Assembly (NCBI RefSeq): GCF_023148685.1
Contig: NZ_JAHXNL010000006.1
Span: forward strand, 102,917-166,916
DNA: 64,000 nt
Source: Georgenia sp. EYE_87
GTDB taxonomy: Bacteria > Actinomycetota > Actinomycetes > Actinomycetales > Actinomycetaceae
Direction: 5' to 3'
A program made the position numbers and the translations under genes. The first letter of the stretch is position 1. Every line of letters starts with the position of its first letter. Shown piece by piece: positions 1 through 64,000 of the stretch. A model generated the notes under the pieces. It ran no database searches and was not told the origin of the DNA. It was given only the letters and a program-made list of their open reading frames with translations.

Positions 1-47
1 CGCCCCCGGCCCCCAGCGCCCCCCGGGGCCCCCCCCCCCGCGGCGCC

Positions 48-68
48 CCCCGCCCCGGGGGGGCGGGG
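48..68 (-). terminator. GC hairpin downstream of rplY
   Basis: Perfect 9-bp stem (arms CCCCGCCCC and GGGGCGGGG) with a 3-nt loop, 24 nt past the rplY stop. There is no T-tract, which is common for actinobacterial terminators. The whole first 90 bases are extremely C-rich, with a run of ten or more C at about 29-39, so sequence accuracy here may be poor. Confidence 0.4.
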
Positions 69-91
69 CCGCGACTGGGTGCTGCGGGAGG

Positions 92-736
92 TCAGCCCTC
101 CTGGGACTCCTCGGCCGGCGCGGAGCCGCCCTCGGCGCCGGCGGTGGCACCGGCCTCGGCGGCCGCCTCGTCCGCCTCGAGGTCCTCGGCGGAGGCGCGC
201 GGGACGGAGATCACGACGACGACGGACTCGGCGTCGTCCTCGATGGAGGCGTCGGCCGGGCGCGGGATGTCGGCGACGCGGACGATCGTGCCGTCCTCCA
301 GCCCGTCGATCGAGATCGTGACGACGTCCGGGATGCGGGTCGCCGGCACCGTGACCGTGAGGGTCTGGAGCTCGATCTGGTGGATGGTGCCGGGGGCCGA
401 CTCGCCCTCGATGTGCACGGGCACCTCGACGGTGACGCGCTCGCCCGCGCGCACGATGACGAGGTCCAGGTGCTCGATGTGGCGCTTGACCGGGTCGCGC
501 TGGATGTCCTTGACGAGCGCGGTCTGCTCCTTGCCCTCGATGTCGAGGGTGACCAGCGCGTTCGCGTGGTTCTTCACCGCGAGGAAGGTGTCGTGCGAGG
601 GCAGCGCGAGGTGCTGCGGCTCGGCGCCGTGGCCGTACAGGACGGCGGGGATCAGGCCGGCGCGGCGGGTGCGGCGGGCGGCACCCTTGCCGAACTCGGT
701 GCGCGGGGTAGCGGTCAGCTTGGCGGTGTCGGCCAC
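92..736 (-). CDS. rplY: 50S ribosomal protein L25 / Ctc family
   Basis: Ribosomal protein L25 of the long general-stress (Ctc/TL5) type, which binds 5S rRNA in the large subunit. The 214-aa product has the N-terminal L25 domain (about residues 5-95, with RTEFGKGAARRTRRAGLIPA and AVLYG), then the TL5 beta domain (about 100-185), then an acidic Ala/Glu/Gly-rich tail. The length suits the long actinobacterial form. The start is GTG at 736, with AAGGAG 7 nt upstream. In most Actinobacteria it sits next to prs/glmU and pth. Here prs lies 17.4 kb away on the same strand and pth would be beyond the window edge. The identification is secure. Confidence 0.97.
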   Translation of the reverse strand: MADTAKLTATPRTEFGKGAARRTRRAGLIPAVLYGHGAEPQHLALPSHDTFLAVKNHANALVTLDIEGKEQTALVKDIQRDPVKRHIEHLDLVIVRAGERVTVEVPVHIEGESAPGTIHQIELQTLTVTVPATRIPDVVTISIDGLEDGTIVRVADIPRPADASIEDDAESVVVVISVPRASAEDLEADEAAAEAGATAGAEGGSAPAEESQEG

Positions 737-1191
737 GGTGTTCTCCTTGGGGGACGGTGCTTCTCAGTGGGCGGTGGGCCTCAGCGTGGGACGTCGTACG
801 GACGGCGCGACTGGGCACCACCGCGTCGATCACGGAAACCGGGGGCGTCGCACGCGTCGGACACGCGCGCCACCCGTGCCGGGCCACCTGGGCCCGTCCG
901 GCGTCCCTCGCCGAGGCAACCTGAGCATCTTAGCCACAACTCCGGTCGAGCGACAGCCCGGCCCCACGACGCATCCCGCACTCGTCGCGCACCGGGCGCC
1001 CCCCTTAGACCTCCTGGCGGCACCCCCCTCACTCCCCTCGCGTGGTCCGTCACCCTGGGTACCACCCCGGGCGTTCATCTCGTGTTCGCCCCCCGCGGGC
1101 CTGTGTGAACGGAGCGCTGACGCTCTGATGAACGGACTGAGAACGGGCCACCGAGACCGGCAGCAGCCGGGAACCAGGGGGAGAGAACGCC
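737..1191. other. Intergenic region rplY / polysaccharide locus
   Basis: This 455-bp divergent gap has no convincing gene. On the minus strand TAAGAT at 932-927 could be the rplY -10, giving a leader of about 180 nt. Upstream of the plus-strand dehydrogenase there are two direct TGAACGGA repeats (1106-1113 and 1129-1136, offset 23 bp) flanking a small inverted repeat (GAGCG-ctga-CGCTC, 1112-1125). They could be a regulator site for the polysaccharide locus. The SD GGGGGAG lies 8 nt before the ATG at 1192. Confidence 0.4.
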
Positions 1192-2505
1192 ATGAGAGTC
1201 GGGATCGTCGGTCTGGGCTACGTGGGCACCGTCACGGCCGCCTGCCTCGCGGAGAGCGGCCACACGGTCGTGGGTGTGGACGTCAGCACCATCAAGGTGG
1301 AGCAGATCAACAGCGGCGTGAGCCCGGTCAGCGAGCTCGGGCTGAGCGAGCTCGTCGAGAACAACGTCGACCGCGGAAGACTCAGCGCGACCACTGACGG
1401 CCCGGGGACGGTGGCCTCCTCGGACGTCATCCTCGTCACCGTCGGGACGCCGTCGGGCCGGAACGGCGACGTTCACCTCGACGACGTGTTCAAGGTCATC
1501 GGCAACATCGGTGCCGCGATGGCCGACGACGACACCTGGCGCCTCGTCCTCATCACCTCGACGGTCCCTCCCGGAACGGTGGAGCGCGACCTCGTGCCGC
1601 TGCTCGAGCAGACCTCCGGCAAGCGCGCCGGGCAGGACTTCGGGGTGGCGTTCTCTCCCGAGTTCCTGCGTGAGGGCACCGCCGTCGCCGACTTCCTCTC
1701 CCCTCCCAAGACGGTCGTCGGGGCCGACGACGACCGCTCGGCCAAGGTGGCGGCGTCCCTCTACCGGCCGTTCGCGGGCGACGTCACCCGCACGTCCGTC
1801 GCCGTCGCCGAGATGGTGAAGTTCTCCGACAACGCCTGGCACGCCCTGAAGGTCGCGTTCGCCAACGAGATCGGGCGCGTCGCGGAGGCCCACGGGGTCG
1901 ACAGCCACGCCGTGATGGCGATCTTCAAGTCCGACACCCGGCTGAACATCTCCAGCCGCTACCTCACCCCGGGGTTCGCCTTCGGCGGCTCGTGCCTGCC
2001 GAAGGACCTCCGCACGCTGACCTACCGCGCCCGCCGCAACGGGGCGAGCGTGCCCGTGCTCGAGTCGATCCTGCCGAGCAACCGGGCGCACCTCGACCTC
2101 GCGCTCGGGAAGATCGAGGCGGTCGGCGCGAAGCGGGTGGCCATCCTCGGGCTCGCCTTCAAGGCGGGCACCGACGACCTGCGGGAGAGCCCGTCGCTGG
2201 AGCTCGCCGAGCGCCTGCTCGGCAAGGGCTACGACGTGCGCATCCACGACGAGCACGTCAACCTCCGCAAGCTCATCGGCGCCAACCGCGCGTACGTCCT
2301 CAGCGTCCTGCCCCACATCGCCGAGCATCTCGACGACGACTTCGACCGGGTCACCGGCGAGGCAGAGGTGATCGTCGTGACGCAGAACAACCCCGCCTAC
2401 TCGCGGGTCGCCGACGAGTCCCGGGCCGAGCAGACCGTGCTCGACCTGTGCGGCGTCGCGCGCCCGCACAACGGGGCGACGAACTACGTGGGGCTGACGT
2501 GGTGA
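1192..2505 (+). CDS. Nucleotide-sugar dehydrogenase, GDP-mannose 6-dehydrogenase (AlgD) type
   Basis: NAD-dependent four-electron oxidation of a nucleotide sugar to the uronate, supplying GDP-mannuronate or a related precursor in the cytoplasm. The 437-aa length is typical. Seen: N-terminal Rossmann motif GLGYVGTVTAACLAESGH (about residues 6-23), FSPEFLREGTA in the substrate loop, and the catalytic Cys in GFAFGGSCLPKD (about residues 262-273). Family knowledge: the GSCLPKD form and the preceding RLNIS..YL.PGFAFGG resemble AlgD more than UDP-glucose dehydrogenases, which usually have FPKD. The start is ATG with GGGGGAG 8 nt upstream. It is the first gene of the plus-strand pair and overlaps the next gene by 4 nt. 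UDP-glucose or UDP-ManNAc as substrate cannot be excluded. Confidence 0.88.
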   Translation: MRVGIVGLGYVGTVTAACLAESGHTVVGVDVSTIKVEQINSGVSPVSELGLSELVENNVDRGRLSATTDGPGTVASSDVILVTVGTPSGRNGDVHLDDVFKVIGNIGAAMADDDTWRLVLITSTVPPGTVERDLVPLLEQTSGKRAGQDFGVAFSPEFLREGTAVADFLSPPKTVVGADDDRSAKVAASLYRPFAGDVTRTSVAVAEMVKFSDNAWHALKVAFANEIGRVAEAHGVDSHAVMAIFKSDTRLNISSRYLTPGFAFGGSCLPKDLRTLTYRARRNGASVPVLESILPSNRAHLDLALGKIEAVGAKRVAILGLAFKAGTDDLRESPSLELAERLLGKGYDVRIHDEHVNLRKLIGANRAYVLSVLPHIAEHLDDDFDRVTGEAEVIVVTQNNPAYSRVADESRAEQTVLDLCGVARPHNGATNYVGLTW

Positions 2506-3884
2506 GCCCGCGTCGTGGTCACGTGCCCGATCTGCTCCGGGTTCGCCGCCCGCGGCAGGACGCCGAGCTCCCTCCGCGCGTGCTGATCCTTGTGGAGAAC
2601 CTGGCGGTGCCGTTCGACAAGCGGGTGTGGCAGGAGGCGCGCACGCTCCGCGACGCCGGCTACGACGTCAACATCATCTGCCCGCGATCGGCGCAGCACC
2701 CGGCGGCCCACGAGGTGCTCGAGGGCGTGAACATCTACCGGTACGCGAGCCCCTTCGAGGCGCGGCGCGCGGCGGGGTACCTGCTCGAGTACCCGCTCGC
2801 GCTGGCCGCCCAGCTGGCCCTGGCGCTGAAGGTGCACCGGGCCGGGCGCCTGGACCTCATCCAGGCCTGCAACCCGCCGGACCTGCTCTTCCTGGTGGCC
2901 CAGCCCTTCCGGCTCCTCTCCGGCACCCGGTTCGTCTTCGACCACCACGACGCGTGCCCCGAGCTGATGATGGCCAAGGGTCGGCGGCCGGGCAGCTTCC
3001 TGGTCCGGCTCATGGAGCGCCTGGAGCGGTGGACGTTCTCGACTGCCGAGGTGTCGATCGCCACCAACGAGAGCTACCGGCGGATCGCCGTCGAGCGGGG
3101 CGGCATGGCGCCCGAGGACGTGTTCGTGGTCCGGTCCGCCCCGACCGTCAGCCGGTTCGCGTCCGCCCGGGAGGATCCGGCGGTGCGGCGCGGCAAACGT
3201 CATCTCGTCGCCTACGTCGGCGTGATGGGGATCCAGGAGGGCATCGACTACCTCCTCGACGCCGCGGACCTCCTCGTGAACCGGCGGGGACGGCGGGACA
3301 TCCAGTTCTCACTGGCCGGATCCGGGCCGGAGTTCGCCCGCCTCGTGGCCCGCGTCGACGAGCTCGGCCTGCAGGACAACGTGACGTTCCTCGGGCGGAT
3401 CAGCGACGAGGACCTCGCCACCCTCCTGGCCACGGCTGACGTGTGCGTAAACCCCGACGAGGCCAACGAGATGAACGACATCTCCACGATGAACAAGATC
3501 ATGGAGTACATGGCGCTCGGGAAGGCCGTCGTGCAGTTCGACCTGACGGAGGGCCGGGTCTCCGCCGGCGATTCGAGCCTGTACGCCCGCCCTAACGACG
3601 CGGGGTCCCTGGCCGACTGCATCGCCGAGCTGCTCGACGACCCCTGGCTGCGCGCCGACATGGGCGAGATCGGTCGTCACCGCTTCATGAGCCGGCTCTC
3701 GTGGGAGCACTCCGTCCCGCACCTGCTCGCCGCCTACGACCGGGCGTTGGGTCGTCCCGCCAGCCCCGTCCCTGTGCCTGCGCCGGTGCCGGCGATCCCG
3801 CTACGCATCGACCGACGGCAGCGGCAGCCCGACCTGCTGCACCAGCGGCCTCTCGCAGGGGTCGTCGAGGAGCGGAGCGCCTGA
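2502..3884 (+). CDS. GT4-family glycosyltransferase
   Basis: GT-B fold transferase of 460 aa that adds a sugar from an NDP-donor to a lipid-linked or growing glycan at the inner face of the membrane. Seen: N-terminal acceptor domain beginning PRVLILVENLAVPFDKRVW (about residue 25) and FDHHDACPELM. The C-terminal donor domain has YVGVMGIQEGIDYLL and the E(x7)E-like stretch EANEMNDISTMNKIMEYMA. The tail after about residue 415 is Pro-rich and probably disordered. The start is GTG at 2502, overlapping the upstream stop as GTGA, so translation is probably coupled to the dehydrogenase. The donor sugar cannot be read from sequence; GDP-mannuronate or GDP-mannose is an inference from the neighbour. 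Confidence 0.85.
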   Translation: MSPRRGHVPDLLRVRRPRQDAELPPRVLILVENLAVPFDKRVWQEARTLRDAGYDVNIICPRSAQHPAAHEVLEGVNIYRYASPFEARRAAGYLLEYPLALAAQLALALKVHRAGRLDLIQACNPPDLLFLVAQPFRLLSGTRFVFDHHDACPELMMAKGRRPGSFLVRLMERLERWTFSTAEVSIATNESYRRIAVERGGMAPEDVFVVRSAPTVSRFASAREDPAVRRGKRHLVAYVGVMGIQEGIDYLLDAADLLVNRRGRRDIQFSLAGSGPEFARLVARVDELGLQDNVTFLGRISDEDLATLLATADVCVNPDEANEMNDISTMNKIMEYMALGKAVVQFDLTEGRVSAGDSSLYARPNDAGSLADCIAELLDDPWLRADMGEIGRHRFMSRLSWEHSVPHLLAAYDRALGRPASPVPVPAPVPAIPLRIDRRQRQPDLLHQRPLAGVVEERSA

Positions 3885-3888
3885 GCGC

Positions 3889-5733
3889 CTACCCCTCGCG
3901 CGGCGGGGCGAGCCTGGCCTCGAGGGCCTCGCCCGCCCGCTGGAGCGGCGGCAGGGTCCACGGCCGGTAGCGGCGCCGCGGCTGCCCGTAGGTCATGACG
4001 CGGTCGAGGTAGACGATCGCGGCCGCCTCGAGCGGACGGAGATCGCCCAGGAGCGCGCGGGCCCGCCCCGCGGTCAGGCCGTCCGTGGTGCCGTCGACGA
4101 ACGCGAGCAGCGCCTCGGCGAACGTCCCGCGGTACGCGGCCCGGAACTCCTCGGCCGCGGCGAACACGCCGTCGAGCAGCAGCGGGTTGTTCGCCTCGAA
4201 CCGGTTCCAGTCGACGAGCCGCGGGCCGCCCGTGACGGGGAGCAGGACGTTGCCGGCGTGGAGGTCGCCATGGGTGGGCCCGACCGGGACGGTCGCGTCG
4301 GCGCACGTGGCCAGCACGTGCTCGCGCACCGCCCGGGCGCGGGCGCCGGCGGCGTCGGCCTCGCCCCGTGGCGAGACGAGCCGCGCCCAGAACACCGTCT
4401 CGCGCAGGAGCGCGTCCTCCCCGCCACCGACCTCCCGGAGGACCTCCTGGAGCGCCGCCCGTGCGGCGTGCAGGTCGGCGGACGGACGAGGCGTCACCAC
4501 CGGGTACACGGCGTAGGCCACCGCTCCCCAGCGCTCCACGCGCGCGCCGTCCAGCGTGAAGGCACCCAGCGCCGTGCCGGCCGCCTGGTGCGTCTTGCGC
4601 ACCTCGGCGGCGACCGCCTCCTGCTGCTCCGCGGAGAGCGGCACCTTCAGGAAGTCCCGGGCCCCGTGCACCGCCACCCGGGCGTCGCTCAGCGCCATCG
4701 TCACCGGCGCGGGCTGCTCGCTCGTGCCGGCCAGCACCTCGCCGAGGGTCCGTGGCCTGGCTCCCGCGGCTGTCCGGCGCGCCAGGAGGAAGTAGTCGCG
4801 CGCCAGCCAGGGGGCGCCACCCGCCGCCGCCGCCAGCCGCACCGCCCGTCGCCTCGGGGACGACGGCTGGAGGTGCGCCCGCAGGTGCTCCCTGAGTCGC
4901 TCCTGGGGCACCAACCACCGCCACGCCTCCCGCGTGGGCAGGGCGACGATCACCCGTGCCGTGCGGAGCCCCGCCGCTCGCAGGGCCGTGTCGCCCCACG
5001 GCGACCGGAGGGCGGCCCACAGCTCCCGGGCACGCGTCCGCCGCCGGGCCGCGAGACCGCGTGGACCGGCAAGGTCCGACAGGGGGTTGTGCGTGCGAAC
5101 CACCGCTACGCCGTCGGCCGCGAGCACCCGGCGCACCTCGGTCAGCACGCCACCGAGGACCGCGTCCGCGTCCGAACGATCGCCGAGGAGGCTGCGGACC
5201 TCGGCGGTGTCGACGAAGACCGCGTCGAAGGTCTCGTCGGGCCACGGCAGCGGGCGACCGAGGTCGAGGTGCAGCGCGCGGCCCGCGGGCGCGTCGTTCA
5301 TCAGCGCCTCGAGACGCAGCCGGGCGTAGACCCAGTCGGCGCTGGTCACCTCGGCGCCGAAGGTGCTCAGGGCACGGGCGAGGGTGCTCCACCCGGTGCC
5401 GAGGTCGAGGACGGCCGAGCCGGGCGTGAGCGGCACCAGCGTCGCGGCGGCCCCGCCGGCCGGGTGGAGCAGCCGGCGCAGGACGTCGCCCGGCCACGGC
5501 TCGTCGCCGTCGACCATCTCCGCGACGAGGGCGTCCGGGCCGGCGGCGCGCAGCGCGGCGTCCCGCACGTACGCGGGGACGTCGTGCCAGGGCTCGTCCC
5601 CCTCGGCGAGACGGAGGATGCCCACCTCGTCACCCCACCGGCGCCCGCACGCCGGGCACACGGGGTCCCGGGCCGCCGGGCTCCACCGGCCGCCGCACGG
5701 GCACCGCAGGGCGGGCGCGTCCTTGTCGGCCAT
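3889..5733 (-). CDS. Zinc ribbon-methyltransferase-APH-like kinase fusion
   Basis: The 614-aa protein has three recognisable parts. A CxC...CxxC zinc ribbon (Cys11, 13, 26, 29) comes first. A class I SAM methyltransferase follows, with motif I VLDLGTGWST at 108-117 and an acidic strand AVFVD at about 171-175. An aminoglycoside-phosphotransferase-like kinase domain forms the C-terminal half, with catalytic HGDLHAGN at 488-495 and metal-binding LVDW at 506-509. All key kinase residues are present. It sits in a polysaccharide locus. Family knowledge: E. coli WbdD joins methyltransferase and kinase modules to cap O-polysaccharide and set chain length. A similar capping or decorating role here is inference. 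The leaderless -10 TACTGT lies 8 nt before the ATG. It is transcribed against the GT4 gene, with stops 4 nt apart. Confidence 0.75.
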   Translation of the reverse strand: MADKDAPALRCPCGGRWSPAARDPVCPACGRRWGDEVGILRLAEGDEPWHDVPAYVRDAALRAAGPDALVAEMVDGDEPWPGDVLRRLLHPAGGAAATLVPLTPGSAVLDLGTGWSTLARALSTFGAEVTSADWVYARLRLEALMNDAPAGRALHLDLGRPLPWPDETFDAVFVDTAEVRSLLGDRSDADAVLGGVLTEVRRVLAADGVAVVRTHNPLSDLAGPRGLAARRRTRARELWAALRSPWGDTALRAAGLRTARVIVALPTREAWRWLVPQERLREHLRAHLQPSSPRRRAVRLAAAAGGAPWLARDYFLLARRTAAGARPRTLGEVLAGTSEQPAPVTMALSDARVAVHGARDFLKVPLSAEQQEAVAAEVRKTHQAAGTALGAFTLDGARVERWGAVAYAVYPVVTPRPSADLHAARAALQEVLREVGGGEDALLRETVFWARLVSPRGEADAAGARARAVREHVLATCADATVPVGPTHGDLHAGNVLLPVTGGPRLVDWNRFEANNPLLLDGVFAAAEEFRAAYRGTFAEALLAFVDGTTDGLTAGRARALLGDLRPLEAAAIVYLDRVMTYGQPRRRYRPWTLPPLQRAGEALEARLAPPREG

Positions 5734-5741
5734 GGCCGCTC

Positions 5742-5747
5742 ACAGTA
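5742..5747 (-). promoter_or_regulatory. -10 element, leaderless methyltransferase-kinase gene
   Basis: TACTGT on the minus strand, 8 nt before the ATG at 5733. No Shine-Dalgarno fits in between. Confidence 0.5.
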
Positions 5748-5807
5748 CCCAGGACGCCGCGGCCCCGGACCGGATCGGAGCCCCCGCCCGGGGGTCCTGC
5801 CGGCGGG

Positions 5808-6728
5808 TCACCCGCGCGCCGGCCTCCAGGTGCCCAGCTCGACGTTGGAGTCGTCCCAGACCACGTTCGGCCCGAGGTTCGCGGCGGCGCCGTAGCGGCT
5901 GTCGGTCTGGAACGCGTTGTCGCGGAACTCGCAGGCCGCGCCCTCAGTCCCGCTGCCGCCGCCGTTGACCGTGTAGTTGCCGCCGTTCAGCAGGTTGCCC
6001 TCGACGAGGCAGTTCGAGACCGGCCCGGAGTCCTCACCGAACATGAAGGCGGCGTTGCCGTAGCTGCCGGTCTTCGGGTTGAACGCCTGCAGGTTGTTGC
6101 CGCGCACCACGATGTTGTCACCCTTCATGACCTGGATGACGTCGGTGTGGTTGTCGCCCCGCTGGACGACGTCGTGAATGTAGGAGTCCTCGATCGTGAC
6201 ATCGTCGCCCGCGACCCGCGGACCCTCGGCGACGTTGTAGATCCGCACGCGGCGCAGCGTGTAGCCGTTGAAGGCGACGGCCGGGTTCGCGCGGCCCTGC
6301 CCGTCGATCTCGCTGTCCTCCATGAGGAAGTTGTCGCCCTCCACGCGGATGGCGATCTTGCCCGAGGTCATCACGACGCGGGAGTTGCGGATGACGACGT
6401 CGTCGGCCTCGACGACCACGTGGCCGAAGATCTCGAGACCGTCGATCACGGTCCCGTCCTCGGTGATCTTGAGCTTCTCGCTCCGCTCCAGGCTCGTTCC
6501 CGCGGGCACGCCGGTGCTCGTCTCGTCGGGGAAGTCGGTCAGCTGCGGCGGCGGGGGCGTCGGGGACGGCGTCGGCGACGGCGCGGCCGTGGGGGGCTCG
6601 GTGGGCGCGGGCTCCGGCGGCTCGTCGGAGCACCCGACCACCAGGGAGAGGACGGCCGCGACGACGGCCAGGAGAGTCACCCACGCGCGCGGCCGTCTGC
6701 GGGGCGGGGCGCTCGACGTTGCGGACAT
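5808..6728 (-). CDS. Right-handed beta-helix lipoprotein
   Basis: Predicted surface lipoprotein of 306 aa. Seen: basic N-terminus, hydrophobic segment (about residues 15-32) ending in the lipobox LVVGC, and a Pro/Thr-rich linker of about 30 residues. The rest is a parallel beta-helix with repeating strands such as VVIRNSRVV, FLMEDSEID, VTIEDSYIHD and IVVRGNNL, plus the polar patch DNHTDVIQ. Family knowledge: such folds include polysaccharide lyases and uronate C5-epimerases. Next to an AlgD-type dehydrogenase this makes a uronate lyase or epimerase a fair guess, but I see no diagnostic catalytic motif. The start is ATG 6728 with GGAG upstream. Reading further upstream removes the signal peptide from the N-terminus. 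Confidence 0.72.
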   Translation of the reverse strand: MSATSSAPPRRRPRAWVTLLAVVAAVLSLVVGCSDEPPEPAPTEPPTAAPSPTPSPTPPPPQLTDFPDETSTGVPAGTSLERSEKLKITEDGTVIDGLEIFGHVVVEADDVVIRNSRVVMTSGKIAIRVEGDNFLMEDSEIDGQGRANPAVAFNGYTLRRVRIYNVAEGPRVAGDDVTIEDSYIHDVVQRGDNHTDVIQVMKGDNIVVRGNNLQAFNPKTGSYGNAAFMFGEDSGPVSNCLVEGNLLNGGNYTVNGGGSGTEGAACEFRDNAFQTDSRYGAAANLGPNVVWDDSNVELGTWRPARG

Positions 6729-6872
6729 GAGGCTCCACTCGGACGTTGTTCCTGATCGTCCAGCGTAGGGTCGGGCGGGCCGTCCTGACCTCGGTTCGGG
6801 GTGCTCCCCGGCCGGCGGCCGGCGCCGGTGCGCGCGGACCGCCGATCGCCTGTCCGGGCGGGCGGGCGTGGC

Positions 6873-6878
6873 TACCCT
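6873..6878 (+). promoter_or_regulatory. -10 element, leaderless GT2 gene
   Basis: TACCCT with a 7-nt spacer to the ATG at 6886. The GGAGG that touches the ATG is too close to act as a normal SD, so a leaderless start is favoured over the in-frame GTG at 6868. Confidence 0.5.
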
Positions 6879-6885
6879 TCGGAGG

Positions 6886-7749
6886 ATGAGCCACACCGTC
6901 GTGAGCGTCGTCATCCCGGCGCTGAACGCCGCCGGGACGCTCCCGGCGCAGCTGGAGGCGCTCGCCCGCCAGGACGTCGACGTGCCGTGGGAGGTCGTCG
7001 TCGTCGACAACGGCTCGACCGACGGCACGCTCGAGGTCTGCCGGTCCTACGAGGGCCGGGTGCCCGGGCTGCGCACGATCGCGTGCGCCCGGCCCGGGAC
7101 CAGCGCCGCCCGCAACGCCGGGGCGGCGGCGTCGTCGTCCGAGCTGCTGCTCTTCTGCGACGCGGACGACGAGGTCGCGCCGGGCTGGGTGCGCGCGATG
7201 GTGGCCGCGCTGCGCACCTCCGACGCCGTGGGCGGGGCCATCGAGAACGACAAGCTCACGACCGGCCAGGCGCCGTACATGCCGCGGCACCCGGACCACC
7301 TGCCGGTGGTGGCCGGGTTCCTGCCGCGGGCGATCACCGCGAACCTGGGCGTGCGCCGCCAGGTCTTCGACGACGTCGGCGGGTTCGCCCCGGACTACGA
7401 CTACGGGGGGCCGGACACGGAGTTCTGCTGGCGGCTCCAGCTGGCCGGCCACCGGCTCGCCTACGCGCCGGACGCGGTGGTGCACTACCGGCACCGGCAC
7501 ACCCTGCGCTCGGTGGCGGTCAAGGCGTTCCGCACCGGGATCTCGCGCGGTCGGCTCTACCGCGACTACGGCCCCCGCGGGATGCCGCGCCCCCGGCTGG
7601 CGGGCGTGGCGGTGCGCTGGGCCGGTCTCGTGCTGGGCGCCCCGGCCGCCGCGGTGTCCCCGGCGCGGCGGTGGCGCTGGGTGGAGCAGGCGGCCGGCGC
7701 GGCCGGACGGGTGCGGGGCAGCTGGCGCTTCCGGGTGCTGTACCTCTGA
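6886..7749 (+). CDS. GT2-family glycosyltransferase
   Basis: GT-A fold inverting transferase of 287 aa, cytoplasmic or membrane-peripheral. Seen: VVSVVIPALNAAGTLPAQ at the N-terminus, VVVDNGSTDGT, the donor and metal motif LLFCDADDE (DxD-like), and a conserved late segment GGPDTEFCWRLQLAGHRLAYAPDAVVHYR where the ED/TEF pair forms the acceptor site. The C-terminus (about residues 205-260) carries one or two amphipathic or hydrophobic stretches. It runs opposite to its neighbours within the polysaccharide locus and has its own leaderless promoter. Sugar specificity is unknown. Confidence 0.85.
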   Translation: MSHTVVSVVIPALNAAGTLPAQLEALARQDVDVPWEVVVVDNGSTDGTLEVCRSYEGRVPGLRTIACARPGTSAARNAGAAASSSELLLFCDADDEVAPGWVRAMVAALRTSDAVGGAIENDKLTTGQAPYMPRHPDHLPVVAGFLPRAITANLGVRRQVFDDVGGFAPDYDYGGPDTEFCWRLQLAGHRLAYAPDAVVHYRHRHTLRSVAVKAFRTGISRGRLYRDYGPRGMPRPRLAGVAVRWAGLVLGAPAAAVSPARRWRWVEQAAGAAGRVRGSWRFRVLYL

Positions 7750-7770
7750 CCGGATCCTGACCGGACCCGG

Positions 7771-9669
7771 TCAGGGGCGCTCCCCCGCCTGCCAGCCGTG
7801 GCGCCACTGCGCCCGACGACGCCAGGCGTCCCGCCACGCGTCCACCCCCATGGCGGGGCGGCCGCCGGGGCGGCGCAGCCCGGCGGCGAGCGCCCGCAGC
7901 CCGGTGCCGGCCACGAGCAGCTCGCCCGCGACCCGGCCCCACGGCCGCGGCAGGTTCTTGCGGTACGTCGTCACCCGCCCGCGCAGCACCAGGGGCAGCC
8001 GGTTCGACCCGGCCGACGACGCGCCGACCCGGTGGCGGAACCGCGCCTCCGGGCACACGCGCGGTGCCCAGCCGGAGCGGCGGGCGCGCAGGCTCAGGTC
8101 CGCGTCCTCGCCGTAGAGGAAGAAGTCGCGGTCGAACCCGTCCAGGGCGTCCCACACGTGCCGCTCCACCAGCATCAGCCCGCCGCTGACCACGGCGACC
8201 TCCCGCGCCTCGCCCCGCCAGCGGTCGGAGGACTCGGGGTCGAGCAGCCGGGATCCGGGGAAGACGCTCGACAGGCCCGTCGCGAAGCAGACGGCGGACC
8301 ACAGCGTCGGCCGGCCGAACCAGGACCGCGCGTCGGTGCCGCCCCGGTCGGTCACCGAGCGGCCGCCGACGATGCCCGCCACCGGGTGCCGCTCCGCACA
8401 GGCGAGCAGCGCCGCCACCGCGCCGGGGTCCACCACGGCGTCGGGGTTGACGAACAGCAGCCGGCGGGCGTCCGAGCGCGCGGCGCCCGCGTGGCAGCCC
8501 GCCGCGAAGCCGTCGTTGACGTCGCGCAGCACGAGCTCCAGCCGGTCGGACACGCCGTCCACCGCCGCGACGAGGTCGTCGCCCGAGCCGTTGTCGACCA
8601 CGATGATGCGCGCCCCCGGGACGCGGGTCAGCGCGGCGTCCAGGGCCTCGAGGCACTCGCGCACGTAGCCGGCGCTGCGGTAGGTCAGCACGACGACGTC
8701 GACCGGGGCGGCCGGGACGGACGGCGGGCGCGAGGCGGCCGGCGGGCGCGAGGCGGCCGGCGAGCCCGAGGTGACGGGCGGGGCTGACGCCGCCGGCGCC
8801 GGCGGGGGCGACGGCGACGCGCCTCCACGCCGGTCGTCCCGGCCCCAGGTGACCGTGCCGCGGCGCACCGCGATGCCCGCGGAGACCTTGGCGACGGCGG
8901 TCACCACGCTGAAGGTGGCGAGAGCGGGCAACAACGCCGGACGCGCCAGGACCGCGCGGGCGAGACCGGCGATCCGCTCGGACCGGCCGGCGTCGTGCGC
9001 CGGGCCGTCCACCAGCTGGTTGGCGGCGTAGACCCGGCGGCGGACCTTGAGCACCTCGCGCACGCGGCCGGGCGGGCGCACCACGACCGGCTCCGGCACG
9101 ATCACCGCCCGCTCGCGGCGCACCCGGGTGGTGGCGAAGCGGTCGTCGGCGATGCCCTCCGGGAAGGCGCCGAAGGTGTCGCGCGCCTCCCGGCCGAGCG
9201 TGTAGGCGCCCCGGCCGGCGAGCTGCTCCTGCACCCAGGGCAGGGACGCCCAGCCCTCGTAGTAGGCCCGGGCGGCCGGGCCGGCGGACGCGGTGTCGAG
9301 CACGCGGCGGGGTACGGCCACGGCCGCCCCGTCCCGCACGGCCGCGATCATCGCCCGGGCGGTCGCCGTGGGGCAGCGCACGTCGGCGTCGAGGTAGATG
9401 CGCGGGAAGCCCGGGGCGATCTCCTCCGCGGCGCGGATGGCGGCGATCTTGGAGGCCTCCGCGAGCGCCAGCACGGTGACGTCGTGCCCGAGCGCGGCCG
9501 CCGCCTCCCTGGCCCGGTCCGCCGTGGCGTCCGTGCACCCGTTGCAGGCGACGACCACGTCGAGCTCACCCGGGTCGGCGTCCGCGAGCAGGGCGCGGAG
9601 CCCGTCCGCGACGACCGCCTCCTCGTTGTGGGCCGGGACGATGACGGCGGGTCTCGGCGGGCCGCTCAT
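7771..9669 (-). CDS. Tandem GT2-GT2 glycosyltransferase fusion
   Basis: A 632-aa protein with two complete GT2 domains. Domain 1 (about residues 5-285) starts PAVIVPAHNEEAVVADGL, has ACNGCTDATAD and the DxD-like YLDADVRCP, and ends with a hydrophobic stretch. A Pro/Ala/Ser-rich linker of about 45 residues contains a repeated AASRPP unit. Domain 2 (about 330-610) has VDVVVLTYRSAGYVRECL, VDNGSGDD, LFVNPDAVVDPG and GFDRDFFLYGEDADLSLRAR, like rhamnosyltransferases. Two domains in one chain suggest that two successive sugars are added. The start is ATG 9669, overlapping the upstream stop by 4 nt (ATGA), so it is co-translated with the 758-aa multidomain gene. Domain 1 belongs to a branch also found in transferases acting on polyprenyl-linked sugars; specificity is unknown. 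Confidence 0.85.
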   Translation of the reverse strand: MSGPPRPAVIVPAHNEEAVVADGLRALLADADPGELDVVVACNGCTDATADRAREAAAALGHDVTVLALAEASKIAAIRAAEEIAPGFPRIYLDADVRCPTATARAMIAAVRDGAAVAVPRRVLDTASAGPAARAYYEGWASLPWVQEQLAGRGAYTLGREARDTFGAFPEGIADDRFATTRVRRERAVIVPEPVVVRPPGRVREVLKVRRRVYAANQLVDGPAHDAGRSERIAGLARAVLARPALLPALATFSVVTAVAKVSAGIAVRRGTVTWGRDDRRGGASPSPPPAPAASAPPVTSGSPAASRPPAASRPPSVPAAPVDVVVLTYRSAGYVRECLEALDAALTRVPGARIIVVDNGSGDDLVAAVDGVSDRLELVLRDVNDGFAAGCHAGAARSDARRLLFVNPDAVVDPGAVAALLACAERHPVAGIVGGRSVTDRGGTDARSWFGRPTLWSAVCFATGLSSVFPGSRLLDPESSDRWRGEAREVAVVSGGLMLVERHVWDALDGFDRDFFLYGEDADLSLRARRSGWAPRVCPEARFRHRVGASSAGSNRLPLVLRGRVTTYRKNLPRPWGRVAGELLVAGTGLRALAAGLRRPGGRPAMGVDAWRDAWRRRAQWRHGWQAGERP

Positions 9670-11942
9670 CGCGTGCCGCCGACCGTGCTGGGGACGCGGC
9701 TGCGCGCCCAGGCGCGGTACGCCGTCGCCGCGGTGCGCCGGCCCCTGCGCGCCGCCCGGAGCCCGACCCGCCCGACGCGGCGGACGGGCTCGCTCGAGCC
9801 GGTGACCGTCCGGGTCAGTCTGAACGCGCCCCGTCGCAGATGCTGCAGCCAGGCCGGGTCGTGGAGGAGCGCCTCCATCGGCAGGCCGACGTACGGGAGC
9901 CAGCGCAGGTCGTAGGAGAGGTCGTCGACGAACGGCAGATCGCCGTCGAAGTCCTCCGGCACGCCCACGAACCCGTACAGGTGCGTGAACTCGGGCGGCT
10001 CGCCGTCGTACCGGTGGAGGAACTCGAGGTCGATCAGCCGCAGCCCGTCCGGGTCGAGGAGGAAGTTCTGCGGCTTGGCGTCGATGAGGTCGTACCCGCG
10101 GGCGTGGACGCGCCGCAGGACGTCGACCATCCCGCGCGCGGCCCGCAGGGGGACCAGGCGGCCGCCGGGTCGGTCCCCGATGTTCAGCCGGTTCGGGTGG
10201 AAGCTCGTGAGGAGCCAGTTCGGGCCGGTCGCGAGCAGCGCGGGCACGGGCACGTGGGGGGCGAGCTCGCGCAGCCCGTGCAGCTCGCGCTCCTGGTGCG
10301 CCCGCGCCGGGCGGGCGAAGGTCTTGCGGACGGCGAGCCCGCCGTCGTGCTCGACGACCTCCACCTTGGCGCGGCGGCCGCGGCTCAGCACGGCGACGAC
10401 CGGGGCGTCCGTGGCGTACTCCTCGCGCCGGCGGCGGACCTCGGCCCTGAGCGCCTCGGCCTCGTCCGGGACCGCCAGCTCGACGTACTCCCACGCCTCC
10501 GGCTCGTTGTCCGAGGAGTGCACGGGGTTGAAGCGCTCGCCGTCGACCACCCGGGCGGCGACGAGGTCACGGATCCGCGTCTTCGCCAGGTACACGTCGG
10601 TGTTGGACAGCCACGGGTACTGCTCGCGCAGCGCGGGACCCGGTCGCCGGGGGCCGTGGTGGAGCACGACGACGGCGACGGCGGGCCCGCCTCCCGAGCG
10701 CGGGAACGGGCCGCGGCTCCAGTTGCCGCCACGCATGGACTCGGCGCACCGCCGGCGCGCGTCGTCGTCGAGCACCCGCTCGAGCACGATCTCGAAGCCG
10801 AGGGTGCCGAGCACCCGGCGCACGTCGTCCATGGTCAGGACGTCCAGGGTCCGCTCGCGCACGAGGAACACCGACGGCTCCGGGACCTCGGCGGCGTCCA
10901 GGTCCGGCGGGCGGATCCACGGGTTGGTCGCGGCGAGGCGCCGCAGGGTGTCCGGCGGCGGCTGCCAGCCCACGGTCGTGAGGTACTCGTCCACGCCCTC
11001 GAGGGTCGGCTCCAGCGCCACCCCGAGGCGGCCGGCGAGGTCCTCGAGCACCGCGGTGTAGTCGTGCTCGGGGTCGGGCTCGCGCCAGGACGTGCCCCGC
11101 GAGGCCAGTCCCGAGCTCGGGCCCTTGTGGTACACGGCGTGGTAGGCGAGCGAGTGCAGGTGGTCGAGGGGGGCGGGCACGCGGCAGCCGCTCGGGTGCA
11201 GCACCGCACGGCCGAGGAGCTGGCGGGCCAGCGCGGGCGGGTAGTAGGCCATGCCGTGGTAGTCCGTCCCGGTCTGGCCGGACTCGCTGTACAGGTCCAC
11301 CGGGATGGTCCCGGGCTCCTCGTCGAGGAGGGCCTCCACGGCGGCCAGGTCCTCGTCCGCGACCAGCAGGTCCAGGTCCTCCCCCGGCTCGAGCTCCGGC
11401 AGGTTCTCGAACCACCGCAGGGCGGCGTACCGCACGCCGCGCTCCTGGAGCCGCTCGACGAGCCCCGGCACGCCCCAGTACGGGGAGAGATAGCGGCGCG
11501 CCCGGCGCCGGCGGGCGCCGGCGAGCTCGAGGACGTCGAACTGCCGCCCGCCGCACGTGAACCGGCCGCGCGGGGTGGCCCGGCCGCGCAGCCGCGGCAG
11601 CAGCTCCGCCAGCCGCGCCTCCACGGCGCGGAGACCGGCCCGCCGCTCCACGGCGACCAGACGGGCGTGGCTCAGGTCCCGGAAGGTCCAGAGGTAGGGC
11701 GCGAGGTCGGCCCGCAGGATGACGACGTCCGCGCTGCTCCGCGCCACGAGGGCGGGCTCGAGGGCGACGAACCGGCCCGCGAGCTCCCCGGCCCGGGCCC
11801 GGACGGCGTCGAGCCTGGCGGGCGGGACGAGCCCGAGGTAGCGCTCACGGCCCGCGGCGGCGAGCGCGGCGGCGACGTCGGCGCCGTCGGCGCCGACATC
11901 GATGACCCGGCTGCCGGGCTCCAGCAGCGTGGCGAGCTCCAC
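9666..11942 (-). CDS. Four-module protein: methyltransferase-like, nucleotidyltransferase-like, NDK-like, kinase-like
   Basis: A 758-aa protein (773 if read from the GTG at 11987). From the N-terminus, with numbering from GTG 11942: a Rossmann-type region with SRVIDVGADG near residue 11, like a degenerate SAM methyltransferase; a nucleotidyltransferase-like part around GEDLDLLVADEDL (residues 187-199, D-x-D); a stretch at about 355-490 resembling nucleoside-diphosphate-kinase folds, with NTDVYLAKTRIRDLV and FNPVHSSDNEPEAWEY where NDKs have HGSDS; and a protein-kinase/APH-like C-terminal domain with DAKPQNFLL (621-629) and IDLEF (637-641). The NDK catalytic His is not evident. It is cotranscribed with the GT2-GT2 gene (4-nt overlap). 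TACAGT 7 nt before GTG 11942 favours that start. I know no characterised protein of this layout. The domain calls are by eye and function is unknown; modification of the polysaccharide or its carrier is inference. Confidence 0.7.
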   Translation of the reverse strand: MELATLLEPGSRVIDVGADGADVAAALAAAGRERYLGLVPPARLDAVRARAGELAGRFVALEPALVARSSADVVILRADLAPYLWTFRDLSHARLVAVERRAGLRAVEARLAELLPRLRGRATPRGRFTCGGRQFDVLELAGARRRRARRYLSPYWGVPGLVERLQERGVRYAALRWFENLPELEPGEDLDLLVADEDLAAVEALLDEEPGTIPVDLYSESGQTGTDYHGMAYYPPALARQLLGRAVLHPSGCRVPAPLDHLHSLAYHAVYHKGPSSGLASRGTSWREPDPEHDYTAVLEDLAGRLGVALEPTLEGVDEYLTTVGWQPPPDTLRRLAATNPWIRPPDLDAAEVPEPSVFLVRERTLDVLTMDDVRRVLGTLGFEIVLERVLDDDARRRCAESMRGGNWSRGPFPRSGGGPAVAVVVLHHGPRRPGPALREQYPWLSNTDVYLAKTRIRDLVAARVVDGERFNPVHSSDNEPEAWEYVELAVPDEAEALRAEVRRRREEYATDAPVVAVLSRGRRAKVEVVEHDGGLAVRKTFARPARAHQERELHGLRELAPHVPVPALLATGPNWLLTSFHPNRLNIGDRPGGRLVPLRAARGMVDVLRRVHARGYDLIDAKPQNFLLDPDGLRLIDLEFLHRYDGEPPEFTHLYGFVGVPEDFDGDLPFVDDLSYDLRWLPYVGLPMEALLHDPAWLQHLRRGAFRLTRTVTGSSEPVRRVGRVGLRAARRGRRTAATAYRAWARSRVPSTVGGTR

Positions 11943-11949
11943 AGACCGC

Positions 11950-11955
11950 ACTGTA
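11950..11955 (-). promoter_or_regulatory. -10 element, leaderless four-module gene
   Basis: TACAGT on the minus strand with a 7-nt spacer to the GTG at 11942. It lies inside the extra codons that the alternative start at 11987 would add. Confidence 0.45.
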
Positions 11956-12150
11956 GGCCGCGCTCCGCGCGCGGTGTCCGGATTCACCGGACCGGTTTCG
12001 GGCGACCCTGCCGCCCCGGGGAATCACCCTGACCGCGGTTTCCCGGCGGGTGCGAAAGAGCCCGCATTCGCACCCGCCGCACGGTCCGCGCGGCTAGCGT
12101 TTGCCGAGCGCGGGCCCCGCCGCCCGGCCGGACGGAGCGAAGGGAGCACT

Positions 12151-13971
12151 GTGCCGTCGAAAGCAGATGTGCCCCCGCCGAGAGGGCGCTCCAACCCGAT
12201 CACGGTCGCCCGCAAGGCCCGCGCGGCCTGGCGGCGCCTCGCGCCGTTCTTCCAGACCTCCCGGCTGAAGATGTTCCTCCTCGTGGCCGGGTCCGTGCTC
12301 GCCGGTGTGGCCGAGGCGGCGCTGCTCGCGGTCGTCGGCGCCATCGCCGGCGCGCTCAGCAACGGCGTGACCGACGTGACGCTGAAGCTCGGGCCGGTGG
12401 GCCTGAGCGAGCCGCTCGACGTCATGTTCGCCGCCGGCGTGGGGCTGGCGGTCGTGCGCGGGGCCCTGCAGATGATGCTGGCCTACCTGCCGGCGAGCAT
12501 GTCGGCCCACGCCGTGGCGAACCTGCGCCGCCTCCTCTTCGACTCCTTCACCCGGGCCGCCTGGCCGGTCAAGGCGTCGGAGCGCGACGGGCAGTTCCAG
12601 TCGCTGATGACCACGCACGTCAACGCGACGAGCTACGCGATCATCACCCTCGGCACCGGCATCTCCGCCGCCCTGGTGTTCGTCACCCTGCTGGTCTCCG
12701 CGTTCGTGCTGAGCCTGCCCGCCGCCGTGATGCTCAGCGTCGTCTCCACCGGGATCTTCCTGATGCTGCGACCGGTGTCCAGGCGCCTGCGCCGGCACGC
12801 CGCCGCGCTCAGCACGGAGAACATCGAGTACTCCAAGGGCGTCCAGGAGGTCGTCCTGATGGCGGAGGAGACGGAGGTCTTCGGCGCCTCCCCCTCGTAC
12901 CTCGACGCCTTCCACCACCGGATCGACGGGATCCGCCGGCCGATGCTGCGGACCCGCTTCCTCGCCCAGGGCGTGCCGGCGCTGTACCAGAGCATCGCGC
13001 TGCTGCTCCTCGTCCTCGCCCTCGGCGTCATCGCCCTGGTCGGCATGGGAGAGATCGCCAGCCTCGCCGCCGTCGTGCTGATCCTCCTGCGCGCGCTGAC
13101 CTACGGGCAGCAGGTGCAGACGGCGGTGACCGGCCTGGACGAGCGCGTGCCCTTCATGCACCACCTCGCCGACGCCGTCGAGCGCTACACCGCCAACCCC
13201 CGCCAGGACGGACCCCGCCACCTGCCCGAGGTCGTCGAACGCATCGGCATGCGAGGCGTGCGCTTCGGCTACGGCCCGGACACGGAGGTCCTCAAGGGCC
13301 TGACGTTCTCGGTGGGGCGGGGCGAGGCCATCGGCATCGCGGGCCCGTCAGGCGCCGGCAAGTCCTCGCTGGTCCAGCTGCTGCTGCGCCTGCGCATCCC
13401 CACCGCCGGCGCCCTCGAGGTCAACGGCACCGACGCCCGCGAGTTCCGGCGCGACGAGTGGCAGCGACGCGTCGCGTACGTGCCGCAGACGCCGCAGCTC
13501 GTCTGGGGCACCGTGGCGGACAACATCCGGTTCTACCGGCCTCACCTCACGCAGGAGGACATCGAATCGGCCGCGCGCCGGGCCCAGATCCACGACGAGA
13601 TCATGAGCTGGGAGAACGGCTACGACACGGTGGTGGGCCAGCGGGCCGCGGCGGTCTCGGGCGGCCAGCGCCAGCGGATCTGCCTGGCCCGGGCGCTCGC
13701 CGACCGGCCCGAGATCCTCGTCCTCGACGAGCCCACGAGCGCGCTCGACGTGCGCTCGGAGTCCCTGGTGAAGAACTCGCTGCACGAGCTCAAGGGCTCC
13801 ATCACGCTGTTCATGGTGGGGCACCGGCTCTCGACGCTGTCCTTCTGCGACCGCATCATGGTGGTGGCCGACGGCCGGCTCGAGGCGTTCGCGCCCCCGC
13901 ACGAGCTGATGGCGACGAACAGCTTCTATCGCGAGGTCACCGAGCTCACCCGCCAGCAGAGCGGGAGCTGA
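12151..13971 (+). CDS. ABC transporter, fused permease and ATPase (exporter half-transporter)
   Basis: A 606-aa type IV (MsbA/PglK-like) exporter half, expected to work as a homodimer that flips or exports a glycolipid, using ATP. Seen: about six membrane segments in residues 40-320. The nucleotide-binding domain runs from about 355, with Walker A GPSGAGKSS, Q-loop VPQTPQLVWG, signature VSGGQRQR, Walker B ILVLDEP and H-loop VGHRLS. The start is GTG 12151 with AAGGGAG 5 nt upstream; longer in-frame readings have no membrane or SD support. It is monocistronic within the polysaccharide locus. No separate Wzx flippase is present, so this protein may move the lipid-linked saccharide. Substrate is inference. 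Confidence 0.88.
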   Translation: MPSKADVPPPRGRSNPITVARKARAAWRRLAPFFQTSRLKMFLLVAGSVLAGVAEAALLAVVGAIAGALSNGVTDVTLKLGPVGLSEPLDVMFAAGVGLAVVRGALQMMLAYLPASMSAHAVANLRRLLFDSFTRAAWPVKASERDGQFQSLMTTHVNATSYAIITLGTGISAALVFVTLLVSAFVLSLPAAVMLSVVSTGIFLMLRPVSRRLRRHAAALSTENIEYSKGVQEVVLMAEETEVFGASPSYLDAFHHRIDGIRRPMLRTRFLAQGVPALYQSIALLLLVLALGVIALVGMGEIASLAAVVLILLRALTYGQQVQTAVTGLDERVPFMHHLADAVERYTANPRQDGPRHLPEVVERIGMRGVRFGYGPDTEVLKGLTFSVGRGEAIGIAGPSGAGKSSLVQLLLRLRIPTAGALEVNGTDAREFRRDEWQRRVAYVPQTPQLVWGTVADNIRFYRPHLTQEDIESAARRAQIHDEIMSWENGYDTVVGQRAAAVSGGQRQRICLARALADRPEILVLDEPTSALDVRSESLVKNSLHELKGSITLFMVGHRLSTLSFCDRIMVVADGRLEAFAPPHELMATNSFYREVTELTRQQSGS

Positions 13972-14034
13972 GCCGGCGCCCTGCCCCGCCGCGGGCCGCT
14001 GCTGAGTGGTGCCTCGCCGGCGGTCCGGCAGCCG

Positions 14035-14880
14035 CTACCAGCTCCCGCGCCCCCGGACGAGCTTCTCCAGGCGCCTGCGCGCGCCGCGCCGCTTCGCGCG
14101 CCAGCCGGAGTACTCGCGCAGGTCCAGCGACGCCCTCTGTACGGCGACGGCGGACTCGTGCTCCTGGCGCGCCCAGTCGGCCACCGAGGTGATCCCGAGC
14201 GCCTGGGCCGTGAGCGGCATGCGTCGCCGGAAGTCCTCGTCGTCCTTGAACAGGGTGTTGGGCGACCGAGGGTCGTCCAGGTTGTCCTCGCGGATGAACG
14301 GGTACGCCCAGCCGTTCACGGCGCCGCGGCGCGCGAGGTCGAGGCAGTACTGGGTGAACGACTGGCCCTGCCGCAGCGGGCCCTGCCGGGTCACCATCTC
14401 CCGCGGCAGGAGGTAGCCGCTGCCCTGGACCCAGTGGTTGCGCAGCAGCTGGTGGCCGCCGTTGAACGTGGCGATCTTCTTCCCGGCGACGTCGGGGAGG
14501 AAGTCCTCCTCCATGAACCGCCAGCAGCCCACCGCGCCGAACTCCGGGTTGGCGTCGTGCGCGTCGCGCAGCCGCTCGATCCACCCGTGCGCCGGCAGGC
14601 AGTCGTCGTCCACCTTGGAGACGTAGGTCGCGTCGGACTCGGTCCACAGCCAGTTCGTCGGGGCGGTGAGCCTGACGTTCTCCCGGCTGTGGTGGAACCG
14701 GTGCACGCGGGGGTCCTCCGCCAGCTCGGACGTGACGGCGAGCGTCTCCTCGTCGTCGCCGTTGTGCCAGAGCCAGACCCGGGTCCGCTCGTCGCACGTG
14801 GACAGCAGGTGCGGCAAGGAGACCCGGACGTGCTGCGGGCTGTTGTAGGTGATCATCAGAACGTCGGTCAGCGCAGCCAT
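14035..14880 (-). CDS. GT2-like glycosyltransferase
   Basis: A 281-aa GT-A fold protein. Seen: N-terminal DVLMITYNSPQHVRVSL, then WLWHNGDDEETLAV (nucleotide-binding region), the metal-binding acidic motif YVSKVDDDCLPAHGW, and a C-terminal half with WVQGSGYLLPREMV and LFKDDEDFRRRMPL. The basic tail KRRGARRRLEKLVRGRG may contact membrane lipids. The start is ATG 14880 with GGGAGGA 6-8 nt upstream. It is divergent from the Wzz-like gene, with 179 bp between them. Specificity is unknown. Confidence 0.75.
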   Translation of the reverse strand: MAALTDVLMITYNSPQHVRVSLPHLLSTCDERTRVWLWHNGDDEETLAVTSELAEDPRVHRFHHSRENVRLTAPTNWLWTESDATYVSKVDDDCLPAHGWIERLRDAHDANPEFGAVGCWRFMEEDFLPDVAGKKIATFNGGHQLLRNHWVQGSGYLLPREMVTRQGPLRQGQSFTQYCLDLARRGAVNGWAYPFIREDNLDDPRSPNTLFKDDEDFRRRMPLTAQALGITSVADWARQEHESAVAVQRASLDLREYSGWRAKRRGARRRLEKLVRGRGSW

Positions 14881-15059
14881 GACGGGTCCTCCCTCGACGG
14901 GGGCGTCAGCCCCTCGCATGCGTGGGAACGTACCGGACCCGGCCGCCCAGATCCGTCGATTGCGCCTCCTACCAGAAGACCGCGACTGTTCCCCGGCCGA
15001 AACGCCGGTGCGACACCAGAAGAACACCTAGCCTTCCAGCACGACCCCTGGAGGACTTC

Positions 15060-15914
15060 ATGGATCTGTTCACGATTCTTGGTGCGACCTTCCGCCGCTG
15101 GTACGTGACGGTCCCCGTCATGCTGCTCGCCGGGATCCTCGCCTACCAGTCGTACCAGTCGGTGCCGGCGGTGTACTCGTCCTCCGTGTCGGTGACCGTC
15201 CTCGCGCCCGTGGCACCGCCTCCCCCGCCCCCGGACCCGGTCACCGGGGAGGTCATCGAGCCGTACGAGGCCAACCCGTACAGCGGCCCGAACCTCGCGG
15301 CCGCCGTGCTGGCGCGCAACCTCAACAGCGCCTCCTTCGAGGACACGCTGGGGCTCGACCCGGAGCGCAACCAGACTATCGAGGCCGACCCGTCGCGCAG
15401 CGACCCGATCATCCAGGTGATCGCGACGGCGGAGTCCCCCCAGGCCGTGGTCGCCATCCTCGAGGAGGTGACGGTCCGGGCGGCGACGATCCTCGACGCC
15501 TTCCAGGCGGAGGCAGGCGCCACCGACGGCGCCCGCTACAACCTGGCGCCCGCGGTGCCGACCGACGTGGTCGAGGACGTCACCCCGAGCCGCTTCCGCA
15601 CTGCCGGCGCCATCGTCGTCATCGGGTTCGGCGTCGCGGCCGCTGTGGCCACGCTGCTCGACATGGTCCTCGAACGGCGGCGCACCGCCCGGGCACCCGT
15701 CGCGGCCCAGCCCGGGCCGGCCCCCGCCCCCGGGCCTGCCGCCCCAGCCTCCGGGCCGGCCCCCGCCCCCGGGCCCGGCGACCAGCCGGCGTCGGCGACC
15801 GCGACCCCGGTGCCCGCACCGAAGCTGACCATGACCGGCCGGCTGACACCGGGGCCGGGTACGGCGAACGACCCGGTGGGCGCACGGAGCCATGAGTCGT
15901 CCAGGGCTCGGTGA
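15060..15914 (+). CDS. Wzz-like polysaccharide chain-length / co-polymerase protein
   Basis: A 284-aa membrane protein of the Wzz/capsule co-polymerase type, which sets polymer length together with a Wzy polymerase. Seen: a short cytoplasmic N-terminus (MDLFTILGATFRRW), TM1 at about residues 15-32, an extracytoplasmic domain of about 145 residues, and TM2 at about 181-200 (AGAIVVIGFGVAAAVATLL). A cytoplasmic Pro/Ala/Gly-rich tail of about 80 residues is encoded partly by a duplicated segment (about 15713-15780). There is no Walker motif, so the tyrosine-kinase half is absent. The start is ATG 15060 with GGAGG 5 nt upstream. It overlaps the next gene by 23 nt. Confidence 0.78.
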   Translation: MDLFTILGATFRRWYVTVPVMLLAGILAYQSYQSVPAVYSSSVSVTVLAPVAPPPPPPDPVTGEVIEPYEANPYSGPNLAAAVLARNLNSASFEDTLGLDPERNQTIEADPSRSDPIIQVIATAESPQAVVAILEEVTVRAATILDAFQAEAGATDGARYNLAPAVPTDVVEDVTPSRFRTAGAIVVIGFGVAAAVATLLDMVLERRRTARAPVAAQPGPAPAPGPAAPASGPAPAPGPGDQPASATATPVPAPKLTMTGRLTPGPGTANDPVGARSHESSRAR

Positions 15915-17283
15915 GCTGACCCGCGCGCCCGGCCCGGGCGCCTGGGGCGACCCTCGCCCCGGCCCGTGGCTGGCGCTGTCCTTCCTCCCGCTGGTGACGC
16001 TGGCGATCCCCTCGGCGCTCGTGCTGGCCGGCCCGCTCGCGTCCAACGGCTGGCCCGCCCGCCTGCTCATCTTCGCGATCGCCGGCGCGGTCCTCCTGGG
16101 CTGGCTCCGACGTCCGGCCGCCGGCCGCCGCACCTCGCCGGCCGAGGCCGGCTGCTGGATCCTGCTGCTCGGCGTGATGGTCTCCTTCGCCGCCGCCCAG
16201 CTGCGGCCGCTCACCGGGGTCGAGTTCGCCGGGTCGGTCCGCGTCGCGCTCGTGATCTTCCCGCTCATCGTCGTGGCGCTGGGCATCGCGTCCCTGGGCG
16301 ACGCGGTCAAGGCGGACATGCTGTTGACGTACCTACTGGCCGGCGCGGTGCTCAGCACCCTGGTCGCGCTGGCGCAGTTCGTCGTGCCGTTCGACCTGGC
16401 CGAGCTCATCCGCCCGCCGGGGTTCGTCGCCCGCGAGGTCGGCGGGATGGGCGACCGCGGCGGGTTCATCCGCGTCAAGGGAACCGCCACCCACCCCATC
16501 GAGTACGGCGTCATCTCCGGCGCTCTGACCCCCGTGGCGCTGCACTTCGCCCGCTTCGGCAGCACGGCCCACCGCCGTCGCCTCGCCCTCCTCGTCGCCG
16601 GCCTCCTGGCCATGGGCCTGCTGCTGTCGGTGACGCGCTCGGCGGTGCTCACGCTCGTGGTGGCGATCCTCGTCTACGCCGTGAACCTCACGCTGCGCGA
16701 GCGGCTCAACCTCCTCGTCGTCGGCCTCGGCGCGCTCGTCCTGGTCCGCGCCACGCTGCCGGGACTCCTGGGCACCATCACCGGCTTCTTCCTCGGCGCG
16801 GCCGAGGACGACAGCGTCACCGCCCGGCTCGCGGACTACCCGCTCGTCGACAGGTACTTCGCCGAGGCGCCCTGGATCGGGCGAGGGCTCGGCACGTTCC
16901 TGCCGGACGAGTACGTCCTCCTCGACAACCAGTACCTGATGTCGCTCGTGGAGGGCGGTCTCGTGCTCGTCGTGGCGATCATCGCGTTCTTCGCGTTGAC
17001 GCTGGCGAGCGCCCGGGGCGCGGTCCTGCGGGCCGCCTCGCCCTCCGACGCCTCGCGGGCCCAGGCGGTCACCGCCTCGATCGCCTCCATCGCCGTGTCC
17101 GGGCTGCTGTTCGACCTGTTCAGCTTCGCCCAGGTCACGGTGGTGCTGTTCCTGCTCGTCGGCATCGCGGGCGTGCTGTGGCACGACGGGCGCGAGAACG
17201 GCCTGGCCATCCCCGAGCCGATCCAACGGTTCCGCACCCCGCCCGCCGAGCAGCGCCGCGCCGCCGAGGTCGCCCGGCGGTAG
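15892..17283 (+). CDS. O-antigen polymerase/ligase-like membrane protein
   Basis: A 463-aa polytopic membrane protein with about 11-12 hydrophobic segments and a large loop of about 70 residues (roughly 165-235) containing the conserved-type patch GFIRVKGTATHPIEYGVISG. A second short region (DRYFAEAPWIGRGLGTFLPDEYVLLDNQ, in parts) matches the usual WaaL/Wzy loop near a late TM. Role by family: polymerising or transferring undecaprenyl-linked repeat units outside the membrane. The start ATG lies inside the Wzz-like gene (23-nt overlap), so the two are made together. This is the last gene of the locus; ligase versus polymerase cannot be settled from sequence. Confidence 0.8.
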   Translation: MSRPGLGELTRAPGPGAWGDPRPGPWLALSFLPLVTLAIPSALVLAGPLASNGWPARLLIFAIAGAVLLGWLRRPAAGRRTSPAEAGCWILLLGVMVSFAAAQLRPLTGVEFAGSVRVALVIFPLIVVALGIASLGDAVKADMLLTYLLAGAVLSTLVALAQFVVPFDLAELIRPPGFVAREVGGMGDRGGFIRVKGTATHPIEYGVISGALTPVALHFARFGSTAHRRRLALLVAGLLAMGLLLSVTRSAVLTLVVAILVYAVNLTLRERLNLLVVGLGALVLVRATLPGLLGTITGFFLGAAEDDSVTARLADYPLVDRYFAEAPWIGRGLGTFLPDEYVLLDNQYLMSLVEGGLVLVVAIIAFFALTLASARGAVLRAASPSDASRAQAVTASIASIAVSGLLFDLFSFAQVTVVLFLLVGIAGVLWHDGRENGLAIPEPIQRFRTPPAEQRRAAEVARR

Positions 17284-17438
17284 GGACCGGCGCAGGATGC
17301 CCGGCACTGGCGACCCCGCGGCGCCCGCCCGGTGTGCGGAGCGCCGGAGCTCACGGCGCGGGCGCGCACGCCCCCGTCGTCGGGCAGACTCCTACCGAGG
17401 CACCGGGGTCCCGGGCCCGTGAGGAGGACGCACCCGCC

Positions 17439-18140
17439 ATGACCGTCACCACCTCCCTCGTCGCCGTCCCCACCCGGGACGGCGACATGCCCGCGCACCT
17501 GTGGCTCCCGCCGTCGGGAAGCGGCCCGGGCCTTCTGCTGCTGCAGGAGATCTTCGGGGTCTCGGACTACATCAGGAGCCGCGGGGCGGAGCTCGCCGAG
17601 CTGGGCTACGTCGTGCTCGCGCCGGAGATCTACTGGCGGCTGGACGGCTCGGTCGACGAGTCGCGCGCGGACTTCATGGACCGGGCCCTCGGGCTGCTCC
17701 AGCAGGTCGACTGGGACCTGGCCGTCTCGGACGCGGTCGCGGCCCTCGACGCCCTGCGGGGCCGCCCGGAGATCTCCGGCGGCGTGGGCGTCCTGGGCTT
17801 CTGCTTCGGCGGCGGGCTGGCGTTCAACGTGGCCGCCGTCGCGGACGTCGACGTGCTGGTCGCGTACTACGGCTCGGCGCTACCCCAGCTGCTGCACCTG
17901 GCGGACCGGGTGACCGCGCCGAGCCTGCACCACTTCGGCACCGCCGACACGTACATCCCGCTCGAGAAGATCGAGGAGATCCGCTCGGCCGTCGAGGGGC
18001 CCGAGGTGGAGTTCTACCTCCACGAGGGCGCCGGGCACGCGTTCGACAACCCGCACCCGATGTTCCTCCACGAGCCGGCGCGGCTGGACGCGTGGCGCCG
18101 GACCACCGAGTTCCTCGACCGGCGCCTGCCCGTGGAGTGA
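17439..18140 (+). CDS. Dienelactone hydrolase family protein
   Basis: A 233-aa cytoplasmic alpha/beta hydrolase. Seen: nucleophile Cys in GFCFGGGL (about residues 121-128), the general context LLLQEIFGVSDYIR typical of DLH, the acid in FGTADTYIP and the catalytic His in EGAGHAFDN. Family knowledge: DLHs open dienelactones in chlorocatechol breakdown, but most actinobacterial members are orphan esterases. No aromatic pathway genes are nearby. The start is ATG 17439 with GAGGAGGA upstream. It converges on prs, with 25 bp between the stops. Confidence 0.9.
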   Translation: MTVTTSLVAVPTRDGDMPAHLWLPPSGSGPGLLLLQEIFGVSDYIRSRGAELAELGYVVLAPEIYWRLDGSVDESRADFMDRALGLLQQVDWDLAVSDAVAALDALRGRPEISGGVGVLGFCFGGGLAFNVAAVADVDVLVAYYGSALPQLLHLADRVTAPSLHHFGTADTYIPLEKIEEIRSAVEGPEVEFYLHEGAGHAFDNPHPMFLHEPARLDAWRRTTEFLDRRLPVE

Positions 18141-18165
18141 GTGCGACGGTTCGCCGGCGCGGCGG

Positions 18166-19146
18166 CTACGCCACGCCGTCGAAGAGCGAGGTGACCGAAC
18201 CGTCGTCGAAGACCTCACGGATGGCGCGCCCGAGGAGCGGGGCGATCGGCAGCACGGTCAGCTCCGGGAACCGCTTGTCCGCGGTGATGGGGAGCGTGTC
18301 GGTCACGATGACCTCGCGGGCGCCGGACTCGGACAGGCGCTGCGCCGCCGGGTCGGAGAGCACGCCGTGCGTGGCGGCGACGATGACGTCGGACGCCCCC
18401 GCGGCCAGGACGACCTTGACCGCCTCGGCGATGGTCCCGCCGGTGTCGATGAGGTCGTCGACGAGGACGGCGGTGCGTCCCTCGACGTCACCGACGACGC
18501 GGTTCGCCACGGCCTGGTTCGGCCGGCTGATGTCGCGCGTCTTGTGCACGAACGCCAGCGGCACGCCGCCGAACTTCGCCGCCCACATCTCCGCCACGCG
18601 GATGCGGCCGGCGTCCGGGGAGACGACGGAGGTGCGCGCCGGGTCGATGCGGGAGCGGACGTAGTCGGTGAGGATCGGCTGGGCCCACAGGTGGTCCACC
18701 GGGCCGTCGAAGAAGCCCTGCGACTGCGCGGCGTGCAGGTCCACGCTCATCAGGCGGTCGGCGCCGGCCGTCTTGAACAGGTCGGCCACCAGGCGGGCGG
18801 AGATCGGCTCGCGCCCGCGGTGCTTCTTGTCCTGCCGGGCGTAGGGGTAGAAGGGCGCGACCACGGTGATCCGCTTGGCCGACGCGCGCTTGAGCGCGTC
18901 CACCATGATCAGCTGCTCCATGAGCCACTGGTTGATCGGCGTGGTGTGCGACTGCAGGACGAACACGTCCGACCCGCGCACCGACTCGTTGAACCGGACG
19001 TAGATCTCACCGTTGGCGAAGTCGTAGGCCGTGGTCGGCAGCAGCTCGATGTCGAGCTCGCTCGCGACGTCCTTGGCCAGCTCGGGGTGGGCCCGGCCGC
19101 TGACCAGGACGAGCCGCTTCTCGCCGTGGGTGGTGATCCCCGTCAT
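18166..19146 (-). CDS. prs: Ribose-phosphate pyrophosphokinase
   Basis: Makes PRPP from ribose-5-phosphate and ATP for nucleotide, His and Trp synthesis and for the actinobacterial arabinan precursor. The 326-aa length is typical of class I PRPP synthases. Seen: [15 protein letters not shown] at the N-terminus, the flexible catalytic loop with [15 protein letters not shown], the [13 protein letters not shown] segment, and the PRPP-binding loop [13 protein letters not shown]. The ATG overlaps the glmU stop by 4 nt (ATGA), so the two are co-translated. In many Actinobacteria rplY follows closely; here it is 17.4 kb downstream, past the polysaccharide locus. Confidence 0.97.
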
Positions 19147-20759
19147 CGCTGGGTGTCCCCTTCGTCGGTGGTGCCGGGTGCCTGGTGGTCCCGGGGTGTG
19201 GTGGTCCCCGCGCTGCCGCCCGCCGTGCGCGCGCGCTCGGCGCGCGCCTGCGCGGAGAGCCCGGCCCCGCCGTCGGCGAGCGCCTTCTCGGCGGCGCGGG
19301 CGGCGGCCGTGCCGGGGCGACGGCGGAGGACCCAGCCCTCGATGATGCGCTGGGCGGCGCCGGTGACGGACAGGGCGCCCGGGGGGACGTCCTCGCGGAT
19401 GGTGGTGCCGGCTCCGGTGTAGGCGCCGTCGCCCACGGTGACGGGGGCGACGAACATGTTGTCCGAGCCGGTGCGGGCGTGGGAGCCGATGACGGTGCGG
19501 TGCTTGCTCACGCCGTCGTAGTTGACGAACACGGAGGAGGCGCCGATGTTGGTGCCCTCCCCGATCTCCGCGTCGCCGACGTAGGTCAGGTGCGGCACCT
19601 TCGAGCCGGCACCGATCTGGGCGTTCTTGGTCTCGACGAAGGTGCCGATCTTGCCCTTCGGGCCGAGGTGGGTGCCGGGGCGCAGGTAGGCGAACGGGCC
19701 GACGGTGGCGCCGTCGTCGAGGACCGCCTCGGAGCCGTGCGTGCGGACCACGCTCACGCCCGCGCCGACGGTGACGTCGGTGAGCGTGGTGTCCGGGCCG
19801 ACGGTCGAGCCCTCCCCCACCCGGGTGGCGCCGTGGAGCTGGGTACCGGGCAGCACCGTGACGTCACGGGCGAGCTCGACGTCGACGTCGATCCAGGTGG
19901 TGGCCGGGTCGACCACGGTGACGCCCTCGCGCATCCAGCTCTCGACGGTGCGGCGGTTGAGCTCGGCGCCGAGCGCGGCCAGCTGCGCGCGGTCGTTGAC
20001 GCCCTCGACGAGCCAGGAGTCGTCCACGGAGATGGCGCGCACGCTCAGCCCCTGCCGGTGGGCCAGCGCCACGACGTCGGTGAGGTAGACCTCGCCCTGG
20101 TCGTTGTCCTGCCCGACGGCGCCCAGCGCCTCGCGCAGCACGGCCGCGTCGAAGACGTAGGTGGAGGTGTTGATCTCGCGGATCTCCCGCTGCTCCGGCG
20201 TCGCGTCGCGCTCCTCGACGACGCCGACGACGGCGCCGCCCTCGCGCAGGACGCGGCCGTACCCGTAGGGGTTGTCCACGGTGGTGGTCAGCACGGTGAC
20301 GGCGTTGCCGTCCTCGGCGTGGGCGCGCAGCAGCTCGGTGAGCGTGCCGGCGTCGAGCAGCGGGGTGTCGCCGGCCATGACGACGACGGCGCCCTCGAGC
20401 ACCGGGGCGGCGGACTCCCCGGCGTGGCCGGGCTCGGCGTGGACCAGCGACGCGGCGTGCGCGGCGGCGTCGAGCGCGCCGAGGGCGCACTGCACGGCGC
20501 GGCCGGTGCCGGGGACCTCGTCCTGGTCGACGACGAGGACGTCGCGGTCGAGCTCGACGGCGTGGGCGGCGACGGCGTCGCGCTCGTGCCGGACGACGAC
20601 GGCGAGCCGCTGCGGGTCCACCCCGCGGGCGGCGGTGAGGGCGTGGCCGAGGAGGCTTCGTCCGCCGATGCCGTGGAGCACCTTGGGGGTGCGGGACTTC
20701 ATCCGGGTGCCCTCGCCTGCGGCGAGGACGACGACAGCGGCAGGACGGGTCAGGCTCAC
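19143..20759 (-). CDS. glmU: Bifunctional UDP-GlcNAc pyrophosphorylase / GlcN-1-P acetyltransferase
   Basis: Final two steps to UDP-GlcNAc for peptidoglycan and other glycans. The product is 538 aa. Seen: N-terminal uridyltransferase with [18 protein letters not shown] and GDTPLL. The C-terminal left-handed beta-helix carries the conserved [36 protein letters not shown] and [11 protein letters not shown] charged low-complexity tail of about 45 residues follows the helix, as in other Actinobacteria. The start is GTG 20759 with AGAGGGAG about 6 nt upstream. Upstream readings lack homology and run into the tRNA gene. It is the first protein gene after tRNA-Gln and overlaps prs by 4 nt. Confidence 0.97.
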
Positions 20760-20905
20760 GCCGGCTCCCTCTGAGTGGATCACCGCCCGGAGTCGCCCCG
20801 GGCGTCGTGCAGGGGTCACTCTAGCGTCGCGAGCGCGGGACCCGCCCCGGCCGTCCGTCCCGCACCGGTCCGGACTCCCCTCCCGGACCGGGGCTCGGCA
20901 CCGGG

Positions 20906-20977
20906 CTCCGCCCCCAGGATTCGAACCCGGACCGCAAGGCACCAAAGGCCTGCGTGCTGCCGTTACACCAGGGCGGA
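20906..20977 (-). tRNA. tRNA-Gln (anticodon TTG)
   Basis: Cloverleaf on the minus strand: 7-bp acceptor stem TCCGCCC/GGGCGGA, D-loop with GGTGTAACGGCAG, anticodon loop CTTTGGT (anticodon TTG, reads CAA), T-arm GGTTCGAATCC. It is 72 nt without CCA; the genomic bases after the discriminator are CCC. A tRNA-Gln just before glmU is common in Actinobacteria. Confidence 0.93.
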
Positions 20978-21049
20978 CCGCGCGACGCGCGCGACCAGTG
21001 TGCCAGCAGGCGGGCCGACGGCCGAAACCGCCGGGTGGCGCGGCAGGGC

Positions 21050-21703
21050 ATGATGGGCCGGGTGACGCCCAAGCCGAAGACCTCGCCACGCGTGCGCATG
21101 ACCGGCAGCGAGCGCCGGGAGCAGCTGGTGACCGTCTCGCGGGCGCTCTTCGCGTCCAAGGGGTTCGAGGGCACGAGCGTGGAGGAGATCGCGGCCCGGG
21201 CGAAGGTGTCCAAGCCCGTGGTCTACGAGCACTTCGGCGGCAAGGAGGGCATCTACGCCGTCGTGGTGGACCGGGAGGTGCAGCGCCTCCTCGGCATGCT
21301 GACCGACGAGCTCAGCTCCGGCGGTCACCCGAAGGCGGTCGTGGAGCGCGCGGCGCTGGCGCTGCTCGACTACATCGAGGAGAACACGGACGGCTTCCGC
21401 ATCCTGGTCCGCGACTCCCCCGTGGCGCAGGCCACCGGGACCTTCTCCTCCCTGATCGGCGACGTCGCGAGCCAGGTGGAGCACCTGCTCGCCGAGCAGT
21501 TCCGGGCCCGGCGCCTGGACCCCGGTGCGGCCCCGATGTACGCCCAGATGCTGGTGGGGCTCATCGCCCTGACCGGTCAGTGGTGGCTGGAGGCGCGCCA
21601 CCCCGACAAGCGCGAGGTCGCGGCCCACATCGTCAACCTGGCGTGGAACGGCCTCTCGGGCCTGGAGCGTTCGCCACGCCTGACGACGGTCGGCAAGGGC
21701 TGA
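21050..21703 (+). CDS. TetR-family transcriptional regulator
   Basis: About 217 aa. Seen: N-terminal HTH, with [33 protein letters not shown] (in parts) and the recognition helix [15 protein letters not shown]. The all-helical C-terminal ligand/dimer domain has [18 protein letters not shown] and a final [18 protein letters not shown]. Family knowledge: M. tuberculosis Rv1019, next to glmU, is a TetR protein, so this is probably its counterpart. Start choice is open: ATG 21050, ATG 21053 or GTG 21062; none has a clear SD. It converges on the small membrane-protein gene, with the stops inside a 14-bp palindrome. The regulated genes are not obvious. Confidence 0.88.
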
Positions 21704-21712
21704 GCGCTCAGC
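21699..21712. terminator. Palindrome over two convergent stop codons
   Basis: GCTGAGCGCTCAGC is a perfect 14-bp palindrome that contains the stop codons of both convergent genes (21701-21703 plus strand, 21708-21710 minus strand). It could act as a short bidirectional terminator, or be chance in GC-rich DNA. Confidence 0.25.
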
Positions 21713-22055
21713 TCAGCGGCCACCCGGGGATGAGGGCGTCGAGCCCGAAGAACCTGCTCGCCACCACGTGCAGCCCCACGTAGTAGACCCCCGCGGCGAG
21801 GTACGTCAGCAGCCCCTCGAGGATCTTGGTCCCCATCAGCGCGAGGAGCAGCAGCAGCGACACGCCCACCGGCACGGCGGTCAGCGCCCACCCGGGGGCG
21901 GAGAGCAGCTGCGCCACGACCCCGAGGGTGACGGACGCGAAGCCGATCACGCCGGCCTCGGAGACCCGCAGGCGCCGGAAGAGCGTGCGGTCGCCGAGGA
22001 AGCAGCTGAGGCCGGTGAGGGCCACGGCTGCGACGTACACGGCGAGGGGCGGCAT
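21708..22055 (-). CDS. Small membrane protein, four TM segments
   Basis: A 115-aa protein with four hydrophobic segments (about residues 2-20, 33-52, 55-75 and 80-100) separated by short loops, and the motif GDRTLFRRLRVSEAG after TM1. I do not recognise a family. The start is ATG 22055; the nine extra upstream codons (RGRRQDDA) are charged and lack an SD. It is divergent from the MarR gene across 173 bp that hold phased TCAAG repeats. It could be a DUF-type envelope protein controlled from that region; function unknown. Confidence 0.7.
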   Translation of the reverse strand: MPPLAVYVAAVALTGLSCFLGDRTLFRRLRVSEAGVIGFASVTLGVVAQLLSAPGWALTAVPVGVSLLLLLALMGTKILEGLLTYLAAGVYYVGLHVVASRFFGLDALIPGWPLS

Positions 22056-22100
22056 GGCGTCATCCTGTCGCCGGCCCCTCAACTCCGCGGGGCGTTGCGC

Positions 22101-22149
22101 TCAAGATTCGCCCAAGAGTTGGCGGGCGCAACCTCAAGATCTGCTCAAG
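22101..22149. promoter_or_regulatory. Phased TCAAG direct-repeat array
   Basis: YCAAG pentamers begin at 22101, 22112, 22134 and 22145, all in exact 11-bp register, with one unit (22123) not matching. Extended units read TCAAGAT, CCAAGAG, TCAAGAT and TCAAGCT. One-turn spacing of direct repeats is typical of OmpR-type and SARP winged-helix activators. The array lies 46-94 nt upstream of the small membrane-protein gene and 80-128 nt upstream of the MarR gene. Confidence 0.5.
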
Positions 22150-22201
22150 CTCCGACCCCGTGGAAGGGCATGCCGCGGCCGTGGCGGGCCTCGCGGCTAT
22201 T

Positions 22202-22222
22202 TATCTCGATGTCGAGTAATCT
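22202..22222 (+). promoter_or_regulatory. MarR-type operator over a near-leaderless promoter
   Basis: CTCGA-TG-TCGAG (22205-22216), flanked by T/A bases, forms a pseudo-palindrome like the TATCTCGA..TCGAGATA sites of actinobacterial MarR proteins. It abuts the -10 TAATCT (22217-22222), which is 6 nt before the ATG at 22229. Binding would block RNA polymerase, so autorepression is likely. Confidence 0.55.
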
Positions 22223-22228
22223 CGGAGG

Positions 22229-22768
22229 ATGCACGCAGCGGAGCCGACCGGGGGCGACACCGTCCGGGGGTCCGACGGTCCCCGGGACGAGGTGGACCGC
22301 ATCGTCGACGCGTGGCAGCGCGAGCGTCCCGACCTCCAGCCGATGCCGCTGCACGTGTTCTCCCGGGTCAGCCGCCTCGCCCGGCACCTGGACCTGACCC
22401 GCCGCTCGGCGTTCGCGGAGCACGGGGTCGAGGCGTGGGAGTTCGACGTGCTCTCCGCCCTGCGGCGCGCCGGCGCGCCGTACGAGCTCACGCCCGGCCG
22501 CCTGATCGCCGAGACCCTGGTCTCCTCCGGCACCATGACGAACCGGATCGACCGGATGGTCGCCCACGGCCTCGTGGTCCGCGCCGCCGACGCGTCGGAC
22601 CGTCGCGTGGTCAAGGTGCGGCTGACCCCGGAGGGCAAGCGGCGCGTGGACGCCGCCATGTCCCAGCTCCTCGAGTCGGAGCGGTCGCTGCTGAGCGTCC
22701 TGCCCGAGCCGGACCGCCGGCACCTGAGCGACTCCCTGCGCTCGCTGCTGATCCCGTTCGAGTCCTGA
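22229..22768 (+). CDS. MarR-family transcriptional regulator
   Basis: A 179-aa winged-helix dimer regulator. Seen: N-terminal helix DEVDRIVDAWQRERPDLQP; the wHTH with AFAEHGVEAWEFDVLSALRRAG, then TPGRLIAETLVSSGTMTNRID; the wing LVVRAADASDRRVVKVRLTPEG with the conserved DxRxxxVxLT; and a C-terminal dimer helix. The ATG at 22229 directly follows GGAGG, with the -10 6 nt upstream, so a very short leader or none. The operator-like palindrome in its own promoter points to autorepression. It converges on the HSL-type hydrolase gene (4 bp between stops); whether that is a target is unknown. Confidence 0.92.
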   Translation: MHAAEPTGGDTVRGSDGPRDEVDRIVDAWQRERPDLQPMPLHVFSRVSRLARHLDLTRRSAFAEHGVEAWEFDVLSALRRAGAPYELTPGRLIAETLVSSGTMTNRIDRMVAHGLVVRAADASDRRVVKVRLTPEGKRRVDAAMSQLLESERSLLSVLPEPDRRHLSDSLRSLLIPFES

Positions 22769-22772
22769 CGGC

Positions 22773-23720
22773 CTAGATCTGCGCGATGTACCGCGCCCGG
22801 TCCGCGAGCACCCGGCGCGAGACGTCCGCCTGCCCCGCCAGCACCTCGAAGGCGTGCGGCACGCCGGGGTGCACGTGGATCTCCGTCTCCACCCCCGCCC
22901 TCCACAGCCGCTGGGCGTACGCGAGGTCCTCGTCCCGGAAGATGTCGAGGCCCCCGACGTCGAGGTACGTCCGCGGGAGGCCGGAGAGGTCCTCGGCCCG
23001 GGCGGGAGCGGCGTAGGCGGGCACCTCCTCGCCGCCGGCGAGCGCGCCGAGGTAGGCGGCCCAGCCGGTGACGTTGTCCTCGAACGACCACGTGAGCACG
23101 TCCCCGAGGGCGGGGTCGGGGCTGGTGGTGCGGTCGTCGAGCATCGGGTAGACGAGGATCTGCCGCGCCAGGGGCGGGCCCTGCCGGTCGCGGGCGAGCA
23201 GCGCGACGCCGGCCGCCAGGCCCCCGCCCGCGCTGTCGCCGGCGACGGCGATCCGGTCGGCGTCGACGCCGATGTCGTCCGCGTTCTCGGCCGCCCAGAG
23301 GAGCGCGGCGTAGCAGTCCTCGAGCGGGGTCGGGTAGGGGTGCTCGGGGGCCAGTCGGTACTCCGGGGCCAGGAACGGCACCCCGGCGGCGGCCACGTTC
23401 GCCTTGATGATCGCGTCGTAGCTCTCGAGGCTGCCCAGGATCATCCCGCCGCCGTGGAGGTACACCACCAGCGAGCCGGTGGGCGGCCCGACCGGGCGGT
23501 ACAGGCGCAGCGGCACGTCGGCGCCGTCCGCCGAGGTGGTCCGGAACTCGTGCACGCTGACCCCGGTCTCCGGCACGGAGGCGCTGATCGCCCCGAACAG
23601 CGCCTCGGAGTTGGCCCGCCGGGTCGCGACGTCACCCACCGCCGGCGGAGGCGCTCCCGCGCCCGCCTCCAGGAGGGGCTGGAGTGCGTCGAGCACCTCG
23701 GTGTTCCAGGGCAGGGCCAT
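22773..23720 (-). CDS. Alpha/beta hydrolase, hormone-sensitive-lipase (HSL) family
   Basis: A 315-aa cytoplasmic esterase of bacterial family IV. Seen: oxyanion motif YLHGGGMILGS (about residues 87-97), nucleophile Ser in AVAGDSAGGGLA (about 159-170), an acid in the DVGGLDIFRDE region, and the catalytic His in HPGVPHAFEV near the C-terminus. All triad elements are present. The natural substrate is unknown; relatives act on short acyl esters and acetylated compounds. The start is ATG 23720 with AGGAGACGAT upstream. Confidence 0.9.
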   Translation of the reverse strand: MALPWNTEVLDALQPLLEAGAGAPPPAVGDVATRRANSEALFGAISASVPETGVSVHEFRTTSADGADVPLRLYRPVGPPTGSLVVYLHGGGMILGSLESYDAIIKANVAAAGVPFLAPEYRLAPEHPYPTPLEDCYAALLWAAENADDIGVDADRIAVAGDSAGGGLAAGVALLARDRQGPPLARQILVYPMLDDRTTSPDPALGDVLTWSFEDNVTGWAAYLGALAGGEEVPAYAAPARAEDLSGLPRTYLDVGGLDIFRDEDLAYAQRLWRAGVETEIHVHPGVPHAFEVLAGQADVSRRVLADRARYIAQI

Positions 23721-23806
23721 ATCGTCTCCTTCGACGGCGGACGGGTGGACCTACCCTGCCGGAAACCGACCGCTCCTGTCCCGTACTTCGGGGAAGAAGT
23801 GCCGGG

Positions 23807-25735
<1,929 letters not shown>

Positions 25736-25871
25736 TGACGGCCCCTTGCGGTGGTGAGCGGGAGGCGGGGGTCTGCGAGCACGTCGTCCAGTGTCGCAAA
25801 CCGTGGGGCCGGGTCGGTACCGCGCCCGGGTCCCGTCGGGCGCCGGCGCCGGCCTCCGTGCCGGTCGGCCG

Positions 25872-26900
25872 CTACGGGCGGCGCCCGACGTGCTCCAGCA
25901 CCCGGGCCCCGGGCACCGGCCCGGTGACGGTGAGGATCTCGGCGGCGACGTCCGCACCGCGCATGACCCCCGCCACGCTGGCGGCGTGCGGGGCGTCGAG
26001 CGCGAGGGCGGCGACGGTGGGTCCCGAGCCCGAGACGACGACGCCCAGGGCTCCGGCGCGGTCCGCGGCGGCGAGGACGTCGCCCAGCTCCGGGCGGAGG
26101 GAGAGCGCCGCCTCCTGGAGGTCGTTGCGCAGCGACCGGGAGAGGACGAGCGGGTCCGCGCTCAGGAGCGCGGAGACGATGCCCTCGTCGAGACGGGGCG
26201 CGTCCCCCTCGGCCGCGGCGTCCCCGGCCGCGTCGGTCGGCCCGTGCGGTCCGGCGCGCCGCGCTGCGCCGTCGTCCACCCCGTCCCGGCCGACGGCGGA
26301 GCCGGCAGCCGCGACCGGAGCCGGTGCGTAGCCGTTCAGGTCGTCGAAGGCCCGGAAGACGGCGGGCGTGGACAGGCCCTCGGCCTGGACGGCGAGGACC
26401 CAGTGGTACTGGCCGCGGCTCATGACCGGGGCGAGCAGGTCCCCGCGCCCGGTGCCCATGGCGGACAGGCCGGTCAGCGCGAACGGCACGTCGGCGCCGA
26501 GCTCGGCGGCCAGCTCGCCGAGCTCCTCGCGGCCCAGGCCGGTCCCCCACAGCTGGTCGCACGCGAGGAGGGTGGCGGCGGCGTCGGCGGACCCGCCGGC
26601 CATGCCCCCGGCGACCGGCACCTGCTTGGTGAGGGTCAGGTGCACCCCGGCCTCGGTCCCGGACGTCTCGCGCAGCAGCTCGGCGGCGCGCACGGCGAGG
26701 TTGCGGCCGTCGGTGGGCAGGTCCGCGCCCCGCCCATGGATCTCGAGGGTGATCTCGTCGGCGGGCCGCGCGACGACGTCCTCGTACAGCGAGACCGCCT
26801 GGAAGAGCGTCGCCAGCGGGTGGTAGCCGTCCGGGCGGGGCGGGCCCACGCGTAGCGCGAGGTTGATCTTGCCCGGGGCCCGGACGTGGACGGCGCTCAC
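25872..26900 (-). CDS. ispE: 4-diphosphocytidyl-2-C-methyl-D-erythritol kinase
   Basis: ATP-dependent phosphorylation of CDP-methylerythritol in the MEP isoprenoid pathway. The product is 342 aa, longer than the usual 290-315 because of an Ala/Gly/Asp-rich insertion at about residues 185-230. Seen: N-terminal [22 protein letters not shown], the GHMP ATP loop [17 protein letters not shown], and the C-terminal [14 protein letters not shown]. The start is GTG 26900, overlapping the rsmA stop by 4 nt (GTGA). The rpfB-rsmA-ispE order matches M. tuberculosis Rv1009-Rv1011. Confidence 0.95.
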
Positions 26901-27841
26901 GCGCCCAGCGTGCCAGACCTGGCGCCGGGCGCACCCGCTGACCCGGCGTGCTGGGCGATCCGGGCGAACTCTGCGATGCCCAGCCGCTCGCCCCGCAGGC
27001 TCGGGTCGATCCCGGCGGCCCGCAGCGCCGCCTCGGCGGCCGCCGGGGAGCCCGCCCAGCCGGCCAGCGCGGCCCGCAGCGTCTTGCGGCGCTGGGCGAA
27101 GGCGCTGTCGACGACGGCGAAGACCTCCTCGCGGGTCGCCGTCGTCTCCGGGGGCTCGCGGCGAGTGAGGCGCACCAGCGCGGAGTCCACGTTCGGCACC
27201 GGCCAGAAGACGCTCCGGGAGATCGTGCCGGCGCGGGCGGCGTCGGCGTACCAGGCGGCCTTCGCCGAGGGGACGCCGTAGGTGCGGGAGCCGGGCGGCG
27301 CGGCGATCCGGTCGGCCACCTCGGCCTGGACCATGACGAGGACCTCGCGCAGGCTGGGCAGGTTCTCGAGCAGCGTGAGCAGCACGGGCACGGCGACGTT
27401 GTACGGCAGGTTCGCCACCAGCTTGGTGGGGGCGGCGCCGGCCGCTCCCCCGGGCGACGGGAGGGCCTCCGGGCCGGTCACCGTCATGGCGTCGGCGCGC
27501 AGGACGGCCAGGCGGTCGGCGGCGTCGGGCATGCGGGTCGCGACCGTGCCCGGCAGGGCCGCCGCGAGCGCGGGATCGATCTCGACGGCCACGACGCGCG
27601 CCCCGGTCTCCAGCAGCGCGAGGGTGAGCGACCCCAGCCCGGGGCCGACCTCGAGGACGACGTCCCCGGGCCGGACGGCGGCCGACCGGACGATGCGGCG
27701 CACGGTGCCGGCGTCGTGCACGAAGTTCTGGCCGAGAGTCTTGGTCGGCCGCACGCCGAGAGTCTCGGAGAGCCGGCGCACGTCGGCCGGGCCGAGCAGG
27801 CCGGCGGGGCCGGGGGGTGCGGTGGGAGGCTCGGCGGTCAC
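26897..27841 (-). CDS. rsmA: 16S rRNA (A1518/A1519-N6,N6)-dimethyltransferase
   Basis: KsgA-type enzyme that dimethylates two adenines in helix 45 of 16S rRNA late in 30S assembly. The product is 314 aa. Seen: [17 protein letters not shown] at the N-terminus, motif [20 protein letters not shown], and motif [16 protein letters not shown] (NLPY). The C-terminal four-helix domain has [12 protein letters not shown]. The GTG at 27841 has the -10 TAGGCT 6 nt upstream, so it is leaderless. It is co-translated with ispE and separated from rpfB by repeats and a strong hairpin. Confidence 0.96.
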
Positions 27842-27847
27842 TGCGCG

Positions 27848-27853
27848 AGCCTA
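27848..27853 (-). promoter_or_regulatory. -10 element, leaderless rsmA-ispE transcript
   Basis: TAGGCT on the minus strand with a 6-nt spacer to the rsmA GTG at 27841. Confidence 0.5.
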
Positions 27854-27871
27854 TCGGCGCCGGACGACGAC

Positions 27872-27901
27872 GGCGCCCCACCCGCGAACGGGTGGGGCGC
27901 C
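27872..27901 (-). terminator. Strong hairpin between rpfB and rsmA
   Basis: Perfect 12-bp stem (arm GGCGCCCCACCC) with a 6-nt loop, just upstream of the rsmA promoter and 164 nt past the rpfB stop. It probably ends the rpfB transcript. No T-tract. Confidence 0.6.
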
Positions 27902-27920
27902 GTGGCTGCCGTGGGTCTCC

Positions 27921-28015
27921 GTCATCCGGATGCCCGAGCAAAAGCTCCGTCGTCCGGATGCCCGAGCAAGAGCTCCTGTGCCGAGCAAGACCGTCTGGAA
28001 CGGCTTGCTCGGCAC
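27921..28015. repeat. Tandem 28-bp repeat plus 12-bp inverted repeat
   Basis: Two adjacent 28-bp units (27921-27948 and 27949-27976) differ at only two bases; each contains CCGGATGCCCGAGCAA. They are followed by an inverted repeat with the arm GTGCCGAGCAAG (27978-27989 against 28004-28015, 14-nt spacer). The element CCGAGCAA occurs three times direct, and TTGCTCG twice inverted (the last at 28024). It lies 50-145 nt past the rpfB stop. It may work as a terminator or be a REP-like element. Confidence 0.6.
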
Positions 28016-28064
28016 GGAACCACTTGCTCGAGCGGGACGCGAGGGCCCTGCGGCAACTTCTGCG

Positions 28065-29315
28065 TCAGAGGAGGCCCAGCTTGGCCGCGCAGGCGGGCCA
28101 CTGACCCCAGCCGGACTGGGCCTGGAGCGCCTGGGCGCGCTGGGTCTGCTCGGCGGGCGAGGCCTGGGAGGGGAGGCCGCTGCCGCCCATCGCCTGCCAG
28201 GTGCTGATGGAGAACTGGTACAGGCCGTAGTACAGGCCGTTGGCGCTGACGGCGGTGGGGTTGCCGCCGGACTCGCACTGCGCGAGCTGCGCCCAGACGC
28301 CGCTGGTCGGGGCTCCGCCGCCGGAGGCGCTGGAGGACGGCGCGCTCCTGGAGGGCGTGGGGGCGGCGGCCGGGGCGGGCGCGGGCGCCGGCTCCGGCTC
28401 GGGGGCGGGGCGCTCCTTGGTGCCGACGGCGATGACGCGGTCCACCGGCTCGGTGGTCACCTCGTCGCTGCGCAGCGCGGAGGTGACCTCCTTGCCGCCC
28501 ACCGTGATGGTGGCGAAGGTGCGGGTGCGCTCGCCGGCGCTGCCCTCCTCGACGACCTTCTTCTGGCCGACGTACAGCGAGTCGTCCTCGCGCTCGACGG
28601 TCGAGAACTCCACGGGCTCGGTCTCGGTCCGCTCGCCGGCGACCACACGGGTCACGGTCACCTGGACGGTGCCGTCGTCGGCGGAGCCGATCTCGACGCG
28701 GTCGGTGCGGGAGACCTCGACCCCGGCGGCCTCGAGGGCGTCGGCCACGTAGGCCTCCCCCTTCAGCTCGACCCGCTCGGTCTCGCCGTCCGCGACGACG
28801 TCGACGGACCCGTCGACCACCAGCGGCAGGCTCAGCGAGGTGCGGTCGAGGGACCGGGAGGCCGCGAGGGTGACCTCACGGCCGGACTGAAACATGCTGG
28901 TGACGAGGTCGCCCTGCGTCAGGGCGGTGGTCCAGACGACCTGGGGCTCGCCGTTGACGTCGACCGTGACCTGGCGCGCGGTGCGCACCACGACGTCGGC
29001 GCCGTCGCTCAGCGCGGCGTCCGGGCCGGGCGCCAGCAGATCGTGCTCGCCGAGCGAGATGTTCTGCTCCTCGAGGAGCCCCTCGACGGAGCCGGCGAAG
29101 GTGGAGAGCGTGTGGGTCTGACCGTTGATCTCGAGGTCGACGCTCTTGTGGGCGTGGGCCGCGACGGCGCCGCCGGCGACGAGCACGGGGGCGATTCCGA
29201 GGGCGATCAGGGGAAGGAGGCGGCGGCGCTTCTTGGCCGGGGCGGTCTCGACGCTGGTTGCGGAGTCCGCGGCGTGGGGGTCGGTGGTGGGCTGGAGGGA
29301 GTTCGGCGCGCTCAC
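28065..29315 (-). CDS. rpfB: Resuscitation-promoting factor RpfB-like (DUF348-G5-Rpf)
   Basis: Secreted or membrane-anchored muralytic enzyme of 416 aa. It cleaves peptidoglycan glycan strands and helps growth resume from dormancy. Seen: basic N-terminus KKRRRLLPLI, then a hydrophobic signal/anchor (about residues 35-56). Next come DUF348 repeats (first at about 57-100), a G5 domain (ETEPVEFSTVEREDDSLYVG onward, about 220-300), a Pro/Ala/Ser linker, and the C-terminal Rpf catalytic domain with catalytic Glu in AQCESGGNPTAV and the paired Cys. The start is GTG 29315 with AAAGGATC upstream. It has a leader of about 168 nt from the predicted promoter at 29491-29510. Gene order matches M. tuberculosis tatD-rpfB-ksgA-ispE. 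Confidence 0.94.
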   Translation of the reverse strand: MSAPNSLQPTTDPHAADSATSVETAPAKKRRRLLPLIALGIAPVLVAGGAVAAHAHKSVDLEINGQTHTLSTFAGSVEGLLEEQNISLGEHDLLAPGPDAALSDGADVVVRTARQVTVDVNGEPQVVWTTALTQGDLVTSMFQSGREVTLAASRSLDRTSLSLPLVVDGSVDVVADGETERVELKGEAYVADALEAAGVEVSRTDRVEIGSADDGTVQVTVTRVVAGERTETEPVEFSTVEREDDSLYVGQKKVVEEGSAGERTRTFATITVGGKEVTSALRSDEVTTEPVDRVIAVGTKERPAPEPEPAPAPAPAAAPTPSRSAPSSSASGGGAPTSGVWAQLAQCESGGNPTAVSANGLYYGLYQFSISTWQAMGGSGLPSQASPAEQTQRAQALQAQSGWGQWPACAAKLGLL

Positions 29316-29389
29316 GTTGGATCCTTTGTCGCGCGGCCCGGGCACAGAGCGTGGCGGGCGTGACGTGATCTCGCTCGGCGAGAAACCGT

Positions 29390-29410
29390 CGTGCCCCTCC
29401 TGGGGGCACG
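29390..29410 (-). other. 5' leader hairpin of rpfB
   Basis: Perfect 8-bp stem (arm CGTGCCCC) with a 5-nt loop. On the minus-strand RNA the loop region reads CCAGGAGG, so an SD-like AGGAGG is displayed, but no start codon follows within 15 nt. It sits in the long rpfB leader. It may be an RNA control element; I could not match it to a known riboswitch. Confidence 0.4.
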
Positions 29411-29490
29411 GCCCGACGTCGGTCTGATCCGGCTGTCAGGTGCGGGCCATGGGCACCCGCTGCTGCAGTCCGGAAGACCGGACCTGGACG

Positions 29491-29510
29491 AATGTAATCG
29501 AATTGTTATC
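29491..29510 (-). promoter_or_regulatory. rpfB promoter with MtrA-like direct repeat
   Basis: Minus-strand -10 TACATT (29496-29491) overlaps, on the plus strand, GTAATC-gaatt-GTTATC (29494-29510): two GTWAYC hexamers 5 bp apart. The same arrangement, in the same phase to the -10, occurs before the next rpf-like gene. Family knowledge: MtrA (MtrAB two-component system) controls rpf and wall hydrolase genes through spaced GTWAC-type repeats. Confidence 0.55.
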
Positions 29511-29564
29511 TGGACGTCCACGTGTCGTTCACCACAGAACGCCGCTCTGTGCCTCGTGCGGGGC

Positions 29565-29615
29565 GATCTCCGGCGGACCGGAGCGCCCGGCAGGCGGCTC
29601 CGGCGGCCGGAGATC
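29565..29615 (-). terminator. Nested hairpin at the end of the second rpf-like gene
   Basis: Outer arms GATCTCCGGC (29565-29574) and GCCGGAGATC (29606-29615), 10 bp perfect, enclose a second inverted pair CCGGAGC/GCTCCGG. It overlaps the stop codon at 29614-29616 on the minus strand. Likely intrinsic terminator separating this gene from rpfB. Confidence 0.6.
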
Positions 29616-30735
29616 AGTACCAGCCGACGCTCTGGGAGTGGCCCCAGGCGCCGCACGGGGTGCCGTAGCGCCCGGCGATGTAGTTGAGGCCCCAGGTGAT
29701 CTGGGTGGCCGGGTTCGTCGCCCAGTCCGCGCCGGCGGAGGCCATCTTCGACCCGGGCAGCGCCTGCGGGATGCCGTACGCGCTGGACGTCGGGTTGTCC
29801 GCGGTCACGCTCCAGTTGGACTCTCTCGTCCAGAGGCTGTCCAGGCAGGAGAACTGGTCGGCCCCCCAGCCGCGGGCGGCGGCGAGCTCCCGGCCGATGG
29901 CGCGCGGGTCGCCCGAGTAGCTGGCGACGGGGGCGGCCGCCTGCTCCGCCGGGGCGGCCTCGACGGCCTTCTTGGTGCCGACGAGCACGACCTCGTCGAC
30001 CTTGGTGCTGGAGACGACGGTCGCCACGAGCTCGCGGCTGACCTCCTCGCCGCCGGCGGTGACGACGCGGTAGGTCTCCGTGGTGACGCCGTCGACGCCC
30101 TCGGTCTCGACCTTGCGCTCTCCCTCGGGCAGGGAGTCGTCCTCCTTCTCGACGACGCCGTGCTCCTCGACGGTCTCCTCGGTGACGTGCTCGGAGCTCG
30201 CCCGCAGGACCTCGACGGTCTCCCCGGCCGGCACGGCGGCGTTGAGGCCGGCCGTCACGACGTCGTCCCCCCCGACGACGACCCCGGCCTCGGTCAGCGC
30301 CTCGCCGAGCGTGGCGGCGGTCGTGGTGATCTCCCGGGTCTCGCCGTCGACGACGAGGGTGAAACTGCGGGCGCCGTCGGCCTCGAGGGCCTGGCGCCCG
30401 GCGAGCTGGGAGCGGGAGGCGGCGTCGACGTCGCGCAGCGCGAGCGTGCCGGCCTCGACCGCGGCCAGGTCGGCGCCGTCGGTCACGCCGGGCTCGGCGG
30501 AGACCTGCGAGACGGTGAACGCGCCGGTGCCCAGGACGACGGCGCCCAGGACGCCGCCGCGCAGCGCCTTGACCGCGACGCCGGGGATCCCGAGCACGCC
30601 GGAGGCCTTCGAGGCCTGCTGCTCGCTCTCGGCGAGCCGAGCCGCGCGACGCGTGCCGGGCTGGGGGACGCCGGTGACGGGCGTCGTGTCGGTGACGGGC
30701 GTGGCGGCGCCACGCTCCGCGGTGTGTCGTGCCAC
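29614..30735 (-). CDS. Secreted wall hydrolase with DUF348, G5 and lytic-transglycosylase-like domain
   Basis: A 373-aa exported protein, next to rpfB and partly of the same build. Seen: a long N-terminal region of about 45 residues before a hydrophobic signal (about 55-75, GVLGAVVLGTGAFTVSQVSA), one DUF348 unit (SFTLVVDGETREITTTA), and a G5 domain (about 190-265). The C-terminal domain is not Rpf but a transglycosylase or aggregation-promoting-factor type, with Glu in DSLWTRESNWSVTADNP, YGIPQALPGSKM and WGLNYIAGRYGTPCGAW. Role by family: peptidoglycan remodelling. The start is GTG 30735; AGGAC upstream is a weak SD. Its promoter carries the same GTWAYC repeat as rpfB. Confidence 0.88.
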   Translation of the reverse strand: MARHTAERGAATPVTDTTPVTGVPQPGTRRAARLAESEQQASKASGVLGIPGVAVKALRGGVLGAVVLGTGAFTVSQVSAEPGVTDGADLAAVEAGTLALRDVDAASRSQLAGRQALEADGARSFTLVVDGETREITTTAATLGEALTEAGVVVGGDDVVTAGLNAAVPAGETVEVLRASSEHVTEETVEEHGVVEKEDDSLPEGERKVETEGVDGVTTETYRVVTAGGEEVSRELVATVVSSTKVDEVVLVGTKKAVEAAPAEQAAAPVASYSGDPRAIGRELAAARGWGADQFSCLDSLWTRESNWSVTADNPTSSAYGIPQALPGSKMASAGADWATNPATQITWGLNYIAGRYGTPCGAWGHSQSVGWY

Positions 30736-30775
30736 GAAGTCTTGTCCTGTCTGGAGGGGAGACGGGCCGAGAGCG

Positions 30776-30795
30776 ACCGTAACCGATTTGTTATC
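30776..30795 (-). promoter_or_regulatory. Promoter with MtrA-like direct repeat, second rpf-like gene
   Basis: Minus-strand -10 TACGGT (30781-30776), with TTTGCA 17 bp upstream as a possible -35. The plus strand reads GTAACC-gattt-GTTATC (30779-30795), matching the site at 29494-29510 in spacing, second half-site and position relative to the -10. Confidence 0.55.
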
Positions 30796-30915
30796 TGATG
30801 CAAAGTCGACCGATTCCCCTGTGGGCGTGCGATGCCGCACACAGGGGTCCCCGCAACACCCGCTCCCGGCGCCGAGCTCCGCCCGCGAGGCTCGGAATCC
30901 TCGCCCCCGGGCGGG

Positions 30916-31890
30916 CTACCAGGTGCCGTAGACCGCGTCGGTGTTGGCGGTGAGACGCTCGCAGGCCGCGCCCAGCTCGAGCCCGAGCTGCTCGGCGACG
31001 GTGCGCACCGTGATCGGCATGACGTACGAGGCGTTGGGGTGCCCCCGGTACGGCGCGGGCGTGAGGTACGGCGCGTCGGTCTCGACGAGGACCAGCTCCG
31101 GCGGGAGCGCGCGGAGGGCGGCACGGAGCGCGTCGTTGCTCCGGAACGTCACGGGGCCCGCGAAGGAGGCGTACCAGCCGTGCTCGGCGCAGGTGCGGGC
31201 GAGGTCGACGTCGCCGGAGAAGCAGTGGAAGACGACGCGGTCGGGGGCGCCGTCGGCGAGCAGCGTCTCGACGACCTCGGCATGGGCCTCGCGGTCGTGG
31301 ATCTGCAGCGCCTTGCCGAGCTCCTTGGCCAGGGCGATGTGCTCGCGGAACGCGCGCACCTGGTGGGCGCGGCCCTCGTCGCCGGTGCGGAAGAAGTCCA
31401 GGCCGCTCTCCCCCACCGCCACCACGCGCTCGTCGCGAGCGAGCTCGGCGACCTGCGCGATCGCATCGTCGAGGGAGAGGCCGTGGTGCTCGCGCACGGC
31501 CGGGTCGAGACCGTCGGGTGCGATCTCGCGGACGCCGGTGTGCAGGGGTGCCTCGTTGGGGTGGATGGCCAGGGCGGCGGCGATCTCCGGGTGCGTGTGG
31601 GCGAGGGCCACCGACCCCGCGAGGGAGGGGACGTCGCAGCCCACGGTGAGGATGCGCCCGACCCCGGTGCGGGCGGCGCGGGCCACCTGCTGCGCCGTCG
31701 TCAGCGGCTCCTCTCCCGGCGGGAGGGCGACGTCGAACTCGTCGACGGGTGCGCCGTCGTCGTCCAGGACCGGCAGGTGCGCGTGGTTGTCGACCACCGG
31801 AGACGGCAGCGGGTCCGGCTCCTCGGGCCAGCCGCGGCGCTTCTTCTGCTGCTTCTTGCTCACGACGGTCTGGCTCACGCCGGCGCTCAC
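30916..31890 (-). CDS. tatD: TatD-family deoxyribonuclease
   Basis: Metal-dependent TIM-barrel hydrolase of 324 aa; family members are 3'-5' DNases or tRNA/D-amino-acyl hydrolases. Seen: metal-binding DNHAHLPVL (in place of the usual DTHCHL), [30 protein letters not shown] and [15 protein letters not shown], all in family order. The first ~30 residues are a basic extension ([19 protein letters not shown]) that lies before the barrel. The start is GTG 31890, overlapping the metG stop (GTGA); GTG 31878 is an alternative. It is translated with metG, as in M. tuberculosis metS-tatD. Confidence 0.94.
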
Positions 31891-33695
31891 GCCGTGGGCC
31901 GGCCGCGCAGCCGGGCGAGCTCGGACTCGACGATCTCGTCGTCGAGCTTGGTGAAGACCGGGGTGGGCTTCGCGACGGGGGTGCCGGGCACGACGGGGCG
32001 AGACTCCCAGGCCGCCATGTTCTCGCCGCGCCGGTAGTCGCCGGTGATGACCGGGTACGGGTCGCCGCCGTCGAGGTCCTCGACCTCGTCCAGCCGCGGC
32101 ATGGGCGCGATGGCGCCGGCGCCGCCGAGGACGCGGTCGACGTCGTTGGCGGAGTGCGGCAGGAACGGGCTGAGCATGACGTTGAGGTCGGCGACGGCCT
32201 GGGCGAGCGTGTGCAGCACGGTCGCGAGGCGGGCGCGCTGCTCGGGCGCCTTGAGCTTGAACGGCTCCGTGCGGGTGACGTAGGTGTTCGCCTCCCCGAC
32301 CAGGCGCATCGCCTCCGCGAGGGCGGCACGCTGGCGGTGGTGGCCGATGAGGTCGCCGACGGCGGTGAAGCCGGCGCGGATCTGGTCGAGCAGCTCGGTG
32401 TCGATCGCCTCGAGCTCGCCGGGGGCCGGGATCTCGCCGAAGTTCTTGGCGATCATCGTGGCGGTGCGGTTGACGAGGTTGCCCCAGCCGGCGACGAGCT
32501 CGCCGTTGGTCCGGCGGACGAACTCGGCCCAGGTGAAGTCGGCGTCCTGGGTCTCGGGGCCGGCGGCGGAGATGAAGTAGCGCAGCGCGTCGGGCTGGTA
32601 GCGCTCGAGGACGTCGCGGACGTAGATGACGACGCCGCGCGAGGAGGAGAACTGCTTGCCCTCCATCGTGAGGAACTCGCTGGAGACCACCTCGGTGGGC
32701 AGGTTCAGGGTGCCGTAGGTGCCCGGCGCCCCGCCGCGATCGCCCTCGCCGTTGTTGGCGAGCAGCTCGGCGGGCCAGATCTGGGAGTGGAAGACGATGT
32801 TGTCCTTGCCCATGAAGTAGTAGGACAGGGCCTCGGGGTCGTTCCACCACCGGCGCCACGCGTCCGGGTCGCCGGTGCGGCGGGCCCACTCGATGGAGGC
32901 GGAGAGGTAGCCGACGACGGCGTCGAACCACACGTACAGGCGCTTGGTGGGCTGGTCCTCCCAGCCGGGGACCGGGATGCCCCAGTCGATGTCCCGCGTC
33001 ATCGCGCGGGGCTTGATCTCCTCGAGGATGTGCTGGGAGAACTTGATGACGTTGGGGCGCCACGTGCCGGAGGCGGCCCGGTCGTCGAGCCACTTCCCGA
33101 GCGCGTCCGCGAGCGCGGGCAGGTCGAGGAAGTAGTGCGTGGTCTCGACGAACTCCGGCGTCTCGCCGTTGATCTTGCTGCGCGGGTCGATGAGGTCCGT
33201 GGGGTCGAGCTGGTTGCCGCAGTTGTCGCACTGGTCGCCGCGCGCGTCCTGGTAGCCGCAGATGGGGCATGTGCCCTCGATGTAGCGGTCGGGCAGGGTG
33301 CGGCCCGTGGAGGGGCTGATCGCGGACTGGGTGACCTGCTCCACCATGTACCCGTTGTCCCGTACGGTGCGGAACATCTCCTGCACCACCGCGTAGTGGT
33401 TGCGGGTGGTGGTGCGGGTGAACAGGTCGTAGCTGAGGCCGAGGGCGACGAGGTCCTCGACGATGACGCGGTTGTTGCGGTCGGCGAACTCCTTGGCGCT
33501 GACCCCGGCGGCGTCGGCGGCGACGAGGATCGGCGTGCCGTGCTCGTCCGTGCCCGAGACCATCAGCACCTCGTGGCCGGCCATGCGCATGTAGCGGGAG
33601 AAGACGTCGGAGGGCACGCCGAAGCCGGCGACGTGACCGATGTGGCGCGGCCCGTTGGCGTAGGGCCAGGCCACGGCGGAGAGGATGCGCGTCAT
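31887..33695 (-). CDS. metG: Methionine-tRNA ligase
   Basis: Class I aminoacyl-tRNA synthetase of 602 aa that charges tRNA-Met. Seen: the HIGH box as [11 protein letters not shown] near the N-terminus, the zinc knuckle [17 protein letters not shown] in the connective insert, and the KMSKS loop as KQFSSSRG (second Lys replaced, as in many actinobacterial MetG). There is no C-terminal tRNA-binding EMAP domain. The ATG at 33695 has the -10 TAGGCT 7 nt upstream, so it is leaderless. It is divergent from nfo and overlaps tatD by 4 nt. Confidence 0.97.
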
Positions 33696-33702
33696 GGTGG
33701 CC

Positions 33703-33708
33703 AGCCTA
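33703..33708 (-). promoter_or_regulatory. -10 element, leaderless metG-tatD transcript
   Basis: TAGGCT on the minus strand, 7-nt spacer to the ATG at 33695. Confidence 0.5.
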
Positions 33709-33798
33709 GTTGGCGCGGCAGGACCCCCCGGCCGACGGCGGCCCCTCGTGCCGTCGTCGTCCGTGCCCGGCCCCGGGCCCGGTGTCGGCGGGCCGGGC

Positions 33799-33804
33799 TA
33801 TCGT
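33799..33804 (+). promoter_or_regulatory. -10 element, leaderless nfo
   Basis: TATCGT, 8 nt before the ATG at 33813; no SD lies between them. Confidence 0.5.
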
Positions 33805-33812
33805 CGTTGCCC

Positions 33813-34607
33813 ATGAGTCCGATCGGAGCGCACGTCGACCAGTCAGACCCCGTCGCGGAGGCGTTGGCCCGCGGGGCGGACCTCGCGCAGTTCTTCCTGG
33901 GCGACCCGCAGGGCTGGAAGGGGCCGGAGGTGCGCTACCCCGGCGGTGCGGAGGCGCTGCGAGGCGCCGCCGCGGAGGCCGGGATCACGCTGTACGTGCA
34001 CTCGCCGTACGTGATCAACGTCGCGACGACGAACAACCGGATCCGCATCCCGAGCCGCAAGCTGCTCCAGCAGCACCTCAACCTGGCCGCAGAGGTGGGG
34101 GCGGCCGGGCTCGTGGTGCACGGTGGGCACGTCCTCAAGGACGACGACCCGGCCAAGGGCTTCGACAACTGGCGCAAGTGCATCGACGGCCTGGAGATGC
34201 CGGTGCCGTTGCTGATCGAGAACACCGCGGGCGGCAACCGAGCCATGGCCCGTGGGCTCGAGCGGCTCGAGCAGCTGTGGGGGGCGGTGCTCGAGGCGGA
34301 CGGCGGCGACACGGTCGGGTTCTGCCTCGACACGTGCCACGCCTTCGCCGGCGGGGAGCCGCTGGCGGGCATCGTCGAGCGGGCGCGAGACATCACCGGC
34401 CGGATCGACCTGGTCCACGCCAACGACAGCCGGGACGCGTTCGACTCCGGCGCCGACCGGCACGCCAACCTCGGCCAGGGCAGCCTCGACGCCGGTGAGC
34501 TCGCCGACGTGGTGCGGGCCGCGGGGGCCCCGGTGGTCGTCGAGACGCCGGGTGGCGCCGCCGAGCAGGGCGCCGACATCGCCTGGCTGCGGGAGCGCCT
34601 GGCCTGA
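33813..34607 (+). CDS. nfo: Deoxyribonuclease IV (AP endonuclease, Nfo/End4 family)
   Basis: Zinc-dependent AP endonuclease in base-excision repair, 264 aa. Seen: IGAHVDQSDPVAEAL at the N-terminus, YVHSPYVINVATTNN, LVVHGGHV, LLIENTAGG, FCLDTCHAFAGG and DLVHANDSRDAFDSGADRHANLGQG (in parts), which supply the usual His/Asp/Glu metal ligands. It is divergent from metG, with its own leaderless promoter. Its stop directly abuts the stop of the convergent peptidase pseudogene. Confidence 0.95.
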   Translation: MSPIGAHVDQSDPVAEALARGADLAQFFLGDPQGWKGPEVRYPGGAEALRGAAAEAGITLYVHSPYVINVATTNNRIRIPSRKLLQQHLNLAAEVGAAGLVVHGGHVLKDDDPAKGFDNWRKCIDGLEMPVPLLIENTAGGNRAMARGLERLEQLWGAVLEADGGDTVGFCLDTCHAFAGGEPLAGIVERARDITGRIDLVHANDSRDAFDSGADRHANLGQGSLDAGELADVVRAAGAPVVVETPGGAAEQGADIAWLRERLA

Positions 34608-36265
34608 TCAGCCGACCGGTCCCCACGAGAGCAGAGGCAGGACGGGCGGCTCCGCGCCCTGCTCCTGCGGCACGGGCGCGAACGGCGTGACGTCCTGCCG
34701 GCAGGTGGCACCGTCGCGCGCCTGCAGGTCCACGAGGTAGGTGGCGATCGCGAGGTTCGCACAGCTGCTCGGGACGAGGGTGGTGTGCCCGTACCCCTCC
34801 ACGGTCATCACGCGCGCGTCCGGCCAGAGCTCCGCGAAGGGCGCCGTGGTCACGTACGGGGTGGCGGGGTCGAACCTCGTGCCGATCACCAGCACCGGCT
34901 CGTCCGCGGTCTGCTCCCAGGGGCCGGTGTAGGCGTCCTCGTCGGCGACCGGGACGAACGCGCACGGCAGGGTCGCCCACGCGCGCATCCGCCCGAAGTG
35001 CGGAGCCTCCCGGTCGGCCGCGTCGGCCTGGTCCGGGAAGCCGAGCGGCCCGACCGGGTCCTCGGTGTCCACGCAGACGCTGGCGAGCGACCCGCCGACC
35101 GACGGGTAGTCCTCGATCACGCCCAGGCGGCGCAGCAGGTCGCCGAGCATGCCCGGGTCCGGGCCGGCTCCCGCCGACTGCGCGGTCAGCGGCTGCGGTG
35201 CCAGTGACGCAAGGGTCACGGCGAGCGGGCCCCACGCCTGCGGTGCGTACATCGACAAAAGATGAGGGAGACGGCGTCGTCGTAGCCGAGCTCCGTCGTC
35301 GTCCCGTCCCCGATGTCGAACGTGGCGGGCTGGGTGCGCAGCCGGGTCAGGAGGCCCTCGACCACCTCCGCCGGGTCGCCGAGCGCGGCGAGAGCGCACC
35401 CGTTCGACCCCGCCTCCCGGCACAGCCGCAGGAACTCGCCGTAGGCCTGTGCCGCTGCGACGTGCTGCCCGAGGCGTCGCCCGAGCACCCGGTCGTCCCC
35501 CTCGCCGACCCACAGCCTCGGCAGCACGGTGCCGTCGAGCACCAGGGCGCGCACCCGGTCGGGGAAGAGCGCCGCGTAGGTGGCGCCGAGGAACGTGCCG
35601 TAGGAGTAGCCGAGGTAGGTGAGCTCCTCGTCGCCGACGGCCTCGCGGAGCAGGTCCAGGTCGCGGGCGACGTTGGCGGTGGACGCGGCGGCGATGCGGG
35701 TCCCGGAGAGCACGGTGCAGGAGATCCCGAGTGCGGCGGCCGAGGCGGTGAAGCGGGCCTCCTCGTCCTCGACCGGGAAAGCGGGAAGCGTCCGGATGAA
35801 GGCCTGCTCCTGCTCGGCGTCGCGGAAGCAGGTGGCGGGGTCCGACCGGCCGACCGCACGGGGGTCGAACCCGACGACGTCGAAGCGCGCCCGCACCGTC
35901 GGGTGCAGGAACTCGCCGCCGAGCATGTGAAGGACCTCCACCCCGGGCCCGCCGGGACCGCCGAAGTTGAGGAACAGGCTGCCCAGGCGCTGGTCGGGCG
36001 CGGTCGCCGGGAGGCGCGTCAGCGCGATGGTGGTGGTGCCGGCCGCCGGATCGTCATGGTCGGTGGGCACCTCCGCCGTCGCGCACTGAAACGCCTCGAG
36101 CCCCGCCCCGCAGCCCTCCCAGGCGAGGGCCGGGACACCGCGCTCGTCCCGAGGATCGACGTCACTGGGAGAGGCTCCTGCCGTGACCGCACCGATCACG
36201 AGCAGCAGTGCCGCGACGGTGACGACGGAGAGCCGTCGTCCCAGGTCCACGCCGACCTTGAGCAT
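34608..36265 (-). pseudogene. Exported alpha/beta hydrolase (tripeptidyl-aminopeptidase-like), frameshifted
   Basis: Two frames together make one secreted S33-type peptidase of about 550 aa. The 5' frame (36265 to about 35260) has a signal peptide (LSVVTVAALLLVIGAVTAGA), NFGGPGGPGVEVL, and the nucleophile in GYSYGTFLGATY. The 3' frame continues MYAPQAWGPLA and holds the acid in GTRFDPATP and the His in VEGYGHTTLV. The join is at AAAA 35257-35260 (TTTT on the coding strand); one extra T would restore ...SLIFLSMYAPQ. Both halves keep normal codon use, so the lesion is recent or a homopolymer sequencing error. The start is ATG 36265 with AGGA upstream. Confidence 0.85.
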
Positions 36266-36298
36266 GTGTCCTGTCGTAGTCCCGGCCGCGGGTCGGGG

Positions 36299-37792
36299 TC
36301 AATGGGACGAGGACCCGATCTCCTCCGGACGCCGGACGAAGAACGCCGCGACGACTGCCAGGAGGGAGAGCACGGCGCCGCACAGGAAGGCTGTGCGGAT
36401 GCCACCCGCCAGGGCGGCCTCCGGTGCCAGTCCGTCGGCGGTAAGTCCCGCCGCCCGCGTCACCATGACGACGACGAACAGGGCCGTGCCGGCAGCACCC
36501 GCGAGCTGCTGGACGGTGCCCACAAGGGCGCTGCCGTGCGAGTACAGCTCCGGCCGGACGGAGCCGAGCGAGGTGGTGAACAGCGGGGTGAACATCAGGC
36601 CCAGACCTGCGCTCAGGACGACGTGGACGCCGAGCACGAAGATCGACGGGGTGGTCTCGCCGAGGAGCGTCAGCGCCCACAGCGAGATGCTGACGAGCAG
36701 CGCACCGGGGACGACGAGCACCCGCGGCCCGCGACGGTCGTAGACACGCCCGACCACCGGACCGAGAAGCCCCATGAGCAGCCCGCCCGGCAGCAGGAGG
36801 AGGCCCGTGGCGAGGGGGTCCAGGCCCAGCACGTCCTGGGTGTAGATCGGCAGCAGGATGATCGTGCCGAACAGGGCCGCCATGAGGACGAACATCAGGG
36901 CGACGCCGATCGTGAACATCGGGGCGACGAAGGTTCGTAGATCGAGGAGCGCACGGTCGGACCGCTGCAGCGCGAGCTGACGGACCACGAAGGCGGCGAG
37001 CGCGATCATTCCCGTGGCCACCGGCATCCAGGGCGGGACCGTCGCGACTCCGTGCGCGGCGGAGCCCACGGCGCTCAGCCCGTAGATGAGCCCGCCGAAC
37101 GCGACGGCCGAGAGCAGCACGGAGAGGACGTCGATCGAGCCGGGTCGGGTGGTGGAGACGTTCTGGACCCTGGCGGCGCCGAGACCGAGGGCGAACAGGG
37201 CGATCGGCAGCACCAGCCAGAACAGCCAGCGCCAGTCCAGCACGCTCAGGACGAGCCCGGAGAGGGTGGGGCCGAGGGCCGGCGCCACCGACATCACGAT
37301 CGAGATGTTGCCCATCGTTCGCCCACGCAGGTGGGGCGGGACCAGGGTCATGATCGTCGTCATCAGGAGCGGCATCATGATCGCGGTGCCGCTGGCCTGG
37401 ACGACCCGGCCGACGACGAGCGCGCCGAAGCTGGGCGAGAGCGCGCACAGCAGCGTGCCGAGGCTGAACAGGGTCATGGCGGCGAGGAACACCGGACGGG
37501 TGTTGAACCGCTGGAGCAGGAAGCCGGAGATCGGGATGACCACCGCCATCGTGAGCATGAACGCGGTGGTGAGCCACTGCGCCGAGCTCGCCGGGACACC
37601 GAGGCCGTCCATGATCCGAGGCAGCGCCACACCCATGACCGTCTCGTTGAGGATGACCACGAAGGAGGAGACGAGCAGCAGGGAGATGACCAGCCGGGCC
37701 GACGGCTCGAGCCGGTCCGTCTGGTCGGCGGCGCCCTGACGGGCAGGCGCGACGTCGCTCACGACCTCGGTGGCGAGGCGGTTGTCTGTCAT
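36299..37792 (-). CDS. MFS multidrug exporter, DHA2 (14-TM) family
   Basis: Proton-coupled drug or metabolite efflux pump, 497 aa, about 14 membrane segments. Seen: motif D/C region VILNETVMGVALPRIMDGL in TM1, motif A-like GFLLQRFNTRPVFL between TM2 and TM3, and motif C-like SVAPALGPTLSGLVL in TM5. The start is ATG 37792 with GGAGG 4 nt upstream. The reading frame extends further upstream but without hydrophobic or SD support. A 285-bp gap separates it from the divergent nicotinamidase. No adjacent regulator. Confidence 0.9.
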   Translation of the reverse strand: MTDNRLATEVVSDVAPARQGAADQTDRLEPSARLVISLLLVSSFVVILNETVMGVALPRIMDGLGVPASSAQWLTTAFMLTMAVVIPISGFLLQRFNTRPVFLAAMTLFSLGTLLCALSPSFGALVVGRVVQASGTAIMMPLLMTTIMTLVPPHLRGRTMGNISIVMSVAPALGPTLSGLVLSVLDWRWLFWLVLPIALFALGLGAARVQNVSTTRPGSIDVLSVLLSAVAFGGLIYGLSAVGSAAHGVATVPPWMPVATGMIALAAFVVRQLALQRSDRALLDLRTFVAPMFTIGVALMFVLMAALFGTIILLPIYTQDVLGLDPLATGLLLLPGGLLMGLLGPVVGRVYDRRGPRVLVVPGALLVSISLWALTLLGETTPSIFVLGVHVVLSAGLGLMFTPLFTTSLGSVRPELYSHGSALVGTVQQLAGAAGTALFVVVMVTRAAGLTADGLAPEAALAGGIRTAFLCGAVLSLLAVVAAFFVRRPEEIGSSSH

Positions 37793-38077
37793 GTGTCCTC
37801 CGGTCCGCGCACTGCGGACGGCTGGCTGGGTCCGGTGCTGGTTGTGCCGTCGGGTGTGCGCGACCACGGGTCGGCACGCGCGAGCCCTCGCCAGGTCAGC
37901 GGCGCAGGTTGCGACGTGGCGTGTGCGGCCCGGCCATTGTGGGCGCCGCGGCGGCCCGCGGTGAAGCGAATATTCCGTCGCCCGGCGTCGGGTCGTCTCT
38001 TGGGGTCCACGCGCGCGCCGGGAGAGAATGAGCGGAGAAGGTCCGCCCCCTCGGCGGGCCGGGATCCGGAGGTAGCC

Positions 38078-38680
38078 GTGAACCAGAACGTCGGACAGGG
38101 CGGACGTGCCCTCATCCTCGTGGACGTCCAGCCCACGTTCTGCGAAGGCGGCGCCCTGCCGTCCCCGGGGGCGAACGCCGTCTCCGAGCGGGTCGCGCGC
38201 TACACCGCGGAGCACCGTGACGAGTACGCCGCCGTGGTGACGACGCAGGACTGGCACATCGATCCGGGCGAGCACTTCTCCGACGAACCAGACTTCGTGG
38301 ACACGTGGCCGCCGCACGGCGTCGCCGGGACGGCCGAGGCCGAGCTCCACCCCGCATTGGCGGGCCTGACGTTCGACGCCTCGGTCAAGAAGGGCCAGTA
38401 CGCCGCCGCGTACTCCGGGTTCGAAGGCACGGACGAGCAGGGCCGCACGCTTGCGCAGATCCTCCGCGACGCCGACATCACCTCGGTGGACGTCGTCGGG
38501 CTCGTGGAGTCGCACTGCGTCAAGGAGACGGCGCTGGACGCGAAGAAGCTAGGTCTGCATACGCGCGTTCTCACCGATCTCACCGTCCCGGTCAGCCCCG
38601 AGCTCGGCGCCCTCGCACGCCAGCAGATGGCTGCCGCCGGCGTCGCACTCGAGGAGTCGGGGCTCGCCTCCGAGTCCTGA
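38078..38680 (+). CDS. pncA: Nicotinamidase
   Basis: Deamidates nicotinamide to nicotinate in the NAD salvage pathway; cysteine hydrolase of 200 aa. Seen: catalytic Asp in LILVDVQPTFCEGG, metal-binding TTQDWHIDPGEHF, the Lys in ASVKKGQYAAAYSGF, and the nucleophile Cys in VESHCVKETALDA. The start is GTG 38078 with GGAGG 6 nt upstream. It converges on the HNH gene 65 bp further on. Confidence 0.93.
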   Translation: MNQNVGQGGRALILVDVQPTFCEGGALPSPGANAVSERVARYTAEHRDEYAAVVTTQDWHIDPGEHFSDEPDFVDTWPPHGVAGTAEAELHPALAGLTFDASVKKGQYAAAYSGFEGTDEQGRTLAQILRDADITSVDVVGLVESHCVKETALDAKKLGLHTRVLTDLTVPVSPELGALARQQMAAAGVALEESGLASES

Positions 38681-38745
38681 TCGTTGCTCCTGATTCCGCG
38701 GTCCACGCGCGTCCTCCACCGCCTCCCGTGTCAGTTCGTTCAACG

Positions 38746-40458
38746 TCAGAAGGGTGGTTCGGGGTCTGCCTCCCACCCCTCGCGAGGCAGGGTGGTGACG
38801 CGCCCGTCGGGCGTGCGGCGGTAGCGGTGGCCGCTGGGCGTGGTCCAGACGAATTCCCCGGGCGCGGGTTGCTCCACCGTGAAGGCACCGCACGACTTCA
38901 ACGGGTGGTCCCGCTCGCAGAGCGGCCCGAGGTTCCACTCGGCGGTGGGCCCGCCGTTGGCCCAGCTCACCGTGTGGTCGAGCTGGCAGGACGTGGCCGG
39001 GACGGAGCAGCCCGGGGCGACGCAGGTGCCGTCACGCTCACGGACCAGACGGGCCAGGTCAGCGGGTGGACGGTAGGTGGTGCGCCCGACGTCCAGGACG
39101 GTCCCTGAGAACGGATCGAGCACGACCCGCCGCCAGGTTCCGCCCGCCGCGAGAGCGCGGGCGACCTCCGGGGTGATCGCCCCGACGCCGTCCATCATGG
39201 CCACCGGCCCGTCGGGCTCGTCCCCGTAGGTGTCCATGGGGCTCGGCGCCCGCCCGGGGGGCTCCGCACCCGGTCCGCCTCCCGCCCGGGTCGGCTCCGA
39301 GCCGGCTCCTGGGGCTTCCTCGCCGACGGTGCGAGTTTCGGTGCCGGCGCCCGCGAGAGCCCTCACGCCGGTGGAGGCACCGCAGCAGGTCGTCCTCAAC
39401 CCGGTGTGGTCGAGCTCGGGTGGCAGGGCCACCGACAGTGGCACGGTCACCGTGATCTTGATCCGGTCGGACAGGTCGAACACACCGGTCGGGCCCGAGG
39501 GTCCCGAGGCAGGGCCGATCCGTCCGGCGGCCAGGGCTGCTGCGGACATGGCAACCAATGCGTCCGCGCGCAGCTGGTCCGTTGACCGGGAGTCGCCGGC
39601 CGCACGTGCCCCGACCGCGGCGGCCTGCAGCGCAGCGTCGACGACGACCAGCTCGTGAGCGGGGGCCACCACCCTGAGCGAGGCCATTCCGTCCAGCCCG
39701 GGCTCCAGGTGCGTCACGTGCCGCTCCCTCGCCGCCCGCTGCCCTCGATCATGGGCGTCCTCGGGGCCGGACTGGACCAGCGCCTTGTTGATGTCACGCT
39801 GGAGCTGGGGATGCGTCCGGCGACCGGCCTCCGGCAGCACCGCCGCCTGCACGCCCCAGGCGACCGGGCCCGCCCGGCCGGAGAGCGCGGAGACGATGAT
39901 GCCGGCCTTGCGCGCGTCGATCTCCCCGCGCGCGAGCGCCTCTCCCGTCTCGGCCAGCACTCCGGTGAAGGCCTCGCCAAGGTCCACAACCTTGCGTGCC
40001 TCGCCCCGCGTCATGCCCAGCCGCATTGCCAGCTCGTCCGCTGCGAAGTCGAGCTCGCGCACCGCCCGCCGCGTCGGCAGCTGCCCGTGCATGGAGTCCC
40101 GACCTGCCAGCGCTGCAGCAGCCCGGGCCGCCGCGGCCGCCGCTGCAGCTTCGACCCGCTTGAACGCCGCGACGACCTCCACGGCCGCGTAGTCGTCGAC
40201 CTCGTCCGGTTCCACGGCCAGCAGCAGGTCGAACAGCTCCCCGTCCGGTGCAGCCTCCGCGAGCAGCCCGGCAGTCTCCTCCTCGCGGCTCAGCGCCGCT
40301 CCCACCGGGCTCTCCTGAGATACCGCAGGACGTCGGTGCCGGGTACAGCCCGCACCCAGATGGCACCGCAGGCATCGCTCGGGCGGTGGGCCTGCGTCAG
40401 CCTCGTGCCCGCCCGGATCGAGGCCACCAGCATCGGGTCTACCGACATCTTCGTCCAT
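38746..40458 (-). CDS. DUF222 / HNH endonuclease domain protein (13E12-like)
   Basis: A 570-aa protein of the actinobacterial DUF222-HNH family, related to the REP13E12 proteins of M. tuberculosis. Seen: an Ala-rich DUF222 helical region (about residues 60-330, with a run of Ala/Arg near 110), a Pro/Gly-rich linker, and a C-terminal HNH domain with CVAPGC, CQLDHTVSWANGGPT, WNLGPLCERDH, the expected Cys and His metal ligands. Cellular role is poorly known; the family often occurs in several copies per genome and may be a selfish or DNA-processing element. The start is ATG 40458 with the -10 TACGTT 7 nt upstream (leaderless); an upstream in-frame ATG pair at 40491 is less likely. Confidence 0.85.
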   Translation of the reverse strand: MDEDVGRPDAGGLDPGGHEADAGPPPERCLRCHLGAGCTRHRRPAVSQESPVGAALSREEETAGLLAEAAPDGELFDLLLAVEPDEVDDYAAVEVVAAFKRVEAAAAAAAARAAAALAGRDSMHGQLPTRRAVRELDFAADELAMRLGMTRGEARKVVDLGEAFTGVLAETGEALARGEIDARKAGIIVSALSGRAGPVAWGVQAAVLPEAGRRTHPQLQRDINKALVQSGPEDAHDRGQRAARERHVTHLEPGLDGMASLRVVAPAHELVVVDAALQAAAVGARAAGDSRSTDQLRADALVAMSAAALAAGRIGPASGPSGPTGVFDLSDRIKITVTVPLSVALPPELDHTGLRTTCCGASTGVRALAGAGTETRTVGEEAPGAGSEPTRAGGGPGAEPPGRAPSPMDTYGDEPDGPVAMMDGVGAITPEVARALAAGGTWRRVVLDPFSGTVLDVGRTTYRPPADLARLVRERDGTCVAPGCSVPATSCQLDHTVSWANGGPTAEWNLGPLCERDHPLKSCGAFTVEQPAPGEFVWTTPSGHRYRRTPDGRVTTLPREGWEADPEPPF

Positions 40459-40465
40459 GTGTTCG

Positions 40466-40471
40466 AACGTA
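40466..40471 (-). promoter_or_regulatory. -10 element, leaderless HNH gene
   Basis: TACGTT on the minus strand, 7-nt spacer to the ATG at 40458. Confidence 0.45.
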
Positions 40472-40626
40472 GTGCTCGGCACCGACATCAACTCTCGGCC
40501 CGACCCTGCCTGTGGACGAGCGCGCGCCGCGCGCGCCTGTGGAACGGGCCGAACGACCTCAGCGCAATCAACCCTGGCCCGGCCGGGCGCAGCCCAGCCA
40601 CTGCTCCGGCCAGACGCCTATAGGGT

Positions 40627-40715
40627 CGTACGGCTCGCTCGCCAGGCCGGGTCAGCGCCGCGCTTCCAGAAGCGGCTCCGTACGGCTCGCTCGCCAGGCC
40701 GGGTCAGCGCCGCGC
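40627..40715. repeat. 52-bp-offset duplication of the rsmI 3' end
   Basis: A 37-bp stretch at 40627-40663 is repeated exactly at 40679-40715, and similarity continues about 10 bases further with a mismatch and an indel. The second copy contains the rsmI stop codon (40704-40706). The first copy is a non-coding echo of the rsmI C-terminus and stop, so it reads as a recent local duplication. Confidence 0.75.
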
Positions 40716-41726
40716 CTCCAGAGCGGCCTCGTACAGCTCGCGCTTGCCCAGCCCGGTCTCCTGGGCCACGGTCGCTGCCGCGTCCTTGAGGCGAGCCCCG
40801 GCGTCGCTGAGCGCCAGGACACGTCCTACGTGGTCGGCCACCTCGGGGACAGACGGCTCCGCGCCCGCCACGACGACGGTGATCTCCCCCTTGACACCGT
40901 TCTCCGCCCAGGTGGCGAGGCGGGCCAACGGCTCCCGGCGGACCTCCTCGTAGGTCTTCGTCAGCTCCCGGCACACGGCGGCCGGCCGGTCGGCGCCGAA
41001 GATCGCGGCCATGTCCGCGAGCGTGCCGGCGAGGCGGTGCGGGGACTCGAAGAAGACCATCGTCCGCGGCTCGGCGGCGAGTGCCCGCAGGGCCCGGGCC
41101 CTGTCCCCCGCCTTACGCGGCACGAACCCTTCGAAGCAGAACCGGTCTGTCGCCAGCCCCGAGATGGCGAGCGCCGTCAGCACGGCCGACGGCCCGGGTG
41201 CGACGCGCACGCGCACACCGGCCTCGGCCGCCACCTTCACGAGCCGGTAACCCGGGTCGGAGACGGACGGCATGCCGGCGTCGGAGACGACGAGCACGCG
41301 CGAGCCCGCCTGCGCCGCACGGACGAGCTCCGGGGCCCGCTGGTTCTCGTTGTGCTCCTGGTAGCTCACCACCCGCCCCGTCACCTGGACGCCGAGGCGA
41401 CCCGCGAGCGCACGCAGCCGTCGCGTGTCCTCCGCGGCGACGATGTCGGCCTCCGACAGTGCCCGCCGGAGCCGGGGCGGCGCATCCGCCGCATCGCCGA
41501 TGGGAGTCGCAGCCAGCAGGATGACGCCGGGTTCCATGGCGGGCGCACGCCCCTGCTCCAGGACCGGCGCACGGCCCGGCTCCATGGCGGGCGTCCCGCC
41601 CTGCTCCATGGCGGGCGTCCCGTCCTGCTCCATGGCGGACGCCTCCCCCGGCTCGAGGGCGAACGGCTCGCGCGCGGCCACGTCGGGGGTCGCCGCGGCG
41701 GGGTCGGGGACAGCGGCTTCACTCAC
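40704..41726 (-). CDS. rsmI: 16S rRNA (cytidine1402-2'-O)-methyltransferase
   Basis: SAM-dependent tetrapyrrole-methylase-fold enzyme acting on C1402 of 16S rRNA. Seen: [63 protein letters not shown] and [12 protein letters not shown] in family order. The 340-aa length includes about 63 extra N-terminal residues containing an 8-aa repeat (consensus MEPGRAPA), which homologues lack. Start options: ATG 41744, GTG 41726 (GGGGGAG nearby) or any of the in-frame ATGs at 41633, 41609, 41585 and 41537; the last would give a normal-length enzyme. It is divergent from the mannosyltransferase gene, as in M. tuberculosis Rv1002c/Rv1003. Confidence 0.93.
41535..41658. repeat. 24-bp in-frame repeats in the rsmI 5' region
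   Basis: Five to six 24-bp units in tandem, encoding [40 protein letters not shown] and then MEPG at the start of the RsmI core. Four units begin with ATG, so the array offers several in-frame starts. Unit length is a multiple of three, so copy-number changes keep the frame. Confidence 0.8.
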
Positions 41727-41749
41727 GCTCCCAGTCTCCCCCATCCCCC

Positions 41750-41755
41750 TACACT
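41750..41755 (+). promoter_or_regulatory. -10 element, leaderless mannosyltransferase gene
   Basis: TACACT with a 6-nt spacer to the GTG at 41762. Only about 20 bp separate the divergent coding regions, so the two promoters must overlap. Confidence 0.5.
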
Positions 41756-41761
41756 CGCCGG

Positions 41762-43942
41762 GTGACCACGCCTGACCGGACGCCCCACCTGGGCGGCACC
41801 ACCGAGTCGGACGAGTCACCGCGCGGTGCACCCAGCCCCGATCCGGCGCACCGCCCCGGCGAGGCGCACCGCCCCGGCGAGGCTGACCGGGTCGGCGACG
41901 CGCCCCGCGCCGGCGACGCGCCCACCCCCGACGTGCACAGCCTCAGTGACCCGCAGACCCAGGGCCCGCAGACCCAGGGCCCGGCGGCGCCCGGCCACGG
42001 CGAGCCGGCCCGACAGCACCCCACCACCACCGGGCCGGCGCCGATCCGCTCGCCCCACGAGGGGGAGCACCTCACCGACGACGACCGTCAGCGGCTCGCT
42101 CGCACGGTCATGCGCCGCGGCTTCCGCGAGCGCCGCTCGGGGACCGCGGAGCCCGGCGTCGCCACGCGCCCCAGGTCCGCCGTCGAGATCGAGGACGACC
42201 TCCGCGGGCGGCTGGGTCTCGGGGCCCTGGGCGACCGGCTCGACCCCACCGCGCGCCTGTGGGGGTGGCTCGGCCCGCTCGTGGTCACGGCGCTGGCCGC
42301 GGTGATGCGTCTCGTCAACCTCAACCATCCCTCGCGCCTGATCTTCGACGAGACGTACTACGTCAAGCAGGCGTACTCGATGCTGACCCTCGGCTACGAG
42401 GGCGACTGGCCCGCCGACGACGCCAACGACCGCTTCGTCCGCGGAGACTTCTCCGACCTGTCCACGACGGCGGACTACGTCGTCCACCCCTCCGTCGGGA
42501 AGTGGATGATCGCCGTCGGCCTGCGGCTCTTCGGGGCCGACAACGGGGCGGGGTGGCGTTTCGGGGCGGCGGTCGTCGGCACGATCTCGGTGCTGCTCCT
42601 CGCCCGCATCGCCACCCGGATGTTCGGCTCGGCGCTGCTGGGGACGGTCGCGGGGCTGCTGCTGGCGGTCGACGGGATGCACCTCACCGAGTCGCGCACC
42701 TCGCTGCTCGACATCTTCCTCATGTTCTGGGTGCTCGTAGGCCTCTGGTTCGTCCTGCGGGACCGCGAGTGCACCCGCGCGCTCCTCGCCCGGCGCAGCG
42801 CGGCGCTGCTCGCCGCCGAGGACGAGCGGTCCGGCGGCCGGGCGGCACTGCCGGAGAGGTTCGCCCCGCGGGTGGGGCCGCGGTGGTGGCTCGTGGGGGC
42901 CGGCGTTGCCCTCGGCCTGGCGTGCGGGGTCAAGTGGTCCGGCATCTACGCCGTCGCCGTCCTCGGCGTCATGGTCTTCGTCTGGGACACGTGCGCCCGC
43001 CGGGCCGTCGGCGCCCGCTCCTGGCTGGCCGGGGGTGTGCTGCGCGGCGGCGTCCCGGCCTTCCTCGCCCTCGTCCCGACGGCGGCGCTGACGTACGTGG
43101 GGACGTGGCTCTCCTGGTTCACGCACGCCGGCGCCTACCGCCGGCAGTGGGCCGTAGACCTGCGGGCGCGCGGCGAGCCGGTGCCCCGCTCGTGGCTCCC
43201 GGACACGGTCAACTCCTGGTGGGAGTACCACCTGGTGATGTGGGACTTCCACAACAACCTCAGCCCCGAGCACGCCTACGCCGCCCACCCCGCCGGCTGG
43301 CTGATCCAGTGGCGGCCGACCTCGTTCTACTGGCCCGACCCCGCCCCGCCGCCCGAGGCCTGCGGCGCCGAGCGGTGCGTGCAGGCGATCACCTCGCTCG
43401 GCAACCCCGTGCTGTGGTGGCTCGGCGCGGTCGCGCTGGTGGCCCTGGTCTACACGGCCGTGCGGCGCCGGGACTGGCGCGCCTGGGCGATCCTCTCCGG
43501 CTACGCGGCCATGTACCTGCCGTGGTTCGCCTACGCCCACCGCACGATCTTCACGTTCTACGCGGTGGCGTTCGTGCCCTTCGTGGTGCTCTGCCTGACC
43601 TTCGCGCTCGCCTGGGTCACCGGCCTGCTCCGCCCGCCGCACCGCGAGCCTGCCGTGGCCGGGACGACGGCGGAGCTGGCCCCGACGCCCGGCGCGCCCG
43701 CTGCCGCGTGGCCGGGGCCGGGGCAGGGGCCGGGGCAGGGGCCGACGCCGCGGCCGTCGCCCCTCGCCCTGCTCCTCACCGACGACGGCTCGGTCCGGCT
43801 GACCGCCCGCTCCTGGGCGGTCCTGGGCGTCGTCGTCGGCCTGGTGGTGGCCGCCGCGGTCTTCTGGTGGCCGATCTGGACCGGCGCGACGGTCTCCTAC
43901 GACTTCTGGCGCTGGCACATGTGGCTGCCGAGCTGGATCTGA
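41762..43942 (+). CDS. pmt: Polyprenyl-phosphate-mannose: protein O-mannosyltransferase (GT39)
   Basis: Integral membrane transferase that puts mannose on Ser/Thr of exported proteins. The 726-aa length is above the usual ~520 because of a cytosolic N-terminus of about 165 residues, rich in Pro/Gly/Asp with short repeats (HRPGEA twice, PQTQG twice). Seen: after TM1, the catalytic loop acidic pair in [13 protein letters not shown], then [34 protein letters not shown], and late C-terminal membrane segments with [18 protein letters not shown] Gly/Gln/Pro repeat loop ([11 protein letters not shown]) precedes the last TM. Family knowledge: M. tuberculosis Rv1002c is the orthologue, next to rsmI. 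The GTG start is leaderless. Confidence 0.92.
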
Positions 43943-43954
43943 GCGCGACCCCGT

Positions 43955-43960
43955 TAGGTT
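43955..43960 (+). promoter_or_regulatory. -10 element, leaderless ERCC4-Lsr2 gene
   Basis: TAGGTT, 7-nt spacer to the GTG at 43968; this favours GTG 43968 over the in-frame TTG at 43959. Confidence 0.5.
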
Positions 43961-43967
43961 GGGGACC

Positions 43968-44921
43968 GTGCCCGAGGACTTCCTGGTCGCGCGCAACCCC
44001 GAGGAGGGCACGACCCTGCCCTACCTGCTCCGGATCCCGCTCGGCGCGAACGGCATCGTGCTGAAGGCCCGCGAGAAGTGGCCGCGCACCAGCAAGGTGT
44101 ACTGCCACCGTGCCGTGGGCTGGCCCGCCGACCCGGAGATCCTCGAGGCCGTCCCCGTGCGCTCCTGCGTACGCCGGGGCGCCGCGATCGATCTCGTGCT
44201 CGACCGGGGCCGGGAGAACCGCTCGCAGTTCGTGCTCACCCGGGTGCGCGGCGGGCGCGAGGCGATCTTCTGGCAGACCGCACGCACCGCCAGGCAGGCC
44301 CGGCCGCGAGTCTCCGTGCCGACGGCCCGCGCCTCCGGCGTCGCCGAGCTGGCCATCCTGGTCGACAGCCGTGAGCGTTACGCCTGGAAGTTCAGCCAGC
44401 AGCAGGCGAGCACGACCAGGCGGGCGCTGCCGGCAGGCGACTACGCCGTCGAGCGGGACGGCGCTGTCGTGGCGGCGGTCGAGCGCAAGAGCCTCGCCGA
44501 TCTCGTCGCCACCCTCACCTCCGGGCGCATGCGGTACCTCCTGGCGGAGCTGGCCGAGCTGCCCCGTGCCGCCGTCGTCGTCGAGGACCGCTACTCCCGG
44601 GTGTTCGCGCTCGAGCACGTCCGGCCCGCCGTCGTCGCGGACGCCCTGGCCGAGTGCCAGGCACGGTTCCCGCAGGTGCCGATCATCTTCTGCGAGACCC
44701 GGGCCCTGGCGCAGGAGTGGACCTACCGCTTCCTCGCCGCAGCTCTGCGGGAGGTCGGCGACGAGGCCGGCGGGGACCTGCGCATGGCGGAGCTGGCGCC
44801 GGCCACGGCGCCGTCCTCGGCGGAGATCCGCACCTGGGCCCGGGCGAACGGGCATGCCGTCTCCGACCGGGGCAGGATCCCGGCGGCCGTGCTGGCCGCC
44901 TTCGACCGCCGGAACACGTGA
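43968..44921 (+). CDS. ERCC4-type nuclease with Lsr2 DNA-binding domain
   Basis: A 317-aa protein of three parts. The first ~125 residues have no clear match. The middle (about 128-235) is an ERCC4/XPF-type nuclease: LVDSRERYAWKF, the active-site set GDYAVERDG..VAAVERKSLADL (GDx(n)ERKx3D) and VVVEDRYSRVF. The C-terminus (about 280-315) is an Lsr2-type DNA-binding domain, SSAEIRTWARANGHAVSDRG, with the RGR minor-groove motif. Family knowledge: XPF-like nucleases cut branched DNA, and Lsr2 binds AT-rich DNA in Actinobacteria. A nuclease steered to AT-rich or foreign DNA, or to a repair structure, is inference. Leaderless GTG start. The next gene (SDR) is 58 bp downstream. Confidence 0.82.
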   Translation: MPEDFLVARNPEEGTTLPYLLRIPLGANGIVLKAREKWPRTSKVYCHRAVGWPADPEILEAVPVRSCVRRGAAIDLVLDRGRENRSQFVLTRVRGGREAIFWQTARTARQARPRVSVPTARASGVAELAILVDSRERYAWKFSQQQASTTRRALPAGDYAVERDGAVVAAVERKSLADLVATLTSGRMRYLLAELAELPRAAVVVEDRYSRVFALEHVRPAVVADALAECQARFPQVPIIFCETRALAQEWTYRFLAAALREVGDEAGGDLRMAELAPATAPSSAEIRTWARANGHAVSDRGRIPAAVLAAFDRRNT

Positions 44922-44979
44922 GGAGCGGGATCCGCGACCGGCACCTGCGAGGATGGCGTCCCGACCCCGAGGAGCATCT

Positions 44980-45807
44980 GTGAGCCGTACCGTCCGCCGT
45001 GCCCGTGTCCTGATCACCGGCGCCACCCGTGGCATGGGCCGCCTCTTCGCCGAGCGCGCCGCCGACGAGGGAGCCGACCAGCTGATCCTGTGGGGCCGGG
45101 ACGCCGACGCCCTCGCGCGCGCGTCGGAGGAGCTCGCCCGCCCGGGCCTGCGGATCCGCACCGACGTGGTGGACCTGACCGAGCCGACCCAGGTCGACGA
45201 CGCGGCCGCCAGCCTCCTCGCCGACGGCGTCGTGCCCGACGTGCTCGTCAACAACGCGGGCGTGATCACCGGAAACGCCTACTTCTGGGAGCTCACGCCC
45301 GAGGACACCGTCCGCACGCTGCGGGTCAACACCCTCGCCCCCATGCGCCTGGTCGGCCACCTCCTGCCGGCGATGATCGCCGACGGCGGACGGGCCAAGC
45401 GGGTCCTCAACGTCGCCTCGGCGGCCGGGATCGTGCCGAACCCGCGCATGTCGGTGTACGCGGCGTCGAAGGCGGCGCTGCTGAGCTGGTCCGACACGCT
45501 CCGCCTCGAGCTGGCCCAGGCGGGGCACGACCACGTGGCGGTCACGACGTTCAGCCCGTCCTACGTGGCGACGGAGATGTTCACCGGCACCAGGGCGGTG
45601 GCGCTGACGCCGGTGCTCACCCCGGAGCGCGCCGTGGACCAGGCGTGGCGGGCCATGCTCGCCGGGCGGGCGCACATCATCACCCCGCCCACGGTCCTCG
45701 TCGCCCGGGCGGCGCGGGGGCTGCTGCCGTCGCGCGCCTGGGACGCGATGGCCTCAGCGTTCGGCGTCCACCGCTCGATGGAGACGTTCGACGGCCGCGA
45801 GAGCTGA
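44980..45807 (+). CDS. Short-chain dehydrogenase/reductase
   Basis: NAD(P)-dependent oxidoreductase of the classical SDR type, 275 aa. Seen: cofactor motif LITGATRGMGRLFAERA, DVVDLTEP, NNAG, catalytic Ser in VLNVASAAGIV and the YxxxK pair in SVYAASKAALLSW. The C-terminus (about residues 215-265) has a hydrophobic stretch. Substrate unknown. The start is GTG 44980 with GAGGAG 5-6 nt upstream. It converges on mntR, 31 bp between stops. Confidence 0.9.
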   Translation: MSRTVRRARVLITGATRGMGRLFAERAADEGADQLILWGRDADALARASEELARPGLRIRTDVVDLTEPTQVDDAAASLLADGVVPDVLVNNAGVITGNAYFWELTPEDTVRTLRVNTLAPMRLVGHLLPAMIADGGRAKRVLNVASAAGIVPNPRMSVYAASKAALLSWSDTLRLELAQAGHDHVAVTTFSPSYVATEMFTGTRAVALTPVLTPERAVDQAWRAMLAGRAHIITPPTVLVARAARGLLPSRAWDAMASAFGVHRSMETFDGRES

Positions 45808-45838
45808 GCTTCGGCGGCCCGCCGTCGAGCACCGGGAC

Positions 45839-46510
45839 TCAGTCCCGCACGACCCACACCGACTCGGCGGCGGTCAGCCCCACCTCGACGGACCCCGGCC
45901 GGCCGGCGACCTGGAGAGTCAGCGTCCCGGCGAAGTCGCGCCGGTCCACCACGTGCAGCTCGGTGTCCAGGGCGACGCCCAGGTCGTCGAAGTACCGCAG
46001 CACCTGGGGGTCGGTGTCCGAGATCCGGGCCACGCGCACCCGCGCCCCGCCCGGCACGAGGTGGAGCTGGCCGGCCGGCGGGCTGGGCACCGCGCCGTCG
46101 CGGCTCGGGATGGGGTCGCCGTGCGGGTCCCGGTCCGGGTGGCCCAGCCGGGCGTCCAGGGCGTCGACGAGACGGTCGGACACGGCGTGCTCGAGCACCT
46201 CGGCCTCGTCGTGGACCTCGTCCCAGCCGTAGCCGAGCTCGGCCACGAGGAACGTCTCGAGGATCCGGTGCCGGCGGACGACGGCGAGCGCCGCGCGCCG
46301 TCCGTCCTCGGTGAGCTCGATCGCGCCGTAGCGGGCGTGGCGGAGCAGGCCCTGCGTCGTGAGCTTCTTGACCGCCTCGGAGACGGTCGACGGCGAGAAC
46401 CCCATCCGTCGCGCGAGCAGCGTGGTGGTGACCGGGTCGTCCGACCACTCCTGCACCGACCAGATGACCTTGAGGTAGTCCTGGTTGGCGGCGGTCAGCT
46501 CCTCGATCAC
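45839..46510 (-). CDS. mntR: DtxR/MntR-family metal-dependent repressor
   Basis: A 223-aa metal-sensing repressor. Seen: winged HTH LTAANQDYLKVIWSVQEW...RRMGFSPSTVSEAVKKL (in parts), the dimer and metal domain with VVRRHRILETFLVAELGYGWDEVHDEAEVLEHAVS (His/Glu ligands), and a C-terminal SH3-like FeoA domain (about residues 150-223). It follows a manganese-type ABC operon on the same strand and has its own leaderless promoter (TAGCCT, 7 nt before GTG 46510). Its probable operator is the 16-bp palindrome at 49169-49184. Mn is favoured over Fe by context; IdeR-type iron control is the alternative. Confidence 0.88.
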   Translation of the reverse strand: MIEELTAANQDYLKVIWSVQEWSDDPVTTTLLARRMGFSPSTVSEAVKKLTTQGLLRHARYGAIELTEDGRRAALAVVRRHRILETFLVAELGYGWDEVHDEAEVLEHAVSDRLVDALDARLGHPDRDPHGDPIPSRDGAVPSPPAGQLHLVPGGARVRVARISDTDPQVLRYFDDLGVALDTELHVVDRRDFAGTLTLQVAGRPGSVEVGLTAAESVWVVRD

Positions 46511-46515
46511 GGCGC

Positions 46516-47367
46516 TCAGGCTACGCGAGCCCGGGCCGGGCGCCGCCGGCGGAGCAGGCCGGCGCGCGGGGCGAGGAGGTAGGCGAGGACGAACGCGGTC
46601 CCCTGCGCCAGCACGACCATCGGACCGGAGGCGGTGTCGAGGTAGTAGCTGGCGTAGATGCCGACGACGGCGCACACCGCCGCGAGCGAGGGTGCGAGGA
46701 GGAGCATCCGGGAGATCCGGTCGGTCAGCAGGCGGGCGGTGGCACCGGGCACGATGAGCATCGCCACCACGAGCACCACGCCCACCGCCTGGAGGGCGAC
46801 GACGACCGTGAGGGCGAGCAGGGCCAGCAGCATCGCCCCGAGCCGCCGGGGGTTCAGGCCGATGGCCTGGGCGTGGGTGGGGTCGAAGGCGTAGAGGGTG
46901 AGGTCGCGCCGCTTGATCACGAGCACCGCAAGGGTGATCGCGCCGAGCGCGAGGACCTGGGCGAGGTCCGCCGTGGAGACGCCGAGGAGGTTGCCGAACA
47001 GGATGTGGTTGAGGTCGGTCTGGCTCGGCACGACCGAGACGAGCACCAGCCCGAGGGCGAACAGCACGGTGAAGACCACGCCGATGGCCGCGTCCTCCCT
47101 CAGCACCGACCTGTCCCGCACCACCCCGATCAGCCCGACGGCGAGGAGGCCGAAGACGAGCGCGCCGACGGCGAACGGCGCGCCCAGGAGGTAGGCGAGG
47201 ACCACGCCGGGCAGGACGGCGTGGGAGACGGCGTCGCCCATGAGGGACCAGCCGATGAGGACCAGCCAGCAGCTCAGCACCCCGCACACCACGGCGGCGA
47301 CGATCGAGACGACGAACGCGCGCTGCATGAACCCGTAGGCCAGCGGCTCGGCGAGGAGCTCGATCAC
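46516..47367 (-). CDS. Metal ABC transporter permease (Mn/Zn type)
   Basis: Membrane subunit of a cluster-A-I metal importer, 283 aa, eight to nine membrane segments. Seen: FMQRAFVVSIVAAVVCGVLS, LIGWSLMGDAVSHAVLPGVVLAYLLG (the conserved GDA.SHA.LPG site), and LQAVGVVLVVAMLIVPGATA. The start is GTG 47367, overlapping the ATPase gene stop by 4 nt, so the operon reads binding protein, ATPase, permease. mntR starts 5 nt after its stop. Confidence 0.92.
   Translation of the reverse strand: MIELLAEPLAYGFMQRAFVVSIVAAVVCGVLSCWLVLIGWSLMGDAVSHAVLPGVVLAYLLGAPFAVGALVFGLLAVGLIGVVRDRSVLREDAAIGVVFTVLFALGLVLVSVVPSQTDLNHILFGNLLGVSTADLAQVLALGAITLAVLVIKRRDLTLYAFDPTHAQAIGLNPRRLGAMLLALLALTVVVALQAVGVVLVVAMLIVPGATARLLTDRISRMLLLAPSLAAVCAVVGIYASYYLDTASGPMVVLAQGTAFVLAYLLAPRAGLLRRRRPARARVA
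46518..46523 (-). promoter_or_regulatory. -10 element, leaderless mntR
   Basis: TAGCCT on the minus strand, 7-nt spacer to the GTG at 46510. It lies inside the end of the permease gene, so mntR can be expressed apart from the operon. Confidence 0.45.
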
Positions 47368-48125
47368 GACGCCGCCTCCGCAGGGTCGACGCCGAACGCG
47401 CGGGCCAGGTTCTCCGGCCGGAGGATCTCCGCGGGCGGGGCGTGCAGGAGCACGCGGCGCTGCAGCAGCACGGCGTCGTCGCAGAGCTCGTCGAGGCTCT
47501 GCAGGTCGTGGGTGGAGACCAGGACGGTGCGCCCGTCGGCGGCGAGCTCGCGCAGCAGCGCGGTCAGGGTCGCCTCGGTGCGCCGGTCGACCCCGGCGAA
47601 CGGCTCGTCGAGCAGCAGCACCCCGGCCTCCTGCGCGAGGCCGCGGGCGACGAACGCCCGCTTGCGCTGCCCGCCGGAGAGCGCGCCGATCTGCCGGTCG
47701 GCCAGGTCTGTCAGGTCCACCCGGGCGAGGGCGGCGTCGACGGCGTCGTGGTCGGCCCGGCGGGGGCGGCGCGCGAGGCCGAGGCGGCCGTAGCGGCCCA
47801 TGAGCACGACGTCGCGCACGGCCACCGGGAACGTCCAGTCGACGTCCTCCGTCTGCGGGACGTACGCCACGACGCCGCGGCGGCGCGCCTGCTCGGTGCT
47901 CAGGCCCTGCACGCGGACGTGGCCGGCGTCGGGCCGCACCAGGCCCATGACGGCCTTGAAGAGGGTGGACTTGCCGGAGCCGTTCATGCCGACCAGACCC
48001 GTGACGCGGCCGGTGCGAAGGCTGAAGGTGGCGCCGTCGAGGGCGGTCACCGCGCCGTAGCGCACGGTGAGGTCCCGGACCTCCAGGGCGGCGCCGACGA
48101 CGGCGCGCGGCGGGTCGAGGATCAC
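47364..48125 (-). CDS. Metal ABC transporter ATP-binding protein (Mn/Zn type)
   Basis: Cytoplasmic ATPase of the importer, 253 aa. Seen: Walker A GMNGSGKSTLF, Q-loop VPQTEDVDWTFPV (the DVDW form is typical of Mn/Zn transporters), signature LSGGQRKR, Walker B LLLDEPFAGVD and switch His in VSTHDLQSL. The start is GTG 48125 (4-nt overlap with the binding-protein stop). Readings that extend further upstream lie within the binding-protein gene and lack homology. Confidence 0.93.
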   Translation of the reverse strand: MILDPPRAVVGAALEVRDLTVRYGAVTALDGATFSLRTGRVTGLVGMNGSGKSTLFKAVMGLVRPDAGHVRVQGLSTEQARRRGVVAYVPQTEDVDWTFPVAVRDVVLMGRYGRLGLARRPRRADHDAVDAALARVDLTDLADRQIGALSGGQRKRAFVARGLAQEAGVLLLDEPFAGVDRRTEATLTALLRELAADGRTVLVSTHDLQSLDELCDDAVLLQRRVLLHAPPAEILRPENLARAFGVDPAEAAS

Positions 48126-49177
48126 GGCAGCTCCTCCCCGGTGAGCCCGGCGACGATGGTCACGGCGTCGTGGCGCAGCAGGTCCAGGTAGGTGGGCACC
48201 GGGCCGTCCGGCCGGGAGAGAGAGTCGACGTACAGCGTCCCGCCGTAGCGGGCGCCCGTCTCCGCGGCCACCTGCAGCTGGGCGTCCGCGTTGACGGTGG
48301 ACTCGCAGAAGACCGCCGGCACGTCGTCCTCGCGCACCTGGTCGATGACGGCGGCGACCTGCCGCGGCGTGGACTGGCGCTCCGCGTTGACCGGCCAGAG
48401 GTAGGCCTCCTCCAGGCCGGCGTCGCGGGCGAGGTAGGAGAAGGCGCCCTCGCAGGTCACGAGCACCCGGTGCTCCTCGGGCAGCGTGCCCAGCGCCGCG
48501 ACCAGCCCCTGGCGCACCTCCTCCAGCTCGGCCGCGTACGCGCGCCCGTTCGCCGCGTAGTCCTCGGCGTGCGCCGGGTCGAGGTCGCGCAGCGCGTCCA
48601 CGATGTTCTCCACGTACACCTGCCCCGCCGCCGGGGACATCCACGCGTGCGGGTTCGTGGTGTCCTCCCGCCCGGCGATCGGGATCGGGTCCACGCCCTC
48701 GCTGAGCACCACGCGCTCGGCGTCGACGTCCGCCATGAACTGGTCGAACCACGCCTCGAGACCGAGCCCGTTGTCGAGCACGAGGTCGGCCCCCTGGCCG
48801 CGGGTGAGGTCCTCCGGCGTCGGCTCGTAGCCGTGGATCTCCGCGCCGACGTCGGTCACGGACTCCACCCGCACGTGCTCGCCGCCGACGTTGCGCACCA
48901 TGTCCGCCAGCACCGTGAACGTGGTCAGGACCAGGGGTCGCTCGTCCGCGCCTCCGGCACCGTCCGCCTCGCTCCCGCCGTCCTGCCCGACGGCGGAGCT
49001 GCCGTCCGAGGCCGGCTCGCCGACGGCGGAGCCTCCGGCGTCGGGGCCCCGGTCGCCGAGCCCGTAGCCACGGTCACCGCCGCCGTCGCCCGCCGAGCAG
49101 CCCGCGAGGGCGCAGGCCCCTGCCAGCAGCGCGGCGACCGCCGACTGTCGGCTACCCGCGGGCGGAAGTTTCGGCAT
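48122..49177 (-). CDS. Metal-binding lipoprotein of ABC importer (cluster A-I, Mn/Zn)
   Basis: Extracytoplasmic solute-binding protein, 351 aa. Seen: signal peptide with lipobox ALAGCSAG, then a Gly/Asp/Ser-rich low-complexity linker to about residue 80. The binding domain has the metal ligands H in AEIHGYEPTPED, H in TTNPHAWMSP, E in VFCESTVNAD and D in LYVDSLSRPDG, the usual His-His-Glu-Asp set. No His-rich loop is seen, which fits Mn better than Zn. The ATG at 49177 lies inside the operator palindrome; with the -10 TAGTAT 6 nt upstream it is leaderless. Confidence 0.92.
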   Translation of the reverse strand: MPKLPPAGSRQSAVAALLAGACALAGCSAGDGGGDRGYGLGDRGPDAGGSAVGEPASDGSSAVGQDGGSEADGAGGADERPLVLTTFTVLADMVRNVGGEHVRVESVTDVGAEIHGYEPTPEDLTRGQGADLVLDNGLGLEAWFDQFMADVDAERVVLSEGVDPIPIAGREDTTNPHAWMSPAAGQVYVENIVDALRDLDPAHAEDYAANGRAYAAELEEVRQGLVAALGTLPEEHRVLVTCEGAFSYLARDAGLEEAYLWPVNAERQSTPRQVAAVIDQVREDDVPAVFCESTVNADAQLQVAAETGARYGGTLYVDSLSRPDGPVPTYLDLLRHDAVTIVAGLTGEELP

Positions 49178-49184
49178 GCCGAAA
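49169..49184. promoter_or_regulatory. MntR/DtxR-type operator over the importer start codon
   Basis: TTTCGGCATGCCGAAA is a perfect 16-bp palindrome. The central CAT is the start codon of the binding-protein gene (minus strand), and the right edge touches the -10 (49184-49189). A DtxR-family dimer bound here would cover the transcription and translation start of a leaderless message. Confidence 0.7.
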
Positions 49185-49189
49185 TACTA
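49184..49189 (-). promoter_or_regulatory. -10 element of the metal ABC operon
   Basis: TAGTAT on the minus strand, 6 nt before the ATG at 49177, adjoining the operator. Confidence 0.5.
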
Positions 49190-49225
49190 GGAGCGCCCGG
49201 TGGTGCGGACAAGGGTCGCGCGACG

Positions 49226-50866
49226 TCAGCCGCGGTCGACGGCGTCGGCCTCCACGTCCGCCGGCTCCACGTCCGCCGGCTTGACGTCCGCTGTCTCCAC
49301 CGCCGGGTCCGCGTCCGCCCAGTCCACCTCGTCGGAGGCGTAGAACGCCCACCCCTGCTCCCGCCACAGGGGGACCTGGGCCGCGAGCCGGCGGGCGAAG
49401 TCGTCGAACCCGCCGCCGTCGCGCACGTCCTGCGGGGTCCACGCCACCTCGGCGGCGGCGACCAGCCGGGGCAGCAGCATCGTGAAGAGGTCCTCGCGCG
49501 TGGCGACGGTCTCCGTCCACAGCGGGGCCTCCACGCCGCGCACCCGCTCCGGGTCGATCCCGTCGACGTGGGTGTCCGGGTCCCACTCCCAGGACCGGCG
49601 CACGTCGACGTACCCGGACCAGTCCAGCCCGAGCGGGAAGTCCGGCGCGTACTTCATGTCGAGGTAGACGTGGTTCGACGGCGACATGATCACGTCGTGC
49701 CCGCGGCCGGCCGCCTCCCGCACGCCCGCGGGGTCCAGGGTCGAGGCCCACAGCTGCACGACGGTCCCCTCGGGCAGGTCCGCCCCGGCTGCCTCCTGCC
49801 AGACCACGAGGGTCTTGCCCGTGCCGGCGACCACCTGGCCGAGGGCGCCGACGAAGTCCGCGTAGTCCTCCTCGGTGATGGTGTCGACCTCGTCGCCGCC
49901 GCCGTGCACGTACGGCCCGGGCGTCAGCTCCGCGAGCTCGGTGAACACGTCGCGCACGAAGGGCAGGGTGGCGGGCTCGTTGAGGGTGACCTTGGAGAAC
50001 CCGACGTGGGCGCCGGTGAAGGCCGGGGTCGGCTCGCCCGACGGCGTGAGCTCGCCGTAGGCGTGCAGGGCCGCGTTGACGTGGCCGGGGACGTCGATCT
50101 CCGGCACGAGGGTGACGCGGCGGTCGGCGGCGTGCTCCAGGAGGTCCTCCCAGTCGGCGCGGGTCAGGAACCCGGCCGCGCCGCCGCCCACCTGCCCGGT
50201 GCCCGACAGCTCGGTGAGCAGCGGCCGGGACGCCAGCTCGAGCCGCCACGCCTGGTCGTCGGTCAGGTGCAGGTGCACGGCGTTGAGCTTGTAGACCGCG
50301 GCGAGGTCGATGACCTCCTTGAGGACGTCGACGTCGAAGAAGTGGCGGACCACGTCGATCATCACGCCGCGCCAGGCGTAGCGCGGTGCGTCCTCGACGT
50401 GCAGCGCGGGCAGCACGGGCGGCTCGCCTCCGCCGGCCCGCTCGGCGGCGGCGCGGAGCAGCTGGACCAGCGTCGTCGCGCCGCGGTAGAGGCCCACGGG
50501 CCGGGCGGCACGCAGGAGCACGCGGTCGGCGTCGATGTGCAGCGTGTACGCCTCCTCGGCGGCCGCCTCCCGGGTGAGCGGCCGGGGCCGGGGTGCGGGC
50601 GCCGCGCCGTCGCCCGATCCCGAGCCGTCGCGGGAGGCTCCCCCGTCGGCCAGCTCCAGCACGACCGCGGGCCCGTCGCCCGCCGGGCCGTGGACGAGCA
50701 GGCTCGGTCCCCCGGACGCCGCGCCCAGGAGGTCCGCGAGACCAGCGAGCGCCGACGCGTCCAGCCGTGCGGCGTCGGGCACCACCAGCCGGACCGGCGC
50801 GACGAGACGGAACCCCGGCTCGTCGAGCGGACGCAGGTGGGCTGGGGCGGGGACGAGCGGGAGCAT
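49226..50866 (-). CDS. Beta-N-acetylhexosaminidase (GH20)
   Basis: Removes terminal GlcNAc/GalNAc from chitin fragments or wall-derived sugars by substrate-assisted catalysis. The product is 546 aa with no signal peptide, so probably cytoplasmic. Seen: N-terminal GH20b-like domain (to about residue 145), then the barrel with YAWRGVMIDVVRHFF, LHLTDDQAWRLE, VPEIDVPGHVNAAL, the catalytic Asp-Glu in HGGGDEVDTI, and VVQLWAS. The last 25 residues are a short Asp/Val/Pro/Ala repeat (ADVKPADVEPADVEADAV). The start is ATG 50866 with GGAGG 6 nt upstream. No sugar transporter is adjacent. Confidence 0.9.
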   Translation of the reverse strand: MLPLVPAPAHLRPLDEPGFRLVAPVRLVVPDAARLDASALAGLADLLGAASGGPSLLVHGPAGDGPAVVLELADGGASRDGSGSGDGAAPAPRPRPLTREAAAEEAYTLHIDADRVLLRAARPVGLYRGATTLVQLLRAAAERAGGGEPPVLPALHVEDAPRYAWRGVMIDVVRHFFDVDVLKEVIDLAAVYKLNAVHLHLTDDQAWRLELASRPLLTELSGTGQVGGGAAGFLTRADWEDLLEHAADRRVTLVPEIDVPGHVNAALHAYGELTPSGEPTPAFTGAHVGFSKVTLNEPATLPFVRDVFTELAELTPGPYVHGGGDEVDTITEEDYADFVGALGQVVAGTGKTLVVWQEAAGADLPEGTVVQLWASTLDPAGVREAAGRGHDVIMSPSNHVYLDMKYAPDFPLGLDWSGYVDVRRSWEWDPDTHVDGIDPERVRGVEAPLWTETVATREDLFTMLLPRLVAAAEVAWTPQDVRDGGGFDDFARRLAAQVPLWREQGWAFYASDEVDWADADPAVETADVKPADVEPADVEADAVDRG

Positions 50867-50935
50867 CGGGGACCTCCGTGGACCGGTGCGCGGACGGCGT
50901 GCCGCCGACCGGGCGGCCGCCGACGTGCGCCAACG

Positions 50936-52861
50936 CTACTGGCGCGCCAGGGACGCCCGGCCCACCGGCGCGCGTGGGGCCCGCGCCCGCTCGGCCCGCA
51001 GCGCCTCGACCCGGGCCTGGTCCGCCCGCTCCTCCCGGCCCGGGCGCGAGGCGAGCAGGGCCCACAGGATGCAGGTCAGGTCCACGACCTCCTGCATCCA
51101 CGCCCCGACGATGGCAGGCAGCAGGCCGGCCGCGGCCACGAGCATGAGCGCCACGGAGAACCCGACGCCGATGCCGATGGCCTGCCACGCCACCCGCATG
51201 GTGCGCCGGCCGATCTGCACGGCGCGCACGGTCCGGTAGAGGTCGTCGAGGAGGACGACGACGTCGGCGGACTCGCTGGCCGCCGTGGAACCCTTCGCCC
51301 CCATCGCCACCCCCACGTCGGCGACGGCGAGAACGGGGGCGTCGTTGACGCCGTCGCCCACCATCATCACGGGGCGCGAGGTGACCGCCCGGAGGGCGTC
51401 GACCTTGTGCTCGGGCAGCAGGCCGGCGCGGACGTCGTCGATCCCGATCTCGGCCGCGATGTGTCGTGCGGTCGGCTCGGCGTCACCGGTCAGCATCATG
51501 GTGGTGCCCACGCCGGCCCGGTGCAGGCCCGCGAGCGTCTCCACGGTCTCGGCGCGGATCTCGTCGGCGAGGGCGACGACGCCGGCGTAGCAGCCGGCCA
51601 CGCCCACGTGGACGCCGGTCTGCCCCGGCGGGAGCGCGACGTCCCGCACGCCGCTGACCTCGCCGGCGACGAAGGTGGCCTTGCCGACGACGACGGTGCG
51701 CCCACCCACGACGGCGCGCACACCGTGGGCGGTCACCTCCTCGACGTCGGAGGCGGCCTGGACGGGCAGCCGTCGACGGCGCGCCGCCGCCACGATGGCG
51801 GCCGCCAGCGGGTGCGACGAGTACTGCTCGACGGCTGCGGCCAGCGAGAGGACCTCGTCCGGGCTGAGGCCGTCGGCGACCTCGACGCGGGCGACGCGGG
51901 GGGTGCCGTAGGTGAGGGTGCCGGTCTTGTCGAAGGCGACGGTGCGCACCCGCGCCAGCTGCTCGAGGGTTCCCCCGCCCTTGACGATCACGCCGTTGCT
52001 CGCGGAGCGCGACATGCCGGCCATGAAGGCGACCGGCGCGGCGATGATCAGCGGGCACGGGGTGGCGACCACGAGCACCTCGGCGAAGCGGGTCGGATCC
52101 CCGGAGAGCGCCCAGGCGAGGCCGGCGATGAGGAACGCGACGGCGGTGAAGGGCACGGCGACGCGGTCGGCGAGACGGACGAACGGGGCCTTGGAGTCCT
52201 GCGCCTCGCGGACCAGCTCGACGATGCGCTGGTACTGCGAGTCGGCGGCGGCCGCGGTGACCCGCACGCGCACGGCCTCGCCGCCGTTGACGGAGCCCGA
52301 GAGGAGGTCGTCACCGCGGCGGCGGTCGACGGGGAGGGACTCGCCCGTGAGCGAGGACTCGTCGAAGGTGGCGTCGTCGGAGAGGAGGACGCCGTCGACC
52401 GGGACGAGCTCGTGCGGCTTGACGAGCACCTCCTCGCCCACGACGAGCTCGGTGACGGCGACGTCGTCGACCGTGCCGTCCGGGAGAAGGCGGTGGCCCA
52501 CCTGCGGGGCCCGCTCCAGCAGCGCGGACAGCTCGCGTCGCGCCCGCCCGGCGGCGTAGTCCTCGAGGGCCTCGCCGCCGGAGAGCATGAGGCAGACCAC
52601 GAGCGCCGCCCAGTACTCACCGACGAGCACCGTGGAGACGATGGCCGTGACGGCGAGGATGTCGACGCCGTAGGTGCCGGCGCGCAGGTCCGCGACCATG
52701 CCGCGCGCCTGGAGCGCCGCGACGGCGAGCGCGAAGATCGAGACGGCCCACCGGGCGGCGTCGGCCAGGCCGGCGAGCTCGAGCGCACCACCGAGGAGAC
52801 CCACGAGCAGCGTGGCTGTGACGACCCGGTGGTCGCGGAGGAACCCTACGACGACGGCCAT
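50936..52861 (-). CDS. Heavy-metal P1B-type ATPase, atypical TPCP motif
   Basis: ATP-driven metal exporter, 641 aa, with no N-terminal metal-binding domain. Seen: actuator TGES, TM6 motif VVATPCPLIIAAP (TPCP, not the CPC or SPC of copper and zinc pumps), phosphorylation site DKTGTLTYG, HP motif SSHPLAAAIVAA, and hinge MMVGDGVNDAPVL. The C-terminal TMs end in a basic tail. The metal is not settled: the TPCP form, the iron-box-like site upstream and the nearby mnt operon suggest Mn, Fe or Co. The start is ATG 52861 with GAGG only 2 nt away, so either weak SD use or a near-leaderless message. Confidence 0.87.
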   Translation of the reverse strand: MAVVVGFLRDHRVVTATLLVGLLGGALELAGLADAARWAVSIFALAVAALQARGMVADLRAGTYGVDILAVTAIVSTVLVGEYWAALVVCLMLSGGEALEDYAAGRARRELSALLERAPQVGHRLLPDGTVDDVAVTELVVGEEVLVKPHELVPVDGVLLSDDATFDESSLTGESLPVDRRRGDDLLSGSVNGGEAVRVRVTAAAADSQYQRIVELVREAQDSKAPFVRLADRVAVPFTAVAFLIAGLAWALSGDPTRFAEVLVVATPCPLIIAAPVAFMAGMSRSASNGVIVKGGGTLEQLARVRTVAFDKTGTLTYGTPRVARVEVADGLSPDEVLSLAAAVEQYSSHPLAAAIVAAARRRRLPVQAASDVEEVTAHGVRAVVGGRTVVVGKATFVAGEVSGVRDVALPPGQTGVHVGVAGCYAGVVALADEIRAETVETLAGLHRAGVGTTMMLTGDAEPTARHIAAEIGIDDVRAGLLPEHKVDALRAVTSRPVMMVGDGVNDAPVLAVADVGVAMGAKGSTAASESADVVVLLDDLYRTVRAVQIGRRTMRVAWQAIGIGVGFSVALMLVAAAGLLPAIVGAWMQEVVDLTCILWALLASRPGREERADQARVEALRAERARAPRAPVGRASLARQ

Positions 52862-53224
52862 ACCTCAGTTGTAGGCCCGATCGGGCCGTCTGTACAGCAA
52901 GGTTAGGCTGCCCTGACCCGCAGGATCCTGCGGTTCTCGGGGCGTCGGACAGCGTCCGAGTCACGATCCAGGGCTTGGTCGTCACCATGTCCGCTCCCCC
53001 GCTCGCACAGCCCTTCCCACGTCCGCGTCCGATCCTGGCCCGGGGACATGAGAGATCGGAGATCCGAGGATGAGAGGGCTCGCATCGGGCCTCGCCCGGA
53101 CGGCGTCTCGCGTCCCCCGTCCGGCCGACGACGTCGGGCCGCACCGGGTGTCGCTACGGTGGGCGGGCGACGCCGCCGCCTCCCCCGGCGCGGTCGTCCC
53201 CCTCGACCTCCTGGAGCAGATGAA
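52862..53224. other. Intergenic region P-type ATPase / CynX-NimT gene
   Basis: 363 bp. Besides the iron-box-like site it contains an inverted repeat TCGGA-ga-TCCGA (about 53053-53064) and the small candidate frame at 53070-53228. I see no other gene. Confidence 0.4.
52898..52916. promoter_or_regulatory. Iron-box-like (DtxR/IdeR) site
   Basis: This 19-bp site with core AAGGTTAGGCT...CCTGA agrees at 14 of 19 positions with the known consensus TTAGGTTAGGCTAACCTAA. It lies 37-55 nt upstream of the P-type ATPase start. No other gene starts within 150 bp on the other strand. Confidence 0.5.
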
Positions 53225-53228
53225 TTGA
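53070..53228 (+). CDS. Candidate small upstream ORF (52 codons)
   Basis: ATG at 53070 to TGA at 53228, ending LLEQMN. Its stop overlaps the TTG start of the transporter gene (TTGA), the usual sign of translational coupling, and an upstream TCGGA..TCCGA repeat could be its operator. No family is recognised, and GC-rich DNA gives such frames easily. It may be a leader peptide or nothing; low confidence. Confidence 0.22.
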   Translation: MRGLASGLARTASRVPRPADDVGPHRVSLRWAGDAAASPGAVVPLDLLEQMN

Positions 53229-54556
53229 GCAGCTTCGCCCGTCCCTCGAGCCGGCTGCCCGTGTGGCTGCTGCTCGCGGGGATCCTCCTCGTGGCGCTCA
53301 ACCTCCGCCCGGTGATCACGGCGGTGGGCCCGGTGCTGCCGGTCATCGGCGACGACGCCGGGCTCGGCAGCTCGGCCCTGGGGGTGCTGGCGGCGGTCCC
53401 CATCGTCGCGTTCGCCGTCGTCTCTCCCCTGGTGCACCCCCTGGCGCGGCGCTTCGGCGTGGAGCGCACGGTCCTGGTGTCGCTGCTGGTCCTCGCCCTC
53501 GGCACGCTGCTGCGGTCCGCCCCCGGGCCGGCCACGAACCTCTGGATCGGGACCGCGCTGGTGGGCGCCACGGTCGCGGTCGGGAACGTGCTGCTGCCGG
53601 TGGTGGTGAAGAAGGACTTCCCGCTGCGCGTCCCCGCCACGACCGCGTGGTACGTGGCGACCCAGAGCGTGTTCGCGGCCATCGCCTCCGGGGTCGCCGT
53701 CCCGCTGGCGGCCGTGGGGGGCTGGGAGCTGGCGCTGGGGGTGTGGGCCGCGCCGGTGGCGCTCGCCCTCGCCGTGTGGCTGCCCCGGCTGCGCGCGTCC
53801 GGGAGAGCCAGGACGAGTGCGCCGGTGCCGGCCGCACACCCGACGGCGGAGGGGGCACCGACGGCGGAGCGGGCGCCGACGGCGGAGGGGGCACCGACGA
53901 CGGAGCGGGCCTCGACGGCGGACCCCGCGGGGAGCGGCGACCGCAGCGGTCCTGGTGCGGCCCCCGCTCCCCGTGCCCGGCGCGACTCGGTCTACCGGCA
54001 CCGGCTGGCGTGGCTGGTCGCGGCCTACATGGGACTGCAGTCGACGGTGTTCTACACCCTCCTCAACTGGCTGCCGAGCGTCGAGCAGGACCTCGGCGTG
54101 GACGCGGTGACCGCGGGCTGGCACCTCTTCGCGTTCCAGGCCGTGGCCATCGTCGGCAACCTCGCCGTGCCGGCGCTGATGCGCGTGGGCGGGGACCAGC
54201 GCGTCGCCACCACCGTCGTCCCGGGACTGGTGATCGTGGCGATGGCGGGCGTGTGGCTGGCGCCGGGCCTGCTGTGGGTATGGATCGTCCTCATCGGCCT
54301 GGGCACGGGGTCGGCGTTCGTCGTCGCGCTCTCGCTCGTCGGGCTGCGCGCGGCGGACCCGGCCACGGCGAGCCAGCTCTCGGCCATGTCGCAGGCGCTG
54401 GGTTACGGGCTCGCCGCCGCGGGTCTCGTGCTGGCCGGGGTGCTGCGCGACGTCACCGGCCCGGGAGCGACCGTCCTGCTCGTGGTCGGCGTCGTCGCCG
54501 TGGCCCAGGTGCTCGTCGGCCTGCGCGTGGGCAGGGCACGGACTCTCCACGTCTGA
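53225..54556 (+). CDS. MFS transporter, CynX/NimT family
   Basis: A 443-aa transporter with about 12 membrane segments. Seen: the family opening LLAGILLVALNLRPVITAVGPVLP in TM1, GVLAAVPIVAFAVVSPLVHPLARRFG, and NVLLPVVVKKDFP. Family knowledge: members move cyanate or 2-nitroimidazole, but most are uncharacterised. The central cytoplasmic loop is enlarged by an 18-bp tandem repeat coding PTAEGA/PTAERA units. The start is TTG 53225 with GGAG 9 nt upstream; no ATG or GTG near the first TM fits. The nearest upstream ATG (53220) reads ATG-AAT-stop. Confidence 0.85.
   Translation: MSSFARPSSRLPVWLLLAGILLVALNLRPVITAVGPVLPVIGDDAGLGSSALGVLAAVPIVAFAVVSPLVHPLARRFGVERTVLVSLLVLALGTLLRSAPGPATNLWIGTALVGATVAVGNVLLPVVVKKDFPLRVPATTAWYVATQSVFAAIASGVAVPLAAVGGWELALGVWAAPVALALAVWLPRLRASGRARTSAPVPAAHPTAEGAPTAERAPTAEGAPTTERASTADPAGSGDRSGPGAAPAPRARRDSVYRHRLAWLVAAYMGLQSTVFYTLLNWLPSVEQDLGVDAVTAGWHLFAFQAVAIVGNLAVPALMRVGGDQRVATTVVPGLVIVAMAGVWLAPGLLWVWIVLIGLGTGSAFVVALSLVGLRAADPATASQLSAMSQALGYGLAAAGLVLAGVLRDVTGPGATVLLVVGVVAVAQVLVGLRVGRARTLHV
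53843..53914 (+). repeat. 18-bp tandem repeat in the transporter loop
   Basis: Four 18-bp units (starts 53843, 53861, 53879, 53897), then a partial fifth, encoding TAEGAP/TAERAP hexapeptides in the cytoplasmic loop of the MFS protein. Units 1 and 3 are identical. Confidence 0.75.
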
Positions 54557-54567
54557 GCGCGCGCGGT

Positions 54568-54582
54568 GATACCCCCGGGGCT
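54568..54582. promoter_or_regulatory. CsoR-like site upstream of the copper-storage-like gene
   Basis: GATACCCCCGGGGCT resembles the C-tract/G-tract pseudo-palindromes bound by CsoR copper repressors. It lies 80 nt upstream of the Cys/Met-rich gene. No csoR is in the window. Confidence 0.4.
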
Positions 54583-54661
54583 GTGGCGTCCGCAACGGCG
54601 TCCGGCGTACCGTCGTAAGAGCCAGGAATCACCGGTCAGCGACGAAGGCGGGCGAACTGTG

Positions 54662-55066
54662 ATGAGCATGATGGCGGACATGATGAAGTCCATGCACATG
54701 CCGGACATGACGGGCATGGACATGACGACGATGCAGGAGTGCATCGAGGCGTGCTCGGCGGCGTCGATGGCCGCGACGATGTGTGCCGACGCGTGCAGCA
54801 ATGAGAACATGGGGCGTTGCGCCTCCATGTGTATGAACACCGCCGACGTCGCGACGGCGATGATGCGCATGATGATGCGGCCCGGCGGCTACGACACGAG
54901 CACCATGACGTCGATGATGTCGGCCTGCATGGCCATGGGCGAGGCGTGCGCGGCGGAGTGCGACATGCACGCCGAGATGTCGGAGCACTGCCGGATCTGC
55001 GCCATGGCATGCCGCGCCATGGTGGACGCCTGCTCGAAGGCGATGTCCGGGATGAGGACCGCCTAG
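54662..55066 (+). CDS. Cys/Met-rich four-helix-bundle protein (Csp copper-storage / DUF326-like)
   Basis: A 134-aa protein made of Cys-rich amphipathic helices. Seen: a Met-rich N-terminus (MSMMADMMKSMHMPDMTGMD), then CxxxC or near-CxxxC pairs along each helix: CIEAC, CADAC, CASMC, CMAMGEAC, CDMHAEMSEHC, CAMAC. That gives 13 Cys and a very high Met content. Family knowledge: Csp proteins form tetramers of four-helix bundles whose Cys-lined cores store many Cu(I) ions. No signal peptide is seen, so this is a cytosolic form. The start is ATG 54662 (GTG 54659 directly upstream), with AAGGCGGG upstream. It overlaps the convergent gene at 55063 by 4 nt. Confidence 0.83.
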   Translation: MSMMADMMKSMHMPDMTGMDMTTMQECIEACSAASMAATMCADACSNENMGRCASMCMNTADVATAMMRMMMRPGGYDTSTMTSMMSACMAMGEACAAECDMHAEMSEHCRICAMACRAMVDACSKAMSGMRTA

Positions 55067-55335
55067 CTCGCCCCGCCGTCGGCGCCGACCAGGGGCCGCG
55101 CCGAGTACCAGGTGCCTCCGACCGCGACCACCTCGGCGACGGGGTGGATCGCGACGGGCTCGCCGACCTCGGGCGTGGCCCCGGTGACCAGCGTGCCCTC
55201 CTGGCCGTCCAGCAGCATGACGGTCAGCGCGCCCGGCCCCTGGGACACGACGAGGCCGTCGCGCCAGGCGCTCGGCGAGGCGTTGGCGACGACCTCCTGG
55301 ATGGGCAGGACGTCAAAGAGGGTTCGGTTCAGCAC
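55063..55335 (-). CDS. Hypothetical protein, 90 aa
   Basis: I do not recognise this protein. It is 90 aa, acidic to neutral, rich in Val/Gly/Ala, with beta-like stretches (LTVMLLDGQEGTLV, PVAIHPVAEVVAVGGTWYS) and no TM, Cys or signal peptide. The start is GTG 55335 with GAGGAAA 7 nt upstream, a good SD that supports expression. Its last codons overlap the stop of the copper-storage-like gene on the other strand. Confidence 0.55.
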   Translation of the reverse strand: MLNRTLFDVLPIQEVVANASPSAWRDGLVVSQGPGALTVMLLDGQEGTLVTGATPEVGEPVAIHPVAEVVAVGGTWYSARPLVGADGGAS

Positions 55336-55709
55336 GTTGGTTTCCTCGGCTTCGAAGCTCAGTCGGGTCTGGGGCCGACGCCGGGCGCTGGCTGTCGCCA
55401 GCTGGAAGCGGTGTCGGATGTGCCACCACGCAGCGGGTGGGGTCGGCGCGCCGCGGTCCAGGCTCTCGCCTGCGGGTGCGCTCGTCAGAGCTGCGGCTGG
55501 GTCAGCGACACATTCGACACAGGCGCCGGCGCGTCGACAGCAGGTCGACGGAGCCCGCGGAGTGCGGGCCCACTGGCACTGGCCGGGCCGTGAACATGGG
55601 GACGAGTCTGCGGGACGGTCCGGATCGTGTCAATGGATCTCTCGTATGGCGGACACCGGCTCGGTGGGCACCAGTAGCCCCTGCACGCCTCGCGGGGAGA
55701 ACTGTGACG
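55336..55709. other. Intergenic region with paired inverted repeats
   Basis: 374 bp without a credible gene. Two adjacent inverted repeats, CGTCGAC-agcag-GTCGACG (55532-55550) and GCCCGC-ggagt-GCGGGC (55553-55569), may form a terminator between the minus-strand DUF2993 gene and the hypothetical gene. A small hairpin GCTGGC-tgtc-GCCAGC lies at 55387-55402. Confidence 0.4.
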
Positions 55710-56399
55710 CTACGGGACGATCTTGACCCCCTCGCCCCGGAGGCTGGCACGGAACCCGTCGTCCTCGACGGCGACGTCCTGGAGCACGAGCCCCTCGGGC
55801 AGACCCTCGATATCGTGCTCGATGGTCACGAGCCCACGCACGACGTCGGCGATGGCTCTCGAGAGGAAGTCTGGCCCGCCGAGGTCGATGGAGCGTGGCT
55901 CGACAACGAGCCTGCCGGCCTCGACCTCGACCGTGCCGGTGGCGATGACGCGCAGCTCGCGGCCCAGGGCCTCGACGGTGCGGACCACCATGGCCTGGCC
56001 GCCGTCGGCGGCGCGCACCACGGTCCCGTCACCGAGCTCGTCGGCGACGACCTCGAACGGCACGGTCGCCTCCACGCTCAGCCGTGCAGCCACGAGACCG
56101 TCCGGCCGCGTGACCACGTCCTGCCCGACAGCCCTGACGTCGCGGAGCACCGAGCGAGCGGTCACCACTGTCCCGGCGTCCAGCGCCAGGTCGGCGAGCC
56201 ACACCTCGTCCTCGCGCAGGTCGGCGGGTGGCTCTGCGCCCGGCGATCGTCCGGCCTCCACCGTCGGCGATGACTCCTTAGCCCCGCCCGCGCCGCCAGG
56301 GTCGCTCATCACCCACCAGAGGATCGCGACCGCGACCCCCAGAACCAGGACCATCCCGACGGCACCGATCAGCCAGTCCTTCGCACGTGTCCGATCCAT
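55710..56399 (-). CDS. DUF2993 (LmeA-like) envelope protein
   Basis: A 229-aa protein with one N-terminal membrane segment (about residues 10-31, LIGAVGMVLVLGVAVAILWWV). An extracytoplasmic DUF2993 domain follows, with the typical alternating beta strands (VVTARSVLRDVRAVGQDVV, LSVEATVPFEVVADEL, GTVEVEAGRLVVEPRSID, LPEGLVLQDVAVEDDGFRA). Family knowledge: mycobacterial LmeA acts in lipomannan/lipoarabinomannan elongation; most other DUF2993 proteins are unstudied lipid-binding-like proteins. The start is ATG 56399; frames running further upstream belong to the ABC gene. It is monocistronic, 178 bp after the ABC operon. Confidence 0.8.
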   Translation of the reverse strand: MDRTRAKDWLIGAVGMVLVLGVAVAILWWVMSDPGGAGGAKESSPTVEAGRSPGAEPPADLREDEVWLADLALDAGTVVTARSVLRDVRAVGQDVVTRPDGLVAARLSVEATVPFEVVADELGDGTVVRAADGGQAMVVRTVEALGRELRVIATGTVEVEAGRLVVEPRSIDLGGPDFLSRAIADVVRGLVTIEHDIEGLPEGLVLQDVAVEDDGFRASLRGEGVKIVP

Positions 56400-56546
56400 C
56401 AGGACAGTCTGACGGCTCGTCGGCTGCGCGCGTGATCCAGACCTGGCGCACGCCGCGCAAAGGTGGCCGCACGAACCCGTCCGCCGTCGCGCAGGTGAGC
56501 CGCTCACGTCCGATCGCACGACCGGGATGCGCTGACAGACGACGGT

Positions 56547-56565
56547 TCTCCCGCATCTGCGGAGA
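56547..56565 (-). terminator. Hairpin after the peptide ABC operon
   Basis: TCTCcCGCA paired with TGCGGAGA around a 2-nt loop, with one bulged base, 13 nt past the stop of the fused ATPase gene. Confidence 0.35.
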
Positions 56566-56577
56566 GTGTGTGGGGGG

Positions 56578-58137
56578 TCAAGGAAGCGTCGCCGCTGCCT
56601 CCAGCAGCGCGCGGGTGAAGGAGGCGGTCGGGTGGCGCCACACCCACTCGACCGGGCCTCGTTCGACGATCCGCCCGTCGTGCATGACGGCGACCGTCTC
56701 GCAGACCTGCCGGACGACCGCGAGGTCGTGGGAGATGACCACCAGCGCCGTCCCGGTGCGCTCCTGCAGCTCGACGAGCAGGTCCAGGATCGCCGCCTGG
56801 ACCGTGACGTCGAGCGCGGAGACCGGCTCGTCCAGCACGAGGACGGCCGGCTCGACGGCCAGAGCCCGTGCGATCGCGAGCCGCTGGCGCTGCCCGCCCG
56901 ACAGCGACCGGGGCCGCCGGCCCAGGACCGACGCCGGCAGCCGCACGAGCTCCAGCAGCTCCGTCGGCGTTCGGCCGCTGCCCGAGGCCCGCAGCGCCGT
57001 CCGCAGGATCCGCCCCGCGTCCCAGCGCGGGTCGAAAGAGCCCAGCGGGTCCTGCGGGACGAGGCGGACGAGGTGACGGCGGGTCCGACGGCGCCGCTCG
57101 GGCAGCTCGCTCCACGGCGCGCCGGCGAGCTCGACGCTGCCCGCGTCGGGCCGCTCGGCGGCCACGAGCATCCGCGCCAGGGTGGACTTCCCGCTCCCGG
57201 ACTCCCCCACCACCCCCAGCGCCTCCCCGCGGCGCACGACCAGGTCGACGCCGTCCAGCGCGTTCGCCGTCCCGCCGCCGGGCAGCGGGTAACGGCGGTG
57301 CAGCCCGGTCGCGCGCAGCACCTCCGGCTCGCTCGCCGGCACGGGCGGGCGGCGGCGCGCCCCGCGCGGGACGGCGGCCAGCAGGGCCCGGGTGACGTCG
57401 TGACCGGGGCTGCCCAGGACGTCGTCGACGCGCCCGGCCTCGACCACGCGACCGCCGTCGAGGACGACGACGTCGTCGGCCAGCCGCGCCACGGCACCGA
57501 GGTCGTGGGTCACCAGGAGCACCGCCGTCCCCGCGTCGCGCAGCCGCCCGAGCAGCTCGAGCACGCCGCGGGCCACGGTCGCGTCCAGGGCGGTGGTCGG
57601 CTCGTCGGCCACCAGCAACGAGGGTCCGGAGACGATCGCCGAGGCGATGAGGGCCCGCTGGCGCATCCCACCGGACAGCTCGCCGGAGCGCTGCGCGGCG
57701 CGGGTGGCCGGCTCGTCCAGGCCGGCGCGCGCGAGGGCCTCCAGCACCCGGCGCCGCCGCTCGGGGCGACCGATCCCGCGCAGCCGGAGCGACTCGCCGA
57801 CCTCGGCGCCCACCGTGCGCAGCGGGTCCAGCGACTGCAGCGCGTCCTGCAGCACGAAGCCCACCCGCTCGCCGCGCAGCCGGCGCCACTGCCGCTCGTC
57901 GGCGCGGGTGACGTCCTGCCCGGCCACCGCGAGGCGCTCGGCCGCGACCGTGGCGGGCGCGCCGCCCTCGCCGGCCAGGCCGACGACGCTGCGCGCCAGC
58001 ACGGACTTCCCGGCGCCGGACTCCCCGACGACGGCCAGGCACCGTCCGGGCTCCAGCCGCAGGTCGACGCCGCGCAGCACCTCCCCGACCCCGGGGAAGC
58101 TCACCGTCAGCCCCGCGACGTCCAGGGCGGCGCTCAT
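56578..58137 (-). CDS. Peptide/nickel-type ABC transporter, fused double ATPase (DppD-DppF)
   Basis: A 519-aa protein with both ATPase subunits of a Dpp/Opp/Nik-type importer in one chain. Seen: first Walker A GESGAGKSVLA, signature LSGGMRQR and Walker B LLVADEPTTALD. The second Walker A is GESGSGKSTLA, with signature LSGGQRQR, Walker B LVLDEPVSALD and VISHDLAVV. The linker is short (about residues 245-260). The start is ATG 58137, overlapping the permease stop (ATGA). It is last in the operon binding protein-permease-permease-ATPase. Substrate (peptide, nickel or opine) is not settled. Confidence 0.92.
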   Translation of the reverse strand: MSAALDVAGLTVSFPGVGEVLRGVDLRLEPGRCLAVVGESGAGKSVLARSVVGLAGEGGAPATVAAERLAVAGQDVTRADERQWRRLRGERVGFVLQDALQSLDPLRTVGAEVGESLRLRGIGRPERRRRVLEALARAGLDEPATRAAQRSGELSGGMRQRALIASAIVSGPSLLVADEPTTALDATVARGVLELLGRLRDAGTAVLLVTHDLGAVARLADDVVVLDGGRVVEAGRVDDVLGSPGHDVTRALLAAVPRGARRRPPVPASEPEVLRATGLHRRYPLPGGGTANALDGVDLVVRRGEALGVVGESGSGKSTLARMLVAAERPDAGSVELAGAPWSELPERRRRTRRHLVRLVPQDPLGSFDPRWDAGRILRTALRASGSGRTPTELLELVRLPASVLGRRPRSLSGGQRQRLAIARALAVEPAVLVLDEPVSALDVTVQAAILDLLVELQERTGTALVVISHDLAVVRQVCETVAVMHDGRIVERGPVEWVWRHPTASFTRALLEAAATLP

Positions 58138-59000
58138 GCCGGAGCCACCGCGGTGAGGCGCCGACCGAGGAAGGTCAGCGCGGCGGCCGTCACCGTGATC
58201 GCCAGCCCCGGCGCGACCGTCAGCCACCACGCGGTGGTGATGTGCAGCCGGCCGGCGTTGAGCATGGCCCCCCACTCCGGGGACGGCGGCAGGGCGCCCA
58301 GCCCGAGGTAGCTCAGGGCCGAGACCCAGACGATCGCCTGCCCGACGCCGAGGGTCGCGACGGCGACGAGCGGCCACACCGTGTTGGGCACCACGTGCCG
58401 CACGAACGCCGTCGGGGCGGACGCTCCCTCCAGCCGCGCCGCCCGGACGTACGGGCTCTGCACGACCGCCTGGGCGCGGGCGCGCAGGATGCGGGCGTAC
58501 CCGGGCGCGGTCGCCAGCCCGACCGCGACCACCGAGGGCCCCACCCCCGCGCCCAGCACCGCCACGAGCAGCAGCGCCAGCACCAGGCTCGGCATGGCGA
58601 AGAGCACCTCGATGACCCGGCTGAGCAGGCCGTCGAGCCACCGCGGGCCGACGGCCGCACCGAAGCCGAGGATGACGCCGAGCGCGAGGCCGATGGCGGT
58701 GGCCGCCGCCCCGACGCCGAGGGACTGGCCCGCCCCGTGGACCACCCGGGTGTAGACGTCGCGGCCGGAGGCGTCGGTCCCGAGGACGGCCCCGGGGTTC
58801 GGGGCCGTGTAGGCCTGCGCCGGGGCGACGGAGGTCGGGTCGCCGGGGGCGAGGAGCGTCGGCCAGAGCGCGGCGAGCAGGACGAGGGCGACGACGGCGG
58901 CACTGGCCAGGCCGCCCGGGCCCAGGGTGCGCGCCCACCGAGGCGCGCGCCCGCGCACGGCCCCCTGCCCCGGCCGACCGACGGCGACGTCCCGCGTCAC
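58134..59000 (-). CDS. Peptide/nickel-type ABC transporter permease (DppC-like)
   Basis: A 288-aa membrane subunit with about six TMs. Seen: N-terminal TM LASAAVVALVLLAALWPTLL, the DppC-type GTDASGRDVYTRVVHGAGQSLGVG, and the EAA loop EGASAPTAFVRHVVPN. The start is GTG 59000, overlapping the upstream permease stop by 4 nt. Confidence 0.92.
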   Translation of the reverse strand: MTRDVAVGRPGQGAVRGRAPRWARTLGPGGLASAAVVALVLLAALWPTLLAPGDPTSVAPAQAYTAPNPGAVLGTDASGRDVYTRVVHGAGQSLGVGAAATAIGLALGVILGFGAAVGPRWLDGLLSRVIEVLFAMPSLVLALLLVAVLGAGVGPSVVAVGLATAPGYARILRARAQAVVQSPYVRAARLEGASAPTAFVRHVVPNTVWPLVAVATLGVGQAIVWVSALSYLGLGALPPSPEWGAMLNAGRLHITTAWWLTVAPGLAITVTAAALTFLGRRLTAVAPA

Positions 59001-59986
59001 GCGACCACCTCGCCGGCCGGCGCCGTCCGCACGGCCTCGACCCGTTCGCGCAGCCGCGGGTCCACCACCCGCTCGAGCACGTCGGCCACCGTGGTGACGA
59101 GGACGTAGCCCAGGGCGATGACGAGCACGACGCCGATGACGAGGGGGACGTCGCGCGAGTGCGTGGCGTCGACGAGCAGCCGGCCCAGGCCCGGCCGGCC
59201 GAAAAGGGTCTCGACGACGACGGCGCCGGAGAGCAGCGAGCCGAAGGCCCAGCCGCTGAGCGCGATCGCCGGCAGGGCCGCGTGGCGCAGGGAGTGCCGC
59301 CACAGGACCCAGCCCTCCGAGGCCCCGCGGGTGCGCGCCGTCGTCGCGAACGGGGCGGTGTGGGCCTCCTCGAGGCCGTCGCGCATGACCTGACCGAGGA
59401 AGCCGGCCACGGGCACGGCCAGGGTGATCGCGGGCAGGAGGAGCGAGCGCAGCGAGTTGTCGCCGCTCGTGGCCGGCAGCCAGCCCGCGCCGCCGGCGAA
59501 GACGGCGATGAGCACGGCCCCGAGCCAGAAGTGCGGCGTCACCGAGGCGACGACCTCCCCGGCGCGCAGCAGCCCGACGGCCCGGCGGGCCACGGGGCCG
59601 CGGGCCCGGACCGCCGCCGTCGCCACCGCCAGGGCGATGGCCCAGGCGAGCAGGAGCCCGAGCGCCGCCAGCGCGAGGGTGCCACCGAGCTGGTCGCCGA
59701 CGAGCTCGGCGACGGGGCGGCGTCGGGCGTAGGAGTCCCCGAGCTGGAAGGTGACGGTGCGCGCGAGCTGGAGCAGGTACTGCACCACCAGCGGTTCGTC
59801 GAGGGCGTACTCCGCCCGCACGCGGGCCATCGCCTCCTCGCCGGCCTGGGAGCCGGGTCCGCCCAGGATCGCCTCGGAGGGGTCGCCGCCGGCCGCGCGC
59901 AGCGCGAAGAACACGACGGTGGCGACCACCCACGCCACGAGCGCCGCCGCGGCGAGGCGCCCCAGCAGCCAGCGCAGCACGGTCAT
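58997..59986 (-). CDS. Peptide/nickel-type ABC transporter permease (DppB-like)
   Basis: A 329-aa membrane subunit with about six TMs. Seen: LLGRLAAAALVAWVVATVVFFALRAAGGDPSE (in parts) at the N-terminus, LDEPLVVQYLLQLARTVTFQLGDSY as in DppB/NikB, and the EAA loop ARTRGASEGWVLWRHSLRHA. The start is ATG 59986, 13 nt after the binding-protein stop. Confidence 0.92.
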   Translation of the reverse strand: MTVLRWLLGRLAAAALVAWVVATVVFFALRAAGGDPSEAILGGPGSQAGEEAMARVRAEYALDEPLVVQYLLQLARTVTFQLGDSYARRRPVAELVGDQLGGTLALAALGLLLAWAIALAVATAAVRARGPVARRAVGLLRAGEVVASVTPHFWLGAVLIAVFAGGAGWLPATSGDNSLRSLLLPAITLAVPVAGFLGQVMRDGLEEAHTAPFATTARTRGASEGWVLWRHSLRHAALPAIALSGWAFGSLLSGAVVVETLFGRPGLGRLLVDATHSRDVPLVIGVVLVIALGYVLVTTVADVLERVVDPRLRERVEAVRTAPAGEVVA

Positions 59987-59999
59987 GAGGCGGGTCCCC

Positions 60000-61715
60000 T
60001 CAGGAGGTCAGCCGGGCGTCGACGAAGGTGGGGGTGGACACGGTGCCGAGCGTCCTGACGTCGGTGACCCCGCGGGTGAGGAAGTGGTTCTGCTGGTCGT
60101 ACAGCGGCAGGATGTAGTAGCCCTCGAGGACGCGCTTCTGGACCTCCGTGTACAGGTCGGCACGCCGCTCGGGGTCGGTGCTGCGGGCCGCCTCGTCGAG
60201 GAGGGCGTCCAGCTCGTCGTCGGTCACCTGGGAGAGGTTGGCGAAGTAGCCGCTCGGGGCGGGCACGGTGCTGTCGGAGTGGTAGAGGATCCGCAGCACG
60301 TCCGGGCCCACCTTGGTGTACGGGGCGCTGACGGCCTCGTACTGGTTCTCCCCGCCGTCCTCGGGCGCGGCCAGGGCGCCGTACCAGGCGGACAGGTCGA
60401 GCGGGGTGAGGACGACCTCGAAGCCCACCTGGCGGGTGTTGGCCTGGATCTGCTCGAAGAGCGACTGCTCGGCGGCGACCGACTGGTTCGTGCTCACGGG
60501 GAGGCGCACGGTGAGCCGCTCGCCGTCCCGGACGCGGTACCCCTCGTCGTCGACCTCCGACCAGCCGGCCTCGTCGAGCAGCCGCCCGGCCTCCTCCAGG
60601 TCGGTGACGAAGAGCGAGGGGTCCGAGTAGGCCGTCGGCTCGACGCTGGACAGCGGCGAGTGGGAGCGGGTGGCCACGCCCTGGTAGAGCGTCTCGATGC
60701 CGGGGTCGACGTCCGCGGAGTAGATGAACGCCTGACGCACCCGGACGTCGTCGAAGGGCGGCTGGGACGAGTTGAGCTCGATCCGGTTGACCGAGCCGGG
60801 GCGCGGGGCGTCGATGTGGGTGAACTCCCCTCCGGCCTCGGCGGCGACGATCACCTCGGGCTCGGGGTTGTCGATGACGTGCACCTCGCCGGACTGCAGT
60901 GCCGCCCAGCGGGTGGCCGGGTCGGGCAGGAAGCGCCACTCGATCCGCTCCAGGTGCGCGGGGCCGTCGTTCTCGGCCTGGGGGCCGGGCGTGGAGTAGT
61001 CCTCGTTGCGCTCGAGGACGACGTGCTGCTGGGGCACCCAGTCCGCGACGACGAAGGGGCCGGTGCCGATCGGTGCGGCGCAGTTCTCCTCCATGCCGCG
61101 CGCGATGCCCGCCGGCGACTGCATCGCGGTCCACTGCATCGACAGCGACTCCAGGAGCGCGGAGTCCGGCTCGGACAGGTGGAGGCGCACGTGGGTCTCG
61201 TCGACCGGCTCCACCTCGGCGATCTTCTGCACCGCGAGCCAGCCGGTGGACGAGGCGGTGTCCGGGTCCTGGAGGTGCTCGATGTTGACCTTGACCGCCT
61301 CGGCGTCCATCGGGGTGCCGTCGGTGAAGGTGACGTCATCGGCGAGGGTCAGGTCCCAGGTCAGGCCGTCGTCGCTGACCTGCCAGTCGGTGGCCAGCCA
61401 GGGCTGGATCTCGCCGTCGGCGTCCCGGCCGACGAGCGGCTCGAGGTACTGGGTGCTGATCAGCGCCTGGGGGTAGTTGCCGCCCACGTGCGGGTCGAGG
61501 CAGGTGGGCTCGGCGTCGCCGGTGGCGTAGACCAGGGTGCCGCCATCCACGGGCTCCCCCGCGCCGCCCGCGGCGTCGTCGTCACCGCCGCCGCCGCTGC
61601 AGGCGGCGAGCACGAGGGCCAGCGCGGCCGCGCCCGCGGCCAGGTGGGCGCCTCGTCGGCCGGGCAGGCGGGCGCCTCGTCGCGCGGGCAGGTCGGAGAG
61701 CCGGGCAACGGCCAT
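60000..61715 (-). CDS. ABC importer solute-binding lipoprotein, family 5
   Basis: A 571-aa extracytoplasmic binding protein of the peptide/nickel class. Seen: an Arg-rich N-terminus, TM-like signal (AGAAALALVLAAC) with lipobox LAACSGGG, a Gly/Asp linker, then family-5 signatures: GGTLVYATGDAEPTCLDPH, YLEPLVGRDADGEIQPWLA, TDWQVSDDGLTWDLTLADDVTF, IGTGPFVVADWVPQQHVVL and VRVRQAFIYSADV. The start is ATG 61715 with AAGGTG 6 nt upstream; GTG 61730 is an alternative. It is the first gene of the operon, facing the TetR gene across a perfect inverted repeat. Confidence 0.93.
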   Translation of the reverse strand: MAVARLSDLPARRGARLPGRRGAHLAAGAAALALVLAACSGGGGDDDAAGGAGEPVDGGTLVYATGDAEPTCLDPHVGGNYPQALISTQYLEPLVGRDADGEIQPWLATDWQVSDDGLTWDLTLADDVTFTDGTPMDAEAVKVNIEHLQDPDTASSTGWLAVQKIAEVEPVDETHVRLHLSEPDSALLESLSMQWTAMQSPAGIARGMEENCAAPIGTGPFVVADWVPQQHVVLERNEDYSTPGPQAENDGPAHLERIEWRFLPDPATRWAALQSGEVHVIDNPEPEVIVAAEAGGEFTHIDAPRPGSVNRIELNSSQPPFDDVRVRQAFIYSADVDPGIETLYQGVATRSHSPLSSVEPTAYSDPSLFVTDLEEAGRLLDEAGWSEVDDEGYRVRDGERLTVRLPVSTNQSVAAEQSLFEQIQANTRQVGFEVVLTPLDLSAWYGALAAPEDGGENQYEAVSAPYTKVGPDVLRILYHSDSTVPAPSGYFANLSQVTDDELDALLDEAARSTDPERRADLYTEVQKRVLEGYYILPLYDQQNHFLTRGVTDVRTLGTVSTPTFVDARLTS

Positions 61716-61733
61716 GGATCGCACCTTCACTGG

Positions 61734-61756
61734 ATTGTTGGGCAGAGACCAACAAT
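61734..61756. promoter_or_regulatory. TetR-type operator between ABC operon and TetR gene
   Basis: ATTGTTGG (61734-61741) and CCAACAAT (61749-61756) are perfect 8-bp arms with a 7-bp spacer. The site lies 19 nt upstream of the binding-protein ATG and 27 nt before the TetR -10, so one bound dimer could control both directions. Confidence 0.7.
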
Positions 61757-61782
61757 ATCCCGCGGTCCAGGACCCGGGTCCG

Positions 61783-61788
61783 TACGAT
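61783..61788 (+). promoter_or_regulatory. -10 element, leaderless TetR gene
   Basis: TACGAT, 6-nt spacer to the GTG at 61795. Confidence 0.5.
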
Positions 61789-61794
61789 CACGGT

Positions 61795-62454
61795 GTGAGC
61801 ACAGGGCGCCGCGCGGGCCGGCCGCGGTCCGCCTCCCGCGAGATCCTGGAGGAGGCGGCCTGCGAGCTGTTCCTCGAGAAGGGTTACGCGGCCACGTCCG
61901 TGGCGGACATCACCCAGCGCGCCGGCGTGAGCCGCAACACCTTCTTCAACTACATCCCGACCAAGAGCGACCTGCTGTGGACCTCCGTCGACGACGCGCT
62001 GGAGGGCCTGGCCGCCGACCTCGGCGGTGCCGTGCGGGGCAGCGCACCCGACGCGGTTGCCGACATCCGTGCGTCCGACACAGCCCTTGCCGCCCCCCAC
62101 GCGGTCACCGCGGCCGTGGCCGAGGTCCGTGACGCACTGATCCGCACGGCCGCCGGGCTCGAGCCCGGCACGGTCGTCCTGGCCTTCGCGAACGCCGAGC
62201 CGATGGGGGTGACCGAGGAGCTGGAGGCGTCCGCCGCCCGCCGCCAGAGCCGCGCGGGGCGGATCGTCGCGGACCACCTCCGCCGTCGCGGTGCCGACGA
62301 GCTCACCGCCGAGGTGCTCGGAAGGGCGCACGCGGGCGCCTTCCTGGCCGCACTGAGGGCCTGGTCGCGCTCAGGCGTGCCGCGCGAGCCGTTCACGGAG
62401 GCGCTCACCCGTGCGCTCGACGTCCTCGGCACCGGCCGCCCCGTCAGCTCCTGA
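61795..62454 (+). CDS. TetR-family repressor of the adjacent ABC importer
   Basis: A 219-aa regulator. Seen: N-terminal HTH with GRPRSASREILEEAACELFLEKGYAATSVADITQRAG (in parts) and the recognition helix SRNTFFNYIPTKSDLLW, then an Ala-rich helical ligand domain. The GTG start is leaderless. The inverted repeat at 61734-61756 is the natural operator. Ligand unknown; probably the substrate of the importer or a product of it. Confidence 0.9.
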   Translation: MSTGRRAGRPRSASREILEEAACELFLEKGYAATSVADITQRAGVSRNTFFNYIPTKSDLLWTSVDDALEGLAADLGGAVRGSAPDAVADIRASDTALAAPHAVTAAVAEVRDALIRTAAGLEPGTVVLAFANAEPMGVTEELEASAARRQSRAGRIVADHLRRRGADELTAEVLGRAHAGAFLAALRAWSRSGVPREPFTEALTRALDVLGTGRPVSS

Positions 62455-62552
62455 GCGACCCCGCACAGACACCACGGGGCTCCGGGGTGCTCACTGAGAT
62501 GGGTCGGCGCGACCTCGGGACTCTCGGCCCACGAGGCAGATGTAAATATTTC

Positions 62553-62582
62553 TTGACATCAGCCGCACGGTCGACCTACGCT
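62553..62582 (+). promoter_or_regulatory. Promoter of the membrane protein-XRE operon
   Basis: -35 TTGACA (62553-62558), 18-bp spacer, -10 TACGCT (62577-62582): the most consensus-like promoter in the window. The region is AT-rich for this genome (AAATATTTCT just upstream). Confidence 0.65.
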
Positions 62583-62615
62583 CCCCAATGTCAAACATTT
62601 CTGACATTGGGGAGC
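62580..62615. promoter_or_regulatory. 14-bp perfect inverted repeat over -10, transcription start and SD
   Basis: Arms GCTCCCCAATGTCA (62580-62593) and its exact complement (62602-62615), 8-bp spacer. The left arm overlaps the -10 and the expected transcription start; the right arm contains the SD GGGGAG for ATG 62621. It could be an operator for the XRE protein encoded two genes on, or an RNA hairpin hiding the SD. Confidence 0.7.
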
Positions 62616-62620
62616 GGGCG

Positions 62621-63055
62621 ATGGTCTACGAAGAGCGCAACATGTGGTCAAGCCTCATCGTGAGTGTGATCGGCGTGATCGTGTACGTCGTCGTCGTGCT
62701 GCAGGAGGCGGCGGGGCGTCCGCTCACGGAGGTCGGCTGGTGGCCGGTCATGCTCTGGACGATCGGTGGCAGCATCGTCGCCGCCATAGTGGTGAGCGTG
62801 GTCTGGGGGATCGTCGCGGGCACGCGCGACCCCGACGGAGTCGGCAGGTCCGACGAACGCGACCGTGAGATCTCGCGCATGGGCTCGCGCGTCGGCCAGT
62901 CCTTCCTCGTGATCGCCGGTCTCGGAGTGATCGTGCTGTGCGGCCTTCAGGCCCACTGGTTCTGGATCGCGAACACGATGTTCTTCGGCTTCGCCCTCTC
63001 GGCCATCGTCGGCGGCATCGCGGGCGTGACCGCCTACCGGCGAGGACTGGTCTGA
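62621..63055 (+). CDS. Membrane protein paired with an XRE regulator
   Basis: A 144-aa protein with four hydrophobic segments (about residues 10-28, 40-63, 85-103 and 108-130) and a charged middle loop with RSDERDREISRMGSR. The opening MVYEERN and this gene pair (small membrane protein directly followed by a ~70-aa Cro-like HTH) recur in many Gram-positive genomes; function is unknown. The start is ATG 62621 with GGGGAG 6 nt upstream. A leaderless start at ATG 62588, 5 nt after the -10, would add 11 residues. The stop overlaps the next ATG by 1 nt. Confidence 0.78.
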   Translation: MVYEERNMWSSLIVSVIGVIVYVVVVLQEAAGRPLTEVGWWPVMLWTIGGSIVAAIVVSVVWGIVAGTRDPDGVGRSDERDREISRMGSRVGQSFLVIAGLGVIVLCGLQAHWFWIANTMFFGFALSAIVGGIAGVTAYRRGLV

Positions 63056-63270
63056 TGGTCAGGCCCACGAAGGTCACCAACTCGATACGCGCCGTTCGGG
63101 AGGGAGCCGGGATGACGCAGGCCGAACTCGCTAGGCAGATCGGTGTCACGCGCCAGACCCTCATCGCGATCGAGCAGGGCAAGTACTCCCCGACCCTCGA
63201 GCTCGCCTTCCAGATCTCCCGCGTCTTCGGCCTTGGCCTCGACGACCTCTTCCAGTACCCGGAGGCATGA
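63055..63270 (+). CDS. XRE/Cro-type helix-turn-helix regulator (YozG-like)
   Basis: A 71-aa single-domain DNA-binding protein. Seen: NSIRAVREGAGMTQAELARQIGVTRQTLIAIEQGKYSPTLELAF (in parts), then FGLGLDDLFQY. This is the typical small XRE form that pairs with a membrane protein. The ATG overlaps the membrane-protein stop (TGATG), so translation is coupled. It is the likely ligand of the 14-bp inverted repeat in its own operon promoter. Confidence 0.9.
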   Translation: MVRPTKVTNSIRAVREGAGMTQAELARQIGVTRQTLIAIEQGKYSPTLELAFQISRVFGLGLDDLFQYPEA

Positions 63271-63271
63271 C

Positions 63272-64000
63272 ATGACCGACAAGACGGAAGCCACGGCGCG
63301 GACCATGACGGCGTGGCGGCAGACCGAGTACGGCGGGCCGGAGGTTGTCCGTGCCGAGCAGATGCCGGTCCCGAGCCCGGGGCGCGGAGAGGTGCTGGTC
63401 GGGATCGGCGCGACTGTGCTCAACGCCGCAGACGTCCGCCTGCTGCGCGGTGACCCGTTGCTGCTGCGTCTCGCGTTCGGGATCCGCCGACCGAAGCAGC
63501 CCGGAAGGGGTACGGACGCCGCGGGCACCGTCCATGCCGTCGGTGAGGACGTGTCCGGGCTGGCGGTAGGCGACGAGGTGGTGGGTGAGCTTCCCGGCGG
63601 GGCGCTTGCCGAGTACGCCGTCTCCCCCGCCGCGCGGCTGGTGCGCCGCCCCGCCGGCCTCGCCCCGGCGACGGCGGCCGCGCTGCCGATGGCCGCAGGC
63701 ACGGCGTGGCAGGCGTTGGAGCGGGCGGGGGTGACCGCTGACTCAGTCGGTCTTCGCGTTCTCGTGATCGGGGCGTCGGGCGGCGTCGGCACCTTCACGG
63801 TGCAACTCGCTGCGATGAGGAGTGCAGAGGTCTGGGCGCTGTGCGGCGAGGGCAACCGCTCGCTTGTCGAGCGGTTGGGCGCCGCACGCACCTTCGACCA
63901 CCGCTCCACGGCCGTCGAGGAGCTCCCCGAGGCATCCTTCGACGCGATCATCGACATCGCCGGGACCGCTCCGCTCCGCGCGCTGCGCCGGTTGCTCGTG
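63272..64000 (+). CDS. MDR-type NAD(P)-dependent oxidoreductase (partial, runs off the window)
   Basis: The first 243 codons of a medium-chain dehydrogenase/quinone-oxidoreductase-like protein. Seen: TAWRQTEYGGPEVVRAEQMPVP (in parts), NAADVRLLRG, GRGTDAAGTVHAVGEDVSG, GDEVVGEL, ALPMAAGTAWQAL, and the nucleotide loop VLVIGASGGVGTFTVQLA. No Cys/His zinc site is seen, so it is the zinc-free reductase type. It begins 1 nt after the XRE stop (ATGA-c-ATG), so it is in the same operon. The 3' end is beyond position 64000. Confidence 0.88.
   Translation, partial: MTDKTEATARTMTAWRQTEYGGPEVVRAEQMPVPSPGRGEVLVGIGATVLNAADVRLLRGDPLLLRLAFGIRRPKQPGRGTDAAGTVHAVGEDVSGLAVGDEVVGELPGGALAEYAVSPAARLVRRPAGLAPATAAALPMAAGTAWQALERAGVTADSVGLRVLVIGASGGVGTFTVQLAAMRSAEVWALCGEGNRSLVERLGAARTFDHRSTAVEELPEASFDAIIDIAGTAPLRALRRLLV

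Follow-up and report, generated by a model that had tools for sequence, protein, structure and literature searches.

A four-module protein of Georgenia with nucleotidyltransferase-, nucleoside diphosphate kinase- and kinase-like regions and a proposed place in surface-polysaccharide assembly

A 64,000-nucleotide stretch of DNA from Georgenia sp. EYE_87 (hereafter the window; contig NZ_JAHXNL010000006.1, positions 102,917 to 166,916) encodes a protein of four consecutive modules, termed M (methyltransferase-like), N (nucleotidyltransferase), D (nucleoside diphosphate kinase, NDK-like) and K (kinase), which we assign to surface-polysaccharide assembly. This assignment is safer than the specific mechanism; the reading preferred here, and held tentatively, makes the protein a tailoring enzyme of surface glycans, with N and D perhaps acting together and K perhaps phosphorylating the same glycan. 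NDK-fold domains are known mainly as nucleotide housekeepers; in this family, whose genes mostly lie in surface-glycan neighbourhoods, the fold is joined to a nucleotidyltransferase. Features of the window are collected in Table 1.

Table 1. Positions of the four-module gene, its modules and sites, and neighbouring genes in the window
Feature	Positions	Strand	Basis or remark
Four-module protein, M-N-D-K	9666..11942	-	758 aa plus stop; start picked from conserved N terminus
Module M, residues 1-139	11526..11942	-	methyltransferase-like strand order in predicted model; site motifs apparently not conserved
Module N, residues 140-345	10908..11525	-	nucleotidyltransferase related to PF14907; hhalign
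Candidate metal-binding Asp triad D189, D191 (GEDLD), D216 (VDLYS)	11295..11378	-	29/29 aligned rows
Module D, residues 350-505	10428..10895	-	nucleoside diphosphate kinase fold; structure search with predicted model
NPVHSSD (N472, H475, D478), at place of NDK N-x-x-H-G-S-D	10509..10529	-	N, H, D in 29/29 rows; aligned to NDK histidine
Module K, residues 506-705	9828..10427	-	kinase; K540, E553, D621, N626, D638
Double GT2 glycosyltransferase	7771..9669	-	ATGA overlap with four-module gene
Companion, methyltransferase match and kinase motif THGDLHAGN	3889..5733	-	Pfam, neighbour comparison
ABC exporter	12151..13971	+	divergent from four-module gene; Pfam
GT2 glycosyltransferase	14035..15027	-	Pfam
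Wzy/O-antigen-ligase-like protein	15892..17283	+	PF04932
UDP-glucose/GDP-mannose dehydrogenase gene and group 1 glycosyltransferase gene	1192..3884	+	Pfam

The minus-strand reading frame opens with the GTG at 11942 and closes with a stop codon at 9666, and the four motifs quoted in the earlier note were all found in this single frame and in the order claimed there. The end at 11942 was retained in preference to 11987, since this GTG lines up with the N termini of relatives (MELTSLL and similar). A chance frame was rejected, as both sequence identity and the module borders hold up in different phyla. Its own genome (4.35 Mb) carries one copy of the gene (100% match). A PDB search with the single sequence gave 8 rows, all apolipoprotein at E 0.38 or weaker, and a search of a viral structure library listed mostly kinases. 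No family match was obtained in phage and plasmid collections, none of 38 pattern stretches in viral contigs was confirmed, and nothing in the collections searched pointed to an origin in phages or plasmids. The earlier note knew of no characterised protein with the four-module layout, and no paper on it appeared in searches of an open-licence library, a scope limited enough to be weak evidence of absence.

The overlapping downstream gene contains two GT2 stretches, which fits the co-translation with a double glycosyltransferase proposed earlier. The second kinase-like protein said to lie nearby was also found: the companion lies 3.9 kb off, has an N-terminal methyltransferase match and carries THGDLHAGN, which we take to be an APH-type kinase motif. 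Relatives of the companion also turn up in the vicinity of five further family loci, of which L017 and L018 are near-identical to each other. Elsewhere in the window, the stretch 5808-6680 (minus strand) has a lipoprotein-like start and repeats that by eye resemble a right-handed beta helix, and the longer frame 5808-7028 had no match in Pfam; the stretch 15060-15914 resembles by eye a Wzz-type chain-length protein, and the frame 14922-15914 had no match in Pfam.

Over the window and 30 further loci, the next downstream gene on the same strand was a GT2 glycosyltransferase in 15/31 and a Polysacc_synt_3 (Wzx-type) gene in 6/31, as identified by Pfam or by a BLAST cluster with a Pfam-scanned member. 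The remaining 10 comprised L016, where this gene had no Pfam match, L019 (Kiritimatiellota), where it matched Glyphos_transf at 22.5 bits against a cut-off of 22.1, and 8 where the following gene was on the other strand, the contig ended or no clear assignment could be made. Neighbour genes were called by a simple script, not a trained gene finder, and 98 of 105 listed neighbour proteins, from 18 of the 30 loci, were scanned with Pfam; among the best 25 of 99 families, GT2 was the most frequent (14), with group 1 transferases at 6, Polysacc_synt_3 at 4, Wzy_C at 3, phytase and sulfotransferase families at 2 each, and others besides. A phytase gene lies upstream at L020. At both planctomycete loci whose protein lacks module K, a gene fuses a Kdo/WaaP kinase to GT2 (L027:4898-6511 and L035:10978-12693). 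At L016 a 385-aa protein (10325-11482) that overlaps the end of the family gene, and has no Pfam match, looks kinase-like by eye.

The family was traced by scanning genome contigs with two short peptide patterns, which gave at least 30 loci, at least three of them the same records as the same-genus genomes. The protein was present in 4 of 8 other genomes of the genus (identity 71, 60, 56 and 56%), in 0/28 other genomes of the family and in 1/22 of the order, and its nearest named relative is from a Georgenia. Relatives occur sparsely in seven phyla: Actinomycetota, Pseudomonadota, Verrucomicrobiota, Kiritimatiellota, Gemmatimonadota, Myxococcota and Planctomycetota. In the phylum search at least 1 of 396 genomes was positive (its own), a lower bound because only five candidates were scored per genome among the matches listed. 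One alphaproteobacterial family gave 4/151 genomes, one match being partial at a contig end and one being the centre itself. The main alignment (A2) has 29 rows and excludes L036, which runs off its contig within N, and L037; alignments A4-A6 hold 28 of these rows, L018 being left out as near-identical to L017.

Three of the four modules named in the earlier note were supported independently, K and D by predicted-structure search and N by profile-profile comparison; the methyltransferase-like module stood by strand order and weak profile matches. Kinases and NDKs took up the structure lists, so that no listed row covered N or M. For module N, hhalign against PF14907 gave a score of 46.3 (probability 88.6, E 2.6e-6, over 174 columns), which 0 of 60 column shuffles reached (highest 23.0). 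The comparison set held 18 of the first 20 loci, L079 and L089 being dropped for want of the motif, from 25 loci fetched. The window protein alone scored 15.6 bits against PF14907 in Pfam, below the cut-off of 31.2, and a module N profile found no meaningful relative among PDB sequences. D189, D191 and D216 presumably hold the metal, as in Pol beta-type transferases, and what we take to be the usual G-S motif of those enzymes is missing. Kinase and nucleotidyltransferase in one chain, together with the Glyphos_transf-matching gene downstream at L019, would fit a soluble precursor pathway, with K as the sugar or alcohol kinase, N turning the phosphate into an NDP-linked donor and D recycling the nucleotide, the product feeding the neighbouring transferases. 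Such a pathway is nevertheless unlikely: N resembles PF14907, which to our knowledge is not among the families that make NDP-sugars or CDP-alcohols, some relatives have no K, and the Glyphos_transf match occurs at one locus only and barely above its cut-off.

In NDKs the active-site histidine has an asparagine three residues before it, and this feature is present in module D (N472 and H475 when aligned with NDKs; 10 of 11 NDK loci were used, a narrow set). Invariant in all 29 rows are R362, K454, R458, N472, H475, S476 and D478; the lysine of the NDK KPD motif is, on our reading, an arginine in module D. At the sequence level the window protein had no match to PF00334 at E up to 0.5, short of the cut-off, and 3 of 29 members matched it (best E 0.00081). 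The profile-profile match of module D to NDKs reached a probability of only 51%, and its profile against PDB sequences listed 21 rows, all at E 0.055 or weaker, of which 18 carry the name NDK. NDK-fold domains may be non-enzymatic. An ordinary ndk gene is present elsewhere in the genome.

A predicted-structure search placed module K in the protein-kinase-like fold, with Rio1 as the top match and Rio2, Bud32/PRPK and other protein kinases among the best. Each of the 27 rows that have the module keeps D621, and 25 keep N626 and D638. PF06293 was matched weakly by 4/29 members (best E 0.12), and the window protein did not match it at E 0.5. After K the predicted model has one helix only (717-748), of low to middling confidence. 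The best NCBIfam matches were kinase regions of lanthipeptide synthetases; a RiPP kinase-lyase was rejected, the likeness to the class IV lanthionine synthetase LanL (NF038150) being confined to the kinase region, at 33.3 bits against an unreached cut-off of 650. These NCBIfam and structural matches would suit a regulator that modifies or senses nucleotides through N and D and whose kinase targets proteins of the pathway; we consider this improbable, as fold likeness is silent on substrate class and a glycosyltransferase or flippase gene adjoins in 21/31 loci.

The strand and helix order of module M in the predicted model fits the Rossmann-type fold of a class I SAM methyltransferase, which ends in an antiparallel hairpin, and Methyltransf_23 was weakly matched by 2/29 members (best E 0.0053). 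Its alignment (A7; 15 rows chosen from 21 candidates, after removal of L018 and of five that lack the module) has 2 invariant columns of 154, the SAM-site residues appear not to be conserved, and there is no conserved acid after strand 2; the module M profile found no meaningful relative among PDB sequences. Counts for M columns in A2 include noise, because rows without the module (L024, L025, L030, L033 and L034, for example) carry upstream, probably non-coding residues at the left end. M is probably not an active methyltransferase.

The modules proved separable in relatives, so a single known domain was rejected, and the site residues are kept across the family alignment; either a single fold or loss of the motifs would have told against the earlier note. 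The layout M-N-D-K occurs in near relatives of the window and also in L019 and in L020. Geodermatophilaceae, Phyllobacteriaceae and others have N-D-K, the planctomycetes L027 and L035 have M-N-D, and three paralogues (L066, L068 and L070) in the L020 genome (Gemmatimonadota) have D-K. In Pelagibacterium (L037:7776-9822) a stand-alone N gene with a whole N site lies beside a gene with a lost N site and a whole D site, and no module K was found at that locus. Module K is absent or decayed in 4/29 rows, missing in L027 and L035 and decayed in L020 and L023, and in all four the D site is intact. In the D-K paralogues, which lack N, R362, RGG, K454, R458, N472, S476 and D478 are changed in 3/3 and His475 in 2/3 (L070 keeps a histidine at the aligned place), whereas K540, E553, D621, N626, D638 and E640 are kept in 3/3. 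In the L020 genome the four-module copy has a decayed kinase and the paralogues have intact kinase residues. Since the D site is intact without K and ruined where N is missing, we infer from sequence that it goes with N and not with K; the three paralogues are from one genome and may represent one event. At L067 (1187-2019) broken pieces of a related nucleotidyltransferase were seen (LRNFEELP, later LLYHA), with weak likeness upstream to part of the NDK-like module. A second family with another module order is possible there from sequence; a one-piece search for the LRNFEELP stretch found no relative among plasmids and 141 further genomes.

The distribution of K bears on another reading, that of a chain-end capper like WbdD, whose kinase would phosphorylate the non-reducing glycan end, stop polymerisation and license export, with M, N and D binding or positioning the glycan non-catalytically. 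According to PMC3482155, WbdD joins a methyltransferase to a kinase and determines how long the chains of an ABC-exported O antigen become. The divergent ABC exporter and the methyltransferase-kinase companion in the window would agree with such a role. It is left doubtful by the loss or decay of the kinase in 4/29 rows while the N and D site residues are invariant, by the apparent lack of conserved SAM motifs in M, and by the Wzx-type gene next door in 6/31 loci.

On the preferred tailoring reading, the protein would act in the cytoplasm as part of a surface-polysaccharide pathway, with N and D joined in one catalytic unit, a coupling proposed mainly because the D site follows N. D would relay phosphate through His475, making or keeping the right NTP; N would use that NTP, with metal held by its three aspartates, to pass a nucleotidyl group to its acceptor (glycan, lipid-linked sugar or small precursor). 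Like WbdD, K would put phosphate on a sugar hydroxyl, here of that same glycan; its product could be the acceptor phosphate for N or a separate mark. M may serve as a structural or binding domain, and the neighbouring glycosyltransferase or flippase would then extend or export the product. Several observations weigh against this reading: the 10/31 loci with no recognised GT2 or flippase gene next, the phytase gene at L020, the histidine retained in L070 and the single-genome origin of the paralogues, the arginine at the KPD lysine, the 51% profile match to NDKs, the missing G-S motif of N and the existence of non-enzymatic NDK-fold domains. The phosphate-based modification of the polymer or its lipid carrier by an undescribed route, suggested in the earlier note, fits most gene neighbourhoods; the function itself we infer. 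A bolder version, which we hold with considerable doubt, would make the protein a one-chain assembly line, its kinase, nucleotidyltransferase and NDK-type phosphohistidine relay placing a nucleotide- or phosphodiester-linked group on a surface glycan, with the NDK fold serving the glycan route and not nucleotide housekeeping. We know of no surface polysaccharide with such a kinase-nucleotidyltransferase-phosphohistidine route. If N and D do work jointly on the glycan route, they would perform a phosphate or nucleotide tailoring step unnamed by the family models searched. Loss of K, decay of D in the absence of N, and the division of N and D between two genes together offer a natural set of proteins for probing the coupling.

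Among known systems, module D shares with nucleoside diphosphate kinases (PF00334) the fold, N-x-x-H-S-S-D and an arginine of the IRG region, and differs in its own RGGNW..GP...GG.P motif. Module N shares the DxD and the late P..H region with NTP_transf_5 (PF14907), a family of uncharacterised nucleotidyltransferases, but has Arg-Trp-Phe in place of Lys-Gly and GED ahead of the second Asp. The D..N..D-x-E kinase motif of module K is common to WaaP/Kdo LPS-core kinases (PF06293) and RIO/Bud32 kinases, from which K differs in being fused to N and D. WbdD of E. coli O9a, a chain terminator, likewise has N-terminal methyltransferase-type and protein-kinase-fold domains in one chain within a surface-glycan cluster. 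Its domain set consists of methyltransferase, kinase and C-terminal predicted coiled coils and nothing else, whereas the protein described here carries N and D between M and K, and its module M appears to be without conserved SAM motifs.
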